64,000 bases of DNA from Quercus robur (lineage: Eukaryota > Streptophyta > Magnoliopsida > Fagales > Fagaceae). The notes below the pieces were generated by a model that did not search any database, was not told the origin of the DNA, and saw only the letters and a list, made by a program, of their open reading frames with translations. The stretch spans positions 83,225,862 to 83,289,861 of the forward strand of contig NC_065535.1 of the NCBI RefSeq assembly GCF_932294415.1, written 5' to 3'. The stretch's first letter is position 1. Every line of letters begins with the position of its first letter. Positions 1 to 64,000 of this stretch are shown piece after piece. The translations under genes and the position numbers were made by a program.

Positions 1-184
1 TCTTTGATTTCATAAGAAAATCAATGGAACTCAATGGATGGTTGTGCCACTTGATCATTCCTTTGCTTGCACAATTTATTTGGTTTTATTTCGGATTGAA
101 CATTTGCATCTTTGCCCTCTATTCTACAACACCATTTTGTGCTTTGTGTGGAGCCCAGGTCTTACCATTTTTTTTTTCTTGCAG

Positions 185-282
185 ATGTTATGTACATGTG
201 CAAAGAACATGAGGATATTAGCAAGATGGGAGAACAATTGACTATCCTGGCTTTTGATCTAAGAGAGATGTATTTTTTTTAA
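185..282 (+). CDS. Possible terminal coding exon of an unidentified gene
   Basis: A pyrimidine tract followed by TTGCAG ends at 184. The next 98 bases stay open to a TAA at 280-282, ending in the residues LTILAFDLREMYFF. The piece is charged (KEHEDISKMGEQ) and its codons look coding, unlike the AT-rich surroundings. No upstream exon could be placed in bases 1-160, so the rest of the gene would lie to the left of the window. I do not recognise the family. It could equally be a chance open stretch behind an acceptor-like site. Confidence 0.28.
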
Positions 283-922
283 AGTAAATATTATGTATTG
301 TAAGTAGCTGACTTTTTTTTTACCATTTATTCATTTTATTGAGAAACTACCTTTTGATTGTGGACTTAGTAGAGGGCACAAACAAATTTTTGAAATCATT
401 TTGTTTACATTTTACTAACTGAATGGCATATACCATTTTGTTTGATTATTTTCTTTCTTTCATTTTAGAATTCTTTTCATTTTTTATGTTGCATTATATT
501 CTTCATTTTTTATTTTTTATATTATTCCCTTTTTAATTTTTTTTTTTTTATTTTTTGTCATTTGAGAGTGCAAGTTAGCTAAGAGTGATATAGATAATTC
601 TGAGTATAATTTAGTAACCATTAAATTTGATTATCCAAACATTTTAGTAGGGAGATTGTGAAAAAGAAAAATATAAGGCGGATCAAAATTTTAGTAACAA
701 ATAAATTTTATGAAGCTTTAAAAAAAAAAATTCCAAACAAAATGACTACAAACATATCAAAAGGAAAAACATTTTAGGTGGGTTTGTGGGAGACATGTAA
801 CGATAGTATAGGAAACCCACACATAATGTAGGAGAGAGGTTTCATGAGAATCTCTTTTAAGATAACTTTCCTCTTTTCTTATTTATTCATTACATATAAC
901 CTTACAAAATTTATTAGCAAAA
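283..922. other. AT-rich spacer without a recognisable gene
   Basis: AT-rich DNA with many homopolymer runs. No coding stretch, structured repeat or RNA gene could be supported here. If the exon at 185-282 is real, part of this is its 3' untranslated region. Confidence 0.5.
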
Positions 923-1295
923 AACTAGCCTCTGAGCACGCGCTCACGCGCGTGCTCAGAGGCTCTTCTATTTTTTGGGTAAGGGTTAATTTAGAGCATT
1001 TATTATAATTTGGGATTACTACATTTTCCAATCACAAAAAAAACTTAGGGGTGTGATGAGTGTCATGTGTGGAGAAATAATTTTCCAATCACAATAATTT
1101 TTCATCACAAAAAAATCTAGAGGTGTGATTGGAAAATTATTTCTCCACACATGACACTCATCACACCCCTAGGTTTTTTTTTGTGATTGGAAAATGTAGT
1201 AATCCCAAATTATAATAAATGCTCTAAATTAACCCTTACCCAAAAAATAGAAGAGCCTCTGAGCACGCGCGTGAGCGCGTGCTCAGAGGCTAGTT
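923..1295. mobile_element. Near-perfect fold-back (long-arm MITE) with hairpin ends
   Basis: Two arms of about 170 bp, 923-1093 and 1124-1295, are almost exact reverse complements around a loop of about 30 bases. The element begins AACTAGCC and ends GGCTAGTT. Each tip is itself a small palindrome: GCCTCTGAGCACGCG faces CGCGTGCTCAGAGGC within the first 40 bases. The very high arm identity suggests a recent insertion or ongoing arm homogenisation. No transposase coding is present, and no target duplication could be settled because the flanks are low-complexity AT, so the superfamily is unknown. Confidence 0.8.
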
Positions 1296-1959
1296 ATTAA
1301 TAACAAATTTATCCATTGATCCTTTTTGAGACTCAATTAATTTTTCTTCTTTTTTTAAGTTTTTCATATCCAAATATATATTTTCTAGTAGACATTTCTA
1401 ATTAAACAATATATTTATAAAGACTAAAATAAAAAAATAACTTTCAAGTGTAGAGCAAATGAGAAATAGAACTTGATTTATATAAAAAGTATTGTTATAG
1501 TTTCACTGAATAATAACAAGTTTTTAGCAATCTCAAGCTACATAAATTGAAAAAAAAAAAAAGCACAAGCATAACAAAAATTTAAGCACAGTCATAACAC
1601 TGACACAAGACTTATTAATAAGGCCCACCCACCAAAAAAATAAAAAATAAAAAATAAACAGACAAACAAAAAACAAATCCTATCTATAACTAAAAAAAAA
1701 AAAAAATGCAGACTTTAAAAAATAATAATAATATAAAAAAATAACAACAAAAAAAAAAAAAACCTTGAAGGCCCAAACTTAACGCCCAGTCCAGGGAGGG
1801 TCCAGGCAGCCATAATGATAAACTGATAAGTGACAAACAAAGTTACAAAACCAGCCAGGGAGGGCCCAAACAAACAAAGTTATCTTAAGTTCTTAACAAA
1901 TAAAATGCAGTGCCCTGTGCCCAAATATTTATAATTTTTATACCTGATTCCTGAGGTGA

Positions 1960-2074
1960 GGTGAGCAGTTGAGACTTGAGAGAGGCGGAGAGCAGAGAAT
2001 CAGAGAGAGGCTGAGGCGGTTCAGCTGGAGACTGGAGACTAGAGAGAGGCGGAGAGCAGAGAGTAGAGAGAAAG
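1960..2074 (+). promoter_or_regulatory. Probable 5'UTR first exon of the bL36 gene
   Basis: A GA-rich stretch with repeated GAGAGGCGGAGAGCAGAGA runs into AAAG|GTAAAATTTTTAGGGTTT at 2074/2075, a good plant donor. A matching acceptor, CTGATCTGCAG, ends at 4353, six bases before the bL36 start codon. GA/CT-rich leaders and leader introns are common in plant housekeeping genes. This exon would sit about 2.3 kb upstream of the coding start. The link to bL36 is inferred; it could be the leader of another transcript. Confidence 0.4.
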
Positions 2075-2261
2075 GTAAAATTTTTAGGGTTTTGATTTGT
2101 GATTGTTTTGTGGTTAATCTCTTAGATCGGATTTGTAGTTTATCTGGTTGATTTTTGGTCAATGATTTTGTTTAGAACCAATGTTTAATAGGATTTACCA
2201 AAATTTTTGTTTTTTTTGGTTAAAAGGATGTGCCAGATTATTTTTGTAATTCATTTGAAAC

Positions 2262-2325
2262 CCCCTTCCACTTGGGGGCCTTAGGCAATTGCCTAACTCG
2301 CCTAAGGGAAGGGCCGGCCCTGATT
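2262..2325. repeat. Possible relic of a hAT-type transposon end
   Basis: The stretch holds GGGGGCCTTAGGCAATTGCC followed by AGGGCCGGCCCTGA. This word combination resembles the ends of common plant hAT relics as I remember them. There is no partner end and no target duplication, so it is a fragment at most. Confidence 0.25.
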
Positions 2326-2515
2326 GTCACTGTATCTTATTATGTAAGTTCAATCTTGAATGAGAGTTTTAGTTATGGTTTAATTAATCACTCTGGTGCA
2401 AGAATTATAACATATATAATAGTATAATGCAATTTTTTGTGTGTGCTGGAAATGAATGTTTATAATTTTAAGAGAATGTGTGCTTGTTTATTTGCAAGAA
2501 AGAAATTTTGGCATT

Positions 2516-2723
2516 GGGTCAAAGTTAGGTTCAAACAATTCTATAGGTGCACTACATTAGGTTCCCCAATTAAATTCATTTGCATAATTGTATTGTATTG
2601 AATTTAATTGTCCTTGGAAAAGTTGACACTATTTATGCTTCATTCGTCAATGTAACCATGTATTTGAATTTAATTGGGGAATCTAATGTACTACACCTAA
2701 GGAATTGTTCCTAAGCTTTACCC
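2516..2723. mobile_element. Inverted-repeat MITE in the bL36 leader intron
   Basis: The left arm carries CATTAGGTTCCCCAATTAAA and the right arm carries its close reverse complement; the outer parts (GGGTCAAAGTTAGG, CCTAAGCTTTACCC) also pair imperfectly. Arms are about 65 bp around an AT-rich centre. There is no coding content. No clear target duplication was found, so the superfamily is left open. Confidence 0.6.
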
Positions 2724-3160
2724 GTATGTATTATTATCCTTTTATTTTTTTTTTGGAAAAGTAAGGTCTTAAACTCTCTTTTTTCCCATAGCATAACCGC
2801 CCACATCACATTCTGAGAAGCATAGTCAGCACTCAGCACCCTTGCCAGACTCTTGTTTGGTTATTGCTAGGCATGTACATGGCGCATGTTTCCCCTTGGA
2901 TGTTGATGATTTTAGGATTGTTAAATGTATTTGTTATAGGTGTTTAAAGACTGTTTTAAACTTTCCTCTCTTCGCTGTAAGTAAAGAGACTCGAGTTTTA
3001 AGAAAAGAATGACATTGTTAGACATCCTGTTGGACTAGGCTTTTTTCAATGTAGGTGATTGATATGAATGTACTCCGCCTGCCAGGGCCAAAGCTACCAT
3101 GTTCAGGCTAGGATCCCCAAAAAGTTTCAAAATCCCATTATTTGGTCTTTGTATACATAA

Positions 3161-4131
3161 GAGCACTCACATCTGTCTGTGCATAATAGAAAAAAGATGC
3201 AAGATTTACACAATTTAGCCAAAAACTAACCTACATCAGAGAGTGCAAAAGTGTGTAAATATACACATTAGCTACAGTAAACGTGTATATTTACACGGTT
3301 ACTGTAGCTGTGTATTTATATTTTATTAATATTCTGTTTTTGGTTTTACTTTTCTCTCTCCTCTAAGCAAACCGAGTCTCTCTCTATCCTTGTCTCTGTT
3401 CTCTCTTGCTTCTCTTCTCCCTCATTGGTGATCAAGGTCTGGGAGAGCTTGGGCTCATTTGGATTTTCTGGTGGTGGTAAGGAGGTTGTCGAGTAAGGAT
3501 GGGTGCAGATTTGTTTTGGGTAAGGCCAGATATGGGTTTCTTTTGGTGGTTTTGGAAGTTTCGTTGAGATTCATTGACGGCTGTGTTTGCAACGGTGGAG
3601 GAACAATGGTGGCTGATTGATTTTCTGTTTGGGATTGATTGGTGGTAGGATGGCTGATTTTGGGTTTCTCTTAGCTTTGTGGGTTGCATGTTTATAGCTA
3701 TGAATTTTCTAGGTTGCAGGTTTATGGTTATGAATTTTCTGGGTTTATGGGTATGAAATTTTCTAAGTTTATGGGTTGCAACGATTTTCTAGGTTTATGG
3801 GATTGCTATAATTTTTTTTTTTTTTTTTTTTTTTGGGGAATTTTCTGGGTTGTTTATATGATGTTGAGTCTCTGTTACTATAAGATAGAGATTCTAGAGA
3901 TAGGAAGAGAGAGAGCGGAAAAGGATTGAAGGAAAAGAGATAGGAAGAGAGAGAGAGATAGCAGGTTGAAGGAAATAATAAAAAAATATAGAAGAATGAA
4001 TATTTTTTTGAATAAATTTGTAGAATAGATAATCTGATGTGGGTGTTTTGTAAAAGTGATTGTTTAAAATAGAAAAAGTAGGTTCTTTTTGTAAAATAGA
4101 CAGTAATTTTTACACCTGCTAGTGCAATTGC
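3161..4131. mobile_element. Non-autonomous PIF/Harbinger-like element (971 bp)
   Basis: The element starts GAGCACTCACATCTG, ends with the reverse complement of GCAATTGCACTAGC, and is flanked on both sides by TAA, the 3-bp duplication usual for PIF/Harbinger. Its terminal pattern matches the element at 51778-52639. Both share a 36-bp palindrome (here 3272-3307) that begins CTACAGTAA and ends GTTACTGTAG. The interior is CT/GA-rich with no transposase. It sits inside the probable leader intron of the bL36 gene. Confidence 0.7.
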
Positions 4132-4358
4132 TAAGGCCACTTTTTTGAATTTGTTTCCATGCTCCCTTTCTTACTCCTGTGTACTAGTAAGGGCTTCTAT
4201 GCTTTGATGGTCTTTGGTAGCATAGTTGTTGAAATATAGTTTGAATGCGTGCTAGTATATAATAGAAATTGAATTTATCTTGTAACTCTAAATTAATAAT
4301 TTTGAGTGTCGTATTCATGCATTAAAACTGGACAGTGTGTTCCTGATCTGCAGAAGCC

Positions 4359-5707
4359 ATGAAGGTGCGATCATCTGTGAAGAAGATGTGCGAGTTCTGT
4401 AAGACGATTAAACGTCGTGGTCGAGTTTACGTCATATGTTCGGCCAATCCCAAACATAAGCAACGACAGGGCATGTCAACATTTGCATATGAAGGCCCAA
4501 CTCCTCCTATGTATGTGCTTTTTCATGTATTCTTTTCCCATTATTTTCTTAAATATTCTGTGTTATGCGTACACGTGTTATGACTTATGGGTCAACCAAT
4601 GGGTTCATACTTTGATTTAGCTTGAATTATGTGCATCACCAAATATAAGTTAGATTCCAGACTGTCCATTCCCTTTATAAAAATGGCATCCCAAAGGCTT
4701 TGATGACATTGAATCCCCATCAGTTTTGCTGGTAGCCATCTTACCTGATCCGGAATGATGGTTAAGGCTAGCTTTTTAATGTTTTATTGATGACAATTTG
4801 GTTACTTATTTTCAAGCCCATACTTGAAAAAGAGGAGAGGGGAAAAAATGAAAAAGACCCTCCTAAAAGTCATTTTCAAGTCCATATCTCTACAGGGTTG
4901 GGAACAGTTCTTTACGCTCTTTTGTGGTAGCCATCTCTTGTTGAGACCCTTTTATTTTTTTGGAGACTTGAGAGAGCTTGAGCAATTTTGATTGATTAGT
5001 GCCTACTTAAAATGTAGAGGACATGACAGTTTTAAATACTTACATATATCGTTGATGTTATCAAATCTAAGATGATAGCTGATGACCTGTTTTGAGGGGG
5101 GGAAGAATTCTTCATGAGTTCTTGCTAAAAGTGTAAGGTGATCTGGATGCATGAATCAATAATTTTCTGCTTATTCTTGATTTTTTCGTGAGGCATGCAT
5201 GTTTGTGTTTTCCTTAGTCCAGAAGAATTCTATCTACATTTGGTTATTTTTGCAGACAGTATCTACTTCTTTTTGTCATTTTGTTTACCAAATTATTCTC
5301 AACGGTTTTTGGTTTTTGAGAAAGTCCAAATCTAAAGTTCTCTACCCCTCCCTCTTCAACACGTACATATAGACACAAGCACATGATAATATAAAAGCCT
5401 TTCCCACTTTGCTTGTTGGAATGAAGCTGCCCACCCAGTTGGATAGGTTTGTCAAATGAACTCCTGTACTTACTCATATAATGCAGATCCCAGTTAAAGA
5501 ATCTTTTCTTGGAGCAGCAATGGAATATCCAGTAATATATTTGTTGGTTTTATTCTCAGATATTCAGAAACAAGTGCTAAACTAGAGATTATACCTGTTC
5601 ACCAACGACCTGGTTTGGCTTCTCTCATTCCCAAAAAGGTGGAACCTTCAATAATGTTTGGCTGGAGTGCGGGCCTTGCATCCATTCTATTCAAAAAGGT
5701 GAATTAG
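4359..5707 (+). CDS. Organellar (bL36-type) ribosomal protein, two exons
   Basis: Coding exons are 4359-4510 and 5560-5707. The donor is AT|GTATGTG, the acceptor TTCTCAG|ATAT, and the joined frame gives 99 residues. The first 38 residues are a clear bL36 domain: [14 protein letters not shown], then RRGRVYVIC and NPKHKQRQG. The zinc-binding set is C11, C14, C27 and H33 (CxxC-12x-CxxxxxH). bL36 is a small zinc protein of the large subunit of bacterial-type ribosomes. Nuclear plant versions with a long C-terminal tail are mitochondrial or organellar; the tail here (residues 39-99) ends with two related GLAS-I/L motifs, [11 protein letters not shown] and [12 protein letters not shown] leader intron (2075-4353) is likely. 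Nothing looks broken. Confidence 0.9.
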
Positions 5708-6115
5708 CATCCCTCCTGTTTAGAAGGGTGAGAATGAAATGGGACAGAGGTGAAGTTTGATAATTTACTTGGAACTGTTTAAGCCTTGATGAATTTTGTT
5801 GCCGTGCTACATTGTCCATTATGTCATCTTGCAATGCTATGTTTTTATTTCATTTACTCTCTCTCTCTCTCTCTCAATAGCGGGAACTGGGAAGGATTGT
5901 TGAAAAAAAAGAGTAAAAATAAGATACAAGATTGCCTTGAGTACAGATAACAAATGTTTTTCAATTCGTGGGACTTTGAAATTTTGAAAGATTTGGGATG
6001 TTGGAAAGGCTTCCTTTTTTTCCCCCATCTTGCTATACTTTGAAGCGCAATTTAGTGCTGAAATCTATGTAACTTGAAAAGATATTAAGGATAGGGTTTA
6101 CAAGTTAGATTTGGA

Positions 6116-6225
6116 AGTCTAAGAGCCTTGTAGCTCTCCTGACACTTCCTAGTGTTACGGAGATGTATATGGTTCAAATCTCTCATTTTTCATTGTAATT
6201 GTTGAATTATCAAAAAAAGAAGAAT
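6116..6225 (+). mobile_element. SINE with matching target duplications
   Basis: A 110-bp insertion begins with a tRNA-like A-box region (GAGCCTTGTAGCTCTCCTG), has a B-box (GGTTCAAATCTC) and ends in ATTATCAAAAAAAGAAG. TTAGATTTGGA flanks it at 6105-6115 and 6226-6236. Internal polymerase III boxes, an A-rich tail and 11-bp duplications make this a plant SINE. It lies just downstream of the bL36 gene. Confidence 0.8.
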
Positions 6226-6299
6226 TTAGATTTGGAATGCATGATCATGGATAAGAAATATAAGTAGGCTTTAGTAGCTTTCCCAGCTAGGAAATGTGT

Positions 6300-7220
6300 C
6301 TACCCCTAGAAAAAAAAGGACCCTGGAATACCAAATTCTTTAAAATTTTTATAACTCATTCTTTCCTGGCCATTCTGTTAAGAATGCTTTAGAGTTCTAA
6401 GTTAATTTTCCATGAAGTTCTTAGAACACTATACATTTTTTTGTAAATGACAAAATTTGGCTACAAACTTAGTTGTAGCTATAACTTCCACTAAAAAAAT
6501 TAATATAGTTATATATTTTGAAAATCTAATTGTTGGATTACATGGTTTTATGTTGTTAACATACATATAAAATTTAATGTAAATTGGATGTTATTTATTA
6601 TTTGATTTATAAACTTATTTTTTATGCATAATTTTAGATTACAAACACTTGAAATTTAAATATTTGATTAATGACATAGTTATTAATCTTTGATCCTCTG
6701 GAAATTTTGCAAATATGTAGGATATAAGAAAAAAAAATGTAATCCAATGGTGGATTTGTTAAAATTCACATACAATAAAAAGATACCAAGTTTGTAACCA
6801 GCCAAATTTTGTAATTTTGCAAAATGAGTTCCAAAAAATGGGTTGGGATTTGTCTTTTATCAACATTTAGAATAAATATTGGCCAACATTATTTTGATAT
6901 CTATGTAAATGTTGATAATGTAGCAAAAACTTAATCCACTTGTTTACAATTTGTTAAGAAAGAAGAAACTAAGGTACAATTGAAAACGGTGGTGTTTTCA
7001 TACTTGCCAAAGATAAGTGAGTAATGTTACAACTATAAACAATTTTACAACATTTTTTCAAATTGTTGATGTGGCTAATTTTTTATTGGTTTTCATCTAG
7101 ACTAGCCATTAACATCACTTTTTCATTTATCAATAATCACTCACTGTATTTACAGTTTGTACAATTTTTTATAAAAAAATTTGTATCTCTGACATTACTC
7201 AAGATAAGTAGCAACATGAC
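6300..7220. other. AT-rich spacer without a recognisable gene
   Basis: No supported coding region, RNA gene or bounded repeat was found. The sequence is AT-rich and low in complexity. Confidence 0.5.
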
Positions 7221-7228
7221 CAACTTTT

Positions 7229-7420
7229 TTTTTTTTTTTTTTTGAGAAAGCAGCCCACAAGTGAGGGCCGAATTTATTCATGAATAAGATCAAGATCATG
7301 GTTGATAACATCCACAATGTCAGGAGGAATTTCCTCCATCCATACTAACAGAGGATTAAAAAATTATCTTCGAGCTAAGCGGTGAGCCACACTATTACCC
7401 ATATGCTTAATATGATGAAA
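7229..7420 (-). mobile_element. 3' end of a 5'-truncated L1-type LINE
   Basis: Read on the minus strand, the sequence encodes residues like VAHRLARR...FNPLLVWMEEIPPDI and VDVINHDLDLIHE, then a stop, a short 3' end (GGGCTGCTTTCTCAAAA) and poly(A), seen as the T run at 7228-7244. The VAHRLA...W...PP pattern is typical of the C-terminal RNase H-like tail of plant L1 proteins. Only about 190 bp remain. A stop lies within the RNase H-like frame, so the copy is dead as well as truncated. No target duplication was found. Confidence 0.6.
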
Positions 7421-7494
7421 GGAAATGCTACTATTACCCATACGCTTAAATGAGTCCGCTTATGATACAAACAATACGGCATCCTTTTTTGTTT

Positions 7495-7605
7495 CACTAG
7501 AAGTAGTTGCAGTAAAGAAACCGTTTTTTCATTCTTCATCAAAAAAAGTAAAGAAACCGTTTTCTTGCTATACTAAAAGTAGTTGCAGTAAAGAAACGGC
7601 GTCGC
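7495..7605. repeat. Short direct repeat
   Basis: AGTAGTTGCAGTAAAGAAAC occurs twice, and the core GTAAAGAAACCGTTTT is repeated between the copies. It is a small local duplication with no evident function. A second small duplication, CTATTACCCATAYGCTTAA, lies just to the left at about 7395 and 7432. Confidence 0.6.
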
Positions 7606-8574
7606 CTATTATAAGTGGGGTGTGCTGTTCATTAACAGACTAGACGCATGTTGTACATATAAAGCAGAGTATGTTGTAAATTTGTAATTAATTTGTATTT
7701 TACTTTTCATTTTTATACACTTGGATATAATAAAGATCAGAGCTTTATTAGATGGTTCTTCTTGTATTTTACACAATTGATTGATATGATTTCAAAATAT
7801 CTTCACGTTGGTTTTAGAAAAATGTTGGATGAGCCCAAAAAAAAAAGTGTGATGGAACCTCCTATTGGTTTCATGTACCAAAATTTTTGATTTTGAAGTA
7901 TAGATTCCGGTGGTTTATTATTAACGTTCATTCTTTCTACACGTTCAGTTGTGTTGCTGCTTTGTTGAGAAATTGAGATATATAATTGGTTCCAACTTCC
8001 AAGCTCTATAAGAAGCTCGAACACACTTTTAGATTGAAATTTCCATTATGTTCAATTATGTATCAAATACAACGAAAAATAAGATTAATAAATACCTGCC
8101 AACGTTGTTTTGTTAAATTATGTATTCAACATTTGTTTAGATGCTATAAAATGACACGACACATTGGGCCAGCACTAAACATTTTCAGATTTGTCATTGT
8201 ACAACCATGTTTAGTTGCCTTGCCATCACTGTTTTGCTTTATCCTAGAATTCTATCTTTGACAATTTTTGCCACAATTATCTAACGTAGTAGATTGTCGT
8301 TTTTACATAGACCTACTATTTTTTCTCTATTACTTACCGTTTGTCAGATAGTTGTGGAAAAAGTTGTGATTCTAAAATTTTGAGAAAATTTACCATTCTT
8401 TTAATTCCCTCACCCCACCTCCAAATTCGCATTAAGCATGTCTTTGCTAAGGCTATTGGATAATTTGGATTTGCAATTCATACTGATTTTCAATTTTGTT
8501 AGGTTGTCACCAAAACACATGCTTAAGTTTAATAAATTATTGTTGCCCAAGAAAAAAAGGAAAAAAAAGACTGC
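7606..8574. other. Spacer without a recognisable gene
   Basis: Short open stretches exist on both strands but none has splice support, a family motif or coding-like composition. Confidence 0.45.
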
Positions 8575-8722
8575 AGGTGTGTAGCATTCACATCCGAGTT
8601 CGTAAAAAAAAATATATTTTACACTTTAAAAGATTATTTTATCTATTTTACCAACTCATTTAACAATATATTCAACTTCTCAATTCTTATTTTTATATAT
8701 AACCCAATAAAAATAATATAAA
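8575..8722. mobile_element. Left part of a Harbinger-like MITE split by a later MULE
   Basis: GTAGCATTCACATCC...TTTACCAACTCATTT...ATAATATAAA matches the left and middle parts of the related element starting near 10911, which reads AGCACTAGCATC...TTTACCAACTCATTT...ATAATATAAACTACC. The match stops at the MULE insertion and resumes at 10408 with TAATATAAACTAC, so the MULE landed inside this element. Confidence 0.5.
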
Positions 8723-10407
8723 AGCCAAAATGCAAAACTCACCCTCTAAGTTTTATCATTTTTCATTTCAGTCTTATAAATTTGGATTTTGTTATTTCAG
8801 TTCTCTAAGTTTCATTTCTTCCTAATTAAGTCCTCTATTAATGTGCCATTAGTTTCTACCATTAACTTAATTTTTTTATATTTAATTTTAATTTTTATAT
8901 TTATTTCTTAATTTTAGAAAAAATGTTTATGGGGCCAGAGAACTTACGACCCGGCCCACTTTCCACTAGGGCCCAAGGCCCGTGCCGAGGAGGGTACTTG
9001 CCGAGGATGAGTAGGGAAAGATCAAATAGCCTAGAGACACAGCCGAGGATGACCCTGTCCTCGGCATCCCAAGACTTCAAAGGGAAGAGCGACATGTCGT
9101 CAAAGACAGCCTCTAAAAGGTTCTCAAAAGAAGAAATGAGTAGAATGGGACCCACATGGGGGGTACGGAATGGAGGTGGTTCAAGGTAAATACGTCTCCT
9201 CTGCATTGAATGCACTCACAAACGTCTTAGCCATATTAATGAGAAAAGACGCCTGAACAGTGTGACTTCGGTTAGCGCAACTAACAAAAAGCAGGGGGAG
9301 GCGGCTGATGGGACAGGTATTTGAATAGGAACCTGCCTGATAAACAGGTGGAGGGTCAGGATCAACCGAGAAGGGCTATATAATGTGAAAACTTGTGCGT
9401 TAAAAAAGGGGGCTTCCAGACCAGGGAGTCCTAAAAAATGGGAGAATAATAAGGAGATGAAGCTCCTTGGACGAGGTTTAAGGACCGGAGCCACCCATAA
9501 CGTACCAGAATAGATTATTATTATACACGTCAGGTTCATCCTTGTGCAAATCGCTATGGTAGCCCTGATTAACCATCGTCCAGTGACCAAGGCCTAGCCT
9601 TTCAAACCCACGCTTTACAAATTATATTGTTTGGGCCCCTAACGTGCGAACCCAATATCATTTTGGGGTCATTACAAATTGAGTCCTTACAATGTTAATT
9701 AAAAAAAATAGAGAAAGCCAATTAGAGGAACATTCCTCCCACACTTGAACAACAAAAATGAAACCCCACCCCGATTTGATAAATTGAGAATGAGAAAGAG
9801 AAAGAAGGGAAAAGAGGGAGAAAGAAATGAAAAAACAGTGAAACAGTGAGAAAGTGAGAACGTGAATATAGAGAGAGAATAAGAAAGTGAGAGAAAGTGT
9901 GGGAAAATTTTACTGTGAGAGAGTGAGAGAGATGTGACTACTTCTTCAAAGTAGATCTTGATTCTTTGTGGCCAGTCCTCATATGAGTTTTGTGAGCTCT
10001 CCCATTTTGGCTTCTGGGTTTTGAAAAATTCAAATTTTGAATTAAAATTATATTTCTTTGTGGTTAGGTTGGAACCGTGTACTTGAGTTTCTCAATATTG
10101 AATCTGGGTTTTGTAGAATTGTAAAAAATGTTAAGGTTTTAAGGGACTGGTTCTTGTATAGTGGACTTTGTGTGCTTTGTTTTAATGGAGTTGTTTGTGT
10201 ACTCGTGGTTGAATTATGTATGCTTGAGAGGTAAACATGGCTCCATTAATGGATTTTTGTAGTTAGCCAAAAAAAGAGTTAAAAAGAAGGGCAATCCTAG
10301 TAGTAGTAAGATTCTACCTTTCGGTTAAAAAAAAAAAAAAATAGTAAATAGTAACCATGTAGAACCACAATTACTCTATATTAGAGGGTGAGTTTTACAT
10401 TTTAGCC
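8723..10407. mobile_element. Mutator-like element, later hit by an LTR element
   Basis: Left end AGCCAAAATGCAAAACTCAC and right end (reverse complement) GGCTAAAATGTAAAACTCAC pair over about 27 bp. TAATATAAA flanks both sides (8714-8722 and 10408-10416), a perfect 9-bp duplication as expected for Mutator-like transposition. A solo LTR (8928-9691) sits inside, so the original element was about 0.9 kb. The remaining interior is GA-rich and then T-rich (9700-10330). No transposase and no recognisable captured gene are present. Confidence 0.75.
8928..9691. mobile_element. Solo LTR (family 1) inside a MULE
   Basis: A 764-bp block ends in CCTTACA and is flanked by ATGTT on both sides (8923-8927, 9692-9696). 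It aligns by eye to the LTR at 25999-26796: both share GGGGC.AGAGAA near the start, repeated CCGAGGA words, CCAAGGCCTAGCCTTT, and a shared tail TTACAAATTGAGT.CTTACA. No internal region or second LTR is present, so it is the remnant of LTR-LTR recombination. It is a fossil, younger than the MULE that holds it. Confidence 0.8.
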
Positions 10408-10497
10408 TAATATAAACTACTCTTCTCTCTCTCTCTCTCTCTCTCTCTCCAATATGGGAATAAAAAATATTGTTTAATTTTTAGCAACTTATTACGG

Positions 10498-10906
10498 AGA
10501 GCATTTAGCATTGGGGGTTGTAAACCCCCCCCCCCCCCCCCCAAATTGCAATTTTTACATCCCAAAAACATTTAAAAAAAAAAAAACCCACTTTATTCTC
10601 TCTCTCTCGTATTTATTTTATTAGTTAGTTTATATCATTTTATTAGGTTGTATATAAAAATAAGAACTGAGATGTTAAGTGTATTGTTAAATGCGATGGT
10701 AAAATAAATAAAGTAGTGTTTTAGAGTGTAAAATATGTATATTTTTACAAAACCAAATGTGAATGCTTTAAAGTTGGTATTGATACCAACTTACTATAGC
10801 AAATTGGTATAATTTTTTACATATAGCAACTCGGATGTTGCATGTTTTTAAGGGTTTGGGTTGTAAAATAGCAATTTGGAAGGGGGGGTTTACACCCCAA
10901 TACTCT
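10498..10906. mobile_element. Harbinger-like MITE, GAGCATTAGCAT family
   Basis: The left end GAGCATTTAGCATTGGGGGT and the right end (reverse complement GAGTATTGGGGTGTAAACC) pair imperfectly. The interior is AT-rich with a C run (10521-10541), a CT repeat and no coding. Related copies lie at about 10911-11305 and 55652-55970. The exact edges are uncertain because neighbouring copies abut. Confidence 0.5.
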
Positions 10907-10910
10907 AAGA

Positions 10911-11305
10911 GCACTAGCATCTTAGGATGCAAAAAAAGAAAAAAAAGAAATAAAAAAAAGAAATTATATTCTCAAACACCACTTTATGTATTTTACCAAC
11001 TCATTTTACAACTCACCCAACATCTCAGTTCTTATTTTTACATACAACCAAATAAAATAATATAAACTACCTAATAAAGTAATATAAAATAGGAGAGAGA
11101 TGCGAATCATGCGATTTTTTAAAAATTTATTTGGGAAGACAGAATAAAATATTATATAATAAGTATACAAACTCACAACCTATTTACCAATTTACTGTTC
11201 ATTGTTGCTAAAAAAATTTAGCAATAGCAACCCGGATAAAATTAGTTTTTGGGGCATTCGGATGTAAAATAGCAATTGAAAGATTTGTACACTCTCAATG
11301 CTAAA
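10911..11305. mobile_element. Second abutting Harbinger-like MITE copy
   Basis: It starts GAGCACTAGCATC immediately after a TAA and ends near CTCTCAATGCTAAATATTAG. Shared inner words with the neighbouring copies are ACCAACTCATTTTACAACTC and AGCAATAGCAACCCGGATAA. No coding capacity. The boundaries are approximate. Confidence 0.5.
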
Positions 11306-11420
11306 TATTAGCTTTAAAACATGTGAGAGTAACGACTCAAAGAAGGCCGCTTATTTATTTATTTATTATTCAAGTATTCACTATTTATATACATTCAACT
11401 CTTAACAACTTTTGATTCCA

Positions 11421-11603
11421 AAAAAAAAAAAAATCCCTAGAATAGACTCACACTAAAAACAGTGTCAAGTTATTACCTTTTAGATCACACGGCATACTTT
11501 CTTTTGGGGCTGAATTTCCTGATGAAGTATGCCGTGTGATCTAAAAGGTAATAACTTGACACTGTTTTTAGTGTGAGTCTATTCTAGGGATTTTTTTTTT
11601 TTT
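11421..11603. repeat. Perfect long hairpin about 200 bp upstream of the esterase gene
   Basis: Two arms of about 79 bp (11421-11499 and 11525-11603) are exact reverse complements as far as I can read, around a 25-base loop. The outer part of each arm is an A or T run, so about 67 bp per arm is complex sequence. Such a perfect stem must be young. It could be a fold-back MITE or a young hairpin-RNA (proto-miRNA) locus. No target duplication can be read through the A/T edges. Confidence 0.8.
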
Positions 11604-11800
11604 TTTTTTTACGTGTAAAAACATCAAAACATGATGATTTTCCACTGAGAAAACTTTTCCATGGAAAATTTTTTTCCACAAATTAATTTACTACTCAAAT
11701 ATGTCCGACAAGTCTCCTCTGTACTGTTGAAGTCGTTAGATAGAGAAATCCGAATTTGTGGTTCATACTCAAAGAGTAACAACATCTAGCTAAGGTTGCC

Positions 11801-12820
11801 ATGGCTTCCCACAAGAAGATTGTTGAAGAGGTATCAGGCTGGTTACGTGTTTTTGATGATGGCACAGTGGACCGCACCTGGACGGGTCCACCAGAGGCAG
11901 AGTTCTTGATGAAACCAGTTCCACCTCATGAAGAATTCATTGAAGGGGTTGCAACTCGTGACGTGACCATCAATCCAAACACTGGGCTGGCTGTTCGGAT
12001 TTACATTCCAGAGAAGAACACAGATGGCCAGATCAATAATAAGAATAAGCTTCCTCTCGTACTTCATTTTCATGGTGGTGGCTTTTCCATTAGCCAAGCT
12101 AATTGGTACATGTACTATCACTTTTATGCACGGCTTGTGCGCACAACTTGTGCTGTTTGTGTTTCTGTCTACCTTCCTCTAGCTCCTGAACATAAGCTCC
12201 CAGCTGCATGTGATGAAGCTTATGCTGCGTTCCTTTGGCTTTCTGCTGTGGCTCGTGGTGACTCATCGGAATCGTGGCTCGAGACTTGTTCTGATTTCGG
12301 ACGAGTTTTTCTTATTGGGGATAGCATGGGTGGGAACCTTGTTCATCACATAGCGGCTCGAGCTGGATCTATTGATATCCAACCAATGCAGTTATTAGGT
12401 GGTATAGCATTACATCCGGACTTTCAACGAGCTGAGCCAAGTAAGTCATTTTTAGAAATGCCAGAAACACCCTTGCTAACTCGTGACATGGTAAATAAAT
12501 TCATGTCCTTAGCATTGCCTATTGGTAGTACTAAGGACCACCCAATAACGTGCCCAATGGGCCCACTAGCACCACTGCTCGCAACCCTCAAGCTACCGCC
12601 AATGTTGGTGGTGGTGGCAGAGAACGACTTGCTTCGTGACTCGGAACTTGAGTACTGTGAGGCCATGAAAGAGGCCAAAAAGGATGTGGAGGTTTTGATT
12701 AATCATGGTATGGGACATAGCTTCTATTTTGATAAGTTAGCCATTGACATGGACCCGAAGACAGCAACTCAAGTCGATAAGCTATTTGAGGAAATTACAA
12801 ACTTTATTAACAAGCATTAA
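11801..12820 (+). CDS. HSR203J-like carboxylesterase (plant CXE, alpha/beta-hydrolase fold 3)
   Basis: One uninterrupted 339-residue frame, the usual length for plant CXE enzymes, which hydrolyse carboxylic esters of small molecules in the cytosol. The oxyanion-hole motif HGGG is at 91-94, LAPEHKLPAA at 127-136, the nucleophile Ser175 in GDSMGGN, the acid at about Asp276 (ENDLLRD) and the base His306 (HGMGHSF). The intact His separates it from the GID1 gibberellin receptors, which lost that residue. The N-terminus VSGWLRVFDDGTVDRTWTGP is typical of the HSR203J/CXE group, where defence-related detoxification roles are reported. The start is the first ATG of the frame. A perfect hairpin lies in the promoter. 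The natural substrate cannot be read from sequence. Confidence 0.92.
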   Translation: MASHKKIVEEVSGWLRVFDDGTVDRTWTGPPEAEFLMKPVPPHEEFIEGVATRDVTINPNTGLAVRIYIPEKNTDGQINNKNKLPLVLHFHGGGFSISQANWYMYYHFYARLVRTTCAVCVSVYLPLAPEHKLPAACDEAYAAFLWLSAVARGDSSESWLETCSDFGRVFLIGDSMGGNLVHHIAARAGSIDIQPMQLLGGIALHPDFQRAEPSKSFLEMPETPLLTRDMVNKFMSLALPIGSTKDHPITCPMGPLAPLLATLKLPPMLVVVAENDLLRDSELEYCEAMKEAKKDVEVLINHGMGHSFYFDKLAIDMDPKTATQVDKLFEEITNFINKH

Positions 12821-13200
12821 GGCTCAAGGTCGTTACTTATGTGGGATTAAGATTGTGAACTTGTCATTTCTGATCTTTGCTTTTATTAGAATAAACATAG
12901 CCTTTTGAGGAACCCTCTTAGTGGAAATAGACCTCCTAAGTTTAAAGTGAGTGTTGGTAAGTGATTGATTCCTTAACTAGAGGGTACTGCATTCGCTATG
13001 ATGTTGCCAGCTTTTTATTTTTGGTTCTGTATGAATAATCAGGGCATGCTATTCAGTGTAATTGTCTGCTATTTATTGTAATTGCTTGCTTCCGTTTGTT
13101 GTTGTTCTAATTTGGTTTTTGCACATAAATATATATGGAAAATTTATGCTTAAAGCCCAAACACATATGCATCGGATTAAACTCATATGGTTATATATGC

Positions 13201-13248
13201 TAAATAACACTAAAATTGTGAGTCTAACTCATGATTTAGTGTTATTTA
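13201..13248. repeat. Small hairpin downstream of the esterase
   Basis: TAAATAACACTAAA (13201-13214) pairs exactly with TTTAGTGTTATTTA (13235-13248) over a 20-base loop, about 400 bp after the stop codon. It may be the core of a small MITE; function unknown. Confidence 0.6.
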
Positions 13249-13480
13249 ACACGTGTGTATACACACTAGTGTGTAATAAGTTTTACCCTCATACTTATTA
13301 TAAATACAAAATGTCGATAGCGTATTTTATTCGCTTTCAATTTTTGTGAAAATAGCTCGATTTTAACTTGAATGTCTCGAAATGGCGTTTTTCTTAATAT
13401 CATAAATAAATTGGAGTTAACCAAACTTAAGAGGGTGTGCGATATTATTATACTCCTGAAGTATTATGCAATTTAAATAT

Positions 13481-14500
13481 TGTTGATACCCATTTTCGCG
13501 ACACATTTCGTAAAAGCCCAATTCAAACAAGCCAGACTTCCTTGTGGGCTCAATTCATGTATTATATTTTATTTTATTCTTTTAAGCATGGCCCAAGCCC
13601 ATGCAACTTATGGGGAAATTGAGAAAGTGTGGTTTGGAGAAGGTTTAATTCTTTCAGATCTTTTGCATGAGCCCAGCCCATGCGTGCTACCAAGTGGGTA
13701 AGGGACATTGGTAGTACCTCAGGCTCATGGAGGATGTTTTGTACCCAAAATTTTCACCTCAAAAGAGTTTTTATGCTTTGGGTGACTGTGATCCAAAGTT
13801 TTTGCCCTAACCTAATTTTGCTACCATATTTTCTTTTCCACCCAAAAAACACAACTGACCCTAAACTAATTAGCTAGCCTATCGTAGCCAAATGCAGCTG
13901 TCAAAAGCCTACAATGACAAGGAAAGAATACCTAATGGAGTCAGCCACTTTATTTCCAAAATCATGTAAAAAGCAAGCCAATTCTCTTACCCAATTAAAG
14001 CAAATCTGACCATAACCTCTTTGATTAAGACCTTGGGGTTCAAAGCTTCTTCTATGAAACAAAAACCAGTCACTTAGAGCACCCTAAGTTCAATACAAAA
14101 TGCCCCAATCATATTCAAAATGGAGTAGTCACGTTTCATTCACATACCTGAAACTTCAGAGCAAAACCCCATTCAGCCAGTCAACAATCTCACAATTCCG
14201 AAACTTGGGGGTGGAAATATGGGTATAGGGGAACCTTCCCTCTCTTTCTCACAACCTCTCTCAATTCCCTCTCCTAGGTGACTGTGGGTCGAAATTTCAG
14301 ACCTGTTATGTTTTTATGGTTTTCTGCACTTTTGTTATAAGCATTTTGATTCTCTCTTGTCAAAGCACCATTAGCTTTTTGTTAATTATACATTTGGAAT
14401 TTTGGACTTGATTCTCCACCAATAAACACTTCTAAAGAACCCAAGGGAAGATTTGGGCCGTTTTCGCATTTTCGGCCCTTGTTGCAAAACGTCCCCAACA
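13481..14500. mobile_element. Solo LTR, TGTTGATACCC type (1020 bp)
   Basis: The block opens TGTTGATACCCATTTTCGCG, closes GTCCCCAACA, and is flanked by AATAT on both sides (13476-13480, 14501-14505). It follows the TG...CA rule with a 5-bp target duplication. No internal domain or second LTR is present. The opening resembles LTRs of plant Gypsy elements, but that assignment is by memory only. It lies between the esterase and the Gag1-like gene. Confidence 0.75.
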
Positions 14501-14581
14501 AATATCAACTGCAATAGATTGATTATGTTGGGGGAAAAAACTATTACCATAAGACTATGCTTTGAATTCCACCAATGAAAG

Positions 14582-14582
<1 letters not shown>

Positions 14583-14624
<42 letters not shown>
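14583..14624. repeat. AAT microsatellite
   Basis: About 13 perfect (AAT) units just beyond the solo LTR. The copy number probably varies among individuals. Confidence 0.9.
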
Positions 14625-14639
14625 TTCCTAGTTTCATCT

Positions 14640-15930
14640 AGTGCTCACCACGAACTTATGCAAAATTATGGGCACCTATGATAAATTATTAGTCTTTAGC
14701 TTTTAACTTTTTCTTATTTTTTTATAAAATTTTTATAGTACTTTCAGCAAAACATCAATTAACTTATTTTATTTAGTTTTTATCTATATTGCTTTCAGCA
14801 AAAAAAACTAATACAGATATTAAAAAAGTTTGTAGTTGTAAAGACTATTAGTAAATTTCAATTTTTTTTTTGGTGTGTGTGTGTGAATAATTTCAAATGA
14901 TCTCAAAAGTCAAAACATCAATTATGGACATACGCAATTTATTCACCAGAACAGTTATATTATGTTTAGCACATTCGTCCCATTAGCCTATTTGATATCA
15001 TTACCACCATAATCATGCTATTCATCATTATTCACAAGTAGCTCCTTCACCACTCTACTTTAACCTTTTAATGTTTCCAATTTTTTCATTACACTCGTTA
15101 ATATAATTTTACTTGTACATAAGAAAAGTTTATTTATAAATGTCTGCTAATTTCTCTTATCAGAATCATGTAGCTTAGTAATATTGCTCGATTTTCCTAT
15201 TGAAAAAAAGAAACTTGTGCTCAATTCCTTCCTCCTCCACTAATTGTTAATATATACACATACATGTTTAAGTCTATGGTGCCTTTGTCACATGAGACAG
15301 GAAGGGAGACAAAAAATACTCTACATAGCCAAATGGAAACACAAAATTTGCACGTGTGTAGCTCAAAAAATATTGAGTATTCTCAAATTAATTATTTAAT
15401 TTAATGTAGACCAATTTTTTTTTTTTAAATACTAAATATTTTAATACACACATACAAGGAGAGATGAGAGAAAGGAGAAGGTTTTAAAGAAACTAATAGT
15501 AGTGTATATCCAAAAAGACCTTAATGTAGACCAAACTGATTTAACAAATTGATGATGAAATAAAATTCCCTATGCTTGATTTTATTTTTTATTTTTTTTA
15601 TTTTATGTTTAAGTCCAATATGACAAAAAAAAAATTTTGAAAACAGTGACCCTCCATTATTAGTGTTACTGTTATGTCACTAATCAAAAGTGGGGCCAGT
15701 AGGGAAGTGGAGCCAGTGGGAATCAATAAGAAGAAGAAAAGAAGGCCCAATACATCATTTAAAGTGAAAACCAAAAAGACCCAATAAGATTCTCAGAATC
15801 AAATCCACTACACGTTTCTGCTCAGCCAAGCTAAAGCTTTTTCATTTTCAACAGTGTTTTACTTGACCCGATAACAAATAATAATAAAATACTCAAACAA
15901 AATAAAAAGCTTTACCCATTTTTAAAAAAT
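14640..15930. other. AT-rich spacer and promoter side of the Gag1-like gene
   Basis: No gene or bounded repeat was recognised. The last few hundred bases should hold the promoter of the gene starting at 16082; no clear TATA box was chosen. Confidence 0.45.
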
Positions 15931-16081
15931 ATTTTCTCTATTTCTCTTCACTACCATTTTGAAACCCTAAAATTCTCATCTGGATTTTGAATTCCCATCT
16001 ATCAATTTTCTCGGAATCCATGTCCCAATCTTGAATATTTTTAATTTTTATTATTATTATTATTTTTTTTGGGTTTCGATT

Positions 16082-19000
16082 ATGGTAACACTAAACAGTT
16101 CGATCAGTTCTTGGCTTCGTCACTTCCTCGCTTACATGGGGTAAGTCTTTGATTTCGAGCCCTAATTCTTCATTTTTTTTTTTTTATTCCACTTGGACTC
16201 GATTCTGTGAAAAAAAAAAAACAAATGGGTCTGGGTTTTTTTTTTTTTTTTTTGTTTTCCAAAGCAAGAAAAGTAATTTTAGTTAAAGTTGTTCTTACTT
16301 GTAATTTAATTTTTGAGACTGTCGGTTGACTTGTTTGGATGTTATGGTATTGCTGATTATAGAAATATTTCTGACCCCTCAAAGAAAAATTGATTATACA
16401 AATATTATCCTTTTTAGTCAAAACCTGTAACCAACCAGGTTCTACTTTGAGAACTAATTGCCACTAATATTATTCTGATTTGTGTGTGCGTGCGTGCATT
16501 TATCTTCTTTGGTAGATTGACTAAATGGGTAGGATTTGATTTTGATAGAAATGATGTGGGAGTTGATTAAGCAGTTTTGGTAACGGAAAAGGGTAAGAGG
16601 TTTTTTGGTTTGTTATGTTTGGTTGGGTGTGTGAGTGTGGGTTTGATTCCTATCCTATGAGACCTCGGAATCTTTGTACTGGTAATGACAGATTGAAGAC
16701 AGTGGTGCCGTTAATTTACACAGCATTAGCATGGTGGGTTGGGATTGCAGAAGCGGGATTTGTATGCATCTCTGTCCGGCACAGAGATACTAACTGTTGG
16801 GCCACAACCTTAGCATTCAAGTTATCTGTAGTAAACCTTTTTCCAACTCCGATAAGTCCCACCCGTATCACATTTTCAGTGAAAATGATGAGGACATCAA
16901 GATTGGGAACAATTGTGTGTGCACGCTATAAAATCCTCACTTTTATATTTTTGTTTATGTCTTTTGTGTGGTATTTTCTCTTTGTTAATTTTGTCTCAAA
17001 CTACTCTGGAATGTTTTCTCATGTTAAGGTTTCAGAATCAGGGCCTTTTCCAGTTTCCACCCATTGCTGAAGCAATTTGATTCTAATATCTTCATCACTG
17101 TCTTACACTCTTACTAGTTATCAATCTGTTTTAATGTTTCGGTGATTTCCTTTGTACTTTATTACTGTGCCTGAGGTTTCATTATGCAAACTGGAAACGA
17201 AATGAATCAATTGAGTGCGCATTATGTCATCGATCATGACATGGAGAGTAAATGAGTCCATTGAAATTAACATAGGTATTGATGTAATGAATTTCTCATC
17301 TTGAACGGGCAATTGGAGCCAGAACTAAAAGAAAATGAATTTACATGTAAAGACCCATTTGAAACTAAATCACACATTCAATTTTTGTAGAGTATCCAAA
17401 CATTTCCTATTTATAGTGCCTTGACACTTTAAAGGAAAAATATCTAGTTATTCTTTTGCATTTTAACTATTGGTGTCCGTTTCTATCTAGGAAAATGATT
17501 GAGAAACTGCACCAGGATGTACTTTTCATCTAGTGTCCTTGATAATTATGAATCAAGTTGGATAGTCTTTTTATCACATTGTTGATGCAGTAACAGACTG
17601 TATCTTACTTTGCAACTATTGTACTTAACTAACATATTCTTTCTCCTAAACAGGAAAGGAAAAAGGAAAATAAAATGTTGATGACTACTGCATTTACTGG
17701 TTTAAGTGCTGACACTTACTGATTTGGCCTTAATTCTGTACTATCTTGGTTGCTGCTATTTATTATATATGTGGTTTAACTTGGTTTATAACAGAACAGT
17801 GGTTGTTTTGGATGCTGCACTAAACCCACGCCAATTATTGCTGTTGATGAGCCCTCAAAGGGACTAAAAATTCAAGGGCGAATGGTGAGAAAACCTAGCA
17901 TATCAGATGATTTTTGGAGTACCAGCACATGTGATCTGGAGAACAGCACTGTTCAATCTCAAAGAAGCATATCATCTATCAGCACGTTAAACCAGGCCCT
18001 CAGTTTTGGCAGTGGCAGTGCTAGCATGAACAGCCAGTCTGACTTTGTAAATCATGGTAAGTTTTCTTCATATGTTATTCTTTATTTTCTGCTTGTGTTC
18101 TGCGAGGTAGAGGAAGGCCTAAACTAACATTGGGGTTGAAGTAGTAAAAATGACATGTTAATTAAAGAGGTAACAGAAAGTGTAATTTAGGATAGGATAG
18201 AACACAGAGAAGAATAGATGTGTTCAACCCGATATAGTCTGCTGAGGATCTATAGTCGACCGCAAAATCTTGGGACTGAGGTTTTGTTGTTGTTGTAGTA
18301 CTAAGAAAGTATGGTTGTTCTTATATGCTGCTATCATTAAGGTTTTTTGGCTAGCTTTGTTCATGGTTATGGGTTTATGGCTTGTACTTCATTGATGCCA
18401 GATTTAGTGCAATGCTACGTTGTGAGACTATGTCATGAAACATGTACATTTTTCAATTGCAGGTCTTCTTCTCTGGAATCAAACCAGGCTTCAATGGATT
18501 GGAAGTAGCAGGCCTAGGAATCAAACTCAACAAAGTCAGGAACCCAGATTAAGGTGAGTTACTTCATACTTGTGCCTTTTATGAAGAATTCATTGATTGA
18601 AATCCTGCAGCAATCATCTATTAAGTTTATAGACTTAAGAGGCAAAATTTGCTTAATAGTACTTTTTTAGGAAAAAATTGGGTGAATATCATATGTTTGA
18701 AGTTTTTTAGTTAGTTAGACTGTTTTTTGTAAGTCGAGTTTGGCAAACTCGAGTTCGGGCTAGAAGTTGAGTTTGACAAACTCAACTTCCAAGCAATATT
18801 GATGCATTCTGCTTGGTCCTGCTTGGAAGTCGACTTTGTCCAGCCCAAACTCGACTTCCAAAAACAGTCTAACTTACTAAATAACTTCTTTCGTGTACTA
18901 CTTTCCTAAAATTTTTCTAAAAACATACTATTTGGCAAATTTTGCCGACTTAAGAAGGGAGTGCTTATTGTGGTGCTCTCTTTTATGGTTTTTGATAACA

Positions 19001-20094
19001 TAGTCAGTAACTGTCGATTTAAGCATTACTGCATGCATTATTTGCGATCGTTAGGAAATTAATAGTGATCAGTGAGAAAAGTGCCTTTGAAATCTGATTA
19101 TGAAGGGAGAAAGGTGTTCACCAAACCGCACAAACCGCAAAAATCGCACCAAAACCGCCCGCAAAATAGCATAATCGCATCGCACCGCAAATAATAATGC
19201 ATCGCACCGCATCGTGGAGTGTAGTTTGCAATTTTATAATAAGAAAACCACACAAATCGCACCACACCGCACCCTCTCTATATATTAATATATTTATTTT
19301 TTTAATATTAAATATATTATTAATTAATTGTTTAATAACCCTAGTTTTCAAAAAAAAAAAAATTAATAATCCTTACAAGTGTTGATTAGGAAAGCCAACC
19401 CAAAATAAAGAAAAACTAACTCAATATTTTAAAACTTTGCCCAAAACAAAAGGGAAAATCCGTTTTTTGCTAAGTAGGAAAAACCTAAAATTTGAAATAT
19501 ATATTGGTTTTAAATTGCATCTTATACACCGCACTGCACAAGTGACCACAAAAATGAGGTGCAGTGCAGATATGATTTTCGTTAACTCTAAACAGCATCG
19601 CACCACACTGCATTGCACATGTGACCGCAAAAATGAGATGTAATGTAGTTATAATTTTGCCTAAACTGCATCACAAAGTGTAATGCTAAAAATGACCCAA
19701 AACCGCACCGCATCGCACCGCAAACACCCCTAGGAGAAATCATACAAAGGGATAAATTATAAACACACATAACTGTAAGGAATAAATTATTACATGATGA
19801 GTTATTCTTTGTTCCACACTCTGTGAGCTATAATCCCCCAAAATTTATGTTTGTTTCACTTATTGTCTTTGCAGTTGGAATGCGTCTTACGAAAATTTGC
19901 TTGGGACCAAACAGCCTTTCCCCCACCCTATGCCTCTTTCTGTAAGTCTGCTATGTAATTTGGTAATCTTGCTTTATGTTGTTGGAATTTTATGCTAATT
20001 ACACAGTTTGCTATTTGTGTTTTAAACTTTTAATTGATAGGAAATGGTAGAATTTCTAGTGGAGGTCTGGGAGCAGGAAGGGCTGTATGATTGA
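16082..20094 (+). CDS. Gag1-like clamp domain protein (DUF4050 type), five exons
   Basis: Exons are 16082-16140, 17800-18056, 18463-18553, 19875-19941 and 20041-20094. All junctions are GT-AG and the joined frame gives 175 residues. Residues 20-26 form a cysteine cluster (GGCFGCC). Then come IIAVDEPSKGLKIQGR, the conserved SISDDFWSTSTCDLENSTVQ, a Ser-rich stretch (SQRSISSISTLNQ), and the C-terminal clamp motif GLLLWNQTR..W.G, LSWNASYENLLGTKQPFPHP, ending EMVEFLVEVWEQEGLYD. The fungal Gag1 protein was linked to TORC1 signalling; the plant proteins have no settled role. The cysteine cluster may be acylated, which would tether it to membranes (inference). Intron 3 holds two DNA transposons but the exons are intact. 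Confidence 0.88.
18641..18946. mobile_element. Mutator-type MITE in intron 3 of the Gag1-like gene
   Basis: Ends are GGCAAAATTTGC and GCAAATTTTGCC, flanked by GACTTAAGA on both sides (18632-18640, 18947-18955), a perfect 9-bp duplication. The interior has nested palindromes made of CGAGTTTG/CAAACTCG words. A sister copy lies at 29108-29464. Being intronic, it should be removed by splicing. Confidence 0.85.
19114..19732. mobile_element. hAT-like element rich in CCGCA words, in intron 3
   Basis: The left end runs GTGTTCACCAAACCGCAC; the right end (reverse complement) is TAGGGGTGTTTGCGGTGCG. Flanks GGAGAAAG and GGAGAAAT agree at 7 of 8 positions, as an aged hAT duplication would. Many copies of ACCGCA and ATCGCACC lie near both ends, likely subterminal transposase-binding repeats. 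No transposase coding was found. Confidence 0.65.
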
Positions 20095-22415
20095 GGAAGT
20101 ATATCATACCAAGATCCCACTGTGTCCTTTTTAACTCTTAAAGAGTCTTTTGTGTATAGTTGGGGGCAAAGGAGGAAGAAAAAGAATGAGCAAATTTGTC
20201 TATCTCAATTGTAATACTACACACTAATGACAATCCTTTTTTTTTTTTTTCTTTTTCTTTTTTAATCTATTTCCATTTTCTCCTGTACATGACCCTCTAC
20301 TATATTCAAACCGAATACAGATGCAAATATGTAGATAACACTGAACTTGATGTTTTCTTTTCTTTTCCTTTCCATTTTGGCGGGCTGATTAACTTTTTCT
20401 TCTTGCTCTTATCCCTTTTTTTTCCTCCTCATACTATTGTTTATGCATTATGTTATTGAGTTGTATATCTTTACCTTTCTTTAGTCGGTCATTAAACAAA
20501 AAGTAAAAGGTATTAGTGCATGCACCCTCAGAAGAAACATTGCAATTGATACATTTCTCGCCCGCTATATTGACTAGACTAGTAAAGGCACAACTGGACA
20601 TCAATTGTCAACTAGGGTGACTGAATTGAACACGGCCAAGCCTTGGTGAAGAAGGATAGGCTTATTTGCAATTTGCCAATATTTTAGAGGTACTTTGAAT
20701 CATAAGCAGTGGGCTTGTGATTCATGTACAAGGACTTTGGTACATACGGTTCAAATATGTTAGGTCAGTGGTTGTGGTTGTTGAAACGGCAGGGTTGGTC
20801 TTTGTGTATACCTTTCCAAATGCTGGAGGGAATGCACGAAATTTCTACCATTTGACTACTTGCAAGAATGTTGGATATACCAATCGTCTTTGGGAGTCAA
20901 AAGCTCTGAATTTTAAAGATGCATATTTTGCTTAGACTGAATTGTATTTCACACATTTACGTTATCAAGGGTCAGATTCAAAGACGTTTGTAGGATTTTC
21001 TTGTCTCAATGCTAGGTAGCAAGTGCTATGGCCTATGGGACTTATATTTATCACAGAGAGAGAGAGAGAGAGAGAGAGACCTGCAGTTATTGACTGTTGA
21101 ACGTGAACCGTGGGTCACCTCTAATAATGATACCTCCTGATTCAGTGTAACATTTAGGTGGTTGGTTGGGGCCAAACACTATTCATGATGGCAAAATTAT
21201 GCTCTTGTTTTAGCACATATTGGCAAGTGTCATCCATACCACACGTCTGCTGAGGGGTCTAGAGACTAGAAGACTTAGGATGCAAAGAATCAATTATTCA
21301 CCAAAATGAATCTTGATCAAATAATTGTCTAAGATCTCATGCATTACAATTTTTTTTTTTACTTCCTCTTTTTAAAGTCATATATCTGACTCAGTAATAG
21401 CCAATGCAATCCGTTTGTTTTCTTAATTCGTTTTATACTTTTATGTTTGTCCACTTTCAACTCATTCCCGCACCAAATTAGTGCCACCCATGCATATTTA
21501 AAAAAATTAACCTTATTAAAAAAAAAAAAAAAAGACAAAACATATTTTAAAAACTAACCATATTAACTTCAAAAAAAAAAAAAACCATATTTAATTTTTT
21601 TTTTTTTAATAAAAAAGACAACATATCTTTGATACTTTTTTTTTTTATGAGACATATCTTTGATACTGTGTTAAAGGACTTGCGCCTTTATATCTCTAGC
21701 ACACCCAAAAAAAACTAAAGGTGGAGACTTGAAGACAACTCGAGTTTAGAAAGGAAAGTGTGAGTGTGACTGGTTTAGATGTGGAGCGGACCAAAATAGA
21801 GAAAATTCAATGTAGCATAAATGACATGTCCAAACGAAAGCCAAATGCACATAATGATTAAGGCTTGAATGTTGAGCTATTGCATATCATATTTCTAGAG
21901 GCTAGAAATTAGGTGTGTGGAAAAGAAAAAGAAATATTACTAATATTTTTTTCTTTTCCAAACCTAATTGAAACTTCGTGTGACTTAAAAAAAAAAGAAA
22001 AAAGAAGCTTTTTGTGTGCTAAATCATTGTTGAAGACCAATTCCCCTTGACATTTTGAAGCTTGATTTTTTGCAAACTATTCTCCCACACCAACACAATA
22101 GATTGTCAACATTAGTTATCAAATTTTCCACATGGATACACCTCTCTCTCTCTCACTTAAAATAGAAATTGGAAATTAGATTTTAGCTTTTAAATATTTT
22201 TATTAAATTTTACACTTAAATCATAATAATTGATTCTTTGTATGAAAGTAACCTTGGTTTGATTAGAATTAATTTATTGAACTTTGAGTCAAATTTATCT
22301 TTATTTGGGTTAGTTGAGGCTATTGAGTAATTATATTGTTAAGTGAAGTTGTAAGAGTGCATTTTTTATAAATAGATTATATTGTTCAGTGCTTTAAAAT
22401 GTATTTTATTCTTGT
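20095..22415. other. 3'UTR and gene-poor spacer
   Basis: The first few hundred bases are the 3'UTR of the Gag1-like gene. A GA repeat lies at about 21055-21080. Apart from the tail-only insertion at 21636, no gene or bounded repeat was recognised. Confidence 0.5.
21636..21651 (-). mobile_element. Tail-only retroposition scar 1
   Basis: A run of 11 T plus ATGAG (minus strand: CTCAT then A11) sits between two perfect copies of the 15-mer ACATATCTTTGATAC (21621-21635, 21652-21666). An oligo(A) tail with a few extra bases between long duplications is what a drastically 5'-truncated LINE-mediated insertion would leave. Confidence 0.75.
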
Positions 22416-23514
22416 TGTAAGGTTGAATTTTATCAACCATCTTGTTGGCTTTATTCCGTGCCAAATTTGCTTGTATTTTAGCAATTAGTAACCCTATATT
22501 TAGGTGGAAAACATGTAAGGGTGGTGAGTGAGAGAGTGTGAAGAAATACTCAAGATTGTGCAAGGATGCAGAGACTCGCGGTTGGACTCACAGGTGACTC
22601 GCGACTGGCAAACCGCCAAAGTTGGCACATGTGTGGAGCATGCAGGAGAGCTGAAAAGTCATGCCAGTTGTTGCACTGTAGGAAAAAAGTCCTAGGCTGG
22701 CCAGGTCGTTAGCTCGCGGCTTGAACTTGCGACTCAGCCCAGTCGCGAGGTCAAGTCACCAGTCCACCCTGTTTAGAAAAAACTGACTTTTCACATTGCT
22801 TCTCACTCTACAATATATATACCCTTATACCCACGATATTGAGAGAGCTTCCAGAGAGAATTTTGAGAGAGAAACCCTAGAGAAAAACAAGATTGATTCA
22901 TCTACAATCTTCACATAGAGACGCTTCAAATTCCTCTACTCTCTTCCTCTCTATTGTCAAATCCTTGAGAGGTACATTACCAAAACCTTTTCTCACCATA
23001 CTCATATTTGTGAGAATGCCATTTGGTGTTTGGGAATCAATTAAGAAGGGACCAATTTTATATTGGTTGATGCTATGGTCAAGTAGCAGAATCCAGTAAG
23101 CTAAAGAAGAAATAGGTTCAGCGTAACCTCGTTGGAATAGGAGCTTGGAGGGCTTAGGTACATTGGGTAGATTAGGCTTAGAGGGTCTTCTGCTGTTCAT
23201 GTATCCCAACTACATTCTTTAGTGGATTGTTTACCGCTTGGAGGGCGGCAGAGAGGTTTTATGCCGAGAGTTTCAGTTTCCTCTTCGATAACACATCGAG
23301 TGTTGTCCTTGTGTTTACATCTCTCTTCCCTTAATCTTTTCCATTTAATTTTTGCTGTGGATGTGATTTTATTTGATTTAGATTGTTTATCAATTCTGTA
23401 TTAAGCTTATGTTCATATTTCGTACATTAATTGTTTGATATTAAGTTTGAATTGGTAATTTGTAAATTGGAGGTCTAAACGTTTAAGGTGTTTTATACAC
23501 TTATTGAACTTTCA
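22416..23514 (+). mobile_element. Solo LTR, TGTAAGG type (1099 bp)
   Basis: Opens TGTAAGGTTGAATTTTATC, closes TTATTGAACTTTCA, and is flanked by CTTGT on both sides (22411-22415, 23515-23519). A TATA-like stretch (ACAATATATATACCC at about 22810) followed by GAGAGA-rich leader sequence fits the U3/R boundary on the plus strand. There is no internal domain. Superfamily not determined. The small open frames inside it are not host genes. Confidence 0.8.
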
Positions 23515-23880
23515 CTTGTCATATTATAATTTTATATTATAGATTTGTATATTTTATTCGTAAGTATTTTTTTTTTTAATTTTAAATTTGTACTAAAAAC
23601 TATAAGAACAAGAAAATTCTTTGTAAGAAGTTAGATTAGAAGACACTGAAATAATACAACAATATATATATATATATATATATAACAATGAAAATATCAT
23701 AATGATGTTCAATTATGTAATATAAATATATAATAACTCTTGATCATATATATATATATATATATATATTAGATTCTTTTAGTAAATGTGAATCTCAAAA
23801 TTCTTGCAAAAATGTTGGATTTTAAATTTATTATTATTCATTTATTGATATTTAAATAATAAAAAAATGTTTCACTTAAA
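23515..23880. other. AT-rich spacer with two TA microsatellites
   Basis: (TA)n runs lie at about 23662-23683 and 23746-23769. Nothing else was recognised. Confidence 0.6.
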
Positions 23881-23889
23881 GTTTTCGTC

Positions 23890-25866
23890 TTTGGTATTGT
23901 GGTGGGCCTTTTGTGATTTTGGGCTGGATTGCCTCCTACTAAACTGAGGCCCAAGTGTTCTGGATAAGAGAGTTGGGACCGATCCAATTGCAACTTAACT
24001 TGGTCCAGCTTGTGTACAGACTATGCCCCGTTTGCTGAAACTTTGGTCACATGCCCATGGTAGGCGAAGTTGTTACAGAAGAGTTATGGCAGACACATAC
24101 AGTATGACAATAAAGGCTATACGCTTCCCGTTAGACCAAATAAATAAGGAATCCTAAGTAAAGTAGGAAAAGAGCGATATAAGAAACATGTTATAAGTGA
24201 AATTGTAAAGGCAAGAAAGGAAATAATTTTGATAAATAGTGAAATCAAAAGGAAAATGTTAGTCTGTTGTGTTCAATTGTGCTACGGGACTAATACCAAT
24301 GAGGGAACCGCTTCCTCAACGTGGATAACCTCGCAAGATAATTCTGCTGTAGAAATTATCCACTTTAAGTGAACGGACCTGAATGGCTTATGCCCAAGCA
24401 AATTCTTTATCCTCAACAGAGAGTAGGCTTTTAGAGGGAGAGAAGGGATTAGCCTATTGGTGCACACTTGCCATTCTACACTCTCTATTTCTCTTCTTTC
24501 TCTTTTCTCTCTGTTTTGTTATTTTGATTCTTTCCCCACTCCTATTCTTTCTTTCTTAGTGCTTACTCGTGTAGTATTATGGTGAAGGTGGTGCTATGAT
24601 TCTCTCCTAGTGATTGCTAGCTACTATTGCGATGATCCTATTGTGTATGGCAAGGACCCTTTATGTACCGCATGCCGTGATTGTTTTCTACCATTTTAGC
24701 CTTTAACTACTTTTGTCTGGATTTGGATGTCCTTTCCGACCACCCATTGGTTTGTCAGCTGCTCGGCCACCACCACTTACCTGTACTGGCTGTGTCACTC
24801 CTCATTACTAGACAAAGAAGGTTGTTTTGTTTACTTGTTCACCGTGGCATTCGTATCCACCACGGTGTGGGTATTCTCTCTTGCTATCCCTCATGATATA
24901 CACTTAGTAGTTCCAACTCATCCTTCCTTCTTTTAGGTGATATGTTATCCCAACAGGATATCTCCCCCAAAAGAATCTGAGAGTGGGAACCCCAGAATAG
25001 GCTTTCCCTTTTCCCCACCACTAGATCATACTCTTTCTTACCTCTGACCCATGACCCACCACTTTTGTATTGGCTGGGTACAGGTTGGTGGTGGCTGGGC
25101 CTTGCGCATGCTCCACTTTCGTGTATGCCCAAAGCTTGTTCGCTGCTCATGCGTTTGCCATGGCCTAGAGGTTCATCTATGCATTCTTCCGCTCATCCTT
25201 GACCTCTTATGGCGTGAATTGTTTTATGATTCTTCATTCTTTATTGGCTTGCTCCTTTTAAGGGATTGGCCTTGCTTGATTGTGGGTTTTCCTCTCTTTA
25301 GCCCACTCTTTGCTCCTTCTGTAATCCTGTTACCATTCATGTCGCGCCACTTTGCTATTTCTACTGTGGTGTTATTTGACCCATGCTTGCTGGGCCTCTT
25401 TTGGGCCTGCTACATGTTCTTCTTTCAATAGGTTACAATGACATAGTATGGTCATTGGATTTATACTCATGCTACTTTGAGCTTTCTTGACCCATTACAT
25501 TGCTTGTGGGCTTCTTTGGCCCATTTCTTTCTCCTTAGGCATCCTCGGCCCATTTGCTTTCCTTGGGCATCCTCTGCCCATTTGCTAATTCTGCATTCCT
25601 ATGGGTTTTTACTAACTTTATTGGGCTTCCTTGGCCCAATTACCGTATCCTTCATCCTTGAGGCTTATGGACTTTCCATCAACCCCTTACTTTCTTACTT
25701 CATTACTTCAGGTCTGTTGTGACCCATTCTTACTTTTCTACATCACATAATGCCCATGAGTTTACTACTTTTTTCTCTGGGCTCCTTTAGACCTATTTGC
25801 TTTCCTCAAGGCCTATTTATTTACTTTATGGACCTATGATCCATTTTCCTGTCATTTGGGCTTAAT

Positions 25867-25921
<55 letters not shown>

Positions 25922-25980
25922 CTCTCTCAATACACTAACTCTTTTCTACCTCTATTGTTGGGCTTCTCCCTGCTATTGGG
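23890..25980. repeat. Unclassified repeat-like block, pyrimidine-rich, with GGGC..GGCCCA words
   Basis: From about 23,900 the composition turns C/T-rich, with many variants of TTGGGC...GGCCCATTTG, most densely at 25480-25900, and it ends in a run of about 53 T (25869-25921). No long reading frame matches a known protein. The texture resembles the untranslated interior of a large non-coding retroelement derivative, but no paired ends or target duplication could be found. The LTR at 25999 begins just after it and may be nested in it. Confidence 0.35.
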
Positions 25981-25998
25981 CTTCTCCAAAATGAGCTT

Positions 25999-26796
25999 TG
26001 TGGGGCTAGAGAATTTGTGATCCCAGCCCACTTTCCATTAGGACATAAGTCCCGCGCCGAGGATAGGCCGAAAGTCCAAATGGTCTAGAGATATAGTCGA
26101 GAACGATCCTGTCCTCGGCATCCCAAAATCTAGAAGGAAGGAACGGCACGTCATCAAAGGCAGGCCCCAGAGCGCTCCCAGAAGAAAGGGCGAGTACAGT
26201 GAAGGAGCGTTTCAAGGATAAGCTGTCACCTCCACATTAAATGTGCCAACAAACGTCTTGGCCGCATTAATGGGGAAAGGACCCCTGAACAGTATGGCGA
26301 CAAAGAACGAAAGAAAGACTGCCATTACTGCAATTAAGTACTCTGCGCCTGACAGAGTCATGCTCCTCATCTTTTACAACCATCCCCAACCACTTTGGGT
26401 ATGGGCTGATAAGACCAATATCAGCCCTATAAAGCTGAACCTACACGTGGTCGTTCGAAAGGGGAAAAAGCTAGTATAAAAGGAGGAGGAAGCAGGCCAA
26501 AAAAGGGGAGGCAGATCGTCTCCAGGGCCATTGAACCCTAACGTAAAAAGAATAATAAGAACATTAAACTCCTCGGACGAGGTCCAAGGATCGGAGCCAC
26601 TCAGGCTGTGCCGAGGAGAAAGTCTTCTTGGATACGCTCGGTTCACTTCTGTGCAATCACCATGAACACCATAACTAACTACTGTCCGATAACCAAGGCC
26701 TAGCCTTTTAGCCCATTCTCTACAAATCTTATTGTTTGGGCTTTTAACGTTTGAACCCAATATTCCTTGGGGATCGTTACAAATTGAGTTCTTACA
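25999..26796. mobile_element. Solo LTR (family 1), second copy
   Basis: A 798-bp block opens TGTGGGGCTAGAGAA, closes TTGAGTTCTTACA, and is flanked by AGCTT on both sides (25994-25998, 26797-26801). Same family as 8928-9691, with looser likeness to 34768-35589 and 45419-46220: CCGAGGA words, a CATTAATG stretch, TATAAAAGGAGG, and a GGCCCA-rich tail. Fossil without interior. Confidence 0.8.
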
Positions 26797-27219
26797 AGCT
26801 TTAGCAGGTATTAAATAGTATCCAATTGTCATTATAAATAATTAAAAAAAAAAGTTGCAATCCTAAGTCCTAACAATACTAGGGGAGAGGAGGAACGATA
26901 GTCATATTCTACATATTTTGTCATTGTTTTAATGGCTATTTTCTATTCCTTTTTATTTGGTTTTGTTTATAATGTAGTATTTGGATGGATGAGGAGCATA
27001 GGGAAGGGCAATATGGGTGTTTAATTTTTTTTTAAAATTCGTTTAGACCATTATGGTGGATTAACTACCATTTTTAAGCATTTTAATCAATTGTTTACAA
27101 GATAGTTAATTGATCAATATTCAAGCATAAGATTAAGCACGGTTAAAAACAATCACACATAGACGATGATATTTGTTCTTTAAGTGAAAAGCCAATAGGT
27201 AAAAACCCTCTATAGGGCC

Positions 27220-27768
27220 AGTGGCGAAGCCATGATTTTTTCCTAAGGGGCCAAGTTAAACATAATTAAATTATTGAAAAATAAAAAAATAAAAACCCTT
27301 TTATGAGCAAAAAATTGTATCCAACATTCTTATATGGTACTAAAATCATTTATAATTGATTTTAAATGAACCTTTTTAGCCAATTTTTTTTCTATGTTCA
27401 TAATTAAACAATCACTCAAAATCTCATGTTTCATATTGTCGAAATTCAAGATCACATTTTAAGGAAAAAATTAGCTTAAGTTCACATCTTGGAGCCTTTC
27501 TAAGGTATTCAAATAGATATTTTTTCCTTAAAAATGTGATCCTGGATTTTGACAATATGAAATATGAGATTTTGAATGAATTTTTAATTATGAATGTAGA
27601 AAAAAATTTGCTAAAAAGTTTCATTCAAAATCAATTATAAGTGATTTTAGTACCATAAAAGAACGTTGGATATACAACTTTTTTATCATAAAATTAAGGT
27701 TTTTTTTCTTAAGAATTTTATTATGTTTAGCCTTCCCCAAGGAAAAAATCCTAGCTCTGCCACTAAAA
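27220..27768. mobile_element. Long-arm fold-back, hAT-like ends
   Basis: The left end CAGTGGCGAAGCCATGATTT pairs with the right end (reverse complement AGTGGCAGAGCTAGGATTTT). The inner arms stay complementary for over 200 bp with scattered differences. CAGTGGCG-type ends are common among plant hAT relics. No clear 8-bp duplication could be fixed. The short minus-strand open frames here are chance. Confidence 0.6.
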
Positions 27769-27769
27769 G

Positions 27770-28900
27770 CTTCTTGAACATTTGATGTCATCTTTGTTGT
27801 TTCAAACAGATGACTCCAATATACATATGATGATATTTTTGTTTGGATGTATAAGCCTCTCAAAGGAGTATTAATGGGAAAGGTAGGAAGAACTAGAAGG
27901 CTTTCTTTCTATTTTTCTGTATTTAGTGCAGTTGTCTTCCTTCTTACGGAATTAGGGTTGAAATTTCATTTAAATACCACTAAGGTATGCTTGGCTACAA
28001 ATCAGTCGAAAAAGCCTAGGTCGATGGCTTTCCTTAATAGGTTTGCCGGAACATAAAATCTAGCAACAATCTGTCGAAACTTTATGGGCAAAATCTCCAG
28101 TTCAGTTGATTAATCTAGCCGCTTCGCTCAACCAAAATCTTCATTTCAACCCAGTGAATAGTATTCTTCATTCTTCAGTCTTCATTATCAATGACACCAT
28201 ACAATTACAATTAAAACTACAATTAAACATATTTGAACAATTACAATTTTTATTATATGGAATTAGTCAACACTATAAATCCTAATGTAATTAACTTTGT
28301 TTGGATGTTTTTTTAAATAAAGAGAGAAATGTTTTGAGGGGATTTTTCAATATATCTTCCAATTGTTTTAAATTTTAATCTTTCTAGTTTTCAAAGAAAA
28401 AGTATTTTATGAGACAAATTTATTCCGTATTGGACCCACATGTTGTGAGGGGTTGCTGTATCCATAACATAAGCTTTCCCTTTCTTACTAGTTTTTTTGA
28501 ACTTGAGCTTGATTGCCTTTGACTTTTGGCAAAGGTAAGGGAGAAAACCCATTTCCAACGTCAATATAATGATATATCTCCCATCTTTATTTTTCCGAAA
28601 ATCAAGCTCTAGAAACTTCTGCATTGGTTTGACAAGGTAAAAGAAAAAAAAAAAAAGGTTAATTAAAGAAGATAGATACATGCAGAGAGACATCCCCATA
28701 CAATGAATATTTCTTTTTTCTTTTCCTTTTTTTTTTTTCCCCATAAGACATTAGTGACATACAATGAATATTTCAACATAAAGAAGAATGAAACTTCGAA
28801 TAGAATAAAGATGACATTGATTTGTATTCTAGGCCACCCATAGTTGGAAGGATAGACTGATATTTAACCACTATTAAAATAAGAAATAACCCCCAATAAA
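27770..28900. other. Spacer without a supported gene
   Basis: Short open frames lack splice sites or recognisable motifs. Nothing bounded was recognised. Confidence 0.4.
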
Positions 28901-28918
28901 CTATAGATGTCTACGTTG

Positions 28919-28933
28919 TCTCATAAAAAAAAA
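28919..28933 (+). mobile_element. Tail-only retroposition scar 2
   Basis: TCTCAT followed by nine A lies between perfect copies of AGATGTCTACGTTG (28905-28918, 28934-28947). Same architecture as the scar at 21636, which also has CTCAT before the A run. Confidence 0.75.
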
Positions 28934-29107
28934 AGATGTCTACGTTGGTTTTTCCAAGGCATTTGCATAGATGGACCGTAATTATCAAATTTTTTTAATA
29001 GCTTGGCCAGCATAAAACCAAGTCATCAAAGACCAAAAAGACTAACAATGAACCTGGGCTGATAAATGTCTTAAAAGTTCAACAAACCCTTTAGACTATA
29101 GCACTAG

Positions 29108-29464
29108 GGCAAAATTTGCTCAAAAAGCATCTTTTTGGAAAAATATTAACAAAAAAGTATGCGGATGAAATATTTTAGTAAGTTAGACTGTCGTTTTTTT
29201 TAAAAAAAAAAAAAAAAAAAGTGAAACTCGAGTTCCATTTGAACTCGAGTTTTGTTCAAATGGAACTCGAGTTTCCTAGACTCGAGTTCCACTTTTTTTT
29301 TTTTTTTTTTTGGTTCATGTTAGACTTCACGCAAGAGGGAATTGGGTTGGAACTCGAGTTTGCTAAACTCGAGTTCCAAAAACAGTCCAACTTACTAAAA
29401 TGTTTCATCCGCATGCCATGCACCAAAATTTTTTCTTAAAAGCTACTATTTGGCAAATTTTGCC
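29108..29464. mobile_element. Mutator-type MITE, GGCAAAATTTGC family
   Basis: Ends GGCAAAATTTGC and GCAAATTTTGCC, with ATAGCACTAG repeated exactly on both sides (29098-29107, 29465-29474). The interior repeats AACTCGAGTTCCA-type palindromes. It is a sister of the copy in the Gag1-like gene intron. Confidence 0.85.
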
Positions 29465-29571
29465 ATAGCACTAGCATGTATTGTCGTTCTTTTTATCCAT
29501 ACTTTATCATTGAGCAAAACTTATGTACAATATTTAGGTGCTGTTTATTAAATCCCCTTTTAAGATTCTGC

Positions 29572-29610
29572 CATATGCATTCTCAAAAAAAAAAAAAAAA
29601 TGCTATGTGG
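29572..29610 (+). mobile_element. Possible tail-only scar 3 (diverged)
   Basis: CATTCTC plus about 16 A lies between TGCCATATG and TGCTATGTG. The flanks match at only 7 of 9 positions, so this is tentative. Confidence 0.35.
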
Positions 29611-29699
29611 ATTTTTTCTTATGGAATGAAAGTTTATTTTTTATTTAAGTAGTCATATGGCTGAATTTTAAAAGAGGAATATAAGTAGCAGCACCTAAA

Positions 29700-32600
29700 A
29701 TACTATACCTAACTTTTGTGGTTTATCATTGTATGTGGATATGTATATCACAGATTGACGAGGTCTTGCGGTCCTACCCTTTGAATAAAGTATACGTATA
29801 GTATAACCGTGTGCATATCTTTTCAAATACTCTGAAAAAAAACAACGCACAAAACCACGTGGATACAATTTGGGGCTTGGTGGGCACAAACTATTATAGA
29901 CTATATATTAAACAAATACTTTAGTCACACGGCATGAAATATGCTCGACATCAAAATATTAATGCTTGGACCTTGGAGCCCTGCGCCCTTTTATGATTTA
30001 AGAAATCTCATCCTGATTCTTTTGGTGGATAAATCATGTTCATGATTTTAATTTAACCTACTCCGCAACAACTCCATATTGTGCTGCTTCTATATAAAAG
30101 AAACATAACAAGGCTCAACCATTACAACAATAGTCTTTTCACACTGGTTGAGATGATCCAATAAGAGGTTAATAAAAATGATGTCAATAATAAATTTATA
30201 TGAAATAATTTTACTCTAATAATAAGTTACTATGTCAATAATTAAGAAAAAAAATAGTAAAAAAATTTTGTATCATTAAAATTACTCTTTTTTGCTTACG
30301 ACAAACAAGTGAGAAAGTAGAGAGTTGAACCTAAATTATCATTCACAGAAGAGAATTGAATATGGCAGCAATAATTCACTGCTCCTAACTATTATTATCA
30401 TTATTATTTCCACTAGTGGGGTCTTTTTATTGCATGTGTAGCGTTAGGTGCACTAAAGTTTTAGGTGATTTGAGATATCTTTGAAGATCAAAGAGAACCC
30501 CCATATCCGTATCAAACTATTTAAGACAATATAATTTTATTTATCACGTTGCAAAATTTTGTGATTATTAATTTATGGATAATTGTTATATCTTGGTCCT
30601 CTAAACCTTCTTGAGGCCTGGCATGATTGTTTCTGACATTCAGATTAGCAATAGCAATACGTGAGGCTGACACTTTGACACCCACTCCCCTAGTTGTCAC
30701 AACAAGGCCATAAGGATCAACACTGAATCTGGTAAATATTATTTTTGTAGTTCCATTTTTTTTTGGAGTAAATTTGTAGTTCCAGTTGAGCACATAATAT
30801 TTGAAATAAAAAAGACAAACTACTTGATAAGGAAAAAAATACCCTAATATATGATAATGTTCTTGTACTATAAATTGAGTTTTTATTTTATTTTATATAT
30901 ATATATATATATATATAAAACATACAGTAAATTGAGTTTGAGAAGAAATTATTATTGAATCATGAATGAATATATACTAAGCATGCATCTTATATGAAAT
31001 TTCGAAAAGAATGTATATATTAGGGTGTTTTACTATCATTTGCTTATTTTTTCTAAGTCTAAGATACAGAGCCTATGACAAGTGGGAAGATAGCTAGAAG
31101 CTTTTAAAGATAGATCCAATGATTCTAGCCTTGTTAATTCCTACTTCTCCTACCACTTTCTCAGTTGCCAATTGCTTTAATTTCTACCCACACCTAGTAG
31201 TAGGACCATATATATATATTTATGTAGCCATGCCAACTCATTCATATATATACAATGCACTTCTAACCTCACCATTAAAAGAGGAGTTACAAACATTTGT
31301 TAATGAACTATTTTAAAAAAATTTTAATATCATCTTTTTATGAAATACAAAAAAATTGTAAAAAATTCTGTTAGTTTTTTTTTTTTTTTTTTTTTTCATA
31401 AAAATGCCTTTAAGACATTCATTAACAAAATCTTTTTATATTTCGAATCTTCAATAACTATTTGTCTAGTTATAAAATCAAATAAAGCAAGTTATTTGTC
31501 ATACACCTAACCTCACAGCATAACACTAGTTATAGATTAATAATCTTGTATAATAGTATGTGTATCAGTATGAAAGCCAGAGATCTCGATTAAAAAAGAA
31601 AAAAAAGAACGAAAGCCATCTTATTCAATAGAAGGAAAATGCAAGGAAATAAAGAAGGGAGAGGTGTTCGGGAATTTGACGCAGTCACAGGGAATGAAAG
31701 TATGAACAAAAGCCAAAGTTGGTATAAAAAGTCGAAAGAGATCCATTGATTCTAACCCACTATTTATTGATAACGCAATTTTTTTCAGTTTCGTGTTTTT
31801 ATTTCGTTTCATAGGTTGGGCCCTTTATATATATTATACTATGTCAAATTCATTGTACATCCCAACTAAAATTGTCCAAAAGAAAAGAACCATCTATTTT
31901 ATATTTACAATTATATATATATATATTTTGGTATACCCGTGGGTCCCCCTCAAAACCGAGTATAGATTTTTCCAAGTCAAACAAGGTATTACACATTTTG
32001 ATTCACTGTACCATCCTGAAGTGACAAGGAAAAACCCAAAAAAGACCACTTCCAATGAGCTCAAAGGCCCTACTGGTTGACTTTTTATGTCATTTTAAGG
32101 CAAGTTAATTAAATTTATTTTAACTATTAGGTATAAGTACCAAAATATATGTTTCATAACAAAAAAGACTAAGATATATGGTTGCATTGAATTTAATTGT
32201 TAATGTAAAAAAAATTGTATTTTTTTTTTAATAAATATGATAAAATTTTAACTTTTGTTTTATGATGATTGTTCTTTATAATCAAGTCAAAAAATCAATC
32301 GTTTTTTAGTGTAGACGAGATTTGAACTTTAAATCTCTTTTTTAATGATAAGAGATTTTACTAATTGTGCTAATTTCAAAAATAATATTATTTATATTTT
32401 ATTAATCAATTCATTTATGTATTTGAATTTAATTGAAAACTAAAAAAAAAAAAAAGATGTTACATATATAAGAAATTGTAATTAATTTTTTTCCATCTAT
32501 ATTTCTAGTATGATGAATGCAGCTTTCCTTTTTGTTTTTTTCTTTGGATAGGAGTTTTTTAGCCTTTTTTTTGAATTGAAGTTCATAAAAACTTGCAACT

Positions 32601-34767
32601 TGATGGAGCCATGCGTCTATAAGTGCATGAATTAGGGAAGTTGAAAAACCTCAGTCGGGTAACTATGATTGGACAACTAGAATGGTGTCATGAAAAGAGA
32701 CAATACCACTATTTCCTAGCCAAATTCTATGCACTATGGAGAAAGTGACAAGTGATATACACATAACAATTTTAATAATTGTTACCGAAAATGAAAGCAA
32801 TAAATAATGTGAGAATAGTACAATAATAATACATATAAAACCCAAAATTCCCAAAACCACTAATGGGAAATGATATCACTTCATGAATCTAATCACTTGA
32901 AAGCTGAAAGTGATTATACAGACAACTTGTATACTTTAATTAAGCTAACGTGTCCAAAATAAATTGGTTCAAAGGAACATTACAAAAAGGTTTGTCCTTG
33001 TCATTTGATTTGAACGTCCCAAATCAAAACAATGTATTCTTCTTCTATCATATAATGCTAATGCTAATCCCCTGTACCAATTTTTGGGTATCATTCTTTT
33101 TTTTCCAAAGTATAATTTATTTGGTCCTTGAGGATGTAAAAACTCATCCGATAAGCCAAAAGAGATTAGACAAAGACAACCACTTTTTATAACCCATATA
33201 TTTTGCACCAAGTTGTTGTTTGTAAAGCTAAATTGGGATTGAAAGACAAACAAAATTTTCCAAGTACAGTTGGGAATTTGGAATTCTTGGAATCCCAAAT
33301 CCCAAGTCCATTGTTAGAGTAATCCAATTTGAGAAAGCTCATGGTTTCTCCTTTGTTAACCGTGAGCTATATGACTAGATACTATTAACCAAAACCAACA
33401 AAAGTCTAATACAATTTTACAACTTGTTCTTTTTATCTTAATTAGAGTGCCATTTGCACAACTTGTTCCAATAATGCACTCTAATCTCATTTTTAATAAT
33501 TAAGAGTGACAATTGTGTTTTGTTTTTTTTATTGATGACAAATACGTGTTCACTCTTCACACAAATTATAAGTTTATTTTATGTTTGTTTGCAAACTTCC
33601 AACTATGTTACTTGTTCTTTCAGTCTTTCCAATCAAAAAGCATATTACTGTTAGACTCTTATCATTAATTCCGTGTCATTTCAACACAAGAATTTTGGAC
33701 ACAATTTGATGTAATTACAATAAACCAAATGGAAAAGATAGATTTAGCCACTCGTGTAAGTTAGAACCTCTTGTTTTTTTTTTTTTTTTTTGTCTAGTTG
33801 AATATAAATTAAAATATTGCAAGTAAAAGTTTTTTAAAATACTATTATATATTTTATTTAAGACTTTTTCCTTTTAATATTTAAAAAAAAATTGAAAATG
33901 TAATTAAGTTAAATTTCCTTTGTAACATTATGCAAAAGTAATAATAAGCATATCCAATCAATAATTCGGAGCCGTTAACATTAAGAAAATCAGAATTAGA
34001 TGCTGTAAATTTTTTTTTCTTTTTTTAATCAAAAGAGAAGATATATTCATAGCAAAAGATGCACTAATGATTGTTTGGTCCCTAAGGCTAATCAAGAAGG
34101 AAAAGAAAAGGCTATCCAAAACAGCTGCTTGCCAATATCATTATAGTTTGCCGTTGATGCACCGAACCTAGCAACCTATCGGCCATGGATGCTGTATATC
34201 TTTAAAATTAGGTCTCATATTACTTTTTAGGTTTTTAGTGAATAGAAGAACTATTATGGCCAAGTCTATGTAAAATTCAAATTCTTATGATTGATTGATC
34301 TCTCACCATTTTCTATTAAAAAAAGAATAATTTTTACATTAATTTATTTTCTTATTCCAAAAAATAACTCTATAAGCATTGTTATTAAATCAAAACCGAC
34401 CTAACTGATTGGATTGGCAAACTGATGACAAGATTTTGATTGGTTGATTAGATTGTTTAAACATGTGATTTGATCGTATCCAATCAAATTCGGTAGGTTC
34501 TTTGTAACATGTTCAATCTAAACGGGTTCTTCATGTACTCTAAATCACTTATCTATGTAATTTTTTTAATAAGTAGTATGGTATTTGGTCTTTTGGGGGA
34601 AAAAAAATCAATAATTATAATGTATCTAATGATTTATTTGTGATTATTGTCATAATTTTATCTCTTAATCTTATATTTTACGAAGTTATTATGAAGAAAA
34701 TTATAAAATTCAAAAAGATTTAAGTTATTTTCGATCATTAACTTTTTTTAATTTTTTTTTGTAGGGG
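29700..34767. other. Gene-poor AT-rich region
   Basis: No gene could be supported over about 5 kb. It holds TA microsatellites (about 30896-30917 and 34781-34802) and a probable SINE relic at 32284-32380. A minus-strand open stretch at 30521-30793 reads somewhat like coding sequence but no family was recognised. Confidence 0.45.
32284..32380 (-). mobile_element. SINE relic (minus strand)
   Basis: GTAGACGAGATTTGAACTTTAAATC is, on the minus strand, a worn version of the GATCTAGGGTTCGAATCTC B-box region of the clearer SINE at 46226-46344. The AAATCTCTT...AAGAGATTT stretch and the GCACAATTAGTAAA A-box-like part follow in the same order. Diverged, edges not fixed. Confidence 0.45.
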
Positions 34768-35589
34768 TGTTAGGCCCAGCAATATATATATATATATATA
34801 TATCTATGTATATGTTGGGTCGGGGACCCAATTCGAGGACATGAAGTAGTCCGAGGAGGGGTGAACATTATCAGGAGAGTCCGTGTTAAAGTGAAGAGGT
34901 TAGTTTTGACCATAAGGGTCCATGAGGGAGGTTTGAGAATGAATACCTTCTCGGCTAGTCAGAGCCGAGGTCTGAAGGGGTGGTCGACCATCCAGGGCAG
35001 CGTTCCAAGATATTTTATTGATACAGATAAGCATCAAAGAAGCGCAAGATAGAGGGAAGTCCTAAAATATCTAAAGAGAAAGCTGCTACCACCGCATTAA
35101 ATGCTCTGCACCTAACCAACTGGTCACATTAATGTGAAGGTGATACCTGAATAGTAATTTTCAACCTTATAGCTACTTCTATAGACTTCAAGAAGGGGCT
35201 AATGGGACAAGAATTAACACCAGCAATCTACCCTACACGTGGAGGGTGAAGAGGAAAGAAAGAAGATAGTATAAAACAGAAAGAAGATCCTGAGGAATAG
35301 GGATCGAGAAATTGAGAGGAAAACACAGTAGCAATTAAGAATTGAACTTGTAATCAAACTTGAGAAGAAATATATATAAGAACTGATTTCCTCGGATTGT
35401 GCCGAGGACGATTCTTTTTAGATTAAACCAGTCTATCTTCATTTTCTTGTCATCGGGATCCACTTTGCTTGTTGTCTAACTCATTAAAGCCCAGTTTTCC
35501 AACTTACTCTCTACAAATTCATTGTATTGGGCTCTTTGAGGCTAAATTCATCCATCCTTTGGGCTTGGGAGCCAAACTGTGTCCTTACA
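34768..35589. mobile_element. LTR copy related to family 1 (probable solo LTR)
   Basis: Opens TGTTAGGCCCAGC, closes GTGTCCTTACA, and carries the shared family order: CCGAGGA words, GCATTAAATG...CATTAATG, TATAAAA, CCTCGG...CCGAGGAC, then CTCTACAAATTCATTGTATTGGGC. A TA microsatellite has grown near its start. No clear 5-bp duplication was found, so whether it is solo or a fragment is open. No interior lies next to it. Confidence 0.6.
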
Positions 35590-35940
35590 TGTTTAATAAT
35601 ATTTTTCTTAAACGTATCATTCCTTCTTCTATTTATGTTGAACTTCTTAACATTGTATCTAATTTTGCTCATAATTGTTATTTTTTTAATTATTTACTTA
35701 GTAACTTAACTAGAATATTCTTTTTTTTCTTCTTTAATATAGGAAATAGAATAGTCTTTTATGACTTAAAATGTAGCCATTTGTCCGAATATTGAATCTA
35801 AATATTTATACCTAGTAACTTAAGGATTTGATCATTAAAACATTTTGAAAAAAAAAAAAAGTACTGAGCTCTTTATATTTAACTTACATAAAGAGTATGT
35901 CATTATATACTTATGTATTTTATTGTAAACATTTTAAATA

Positions 35941-36600
35941 ATTTCTTCATCTTCTTTGCTTAGAATTGATCTATTAATTTTAAATATTTTAATTTTAATT
36001 GAAAATGTGGTTCCACAATTCCACTCATGATTTCACATAATTTCTTCTTCCTCTTTGTTTAAAATTGATCTATTAATTTTAAAATTTTTAATTCTAATTG
36101 AAAATGTAGTTCCACAATTCCACTCATGAACCAATTTTTCAAAGAACATTTCACATAATTTCTTCTTCCTCTTTGTTTAAAATTGATCTATTAATTTTAA
36201 ACATAATTCCACTCATGATCCACTTTTTCAATGAACATTTTACATAATTTCTTCAACTTCTCTGTTTAAAATTGAGCTATTAATTTTAAATATTTTAATT
36301 ATAATTGAAAACGTGGTTCCACAATTCCACTCATGATCCAATTTTTCAATGAACATTTCACATAATTTCTTCTTCCTCTTTGTTTAAAATTGATCTATTA
36401 ATTTTAAACATTTTAATTCTAATTGAAAATATGGTTCCATAATTCCACTCATGATCCACTTTTTCAACAAACCTTTTACATAATTTCTTCTTCTTTCTTT
36501 CTTTCTTTAAAATTGATCTAATGATTTTAAACATTTTAAACATTGTTATCTCAATTAAAAAAAAAAATGCGGTTCCACAATTCCACTCATGATTCACCTG
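35941..36600. repeat. Tandem array of about 90-118 bp units upstream of the EBF gene
   Basis: About six units start near 35941, 36040, 36159, 36248, 36366 and 36483. Each begins ATAATTTCTTC and includes AAAATTGATCTATTAATTTT and TTCCACAATTCCACTCATGA. The third unit lacks an inner part. The array ends about 350 bp before the likely transcription start of the EBF-like gene, so copy number could affect that promoter (inference). Confidence 0.8.
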
Positions 36601-36909
36601 TTCAACAAGTAAAAACCCCATGTAGTTGCCGTCAAGGTAGGTTTTACATTTTACAAAAACAAAAAGGTCAACAACAACAACAACAACAACAAAAAAGGTG
36701 AAAAAGGGGAATAGGCGGTAACCGGTTGATGAAATTGATGACGTGGTGGGCTGGAGCTGTGGACTGAAAGACCGGTTTTGAAGGGAGATACATTGCATTT
36801 TGCATGATGTTAGAGATGTGCCTGAATCTGAAATGTGCTTCTGAGTGTGACACCTTTATTTTTCCTTATTCCTTTTCTTCTTTTTTTTTTTCTCTCTTTT
36901 CCCAATAAA

Positions 36910-36925
36910 TATTTTATATATAAAA
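36910..36925 (+). promoter_or_regulatory. Likely TATA box of the EBF-like gene
   Basis: TTTTATATATAAAACCC is a good TATA element about 240 bp before the start codon. A cap site near 36945 would leave a leader of about 215 bases rich in CTT and TTC. Confidence 0.5.
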
Positions 36926-37038
36926 CCCTTTTTGCCTTAACACCCATAGCTACATTTTTTACACGTACCTTGCTTGCATTCTCAAAAACTCAATCTTCTT
37001 CTTCATCTTCTTTTTTGCCCTACTTGTTGGGGTTTCAG

Positions 37039-38161
37039 ATGCTCTTGAGCTTTGTTTTCCTGATAATAACAATAACAACGACAACAGTTCTTTGTGGAGG
37101 GTTTTGTGCTTCTGAGGCATTGTTTGGATTTTGTTTCTTCTGGATTATTAGTCTTTGCTCATGCCTACCCTTGTCAATTACAGTGGTAAGCTTTTCTGGG
37201 TCTTTGCTATTTTTTCTGTTTTCCTTTTTGATTAAGTGGTGTTTGATTGGTTTTTTTTTTTTTTTTTTTTGGAGGATTTGGGTTCATGGGGTGTTCTTTA
37301 TTTTTGTTTGATTTTAATGGGTATGTCTTGGTTGCCAATTTAATATTGTATTGATCTGCATGCTCATAGTTTGAGGTCCTGAGTATATTTTTGATATGGG
37401 AATCATCACTGATTTGGATTGTCATAATTGGAAATTGAATCACACTATATTTGTTGATTGATTCTATTAGGTGATATGCTTTAAAACCCACTTCATCCTT
37501 GGGGAAGATCTCTCTCTTTTTCTTTTTCTTTTTTTGTAATAAATTTTTCTGGTACACAAAGCCTATGCCTTTTTTTGTTTATGGGAACATCAAGTAGGAG
37601 CCTTTTAGGTTCAGGAAGATTGTTATTTTATAGAAGAAAACTTGGACATTTATGATCTAATTATGCTTAGAATACATGGTAGATTCTTATTGGATTTGAT
37701 TTGCAGAGTGAAGGAAACTTAGATCCTTTCCTTATGGAGTAACATGTTAGAAATCGTTTTTGTGTGAAAATAATAGATTTAGCTAGTTTTAAACAATTTT
37801 CTTTGCCGATTCCAAAATAAAAAAATAAATTTGTGTGGACAATTTTATCTGATATTATTTTTTGTCATTGGGATTTCAGGTGATGATGAATTCTATTCTG
37901 GGGGTTCTTTTTACCCAAATCCTATGGATTTGGGTTGCTTGTTCTCAATTGTTTCCCAAGTGGATGTGTACTGCCCCCCAAGCAAGCGGCCTCGAATTAG
38001 TGCCCCATTCATCTTTGGAAGAAATGAACTTGAGCAGGACAAGAAACCTTCCATTGAAGTTCTTCCTGATGAATGCCTTTTTGAGATCTTCAGACGCCTT
38101 GATGGAGGCAAAGAGAAGAGCTCTTGTGCTTGTGTCTCCAAGCGTTGGCTTATGCTTTTGA
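37039..38161 (+). promoter_or_regulatory. Possible overlapping upstream ORF in the EBF mRNA
   Basis: An ATG at 37039, 122 bases before the main start and out of frame with it, stays open through exon 1 (37039-37185). After splicing to 37880 it runs on to a stop at 38161, about 143 codons. It would overlap the main start and the F-box part of the coding region. Its context (cagATGc) is weak, and so is that of the main start. It matters only if transcription starts upstream of 37039 and no leader intron removes it; the TTTCAG just before it looks like an acceptor. Confidence 0.35.
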
Positions 38162-39789
38162 GTAGCATCCGTAAGGCTGAAATTTGCCATGAGTTTCCGG
38201 TTTCTAATGATGTTGATATGGTCACTGGTGATGAAGATCAAGATCTTGAAAGTGACGGATACCTTTCAAGGTGTTTGGAAGGGAAGAAAGCTACGGACAT
38301 TAGGCTTGCTGCAATTGCAGTTGGAACTAGTAGCCATGGGGGACTAGGAAAGTTATCAATCCGTGGAAGCAACTCTCTTCGTGGAGTCACAAACCTTGGC
38401 CTCTCATCTATTGCCCATGGTTGCCCTTCTCTTAAGGCTCTTACTTTGTGGAATGTTCCTTATATTGGAGATGATGGACTATCTGAGATAGCTAAAGGAT
38501 GCAATTTGTTGGAGAAGCTTGACCTTTGCCAGTGTCCCACAATTTCCAACAAGGCTTTGATTGCAATTGCAGAGAATTGCCCAAATTTAACTTCTTTGAA
38601 TATTGAATCATGCTCAAAGATTGGGAACGGGGGCTTGGAAGCTATTGGAAGGCTTTGCCCCAAGTTACACAGTGTCTCTATCAAAGATTGTCCCCTTATT
38701 AGGGATCATGGAGTATCAAATCTTTTGTCTACAGCTTCTATGTTGTCAAAGGTCAAGCTTCAGAGCGTGAACATCACAGATTTCTCCCTTGCCGTGATTG
38801 GGCACTATGGCAAAGCTATTACAAATCTAGTCCTTAGTGGTCTCCAAAATGTGAGTGAGAAAGGCTTTTGGGTCATGGGTAATGCTCAGGGTCTCCAAAA
38901 ACTGACGTCGTTGACAGTTACTTCTTGTCGTGGGATAACAGATGTGAGTCTTGAAGCCATCGGGAAGGGATGCATCAACCTGAAGCAGATGTGCCTTCGC
39001 AAGTGCTGCTTTGTATCCAACAATGGAATGGTAGCTTTTGCCAAAGCCGCAGGATCATTGGAGTGCCTCCAATTGGAAGAGTGTAACAGGGTCACCCTAT
39101 CGGGGATTGTTGGTGCCCTCTCAAACTGTGGTACAAAGTTGAAGTCTCTTACCCTAGTGAAGTGTATGGGAATCAGGGATATGGCTTTGGGATTTGCTAT
39201 GCCCTCTCCTTGCACGTCTCTTCGATCCTTGTCCATAAGATACTGCCCTGGATTTGGTACTGCTAGCCTGGCTATGGTGGGTAAGTTGTGCCCTCAGATT
39301 CAGCATGTAGACTTGAGTGGACTTTGTGGGATAACTGATGCTGGGCTTCTCCCTCTTCTAGAGAGCTGCGAAGCAGGACTTGTGAAAGTGAATCTCAGTG
39401 GCTGCTTTAATATCACAGATGATGTAATTTTGGCCTTGGCTAGGCTACATGGAGGAACCCTCGAGCTGCTCAACCTCGAGGGATGCAGGAAGATTACTGA
39501 TGCTAGCTTGGTGGCAATCGCAGACAATTGCTTGTTACTCAACGATCTAGATGTGTCAAAGTGTGCAATCACCGACTCTGGTGTTGCAGTGCTTTCTTGT
39601 GCAGAGCAGCTCAGTCTGCAGGTCCTTTCATTGTCAGGTTGCTCTAAAGTATCAAACAAGAGCATACCTTTCCTGGAAAAATTGGGTAAGACGCTGGTGG
39701 GATTAAATGTCCAACACTGCAATTCAATCAGCAGTAGTACAGTTGAGCTGCTCCTAGACTCTTTGTGGAAATGCGATATTCTCTCCTAA
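37161..39789 (+). CDS. EBF1: EIN3-binding F-box protein (EBF1/EBF2 type)
   Basis: Exons 37161-37185 (MPTLVNYS plus one base) and 37880-39789, junction G|GTAAGC...TTTCAG|GT, give 644 residues, close to Arabidopsis EBF1. The F-box is near residues 60-105 (SIEVLPDECLFEIFRRLDGG...CACVSKRWLMLLSSI). About 18 leucine-rich repeats follow from about 145, starting with GKKATDIRLAAIAVGTSS and GGLGKLSIRGSN, and it ends in the family's KCDILS. EBF proteins are SCF ubiquitin-ligase receptors in the nucleus that target EIN3/EIL1 and so damp ethylene responses. The start is chosen because MPTLVNYSGDDEFYSGG is the N-terminus I recall for tree EBFs; the frame's longer opening at 37831 reads intron. EBF1 and EBF2 cannot be told apart with certainty. 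Confidence 0.93.
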
Positions 39790-40600
39790 TCGGGGATGGA
39801 ACCTTACACTTTTGCTGGATCAAGAGGCGGATATAGCGGTGTTGAATCAGATTAGGAAATCCAAAACTCTAGTATGACCTCAAAATATAGTAGATGCATA
39901 AAGCTCTTAAGTCAACTCACATGGTTGGTAGTTTCAGCATACCTTTTCGGCCCATCCTCAGTGGGGGTGCCTATGGCTCAGTGGCTTGGTTGTTTTCCGG
40001 GGGACTCTGGCAGATCACTTATCCAACCTTTTTTGCAGGCTTTCCCAATATAGGAAAGCTTGTTCAACTATTTTGCTCCCCATTAATGGGAGGCTGCTTA
40101 CTTTATTGCCATGGTTCCCTGAAAATACAGTTACCAAGTCCTGGTTTGAGGTTCCCACTTGCTCCTGGTTTTGTTTGCTGGATGTTCATACCCCCCAGTG
40201 TTTTAGCTTGGTTACAGGTTTTCGATAGTGTTAAGCTTTCTTTATTTCCAGTCTCACAAAGTCTGTTGTCAGATTCAGTCCTAGTTTTTAGTGTCTAATA
40301 AGGTTCCTGAAGTTGTTTGGGATCCTTGTTTTCTACATTCACAAGTGTGGTTGCTTTGTGCAGTTCTAAGCGATGGTTTCCTTGGATATATTGGTTGTAG
40401 CATGCAGTGGTGGTGGCAGATACTTCATCGTGTTTGCCATGACAACCTTGTTGGTTGTTGTTGTTATTGCTGTCTTTAGCTTTTGCAGGTTTCTCTTGTT
40501 TATGGATTGTACACTGCAACTACTTTGTTGTTTAGTAATGAAATGGGGTCTTTTTTGTTATGTATTTCTCTTGTTGGGGATGGAATCTTGTATGTTTCAT
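39790..40600 (+). other. Long 3'UTR region of the EBF-like gene
   Basis: The stretch after the stop is T/G-rich with several U tracts (for example GGTTTTCTTT, TTGTTGTTGTTATTG and GGTCTTTTTTGTT). In Arabidopsis, EBF1 and EBF2 3'UTRs carry poly-U motifs through which EIN2 represses translation. Such use here is inference. The end of the transcript is not marked clearly. Confidence 0.4.
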
Positions 40601-40986
40601 GGTTATGTGATCTCTCTCTCTCTCCACCTGGACCTTCCTTTACCTCTTTCTTTTTCTAACAGTCTCAGAAATTGCTTCCTCATCCCTTAGAAACCCTTGG
40701 GAAAATTAGATTTTAATCCGATAAATTTGTCTTACAAGCCAAACCTTACAGTATTAAAATAACAAATAAAACCCTCAAGATTCATACAAATGTAACAAAT
40801 TAACCTTGTTAACACCGTTAGGATCTCTTGATCTGAGGTTTAATTCGTTATGAACCTCAAATTTAATTTAATTCTTTTGAAACTATATAATTTAATATAT
40901 TACATTCTAAAACTATAGGGTTTAAAATGGTTTTTTCCTTTTTCTTTTTTGGGCGTACTAAAAGAGGTTTGAGCCGACTCATCCAC

Positions 40987-41005
<19 letters not shown>

Positions 41006-41019
<14 letters not shown>

Positions 41020-41100
41020 CTTGAGCCTTAATGCAATGATTAATGTTTTTCACCAAAAATAATAAGTTGCACATTCAAGTTTGAGAGTTAATTTCTCTAT
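41006..41100 (+). mobile_element. Probable SINE
   Basis: AAGCTTGAGCCTTAATGCAATG, then AAGTTGCACATTCAAGTTTG (worn B-box), then CTCTATTAAAAAAA. The order fits a tRNA-derived SINE with an A-rich end. No sure target duplication; a long A run (about 40987-41010) directly precedes it. Confidence 0.4.
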
Positions 41101-41423
41101 TAAAAAAATAATTATGTAAATAATCTTTTTTCGGACCTCACCAAATTGGGAGCTTTATCTCGTATGTACAATTTTTATTCATTTATGTTAGATCTTAGAT
41201 TGGCAGATTCTATGACCTAGTAATATCTTATCTGAGTATGTAATATGTGTCAAAAGTATAAATTTAAAAGACCCAAGATGTAGCTCAAAAGAAAATAATT
41301 ACTCAATGCCTCGATAGCCGCTTGATTGTTGATTGATTGATAGAAAGAAGGGCTTCAACTAAACTTTGATTAAAACTCAATCGATCAAAAATTGTGAAAT
41401 CAAAATCTAACACATTTTAATTA

Positions 41424-41764
41424 GGAAAAATTACAACTTACCCACTTGTGGTTTGAAATTTGACATTTTATCCACTTGAGATTAGCTTAGTTAAAATTTC
41501 ATAACCCACTTCTGTTAAAAATAGAGTTAAATGTGTAATTTTGCTCCACTTTTATATCTCTCTTTCAAAGGCACAAAAAATATAAAAATACTAGATCAAA
41601 TAAAATAAAAAATAATCCAACAGAACACTTGCATCATGGGATTTCAAATCATAGGTAGGTAATTTAAATTTCAGTCAAACCTCAGGTGGATAAAGTGTCA
41701 AATTTTAAACTAAAGATATATAACTTAAATTTCAACCAAACCACATGTAAGTTGTAATTTGCCC
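41424..41764. mobile_element. Mutator-type MITE with 9-bp duplication
   Basis: TTTTAATTA flanks both ends exactly (41415-41423, 41765-41773). The terminal arms share AAATTACAACTTAC and GACA.TTTATCCAC in inverted order, with one arm carrying a short extra segment. No coding content. Confidence 0.8.
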
Positions 41765-41814
41765 TTTTAATTAAGTTCATTATTTCCTAGGTTTTCGTGT
41801 CCACCAAACATATA

Positions 41815-41954
41815 GGGCCCGTTTGGTAACTAAGTTTGAGTAAAGTATTTTGTGTGTTTTTGATATACGTGTAAGTAAAAAAATGTGATGAAATATGTGT
41901 AAGTGTGTTTGAAATGTGAAAAATGTGTGTTGAATAGGGTTACCAAACAGGCTC
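41815..41954. mobile_element. Small MITE, GGGCCCGTTTGG type
   Basis: GGGCCCGTTTGGTAAC and its inverted partner GTTACCAAACAGGCTC bound a 140-bp AT/GT-rich core. The flanks are ATA on both sides. GGSC.GTTTGG ends with 3-bp duplications fit Tourist/PIF-Harbinger MITEs. Confidence 0.65.
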
Positions 41955-41995
41955 ATAAAAGCCTCATTGTAGGCATAATTACTTAGGGAAAAATA

Positions 41996-42103
41996 CACCC
42001 TATTTACGCGTGTATATTTCCTCACACTCACAGCTAGTGGGACCCACCAGTTGTGGGACTCACACAGCTACGAGTGGGAGGAAATATACACCCGTAATAG
42101 GGT
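41996..42103. mobile_element. Short fold-back MITE
   Basis: ACCCTATTTACGCGTGTATA and its inverted partner TATACACCCGTAATAGGGT bound a 108-bp unit. The arms continue through TTTCCTC and GAGGAAA. No target duplication settled. Confidence 0.65.
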
Positions 42104-42109
42104 AGACTT

Positions 42110-43258
42110 CCTCATTACTTAGAGATTTTAGAGAGGCTGCTGTTATGTACTAAAGAGAGAGAAAACCTAAACCTAGTTTTGACGAACATGTAAGTTCAAA
42201 AGTTCAAATTCACAACAGTGTTTTTGTTCTGGTGATCAAGTGTTGAAGACACAAAATCCTAGTACGTTGCTACGAATCACGAATCTTCAAAGTTATCCTT
42301 GTGAGTTACTCATATGGTTTGATCATGGTCACAAACAAGGTTTGTGAAAGAAGAAATTCATATAGAAAGTTCAAAGGTCTGAAGCTAGTGTGAGGTCATG
42401 TAGTAAGTTCATCTATTGATTATAATCTAAGGTTATGGGTATGAACTACATAATATAACTTTTCTTCGTTAGAGTGGATTTCTTTATTGGGGTAGAAGGT
42501 CTTTCATAGTGGTTTTTCTTTGAAGTGTTTTTAGTCAGTTTTCTACTTTGTGATCAAATCTGGTGTTCTATGTTGATTGTATACTCACATGTGGTTGTGA
42601 ATAATTAATTAGAACTATAATCATGAAATTCATTTAATCATGAAATTATTAATTATTCTGCATAATTAACAAAAGGGTCTAAATTAAAACTTTCAATTTA
42701 GTACCAGTTGTCGGGCTGCCTTACTCATCCCTAACACGTTTTGGCAACTTGGTTGATGACATTAGCATTTTGCTCCTTTTAATGTTTGGAAATTGCACTC
42801 TTAAACCTGATTTAATAATCTTAGGAAGGTAAGCTCTTATACCACCCTTAAACTTGGTGTATTGGATGTTAGAGCGTCCAACTAATCATGCACAATGAGC
42901 ACCGCAATCTGTTATCAAGTATTTCAAGTATCAATACCTTTGTCTTTCTATAATTCTATCTAAGATAAATCAAAAGTTAACAAATAATCCGCCAAAAGCC
43001 TTATAATTCAACTGATTCGCACCTCTTATTATTTACAACAAAAACCTCCAGGCTTCAAATCTCTCTCCATGTTCTAACTATCAAGTAAATAAAATATATA
43101 TATGTATATATATATATATATATATAAAAGCAATAACAGATGACCCCAGTCCTTCTCTCCTCCACCCAAACAAGTAGAAGAGAAATGAAAACAGGTCCAT
43201 AAACTTTACAAACAAAAGCCCACTTGGGCTAAGAGAAATTTAAGAAATTTACATGTTT
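42110..43258. other. Spacer without a recognisable gene
   Basis: A TA microsatellite lies at about 43097-43126. The stretch 42120-42720 has the feel of a worn LTR tail but no ends could be found. No coding region supported. Confidence 0.4.
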
Positions 43259-43266
43259 ATGGCAAC

Positions 43267-43672
43267 CTATGTAGCACGGGTGCGTTTCGGGATTCGGGTG
43301 CGGGTGCGGGTGCGGGTGCGGGACTCGGCAATTTTTGAAAAAGGTGGGTGCGGGTGCGGCGGGACTCGGCGATTAAAAAATTATTAAAAATATTTTTATT
43401 TATATTTTTAATATATTGCTAAGCATACTTTTTTACATTATACAAATATATACCAAATTTAAGAGCAATAGACAATAGTAGATAATAACTAAAACATGAT
43501 GTTCATAAATTAAACACAACCCACAAGATTGAAACTAAAACATTCATGATGTTCGGAAATTAGAATACAACTTGCAAATTTGAAACTAAAACAAAATAAA
43601 AGATCATCAACAAGACAATCAAATACTAGCATCATCATCAACATCAACATCAACATTAAACGGTGCGTTCTG

Positions 43673-43707
<35 letters not shown>

Positions 43708-43998
43708 CGGCCGTTTCGGCCGTTTCGGCCTGAATCGGCCGTTTCGGCCGATATCGGCCGATATCCGCCGATATCGGCCGATATCCGCCGATACGGCCCG
43801 ATTCGGCCCGAATCGGCCCGAGTCGGAGCCGCATCGGCGCGAGTCGGCGCGAGTCGGCTTCGATCTCGAGTCTGCCACGTGGCAGGACTCGGTCGGACGC
43901 GGCCGGACGCGCGGGCAACGGCGTCCCTCGCGCGTCGCCGCGTCCGGCCGCGTCCGACGCGGGTGCGGCACCTCCGGTGCCGCGTCCGTGCTTCATAG
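43267..43998. mobile_element. CpG-rich hAT-type non-autonomous element (732 bp)
   Basis: The ends CTATGTAGCAC and (reverse complement) CTATGAAGCAC are flanked by ATGGCAAC exactly on both sides (43259-43266, 43999-44006), the 8-bp duplication of hAT. The left part repeats GCGGGTGCGGGT. The right part repeats GGCCGTTTC and CGGCCGATAT words and is extremely CpG-rich for this region. The centre is AT-rich. Open frames through the right part on both strands come from the repeats and encode no known protein. Confidence 0.8.
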
Positions 43999-44009
43999 AT
44001 GGCAACCAA

Positions 44010-45350
44010 AAAAATCGTCTAATAAAAGATAGGTTGATATCATTTATTATATCCGAATAGACCACAGGCACAGACACAGGTACATAAAGAAAATTTCCTT
44101 TTGAAGGTATCAACATTCAACAACTTGTCTAGCATATTAATAGGTGTGCTCTAGTATGTCGGGAGGGTGATTTGGCCTGCTAGAGATAGGCCTCATAATA
44201 ATATAAATGGCCAAAGCAACCATGTGCTTCTTCTGCATTCTGGGATGTTGAGCAGATGCAGAACGAGGTCCTTTGATTTGCTTCTCTGCACCAGAAGTAC
44301 CCCCTCCGTAAATATTGTTCTTCTTTCTTTATTTCTTTATTCTTGGACAGTAACTTTGTTACAGTTCACGTAGCTTAAGTTGTTCAATTAAAATCAACAA
44401 TGTAATTCTAATGCCTATATTGCTATGCAATAAAAGTAACATTATCTTTCAAGATAACAAGTATGTGGTTTGGATAGAAATTGATACACTCATTTTTTTT
44501 AATTAAAATTATGAATTGAAGACACGATTTCAGTTGAATTATAATCGTGAATGTGTAACAAAGTGTGTGTTAACAAACACTATCCATATAGTTTATATGA
44601 TTAAATTCAGTTTCAGAAAATGTATCGCACATAAGCAATTGAACCTGAATTTCATCATTTTTTTTAAACTAACTTAAGAAAAGAGTGTATAATTATGTTC
44701 ATTAATTATAATCTCAATCCATGTCAAGTGAAGACTAATCTTGCCAAGGTCTTTTTTATATGGTTTTTATTTTCCTCGGCTTCAGCTTTTTCATCAGTCT
44801 AATTCGTTAATTGTTTGAGTGAAAATTTTCTTCACATTGATGCAATATTTAGAACCTGGATGAGGTGTAAAGAATTGATGAAGCAAGAGAAATATAAGAA
44901 GCCAAACCAAAGTCAAAGTGAGAGGTTAAAATGTGAATTTTTATTTGAGAGCGGAATATTTCCACATCATCTTTTCCATTATTATACATTTATGCACTAT
45001 ATTATTGGCATAACATACACCTTAAAAACATGGGAAATATTAAACTAGAAATTTCTTATTATATAGTACTAGGACTAGGAGAGTTTGGATGATAGCTTAT
45101 CTAGGTGTTTAGTCTCTTTAGAGTATTCCTTTAAATTTGTCAGTCTGTTTCAATGGAAAGCCACCAATAGAAAATACTTTAAAGAAAACGATTTGTCTTT
45201 TATTGTTTACTAGGCAGAGATCTTGAGAATAATATTCTAGATTTTTGGTACTGAAAATATTTATACGAAGAATAAAGAAGAATACAGAAGAGCAAAAAAA
45301 GAATAAAGAAGAATCCATAAATAGTTGGTGGATTATAGTGGTTATAATAG
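44010..45350. other. AT-rich spacer without a recognisable gene
   Basis: No gene, RNA or bounded repeat could be supported here. Confidence 0.45.
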
Positions 45351-45356
45351 TAAGAG

Positions 45357-46344
45357 TTTTTTTTTTTTTTTTTAATACGATATAATTTCAATCATGATGT
45401 CCACTACATAATGATTACTGTAGGGAGTGGAACAGCTACCACTCAGGCCTTAGGCCCAAGAAGTAATTGGGCCATGAGAAAAGAATTGGGTCAAGCCTAT
45501 GTATTGAAAGGAATGCTCAATAGGTAATAAACCATGAAAGGAAGAAAGCTAGGTCATCCCAAGTACTACAGAAAAGATGAGTGACATAGGAAATCAGTTC
45601 TCATGGAAAAGGTAAGGTGCCAACTTACCCGAGGTATGGTATACAAATAATCCATGTGTGATTTTTAAGAGATTTCTGGAACAACGGTAAACTTCCGGAA
45701 CATGCAAGAAGGTTGAATGTCTTTGCCTCTGCATTAATGATGCGGTTCTTACCTAACCTCTGTCGCATTAAATATAAGTAAGACAGCCTGAACAATACAA
45801 GCTACTCCCAAAAGTCAAAGTTCCAAGATAAGGGTAGGGAGGAATCCAATAAAGTTAAAGAAAATATCCTTGAGGCTCTGTCAGGCAACATGACAGCTAT
45901 AGTGATAAGAGCAAGGATTAAAGCTATAAAAGGGAGAGGAGAGGCAAAAGATGGGGGGTCTAAAAAGGAGGATAAAGGGAACATTTTGAAGAAAAAACAA
46001 GCAGAGAAAGAAAGTAACAGTAACACTGCGGGAACGTGAGAGTTATCTATTGTAATATCTAGGTTGAAACTATAATATATGAGATGAAAGAAATCAATTG
46101 CTTAAGTTTCCCATTGTGGAGTGTTTATCCCTTGTTGTTTATTTATACGTTGGTTGTTGGAATAATTAAACTATGAATCCGTGAAGAACTCCACGGGGAG
46201 CCAATTTTTGCGGCCCTACAATTACATTTTATCGTCAGCCTAAAATACGAATTGGTTTTAGTGTAGGTGAGATTCGAACCCTAGATCTCTTATTTAACTA
46301 TAAGAAAATTTATCAATTGAGTTAATTGAAATTTGAAACTCACA
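45357..46344 (-). mobile_element. SINE split by a solo LTR
   Basis: On the minus strand, 46344-46226 reads an A-box region (AATTAACTCAATTGATAAA) and a B-box (GGGTTCGAATCTCACC). The 3' part continues on the other side of the LTR at 45418-45374 and ends in poly(A), the T run at 45357-45373. Flanks TTATAATAGTAAGAG and TTATAGTATTAGAG look like an aged duplication. So the SINE is older than the LTR. Confidence 0.6.
45419..46220. mobile_element. Solo LTR (family 1 relative) inside a SINE
   Basis: 802 bp, opens TGTAGGGAGTGG, closes GCGGCCCTACA, and is flanked by ATTAC on both sides (45414-45418, 46221-46225). It shares the GGCCCAAG opening, the paired CATTAATG/GCATTAAAT stretch and the TATAAAAGGGAG promoter-like stretch with the other family-1 LTRs but is clearly diverged. 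No interior. Confidence 0.8.
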
Positions 46345-46349
46345 TTATA

Positions 46350-46535
46350 GTATTAGAGGAGGGAAAAATAACAAGAGGTGGTGGAAGGGGGAGGGTGGTG
46401 AAAAAGAAGGTAGTGATGATAGCGCAACAGAGTGGAAATGAGAAGATGATGGTGGTAGCATGGAGGTAGTGATAAAAATAAAGCTAGACCAAGGACCCCT
46501 ACCCACTCTCTCCCCACCCCCCCCCCCCCCCAAAA
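46350..46535. repeat. Purine-rich block with GGTGGTAGCATGGAGG words
   Basis: G/A-rich repeat-like sequence ending beside a C run (about 46517-46531). The same GGTGGTAGCATG words recur at 47420-47712 and 51085-51150, so the three may be parts of one repeat family. Confidence 0.45.
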
Positions 46536-46559
46536 AAAACCCCTTTTTATTTTATTTTT

Positions 46560-47399
46560 TGAATTTAGACGCAAAATAGTTATACTTAAAAATTCCTCAA
46601 AGTTTTAAAAATGGCCCCAAAGACTCCTACAAAAATGTGGGCATCTTATTCCAATGATTGAACATTGTGACACCCAGTGTGTCTGTGCAGTGTGTGCGTG
46701 TTGTTTTTGACTTTTTGTGAACATAAAACCATGTTTGTTAATTATTTCAAATTTTAATTCAAATGATTGTATTGTTTAGTTGTTTTGTTTGGTTATTTGT
46801 TGATTAGGACCCAAAGTTAAAATTTGGCTTAAAAAAAAAAAAAAAAAAAAAAAAAACTTGGCAACACTATCAGTTTTTTAGTTCAGAAAAAAAACTGAAA
46901 TAAATATTAATTTTATCTGACTTGTAAATTACATGAAAGGTAGTTTATAATATTTGATTTTTACAACAAAAAAAAAAAATACAAATAGTTCAATAATGAT
47001 TATTTTGTTTATTTTCTTGTATGGACTAGTCTAAGGCAATTATTTAGAGTGTTGTTATAGCTACTATAATTTCACTACATATGCATTACAAACTGATTTA
47101 TCAATTTTTAAAGCACAGATCAAAAAGCAATTAAAAATTTTATTTATTACATTATAAATATGGTATCACTCACACTTATTGTCACATAAGTTTTTTTTTT
47201 TTTTTTGAGAAATATTGTCACATAAGTTTGTAAACATATTGTAGTAGAATTGGTAGTAGTTTTAGTATTTTCAATTTATTTATTATTAGTAGTGCATCAA
47301 TTTATAAGCTTTTAGTACAATCAGTAACAGCTTTGGTAGTTTCTTTATTGATAATTTTATATTAAATTGATGCTAGTTTACATTTTTTTTTTTTAAGTT
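46560..47399. other. AT-rich spacer
   Basis: A run of about 27 A lies at 46829-46856. Apart from the tail-only scar at 47191 nothing was recognised. Confidence 0.5.
47191..47212 (-). mobile_element. Tail-only retroposition scar 4
   Basis: Sixteen T plus GAGAAA (minus strand TTTCTC then A16) lies between perfect copies of TATTGTCACATAAG (47177-47190, 47213-47226). TTTCTCAAAA is also the very end of the truncated LINE at 7229, which suggests that LINE family as the source. Confidence 0.78.
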
Positions 47400-47607
47400 T
47401 GTTTATACACCCTTCCAAAATTTTGGTTTTTGCATGGAGGAATGAGATAAAGGAGGGGAGGGAGGTGGTGGCAACATGAGGGAGGAGTGGGAGGTGATGG
47501 TTTCAACATGGAATGAGGAGGAAAGTGGTGCCGATAGAGTGATAGTGACCACATAGGAGGGAGGGGAGAAGGACAAAGGGTGGGAGGTGGTAGTGGATTT
47601 TTGAATA

Positions 47608-48283
47608 GATAAATGAGGGGAGAGAGAGAAAGGGAGAGATGATATTGGTAGCATGAGGGAAATACTATAAGGGTGGTAGTTTTAACAATGTAGAGGTGGA
47701 GGAAAAGGATGTTGTAGACACCCCATTTTACAACTTGCATTTAACCAATATTAAGTGCAAAACAGTAATGTTGTACCAAGGGCATGATCGTAATTTCAAT
47801 AGTTAGATCTTCAGGTTTGTGAAAAAAAAAAAAAAAAAAAAAAATCTTGATGCTCTAACGATCATAATGATAAATGAGGGGAGAGAGAGAGAGAGAGGGA
47901 GAGATGATATTGGTAGCATGAGGGAAATACCATAAGGGTGGTAGTTTTAACAATGTAGAGGTGGAGGAAAAGGATGTTCTAGATGGAAAATTATTGTGTA
48001 TTCCCGGAGTACCATAAATATATACTATCTCCTCTCACATGAATAATATGTCTCATTAATTAAATTCATGGTAGGACCCACCATTTATGTGAGAGGGGGG
48101 AGTACATTTATGGTACTTCGAGAGTACCTAATAATTTTCCGTTGTAAACACCTCATTTTACAACTTGCATTTAACCAATATTAAGGGCAAAACAATAATG
48201 TTGCACCAAGGACATGATCGTAATTTCAACAATTAGATCTTCAGATTTGTGATACAAAACAAATCTTGATACTCTAACAATCA
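47608..48283. repeat. Tandem duplication across the left edge of a large LTR
   Basis: Copy 1 (47608-47868, 261 bp) includes purine-rich flank plus the first 156 bases of the LTR (TGTAGACACCCC...). Copy 2 (from 47869) repeats the same flank and LTR start and then continues into the full LTR. Copy 2 alone carries a later MITE (47985-48140). Order: LTR insertion, duplication, MITE. Confidence 0.75.
47985..48140. mobile_element. MITE inside the duplicated LTR start
   Basis: GGAAAATTATTGTGTA and its inverted partner ...TACCTAATAATTTTCC bound 156 bp. The flanks GTTCTAGAT and GTTGTAAAC are an aged 9-bp duplication; copy 1 of the tandem repeat shows the empty-site sequence GTTGTAGAC. Confidence 0.7.
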
Positions 48284-48529
48284 CAATGGTTTGTCATGGG
48301 TTTTGATCGGACCACTTGATCAAAAGTTATCGTACAAACAATTTTCAATGATCGTGACTCACCTACACAATTGGCACAATCACATTCTATTTTAAACACT
48401 TAATTTTGATTGGTTCCAACAAGAATTAATTTAAAATTAATTAAGCGTGAATTTTAATTGGATTTCATTTTTTTTAATAAAAAATGTTTTCCTTTATGGC
48501 ATCTTATCTGCTCTTTTGAAAAACAATTT

Positions 48530-49262
48530 GGAGAGAAAAACATATATGATCCATAAAAAATTTAAAAAATAACAGAAAATGCTCAAAAACGTTATTATTT
48601 TCAGCAGCAACTTGAATCACATTTTTGGCTTGGAAAAAGTTGAAATTTGGTTTTCTCTATTTCTAAAAAAGTTGTAGAGAATTGAATTTCCTTTTAAAAA
48701 CACCAATCCTGAATCAATTGGAATTTTGAGCAGAAATTTATAGCTAAAATACGAAACAGGTGCAGAAGATAACACAAATTCAGCATCATCTTCAACTTTC
48801 TTTCAAAATTTCAAATGGGGATCAACATCAAATCTGTTCAAGCTTATCTAATAGGCTTATCCCTTCCCTTAACTTCAAAAGAAAGCTTTTGAAAAAAGTT
48901 GGATAGAGAAACTGATACATTCTATGAAAAAAAATTCAAAAAACAGAAAAATGCTGAAAAAACGTTATTATTTTCAGCAGCAACTAGAATCGCATTTTTG
49001 GCTTGGAAAAAGTTAAAATTTGGTTTTCTCTATTTCTGGAAAAGTTGTAGAGAATTGAATTTCATTTTAAAAAGTGCTAATCCTGTATAAATTGGAATTT
49101 TGAACAGAAAGTTAGAGCCAAAATACAAAACATGTGCAAAAAATAACACAAGTTCAACATCATCTTCAACTTCCTTTCAAAATTTGAATGGGGATCAACA
49201 CCAAATCCATTCCAGCTTATCTAAACAGGTTTATCTCCTCCCTTAACTTCAAAAGAAAGCTA
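48530..49262. repeat. 373-bp tandem repeat (two units) inside the long LTR
   Basis: ACGTTATTATTTTCAGCAGC appears near 48590 and again 373 bases later. The units share long stretches such as TTGGCTTGGAAAAAGTT and CTTAACTTCAAAAGAAAGCT. Moderately diverged. Confidence 0.8.
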
Positions 49263-49499
49263 ATATCTTAACTTTAAAGCTAAGCCATCCGTTCCCCTAT
49301 AAATAAAGATGACCTCTTCCATTTTTTGGACCTCATTCTCTCTGGAAAGCCAGTGAGAAAGCAGAAAGAAAAGCTATTGTGCAACCATTGTTCTTACTTT
49401 GGTTGTAGTTTCGTACTTCCTTGCTTTCTCCCTAGCCCTTTAAGTGATCACTTCCCCATTTTAATTTATGCTCTAAGCTGGTAAGTAGTTAATTATGTT

Positions 49500-50460
49500 C
49501 TTTAAGTTTTTGCACAAACTTGAATAAATGCTTCCAAGTCATTATTTGTTTCTTTCATGATATGCTTGGATGAACATGCCTATATGTCTCATTGATATTC
49601 CTTTTACATGCTTAGATGAACACTTCTAGACTAATGCGCAATTTTCTCTTGAATGCTTAGATGAACATGTCTAGGTAGTTGTTTTACTTTTTTTTAAAGC
49701 TTAAACGAACATGTCTAAGGGATTTTTCTTTAATTTTTTTCATAATTGCTTGGATGATCAAATATGCTTAAATGTTTTGTTTTTCTCTTTGCAATTGTGT
49801 GGATGACAAATAGCATGACAATTATATGTTTTCCTTCACATGTTTGGATGAACACTTCTAAGTTATTATTTGTTTTTTATAACATGTTTGGATGAACATG
49901 TCTAGGTAGTTGTTTCTCTCTTTTTTTAAATGCTTAAACGAACATGTCTATGTATTTTGATTTTCTCTAGATGACCATGTCTAAGGGGATTTTTTTTTTT
50001 TTTTTTTTTTAAACTTTTTCTCATGATTGCTTAAATGATCAAATATGCTTAAATGTTTTGTTTCTCTTTGCAATTGTGTGGATGACAAATAGCATGACAA
50101 TTTTCTGTTTTCCTTCACATGCTTGGATGATCACTTCTAAGTTATTATTTGTTTTTCATAACATGCTTAGATGAATATGTCTAGGTAGTTGTTTCTCTCT
50201 TTTTTTAATGCTTAGATGAACAGGTCTAATTAACATTATGGTTTTCACTTAAATACATGGATGAACATGTCTGAGTGATTTTCTTTGTTCTTCTCATGAT
50301 TGCTTGGATGATTGGTAGGCCTAAAAATAAATTTTCTTTTGCAATTATGTTGATGACAAATAACATGAAGATTTTGATTTCCTTCACATGCTTAAATGAA
50401 CATGTCTAGGCTAGGAATTACTTGTTTACATTAATTTTTTGGATGAACATGCCATTACTT
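49500..50460. repeat. Degenerate minisatellite with GCTTGGATGAACATGTCTA units
   Basis: About 15-20 spaced variants of TGCTTRGATGAACATGTCTA occur, separated by T-rich spacers. A longer period of about 300 bp also repeats (near 49740-49980 and 50030-50280). It lies in the downstream half of the long LTR and has no coding frame. Confidence 0.7.
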
Positions 50461-51084
50461 TCATGCTTTCTTTACATTTACATTGTTATTTAACAAATTT
50501 CACTTTTTGTTTCTCTTTATGTTAAATTCCCCAATACATATTTGTTTACAATTCTTGCAAATTAATATGTTTATATAATATATTGTTTGTATTTGTTTGA
50601 CATGACATAATATTGGCCACCTTAACCTAGGAGACCGGTTTTACCGGACAAGGTGGGTGCTTAATCCCTTCTCATCTCATAAATTAGCCTCCGAATCAGG
50701 ATCAAGGGTTCTAGACTAGGCTCTTGTATATGCAATTTTACATTTTTTAAAATGTAACTAGGAAACAAAGCAATGTAATTTACTTTCTTAGATTGTATCT
50801 AGAACCAAAAAGGTATTGTAAATTTTTGTTACAAAATTGATGTAAATTGTCATATATATTAATACAACAGAAGCATTTTTTATAGAGAAGATTTTCTTAT
50901 TTTTCCATTTAAATTAAATAAGTGGCGACTCCATGTAAAACCCTCAATCTAGGAGAAAGTACATTTTACAGTAAATTCGACATTTTGAGCATCACGACCC
51001 CACCCATTCGTGCAGATTAGGCCCAGTTTGAGAAAAAATTGGCGGGCTGGGGCTGGGGTCGTGATTGTGGTCACTCACAAATGT

Positions 51085-51741
51085 TGGTGGCGGAAAAAAG
51101 GTGAGAGGTGGTAGCATGAAGGAGTGGAGGAGGGAGCATGAGAGAGGTTGAGAGCAATAATTATCTCATGTATAAGACATATGCATCCTCCATTGCAATG
51201 TGTTACTACAGAGTTGTGTAAAACTTAAGACACTATGAAGGAATGATACATATAGATCTAGTACATATATAAACCTTCTCAGTTGAGAGAAGACACAAGC
51301 TTAGCCCAGAAAATGACTTATGTCTATCGACAATAAGAATCTTTTCCACTAAAAATTTTTGGTTGCACTAAGTATTAAAAAATATGAAAAACCTTTTTCA
51401 AAAATGTTTCACCCCATTACATTTAACGAGTTTCATAAATAATTTTTCTTTAAATAATTAATTACTATAAGAAAAATTAATGATACAAATATAAAACAAT
51501 GGTCATTATCTGGACGACAGGGTGCAATAACGAGTAGTGGTGTAACTGTGTTAGTGTCAGAACTCACAACCCATAACTTAACAGTTAGCATGCATCTTCT
51601 CAATCAATTAGTCCAAAAAAAAAAAATGTACGGGGTTAGTGAATAGCCATGTGGACCGGAATCTAGTACACCTTAGGTTGCAGTGGCAATTTTAAAACTA
51701 TTATTTTTCCAAAAATTTTATAAACGGAACTAATTTTATTT
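51085..51741. other. Purine-rich flank, then AT-rich spacer
   Basis: GGTGGCGGAAAAAAGGTGAG...GGTGGTAGCATGAAGG at 51085-51150 continues the host repeat interrupted by the long LTR. The rest has no recognised feature. Confidence 0.4.
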
Positions 51742-51777
51742 GGGTAAATTTCACAGACCTCCTTTGAGGTTTGGACT

Positions 51778-52639
51778 GCAATTACATTAGTTTGTGTATA
51801 AGATTCCGTCTATTTTATACTTAAAATCTACTTTTTTCTATTTTACACTATTATTTTTACAAAATATTCACATCAGTTTATCTATTTTACAAGGTATATC
51901 AATAAAATATTATTTCTTCTCAATTTTTTTATTATTTCTCTCAACTACTTTTACATACTCTCTCTCTCTCTCTCTCTACCATTTTTTCTGATTTGTTGCT
52001 CTCTCTCTATACCCATCTCTAATCCACACCCTCTCTCTAATATTTGAATCTCTCATGGCCGAATCTCAAGCTTCCACCATCTCCGATCCTCATCAACTCC
52101 GTGACACCCATCCACAGACTGCCACCATCTCCGATCCTTAAAGGAAACGGAGCTTCCTAGCTCCACCTTGACACCCACAGATTGCCACCGATACTCTTTA
52201 CTCTCAAACCACTCTCCGATCTACAAGCCTTGAATGGCGCGTGAACCACAAGAAGTCAAGCACCGATCGTTCTAGTTAAACACCGATCTATCTCTTTGTT
52301 GGTTTGTCTGTGTGGGTTTGTTTGTGTGTTGATTTGTCTGTGTGGATGTGTTTGTATGTGGGTGTGTTTGTGTGCATCTGAGGAAAAAGAAGATGAGGAG
52401 AGGAAAGTCACTGAGTTCGTTGTGCACGGAGAAGTGAGAGAAAAAAAGGTGCGAATGGAAATTAATAAAATAATAAATACACATGCTACAGTAATCGTGC
52501 ATATATGCACAGTTACTGTAGTAATTGTGTATTTATACACAAGTTTGCACCCACTGATGTGGATGATTTTTTAATCAAATTGTGTAAAAGTAGTTACTTT
52601 TTCCATTTTGCACATTTATGCACAAGCTGATGTAATTGC
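51778..52639. mobile_element. Harbinger-like element nested in the left TIR of the Pack-MULE
   Basis: The ends GCAATTACATTAGTTTGTG and (reverse complement) GCAATTACATCAGCTTGTG agree over about 24 bp. The flanks ACT and TCT replace the single ACT expected from the intact right TIR. A 36-bp palindrome at 52486-52521 (CTACAGTAAT...GTTACTGTAG) is shared with the element at 3161-4131, at the opposite end. The interior has CT and GTGTGTTT repeats and no transposase. Confidence 0.8.
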
Positions 52640-53377
52640 TCTAATACCAATAAAGTCCACAACATTTAAAAAGTGACCATTTTGGTCCTTATTTCCAAAC
52701 GGTTTGTAACACCGTTACATACCCTGTGTCCTCCCTCTCACCCCTCTCTTGAGTCTTCTCTCTTCCTTTTCTCTAATTCAGAGAAGAAGAAAAAATTGAA
52801 GAACAGAACCCACAAAGCCAATGACCCGACCCAGCAAAACCCACAAAAAGCCAACGACCACCAACCACCAACCACCAGAAAAACCTAGAAAACCATCAAT
52901 CACTAGCAAAGCAATGACATCAACAAAACCCACAAACTTAGAACCAACGACCACCAACAAAACCCATAAACCCATCAGCAATACCGACCATCCCACAACA
53001 AACCCAAAACCTGAAACACAAACCAAAACCCACAAAAATCCAACACACCCACAAAAAACCAAATTCTCTATCACCAATCCAAACCAAAACCAACCCACTA
53101 CAAAACCCACCACCACAGCACCACCGCAAAGAGGAAGAGAGAAGAGAAATTGCAAACCCACCACCATGGCGCCATATTTGAGTAGAGGAGATTGAAACGT
53201 CGCCAAATCTGAACGAAGGAAAGTGATACGTTACCGGTCTAAGCTTAAACATCGCCGGATCTAAGCGGGTTTTAGAAACTCCTCTCACTCACTACTCACT
53301 AAAACTTAAACTCATCGCTCAAAACTTAGGCATTGATAAAAGCACCGTGCCAGTGATCGAAACACACACCCATAACA

Positions 53378-53518
53378 ATGGTGGCGACAAACATGAAATT
53401 GGAGATGATGGCTCTGATGGACAAGAGGAGCGCCTTGGAGGCCGAGATAAACGCCATCATCGACCGCCTCTGCCAGCTTGGCGACCCTAGCCTTTCCGGC
53501 AATCTCGTCAATTCTGAG
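53378..53518 (+). pseudogene. Captured first exon of a PSMD9/Nas2-like 26S proteasome assembly chaperone
   Basis: Forty-seven codons starting MVATNMKLEMMALMDKRSAL, continuing IDRLCQLGDPSLSGNLVNSE, then GTCTCTTTC as a plausible donor. This matches the N-terminus I recall for plant PSMD9-like proteins, where LSGNLVDSEGFPR spans the same point. Family members assist assembly of the proteasome base and carry a PDZ domain further on. No later exon, PDZ domain or PRxD-type region lies before the right TIR, so it is a fragment. About 190 bases of upstream sequence and some intron probably came along. The frame itself is open, so the donor gene may still exist elsewhere. Confidence 0.75.
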
Positions 53519-53588
53519 GTCTCTTTCTTCTTTATCTTTCAATTTTTGATTTTTTGAAATTGTGAGTTATGAGTGATAATATGCACTC

Positions 53589-53593
<5 letters not shown>

Positions 53594-53662
<69 letters not shown>
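53594..53662. repeat. GA microsatellite in the Pack-MULE
   Basis: About 34 uninterrupted (GA) units, likely highly variable. It creates false RERERE and SLSLSL open frames on the two strands. Confidence 0.95.
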
Positions 53663-53667
<5 letters not shown>

Positions 53668-53745
53668 TTCTGGAGTGAGGAAAGAACAAAGAAGAAAAAA
53701 AAAAGTAACGATGTTACAAACCCTTTGGGAAAAAGGACCAAGATG

Positions 53746-54406
53746 TAGGGATGGCAATGGGGAAAGGCGGGGCCAAAGGATGGGGTCTTCATCCCCACCC
53801 CGCATGATTTTGTCTTGCCCCATCTCCACCTCGCCCCGCATAACAGGAAAAACTTTCTCACCCATCCCCACCCCTTGGGGCCTTGCGAAGCCCCGTTCCA
53901 TCCCGTAAAACTCTACTTTTTTGTTAATTTACCCTACAACTAGTACAATTTTTTTTTTATGAATTCATTAATAAAACTATATTTGAAATTACAACTAAAT
54001 TTATCCCATCAAATCAAATCAATTTTTAGAAAAAATTAAATAATATATCCAAATATTTAACAAGACAATTAAAAAAAATAAAAATCTCATAGTTCTCATA
54101 GTATAACACATAACAAAATAAATGTAGAAAACCACATTGGGTAGAATAAAATATGCTAATATTAATATGTTTGTTTAAATAGTAGTGTTTTAGGGTATGA
54201 AAAATTTACAATTATAACCCTTAGTAATGCAGGGTAGGGCGAGGATAGGAGGGGCGGGTCTAAAAAGTCTAAACCTATCCCCGCCCCGCCCCGTGGTGCG
54301 GGGCTAAAATCTTGCTCCATCCCCGCCCCACCACTTTTACGGGACGAGAAAAAACCCGCGCGGGGAAGGGTGGATTGAGCAGGGCGGGGAAAAATTGTCA
54401 TCCCTA
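53746..54406. mobile_element. hAT-type MITE nested in the right TIR of the Pack-MULE
   Basis: The ends TAGGGATGGCAAT and (reverse complement) TAGGGATGACAAT are flanked by CCAAGATG and CTAAGATG, an 8-bp duplication with one difference. Both ends are rich in GCGGGG/CCCCGC words and the middle is AT-rich. No coding. Confidence 0.8.
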
Positions 54407-54572
54407 CTAAGATGGTCACTTTTTAAATGTTGTGAACTTTATTAGCATTAGCCCAAACCTCAAGGGAGGTTTGTGGAATTTACCCATTTTATTTTATTTT
54501 TTAAATAATTATTTAATGTTGCTGAATATAATCGGCGAAAAATGTAATGAGTTTATTTAAAAGTGACATATA

Positions 54573-54709
54573 GGAAGTGTTTGGTACTGTTGTTTAAACA
54601 ACAGTTTTCAGTGTATAAATAATATTACACGTATTTCCACATATTTTTTCATTCACATATATTTCCACAAAACAACAACGTTACTAAAAATCTCTTACCA
54701 AACAAACCC
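54573..54709. mobile_element. Small MITE, GTGTTTGGTA type
   Basis: GGAAGTGTTTGGTA and its inverted partner TACCAAACAAACCC bound 137 bp, with ATA on both sides, as for the element at 41815. Confidence 0.55.
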
Positions 54710-55136
54710 ATAGTTACTGTCACATAAAATAATTGTGCAAAATAAAATAGTTGTGCAAATAAGTGTAAAATTGGCCGTGGTTTTAAAAAAAATTTTTGGC
54801 ACAATTTTTCAAGATAAAAATTTTTGTCACGACTTTTTCTATAATTTAGAATTTGTCAAAGTAATCGATAATAAGCTATGGACTATCACTTTTACTTGGA
54901 TTCAATTCTTTTTTTTTTTTCCACACTTAAATAAACTGTAATAAAAATTGTATACCTGCATTTTGTCATCCCATGATTGAAACGGGAAACGCATCCCCAA
55001 TTTAGCCAGCAGAAGAATTGCTATAATAAAATCTTGTGCATACGAATAACACAAGTTGATGCAGCCAAATAAAATGAAGAAGAAGGAAATACCTGGTCGA
55101 GACTTGGACTTATGGGGCAAAGTGTTGTTTTCATCA

Positions 55137-55138
<2 letters not shown>

Positions 55139-55183
<45 letters not shown>

Positions 55184-55205
55184 ACGATAGATTTTCAAAT
55201 ATACA
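55139..55205 (-). repeat. Long T tract with a SINE-like 3' end
   Basis: About 40 T followed by AAATACGATAGATTTTCAA. On the minus strand this resembles the ATCGTATTAAAA end of the SINE at 45357-46344, so it may be a SINE truncated to its last bases. Confidence 0.35.
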
Positions 55206-55254
55206 GATGTGAATAGCGTGAGCATTTGCATTTGGGTATTTAAAAAAAATACCT

Positions 55255-55642
55255 GGACAAAATGGATAAATACCTTTAATTTTAAAACTATGTGGCAAAA
55301 TACTATTATTTTCGAAGTATTTATTAGCAACATACCCATGTTTTGGAACTCTATTTTAACAAAATCAAGTTCTACATAAAACTTGAAATCCTCAAAATCG
55401 AATTTTATGTGTATTTTTAAGTAAAACTCGATATTAACAATGTCGAGTTTCACTTAAATTTTCAAAAAAAAATTAAGTAACAAAATATGGGTAGAACTTG
55501 ACATTTCTAATGTCGAGTTCCACCTATAACTTAATATTGTTAAAATCAAGTTTCAAAAACAAGAGTATTTTGCTAAATACTTTGGAAAGAGAGATATTTT
55601 GCTATATAGTTTTAAAATTAAGAGTATTTATCCATTTTGGCC
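55255..55642. mobile_element. Mutator-type MITE with 9-bp duplication
   Basis: AAAATACCT flanks both ends (55246-55254, 55643-55651). Inverted arms of more than 120 bp share ATGGATAAATAC, TTAATTTTAAAACTAT and repeated AAAATAC words; the centre has TCGAGTT/AACTCGA palindromes as in the GGCAAAATTTGC family. Confidence 0.8.
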
Positions 55643-55651
55643 AAAATACCT

Positions 55652-55970
55652 ATTTTACACACTCAAAAGCTACTTTATTTTTTTTATCATCCCATTTTAC
55701 AACTCACTCAACATCACAGTTCTTATTTTCCAACCCTATTCATTTATCTCTCTTCCACTCCTTTTCTATCTCTTCCTTTGAAATAAACCAAACAAATTAA
55801 TATTTATTTGTTTTATACAACCATGCTACAGTAGTTTGTTTATATACAAATTTATTGTTCATAGTTGCTAAAATTTGTTAACAATAGCAACCCAGATAAA
55901 GTATGTTTTAGGCCTCTGAAAATGTAAAATAGCAATTTGGGGGGTTTTACACCCCATACTAATGCTGACA
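55652..55970. mobile_element. Harbinger-like MITE, GAGCATTAGCAT family
   Basis: The right end GGGTTTTACACCCCATACTAATGCT and the inner words ACAACTCACTCAACATC and AACAATAGCAACCCAGATAA match the copies at 10498-11305. The left end is unclear because the neighbouring MULE MITE abuts it. Confidence 0.5.
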
Positions 55971-55979
55971 CCGTTTTAG

Positions 55980-57900
55980 ATCAAGAGAATAATTTGGACT
56001 CAATCTCACGAGTGTGACTTGAGTTTGATGGATAACATGTGTTTGATTTGAGCTTGCAAGAATCAAAAGTTTTGTATTACCCCAATTAAGAGGACCAATT
56101 AAGAGGACTTATTACAATTCTCTTTAAATGAAAACTCTATTTTTACTTGTGTTTTGAGTTTTGACCATTATTGTCAAATAATTGTAGAACATACATGTCT
56201 CCATGGTCTCTAATTCTCTGATATAGTTGTCAAGAAGTGTTGTCGTGTCTTCCTTGTTTTTTGAGCGAATAAGTCTAGTGCCACACATGGCGAGTTGTGG
56301 CATTTGTTGTGCCAGAATGTGTGGCACTAGACTTATTCTTTTTGAGCATTTGCTTAATTAAATCAAAACCTAATTAAATTTCAAGTTATTTAATTTGTAA
56401 CTATTTCTTTTATATATATATATATATATATATATTTCGCTATCATATAATAACCACTTGTTTTAGATGAACTAGACTATTTAACTACTTGACATGTGTG
56501 TATTGCTTGGAAGACTAATCCTCTCACCCCCACGTGTCATGCCTTAATTGGCAAAAAATTAAAGTGTATTGTAAATAACACAAGCCTAGATGTGAGAAAT
56601 AAACAACAAGAGATTTCTCTTGATTTTACCAATAATTATCTTATGTGCTCATTCAATGGAGCAAGCTCATGAGATATCGCTTCCTTTTGTACGCATGGCT
56701 TATTATGTATATTATTCCTTGTCTCAAGTTAGAGTTTAGTTTAAAATAAAATAATTATTAATAAAAATGTAATGATCTTTACGTAGCATGATTTTTTTTA
56801 TTATAAGAATATGGTTGTGAAAAGAATGTAAAGATAATGTAGAAAATTGAAGAAGTAAGAACTTTGATTTATTTATATTTTAAAAATAAGGATATATATT
56901 TTGAAATGTATTAAGAAATAAGAAATCGATTTAAACTAGTAAGAAGTGTAAGTTTATAAATATTGGGGAAAAAGTATTATTTAGAGTCTTACAAGAAATG
57001 TACAGAAATTACAAATTGTAATATTGTCAGGTCATAAATTTACACATATAGTAGTATTCATTAATATTCTAATCTTACAATTATTTAGCAAAAACACTTA
57101 ATGCTATTTCTTGGTAATAATTCAATAGTTAGGGAGGTGGGATTTGAACTCCAAATGTATCGATGAAAAATATCAAAATGTGCCAACCAATTAAACTACA
57201 AGATTCTTGACATACTCATTTGTTTAGAGTTATTTGAAGTTTATATTATTTATTTGACTAATCATAATTTTTTTAGATACAATTATATTTTTTATACAAT
57301 TTGTTTATTTTTAAATAAATTAAACTATCTCATAATTTAAAAAAAAAAAAAAAAACTAATAATAAGGAATAACTAAAACTCAAACACCTTAATGTAATAG
57401 TTTATCATAGATCAGAAGACATTGCAAAGAGTCAAGAGGTCGTGGACTCGTGGCCATGAAACTAACTTACAAACAGAAATCAAGGGGATGATTAAAACAA
57501 AGAGTTTGCTATAGCCACTGAATTTTTCATGGAAAATTCACACTCTCCTCCATTACACATCACTTGGACCCATCCCAATACAAAAGAAAAAAAATGGGTT
57601 TGAAAATTTTAGGTGCCCACTTTGGTGTCCTTTGGACTTGTTCTCAAAACAAATTCAAAAATTTTTAAAAAGAAAAGCTTAAACAAGTGTACTGTTACTA
57701 ACTGTAGCCTCACCTTGTATGATGACAAAAAAAGAGTAATCCAATAATTAGAAAAGGTGACCAGGGAATGTCAATTCAGCCAGCAAAAGATGAAAATAAC
57801 TGTGACCACTGTCATTCACATTTCACACTGAAAAACCTATAAGTCAGAGCCACTGTAGCTCCAATAAAAACTCAAAACCAAGTTATTCTATTGGGACCCC
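55980..57900. other. AT-rich spacer and EPFL promoter side
   Basis: Holds a TA microsatellite (about 56414-56434), a direct repeat of GTGCCACACAT/TGTGGCACTAGACTTATTC near 56280-56340 forming an imperfect inverted pair, and a SINE at 57110-57215. No gene seen. Confidence 0.45.
57110..57215 (-). mobile_element. SINE (minus strand)
   Basis: On the minus strand: AAGAATCTTGTAGTTTAATTGG (A-box region), then GGAGTTCAAATCCCACC (B-box) with the usual spacing of about 50 bases. The tail and target duplications are not clear. Confidence 0.5.
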
Positions 57901-58041
57901 CCAGGGACCATGATGCCTTGTATTAGTGAACAAAACAATACAACCCATCACCTCGGTTGCACTTGCAATCAACACCCTTTCTTCTCTTCACAAACATACT
58001 CCCACACCTCACTGCAAATTTTCATGTTCTTTTCTGTTTAC

Positions 58042-58538
58042 ATGAAGAAAGGATTGATGGCTCCATCAGGAAATGAGCTTAATGGGCTAAGGATTGCAGT
58101 CATTGTGATACTTTTCTTTTCTCTCACATTCTTTCCTTCCAAATCAGGTAAACACAGGAAATATAAACCCTTTTAAGCACTGGTAAAGTACCTATATAGT
58201 GTTTTGTGTCTTGCATTTTATGTCACAGCTTAATTATGATATATTCGCAGAACTAAGCCTTACTGTTTTGTTTTGTTTTGCTTTGTTGTGATCCATTGGC
58301 AGATGGGTCAATGTTACTAAGAGATAGTGATCATGAGGGTGTGAAGCAAATGAAATTGGTGTTGGGTTCAAAACCTCCTCGGTGTGTTAACAAGTGCTTG
58401 AGTTGCAAGCCCTGCAGTGCTGCTTTAGTTACATCTCCACACCATAGAAAAGAATTCCAAGCATCATTTCAGCGAGATGAGAGTTATTATCTTCTCTCAT
58501 GGAAATGCAAATGTAAAGATAAGTATTTCCAACCTTGA
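58042..58538 (+). CDS. EPF-like secreted cysteine-rich peptide (EPFL8-like)
   Basis: Exons 58042-58147 and 58303-58538, junction TCAG|GTAAAC...GGCAG|ATGG, give 113 residues from ATG 58042; an in-frame ATG at 58057 would give 108. A hydrophobic segment (RIAVIVILFFSLTFFPS) is the likely signal peptide. The mature C-terminal domain reads GSKPPRCVNKCLSCKPC, a loop, then YYLLSWKCKCKDKYFQP, with six cysteines spaced C-3-C-2-C-2-C...C-1-C as in EPF/EPFL peptides. These are apoplastic ligands of ERECTA-family receptors that pattern stomata and organs. The loop and C-terminus look closest to EPFL8 from memory; the member assignment is less sure than the family. Confidence 0.85.
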
Positions 58539-58936
58539 AAGCTCTGGCCAAAAAACAAGAAGCCTAGAAAGTTTATAGCCTAATCTGATGAGGACATTGC
58601 CGTGTATATAGGAGCTATAGTACTGCTAGAGTTACAGACCCCCGGTTGGTTTGTCACTATTTAGACAAAATAGTCCTCTCTCTTTCTCTCTCTCCCCAAA
58701 TGATATTACTCAGTACTTGAATGATTTAGTGCTAATTTGTGTTGAGACTGTTTGTAGTAATTATTGGCAATTAAGAGCTGCAAATTTACTGTTTTTAGTA
58801 TTTATTTTGTTAAAGAGTGAAGGTTTTTTTTGGGTAAAATGTTAAAGAGTGAAGTTGCCAATGAAACTTCATTGAAGGTAGTTGTCCGTGCGACTTTGGA
58901 CTCCTCCAAAGAAGAGCTACTTCTCCACGTGACTTT

Positions 58937-58956
58937 TTTTTTTTTTTTTGAGACAC
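58937..58956 (-). mobile_element. Tail-only retroposition scar 5
   Basis: Thirteen T plus GAGACAC (minus strand GTGTCTC then A13) lies between perfect copies of CTCCACGTGACTTT (58923-58936, 58957-58970). Confidence 0.75.
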
Positions 58957-59099
58957 CTCCACGTGACTTTGTACTCACCAAAAGCAAGCGTACAGACCTA
59001 TTCAGTACTTTTCTTTATTACTATAATTTCTTCATAGTGGTAGTCTATTCTCACAAGGAGAACTGGAGAACCGGTTCAAATCCTCATGAATTCTAATAT

Positions 59100-59760
59100 T
59101 GTACTTTATGATGTGTTTGAATTTGAAGAACTGAATCAAGGATTCGAAGCATAAATGGAATGGTTAATAAATTAGATGATATAAATTTAATAACACATGA
59201 TGAGTTAAGACTATTAAATTTGGAGATTTTGTTTAAAAAAATATTTGTGATAATCATTTCAAATCCACGTATTAATACTACCACAAGTATAAATGTTTAA
59301 GGAGAGTGGAGGGTAAGGGTCGATGTTCAAGTCTCTAGAAAGGAGTTTTATATACATATACACTCAAATTAGGTTAGAATAGAAATTTTATCTTGTATAT
59401 CCATGTATTAATTAAACATAAATTCATTCATAAATTTCATCGATAGAAGAGAATTTTGTTATTTCTTATTCTATTCAATAAATTTAAACTAAAATTTTGA
59501 AATCCAAATCCATCTCCTTAAAAACTTTTATCCAAATGAATCATTAAGAAATTTGCACCAACCCCACTCAAGGGTTAGCGAAAATGGCAGAAACCACTTG
59601 TTATGAAGAAAAGCTCGTAACCAATTGAAGCACCATATTTCAACTTCAACCAAAATACTCATAAAGATACAGAGAAACACCATGAATTTCTTTAGGGTAA
59701 ATTCAGCAAGGTGCCTCTTCTCTACCAATCAAACAAATAAAAAGAGAAGAAAACAAAAGA
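59100..59760. other. AT-rich spacer
   Basis: No gene or bounded repeat recognised. Confidence 0.45.
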
Positions 59761-59774
59761 GATGTGCCTCATTG

Positions 59775-59794
59775 TTTTTTTTTTTTTGATGAAT
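59775..59794 (-). mobile_element. Tail-only retroposition scar 6
   Basis: Thirteen T plus GATGAAT (minus strand ATTCATC then A13) lies between perfect copies of ATGTGCCTCATTG (59762-59774, 59795-59807). Confidence 0.75.
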
Positions 59795-59831
59795 ATGTGC
59801 CTCATTGTATTTATTCTAATGGAGAAGTTTA

Positions 59832-60733
59832 GGGGGTGTTTGGTTTGTCAATTTCCAAACTTATATCTCTGTTTCCATAACTCATAACTCAAAAATGGTG
59901 GGACCCATAACAAAAAGGTTGTTTGGGAAGTCCATAACTCTGTTTTCATCACTCAATTCTCTGATTTTTTAGTTATGAGTTATGGAAACAAAAAATACAT
60001 TTTGGCTGTTTTTAGTTTCCATAATTCATAATTCAATGACAATATTGTAATTAAACACACATAAGAGACCCACAAACAGTACCCAACCGCAACTTTTGAC
60101 CACTTTTGACTTTTTTTTTCCTTTCTTCTCCTAGGTTGGCTGTTCGGTTCTTTTTTTTTTTTTTTTTCTTCTTCTTCTTCTTCTTCTTTCTTTCACTGGT
60201 TCGGTCTGTTCTGGATTTTTTTTTTTTCACTGGTTCGATCTTCATGTTCTGGTTTATTTATTTATTTCACTAGGTTCGGTGTCACTGGTTCAGTCTTCAT
60301 GTTCTCTTTTTTTTTTTCACTGGCTATTCGGTTCTTTTTTTTTTTTTTTTTTCTTCTTCTTCTTTTTCTTCTTTCTTTCACTGGTTCGGTCTGTTCTAGA
60401 TTTTTTTTTTTTTTCACTGGTTCAATCTTCATGTTCTGGTTTATTTATTTATTTCACTAGGTTCGGTGTCACTGGTTCAGTCTTCATGTTCTCTTTTTTT
60501 TTTTCTTTTTTTTTTTCTTTTTTTTTTTCACTGGGTTCAGTGATACTGAATGAAAAAAATAAAATAAAAAAAAATAAAACCTGCACCGTGTGACAGGTAT
60601 AGGACCCACAAATAGTGTGAAAAATATTGAGTGATGACAAGTGAGTGATGGTGCCAAACGGGTAGGGTATTTTGAGTGATGAGTGATGAGTGACGGAAAT
60701 TGAGTGATGAAAAAAAATAAACCAAACATGGCC
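59832..60733. mobile_element. Harbinger/Tourist-like element, first of two abutting
   Basis: Ends GGGGGTGTTTGGTTT and (reverse complement) GGCCATGTTTGGTTT, flanked by TTA on both sides. Both ends carry TCCATAACTCA / TGAGTGATGA-type subterminal repeats. The interior is T-rich. A segment of about 200 bp (from about 60135 to 60520) containing CACTGGTTCGGTCTGTTCT and TTCATGTTCTGGTTTATTTA is tandemly duplicated. No transposase. Confidence 0.75.
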
Positions 60734-60736
60734 TTA

Positions 60737-61874
60737 GGGGCTGTTTGGATTTATGATTTCCATAACTCATAACTCTGTTTTTATCCTTCATAACTCAAAA
60801 ATGGTGGGACCTATAGCTGAGAAGTCCGTTTGGTTTTTGTTTTCAGTTGTTTCCAGTTTTTGTTTTCATTACTCAATTCTCTGATTTTTGAGTGATAAGT
60901 TATGGAAACTGAAAACACATTTTAGGTGTTTTCAGTTTTCATAACTCAATTTTCAATAGCATTTTCGTAATTAAAACTACATACTGGGTCTCACTGGTCT
61001 TGTCATGTCAGCTTTCCCTTCTCTCTCCCACCGGTCACTCTCTCTTTTCTTTTTCCTTTTTTTTTTTTTTTTTTTTTTCACTTTTCTTTCTTTCTCTCTT
61101 CTTCTTTATCTGTTCTTCTTCAAAGCAAAAAGCTCATACTCACCGACCACTCACACCGAAAAGCTCATACCCATGTTGAAAAGCTCATACTCACTGATAT
61201 ATTGACGAGAAAAGCTGAGAGATCATCGGCGTCGATCTTCGATCACACATCGAAAAGCTTCACCACGCGCTCATTCTCCTCATCGTTGCTATCATACTTG
61301 TTCTTCGATCTGGCCAGAGCGTCGAAATCGGCATCCATAGCAACAGCAGATCTCCGTTGGAAACGATTCGATTTGGAAGCTCGTTCTTCAATCTGGAAGC
61401 TCTGTTGTCAGCGCTAGGAACAACTCTGTTGGAAACTATTCTATTTGGGTCTTGTTATTTCTAGACTTTTTTTTTTTTTTTTTTTGATTTGGTGGTATAT
61501 GAAGTTTAGGAAACTGTGAATGGAGTTTTTGTGACTGTGGTGTATGGAGTCTTTGGTTAATTTGTGAATGAAGTTTTTGTGTTAAACTGTGACTGTGGTG
61601 GTGGCAAAATGAAACGAGCAGGGGAGAAAATGGTGGGAAATGAGGGTGAGGCAAGTAAGCTAATAGCAGTCTCTGACCAATTGCTCAGGTATGGGTCCCA
61701 TAAAAAGTAAAAAATAATTGATTGATGAAAACTGAAAATAATGTCCAAACGGGTGGGGTGTACAGAATTGGCGTATTTTAAGTGATGAGTGATAAGTGAC
61801 AAAAATTGAGTGAAGAGTGATGGAAAAAATAAAAAAATAAAAAAATAAAAAAATAAAAAAATCCAAACAGGGCC
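60737..61874. mobile_element. Harbinger/Tourist-like element, second of two abutting
   Basis: Ends GGGGCTGTTTGGATT and (reverse complement) GGCCCTGTTTGGATT, flanked by TTA (60734-60736, 61875-61877). The left TTA is shared with the neighbouring element. It shares subterminal CATAACTCATAACTC words with the first. A stretch at about 61200-61420 has higher GC and a minus-strand open frame starting MDADFDALARSKNKY, possibly captured host sequence; I do not recognise it. Confidence 0.72.
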
Positions 61875-61879
61875 TTACT

Positions 61880-62575
61880 TTGCATATAAAGTTTTGATAG
61901 AGAAGTAGCATGACTGTGGACTGTTTTGTTTTTTGTTTTTTTGTCTTGGCTCTTTGATTGAGACTCTTCATGACTACAAAACTTGGCCAAGATCCAACTG
62001 CAAAGTGACCCATGAGATTTGGCAGGGGATGCTCGGTGATTGTGGTAGCTAGAAGGAAAATCAAGACGTGTTATGTTTGTGCTGTTTTACTGTACAAAGA
62101 ACTCTTGTTATGACTAGTGTTATTATGCACCCAATTACCAAAAACCACATTTACAACAAAAGCAAGAACCAAAGAGACCAACTAGGTAAATACGAACTTT
62201 CTGATTTACATATAATCATACATCCGTAGAAACTTTTTCTCTCTTTCCAAAAACAAGTACAGACAAACTTCTTGATTTACATAAAGCCTCTAAATCGAAG
62301 GTCATAGATCTCCCAGGGTGAATCAGTGGGAAAAGAAACTCCGTAACTTATTGGTGTCCTCTCATTTTGCAATAAAATATACTTTGATTTCTAAACTAAC
62401 AAGAAACCATAATTAATTAAGGATTATACTTGTGTAGTAGCTCTTTTCAAGAAATATTTCAATGTTTGTAGTAGATTTTTTGCCCTAAGAGGGAATAGCC
62501 TCTCTGTTGATCTGCTTACTGATATGCATCACATCCATGGAACTGGATCAGCAAGTCTTTATTCTAAGCAGACTT
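61880..62575. other. Spacer and 3' side of the CIPK gene
   Basis: The part nearest 62578 should be the 3'UTR of the minus-strand kinase gene. Nothing else recognised. Confidence 0.45.
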
Positions 62576-62578
62576 GAA

Positions 62579-63555
62579 TTAGCCATGACCCTCCGATGCT
62601 TTCCAAATGATATTATCTAGTTTGGCACAGAAATTCTTGTAGAACTGCAAAGAGCTCACAAGAAAGATGTTACGATAGTTGATAGATAAACAGAAGGTTG
62701 TATGCCAGCTACTGTGTAATTCATGAAAAAAACAGGACAAGAATGCACTGAGGTTGAAACCAAGTTTTGCACCATGAGTGATGCTAATTGTGTAATAAAT
62801 GACACCAAGAAACATGAAATTGATTATTTAAGCCTAACCAAGCTGAGGATGTTGAAATTGATAGATGGCAGAAACGCAAGGATAGTAAAAGATATGTATG
62901 TTATTATATTGAGTCACTATTATGCAACTTACCACCCTCCTCCCCCCCCCCCCCCCCCCCCAACCAAAAAAAAAAACAACAGAGAAACAACTAAGCAAGA
63001 TGGCTAAGAAGGTTTAGTCAGATGCAATAAAGACAAATATCTGCACCAACAAGAACTAAGGTAGGCAAAGGCACTAAAGGGGCAATAAAAAGCCCCCAAA
63101 TGTGATCGAGATCAAGAGTAGAGACATGATAGCCTGTAATCACATTAAAAATAAGGTCTGATAGAGCATAATAACCAATGATAAAAGGGACAGATTTCCT
63201 GGAATCAGACATGAATATATTATCTGTAGAAGCTAACCTTGTGATATTCAAGAGTATCGCCAGCTGCCTTTCGAGCATCTACCATGAAAAGGGATGGTGC
63301 AACTTCAAAAACCTATACATGAAAGATAAAGCTGCCTTGTAAACAGTAGTAACCTAGACTGTAACCAAGGCATTACTACCAAGAAACTTTTTTCCTTTTC
63401 CTTTTTTTTTTTTTTTTTTTTTGTTGTTGTGGGGGGGGGGGGGGGTGGGTGGGGTTGAGGAGTGAAACAGTGTGCAGTAACCAAATCTAAGAAGTTACCT
63501 CCAGGACCACTGCAAATTGACCAGCCTTATTCGCAGATATTCCTTCAAGTCTTAT
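62579..63555 (-). CDS. CIPK8-like CBL-interacting protein kinase, last three exons (partial)
   Basis: Minus-strand exons, in reading order: 63555-63499 (19 codons, IRLEGISANKAGQFAVVLE), 63312-63238 (25 codons, VFEVAPSLFMVDARKAAGDT plus LEYHK) and 62644-62579 (FYKNFCAKLDNIIWKASEGHG, stop). Every exon is phase 0 and has GT-AG borders. This is the C-terminal end of the regulatory domain of a CIPK (SnRK3) kinase, just after the PPI phosphatase-binding motif. CIPKs act with calcium-sensing CBL proteins on ion transporters at membranes. SANKAGQF and the short tail point to CIPK8 rather than CIPK23 or CIPK24, from memory. The kinase domain and NAF motif lie beyond the right edge of the window. Confidence 0.85.
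62943..62962. repeat. C homopolymer in a CIPK intron
   Basis: About 20 C followed by AACC and an A run, within the last intron of the kinase gene. A matching G run lies at 63431-63445. Such runs are prone to length change and to sequencing error. Confidence 0.8.
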
Positions 63556-64000
63556 CTGTGGGGAAAATATTTTAATAAAAAAGTTAAAAGGCATTAAACT
63601 CTTTTATAAATAAATAAATGAAAAATAAAAATAAAAAAGTCAATGGAACTACGGTTAGCAGTATGGGTTAAATTTTATACATTGGTATTTCTCATTCAAA
63701 TATTAAGGCAGGAAAAACTAATCAGCAAAATATATGCATAACCCCAAAATATTAATTAGACATCAGTTTGTCAACAACATATAATACAAGAAACGGAACA
63801 TGTTTGAAGACTTTATTATAGAAAAGCATGAGAATATACAATATCTTGAACAAGAGGCTGATTAATATGATACAAGAGGCTGATAATATACAATAAACAG
63901 AGCCAAATGAATGTGATGACCATTTGTGACAAAGTTTATGACAAGCAAGAACAGTATCTTGAACAAGAGGCTAATTAATATGGTTGTGATGGAACTGGTA
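63556..64000 (-). other. Intron of the CIPK gene with a short direct repeat
   Basis: No exon found before the edge. ATCTTGAACAAGAGGCTGAT and a near copy (about 63843 and 63956) repeat about 113 bases apart. Confidence 0.5.

Follow-up and report, generated by a model that had tools for sequence, protein, structure and literature searches.

The window, a 64-kb stretch of DNA (C2:83225862-83289861, plus strand) from a 785.7-Mb assembly of 42 contigs, contains plant genes as neighbours of the element, among them an alpha/beta hydrolase at 11801-12820 and an F-box/LRR frame at 37831-39789. An exon for an EPF-family peptide (PF17181, 71.4 bits) is found at 58257-58535 on the plus strand, ~3.8 kb past the right end of the element analyzed here. 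This element, at 51742-54485, is a Mutator-type element within an exact 9-bp target duplication, as given in a preliminary description of the sequence. Its parts are listed in Table 1.

Table 1. Parts of the element and its target duplication (positions in the window).
Feature	Position	Strand	Remarks
Target duplication ATTTTATTT, left copy	51733..51741		9 bp, exact
Left arm (TIR), outer piece	51742..51777	+	Pairs with right arm
Nested repeat N1, high-copy family	51778..52641		864 bp; TAA/TTA flanks in relatives
Left arm (TIR), inner piece	52642..52718	+	Arm pairing
Element interior, common to relatives without PSMD9	52719..53282	+	
Captured PSMD9 leader (5' untranslated) DNA	53283..53377	+	95 bp
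Captured PSMD9 exon 1, open	53378..53518	+	47 codons
Captured start of PSMD9 intron 1, with GT donor	53519..53583	+	65 bp
Right sub-terminal element sequence, with (GA)n tract	53584..53704	+	
Right arm (TIR), inner piece	53705..53745	-	Arm pairing
Nested hAT-like repeat	53746..54406		661 bp; 8-bp flank duplication CCAAGATG/CTAAGATG
Right arm (TIR), outer piece	54415..54485	-	Arm pairing and 21-bp end pattern
Target duplication ATTTTATTT, right copy	54486..54494		9 bp, exact

The arms pair in three blocks: 36 bp at 51742-51777 with 54450-54485 (89%), 46 bp at 52641-52686 with 54406-54451 (89%) and 41 bp at 52678-52718 with 53705-53745 (88%). They look broken because two insertions split them, N1 on the left and the hAT-like repeat on the right. 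With the insertions removed, the coordinates give arms of ~112 bp (36 + 77 bp left, 41 + 71 bp right). Thus, the pairing over about 112 bp described earlier holds once the insertions are set aside, but not for contiguous arms. One degenerate pattern fits the terminal 21 bp of either arm; at up to three mismatches it occurs twice in the window, compared to 0.01 matches expected from shuffles. Subtracting both insertions leaves an element of 1,211 bp, equal to the length of a sister element on contig C35. The longest frame inside the element (ATG, GTG or TTG start) has 142 codons, and a Pfam scan of 8 element frames found no transposase, all matches being under cut-off.

A search of the assembly with the interior of N1 gave 277 first-look candidates, of which 40 were scored. 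By eye, family members read GAGCAATTACAT...ATGTAATTGCTC between TAA or TTA; among 8 loci inspected in this way, four relatives (L047, L048, L050 and L052) have a 3-bp TAA/TTA flank duplication and short inverted ends. The left flank of N1 in the window copy is changed relative to these. From the flanks as read, N1 is a presumed PIF/Harbinger (Tourist-like) repeat. A relative of N1 occupies ~3178-4131 of the window (minus strand). The ends of the two repeats are alike (73% over 247 columns and 78% over 155), their middles are unlike, and they possibly represent a further element type with swapped interior. The insertion in the right arm is flanked by CCAAGATG (53738-53745) and CTAAGATG (54407-54414), which are equal at 7/8 bases and appear as surplus bases in the arm alignment. 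We take its ends to resemble those of hAT repeats.

The assembly was searched with the DNA of 53190-53590, which the preliminary description had assigned to PSMD9 leader, exon 1 and intron 1. Of the 23 match rows, one is the window itself, those on C35 and C6 cover the whole query, and C3 matches in two rows. The donor row (C2:87831711-87832028) covers query positions 94-394 only, and 17 further rows are restricted to query 1-89 (53190-53278), which is element sequence. Together these rows place the PSMD9 part at 53283-53583, preceded by element sequence; the assignment is therefore correct from 53283 to 53583 and not for 53190-53282. The donor is an intact PSMD9 gene on the same contig, 4.55 Mb from the element, and aligns with the leader, the exon 1 and the intron 1 part of the capture. 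Its coding exons (C2:87826946-87831926, minus strand) number five, with lengths of 141, 61, 105, 370 and 22 nt, GT-AG introns and a 232-aa frame. The encoded protein matches Nas2_N at 78.3 bits (cut-off 23.2) as well as PDZ models, the latter under their cut-offs, and its best PDB matches are two 26S proteasome regulatory subunit p27 chains. No second intact PSMD9 gene was present among the 23 rows.

The captured stretch is 87% identical to the donor (BLAST) and retains intron DNA in the form of the start of intron 1. When the 64-kb window was searched with the host PSMD9 protein (tblastn), exon 1 alone matched and later PSMD9 exons were absent, in line with the earlier account of an open exon representing the start of PSMD9 and lacking a later exon. 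Note that, by itself, this exon of 47 residues is recognised only weakly: it reaches 15.5 bits with Pfam Nas2_N, under the cut-off of 23.2, and PSMD9/Nas2 was not among the matches listed in a PDB sequence search. The PSMD9 identification therefore rests on the donor gene. A SipA-model match (14.5 bits) to the read-through frame was dismissed as chance; the donor gene fixes the identity. The GC content of the donor is 63% in exon 1, 49% in the captured stretch and 35% for the gene to its stop. These values agree with the uptake of GC-rich parental DNA by MULEs that is reported in portions of PMC4858842.

Sister elements with the same arms, which the preliminary description had proposed to look for, were found at other loci. 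We retrieved 30 loci by the element interior and checked them for arms, capture and filler. The ten nearest comprise four with PSMD9 (the window copy and one each on C35, C6 and C3, contigs other than that of the window) and six with another filler (L017-L021 and L025); the other 20 loci (19 places) matched neither PSMD9 nor the filler reference. The two junctions enclose 174 bp of filler in L013 and 177 bp in L014. These loci contain the elements also seen as L017 and L018, the length of ~175 bp thus being measured in two. A readable pair of ends was obtained for 20/30 loci, corresponding to 19 distinct elements (L026 and L027 are one), and 10/30 were without a pair. The 9-bp duplications are exact in 16/20 loci (15/19 elements) and match at 8/9 positions in the other 4, with none lower. 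When the flanks of 18 loci were wrongly paired, 4/306 pairs were exact and 30/306 matched at 8/9 or better, so that in this AT-rich DNA an 8/9 match alone is weak evidence. The window, C35 and C6 elements have different exact duplications; that of the C3 element lies in an A-rich flank, is shifted and matches at 8/9. Among the 40 of 198 arm candidates that were scored, none was an autonomous MULE with these arms, the widest pair spanning ~1.9 kb.

Two of the relatives show additional structure. L020 (C4:66202062-66202513), which is of the filler type, has three tandem arm copies at a spacing of 186 bp, with an identical 9-base sequence ahead of each. In the C6 copy (L022 2096-2873), the left arm lies ~0.8 kb from the element's end; the intervening DNA is probably a further insertion.

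The right capture junction reads TATGTACTCA, or a variant with one change, in all four PSMD9 elements. In C35 and C6, donor TATGTAGTTG and acceptor TATGGACTCAG are joined as TATGTACTCAG, from which the window copy (TATGCACTCA) and C3 (TACGTACTCA) each differ by one base. The left junction, GGGTTTT...ACTCCTCTCAC, is common to the window copy, C35 and C6. In C3 (L012 3700-3720 / L024), a deletion has removed the leader and the larger part of exon 1 from the capture, with intron 1 and the right junction kept. One capture event for all four elements is the simplest reading of these junctions. A truncated segmental duplicate of PSMD9, placed between repeats by chance and without transposition, would fit the donor's location on the same contig. 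However, the similarity ends at 53283 and 53583, within the arms, and the right junction recurs in three more copies on other contigs, of which two have exact 9-bp duplications. Because of the common junctions and separate duplications we consider this alternative refuted, with a residual probability close to nil. A Pack-MULE carrying PSMD9/Nas2 exon 1, as originally suggested, is thus upheld by the donor gene elsewhere and the sister elements. Neither of the two findings named as contrary to it was made: exon 1 has a PSMD9 homologue, and no complete PSMD9 gene runs through the right TIR. The preliminary description identified the kind correctly and was close to right in its details.

With four elements sharing one right junction and six carrying another filler at this place, replacement of element sequence appears probable. 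The PSMD9 DNA would then have taken the place of element interior, as gap-filling models predict. At the right junction, donor and acceptor strictly overlap by a single base, and at the left junction one or two bases fit cleanly to neither; microhomology is therefore weak. In a tree of the common interior (11 rows), 0/8 inner branches were well supported, and the order of filler first and PSMD9 second thus rests on parsimony.

Arm pairing spans 181, 179 and 186 alignment columns in C35, C6 and C3, respectively. Pairing in the five filler relatives measured extends over 108, 81, 77, 112 and 110 columns; the arm of C2b is interrupted. The extra left-side part in C35, C6 and C3 resembles their right sub-terminal region. 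It ends with GAGTAC (AAGTAC in C35), which by eye is similar, over six or seven bases, to the right capture junction read as its reverse complement. If this likeness holds, the right-to-left arm conversion came after the capture. The left side of the window copy is that of the filler relatives. C35 and C6 also have in common a frameshifting 2-bp deletion in exon 1, and four same-base changes that are missing from the window copy.

Relative to the donor, the window copy carries 26 changes over 303 ungapped columns; C>T or G>A accounts for 21 of them. Thirteen changes fall in exon 1, 9 altering amino acids and 4 silent. The silent share (4/13) compares with 45/141 of transition sites (binomial p = 1.0), suggesting that exon 1 decays as if neutral; on thirteen codons, a small sample, weak selection stays compatible. 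The exon might still work, giving rise to a short peptide or to a chimeric mRNA that starts in the element and is read from the arm, as its frame is open with its own ATG and the GT donor following 53518 is kept. Against this, most of the exon changes alter amino acids with a silent share as without selection, C35 and C6 are frameshifted and C3 is without most of exon 1. Moreover, the capture begins ~18-25 bp downstream of what by eye is a TATA-like stretch in the donor, and this TATA was therefore left out. Judged by these sequences we regard a working exon as very unlikely, and neutral decay of the frame makes a protein product unlikely.

Alternatively, the four copies may supply small RNAs acting on PSMD9 mRNA. 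The window, C35, C6 and C3 copies have 16, 24, 31 and 1 21-mers in common with the donor stretch, respectively, with longest exact runs of 28, 34, 31 and 21, and captured sequences in maize can be siRNA reservoirs that silence donor genes, according to passages of a 2026 review (PMC13317346). The strong C>T decay, however, is the usual fate of a silenced repeat, and such a role appears improbable, if somewhat less so than a working exon.

In conclusion, the element is very probably a non-autonomous Mutator-like element (Pack-MULE) with a gap-filled PSMD9 capture, moved in trans and later decayed. We infer that, in an ancestor, ~300 bp copied from PSMD9 genomic sequence closed a gap within an existing MULE of the family, with leader, exon 1 and the start of intron 1 replacing ~175 bp of its interior. 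Transposase acting in trans would then have mobilised this chimera. In the line leading to the C35, C6 and C3 sisters, a copy of the right sub-terminal region would later have overwritten its left counterpart. The window copy received two smaller transposons, one per arm, and is losing cytosines in the manner of methylated repeats. Arms, duplications, donor gene, common junctions, relatives with the other filler and decay are seen directly in the sequences; the gap-filling route, the supply of transposase in trans, the succession of events and methylation as the source of the C>T excess are inferred.

The kind of event is familiar and the case is clear; the copied piece looks decayed, not working. 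Its main interest is that donor gene, apparent acceptor form and chimera can be compared within one plant genome, as Pack-MULEs are well described in rice and the route of DNA pick-up is still disputed. We give about even chances to a joint reading in which one genome keeps most stages of Pack-MULE birth (donor, relatives with the replaced segment, copies with the same junction and later arm conversion) and in which the right-to-left conversion tract ends at the capture junction. If true, the gap-filling model could be tested base by base, and capture would be shown as interior replacement, not addition. Annotators can mistake the open exon 1 for a PSMD9 gene or for a small protein.

The Pack-MULEs of rice and other plants, as portrayed in parts of PMC8903248 (on Pack-TYPE annotation), PMC4858842 and PMC13317346 (a review of gene capture and siRNA reservoirs), have the same long arms, 9-bp duplication and lack of transposase. 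They are likewise multi-copy, with a host piece that was acquired as genomic DNA from the GC-rich 5' portion of a gene. The present element is of the same kind, with donor and other-filler relatives visible in one genome. The PM-ZIBP family and the tandem-TIR MULEs of tomato, described in sections of PMC3310237, also represent multi-copy dicot Pack-MULEs with a gene fragment, and the tandem arms resemble those of L020. In contrast to PM-ZIBP, another gene is captured here, and tandem arms occur on a relative without capture. Gap filling and fork switching are set out for the origin of Pack-TIR elements in animals in excerpts of PMC8277862, where the origin of Pack-MULEs is called unsettled. 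These models involve the same copying of interior DNA from an unlinked locus. The animal data give a median microhomology of 2 bp, compared to one strict base at the right junction of the PSMD9 capture.
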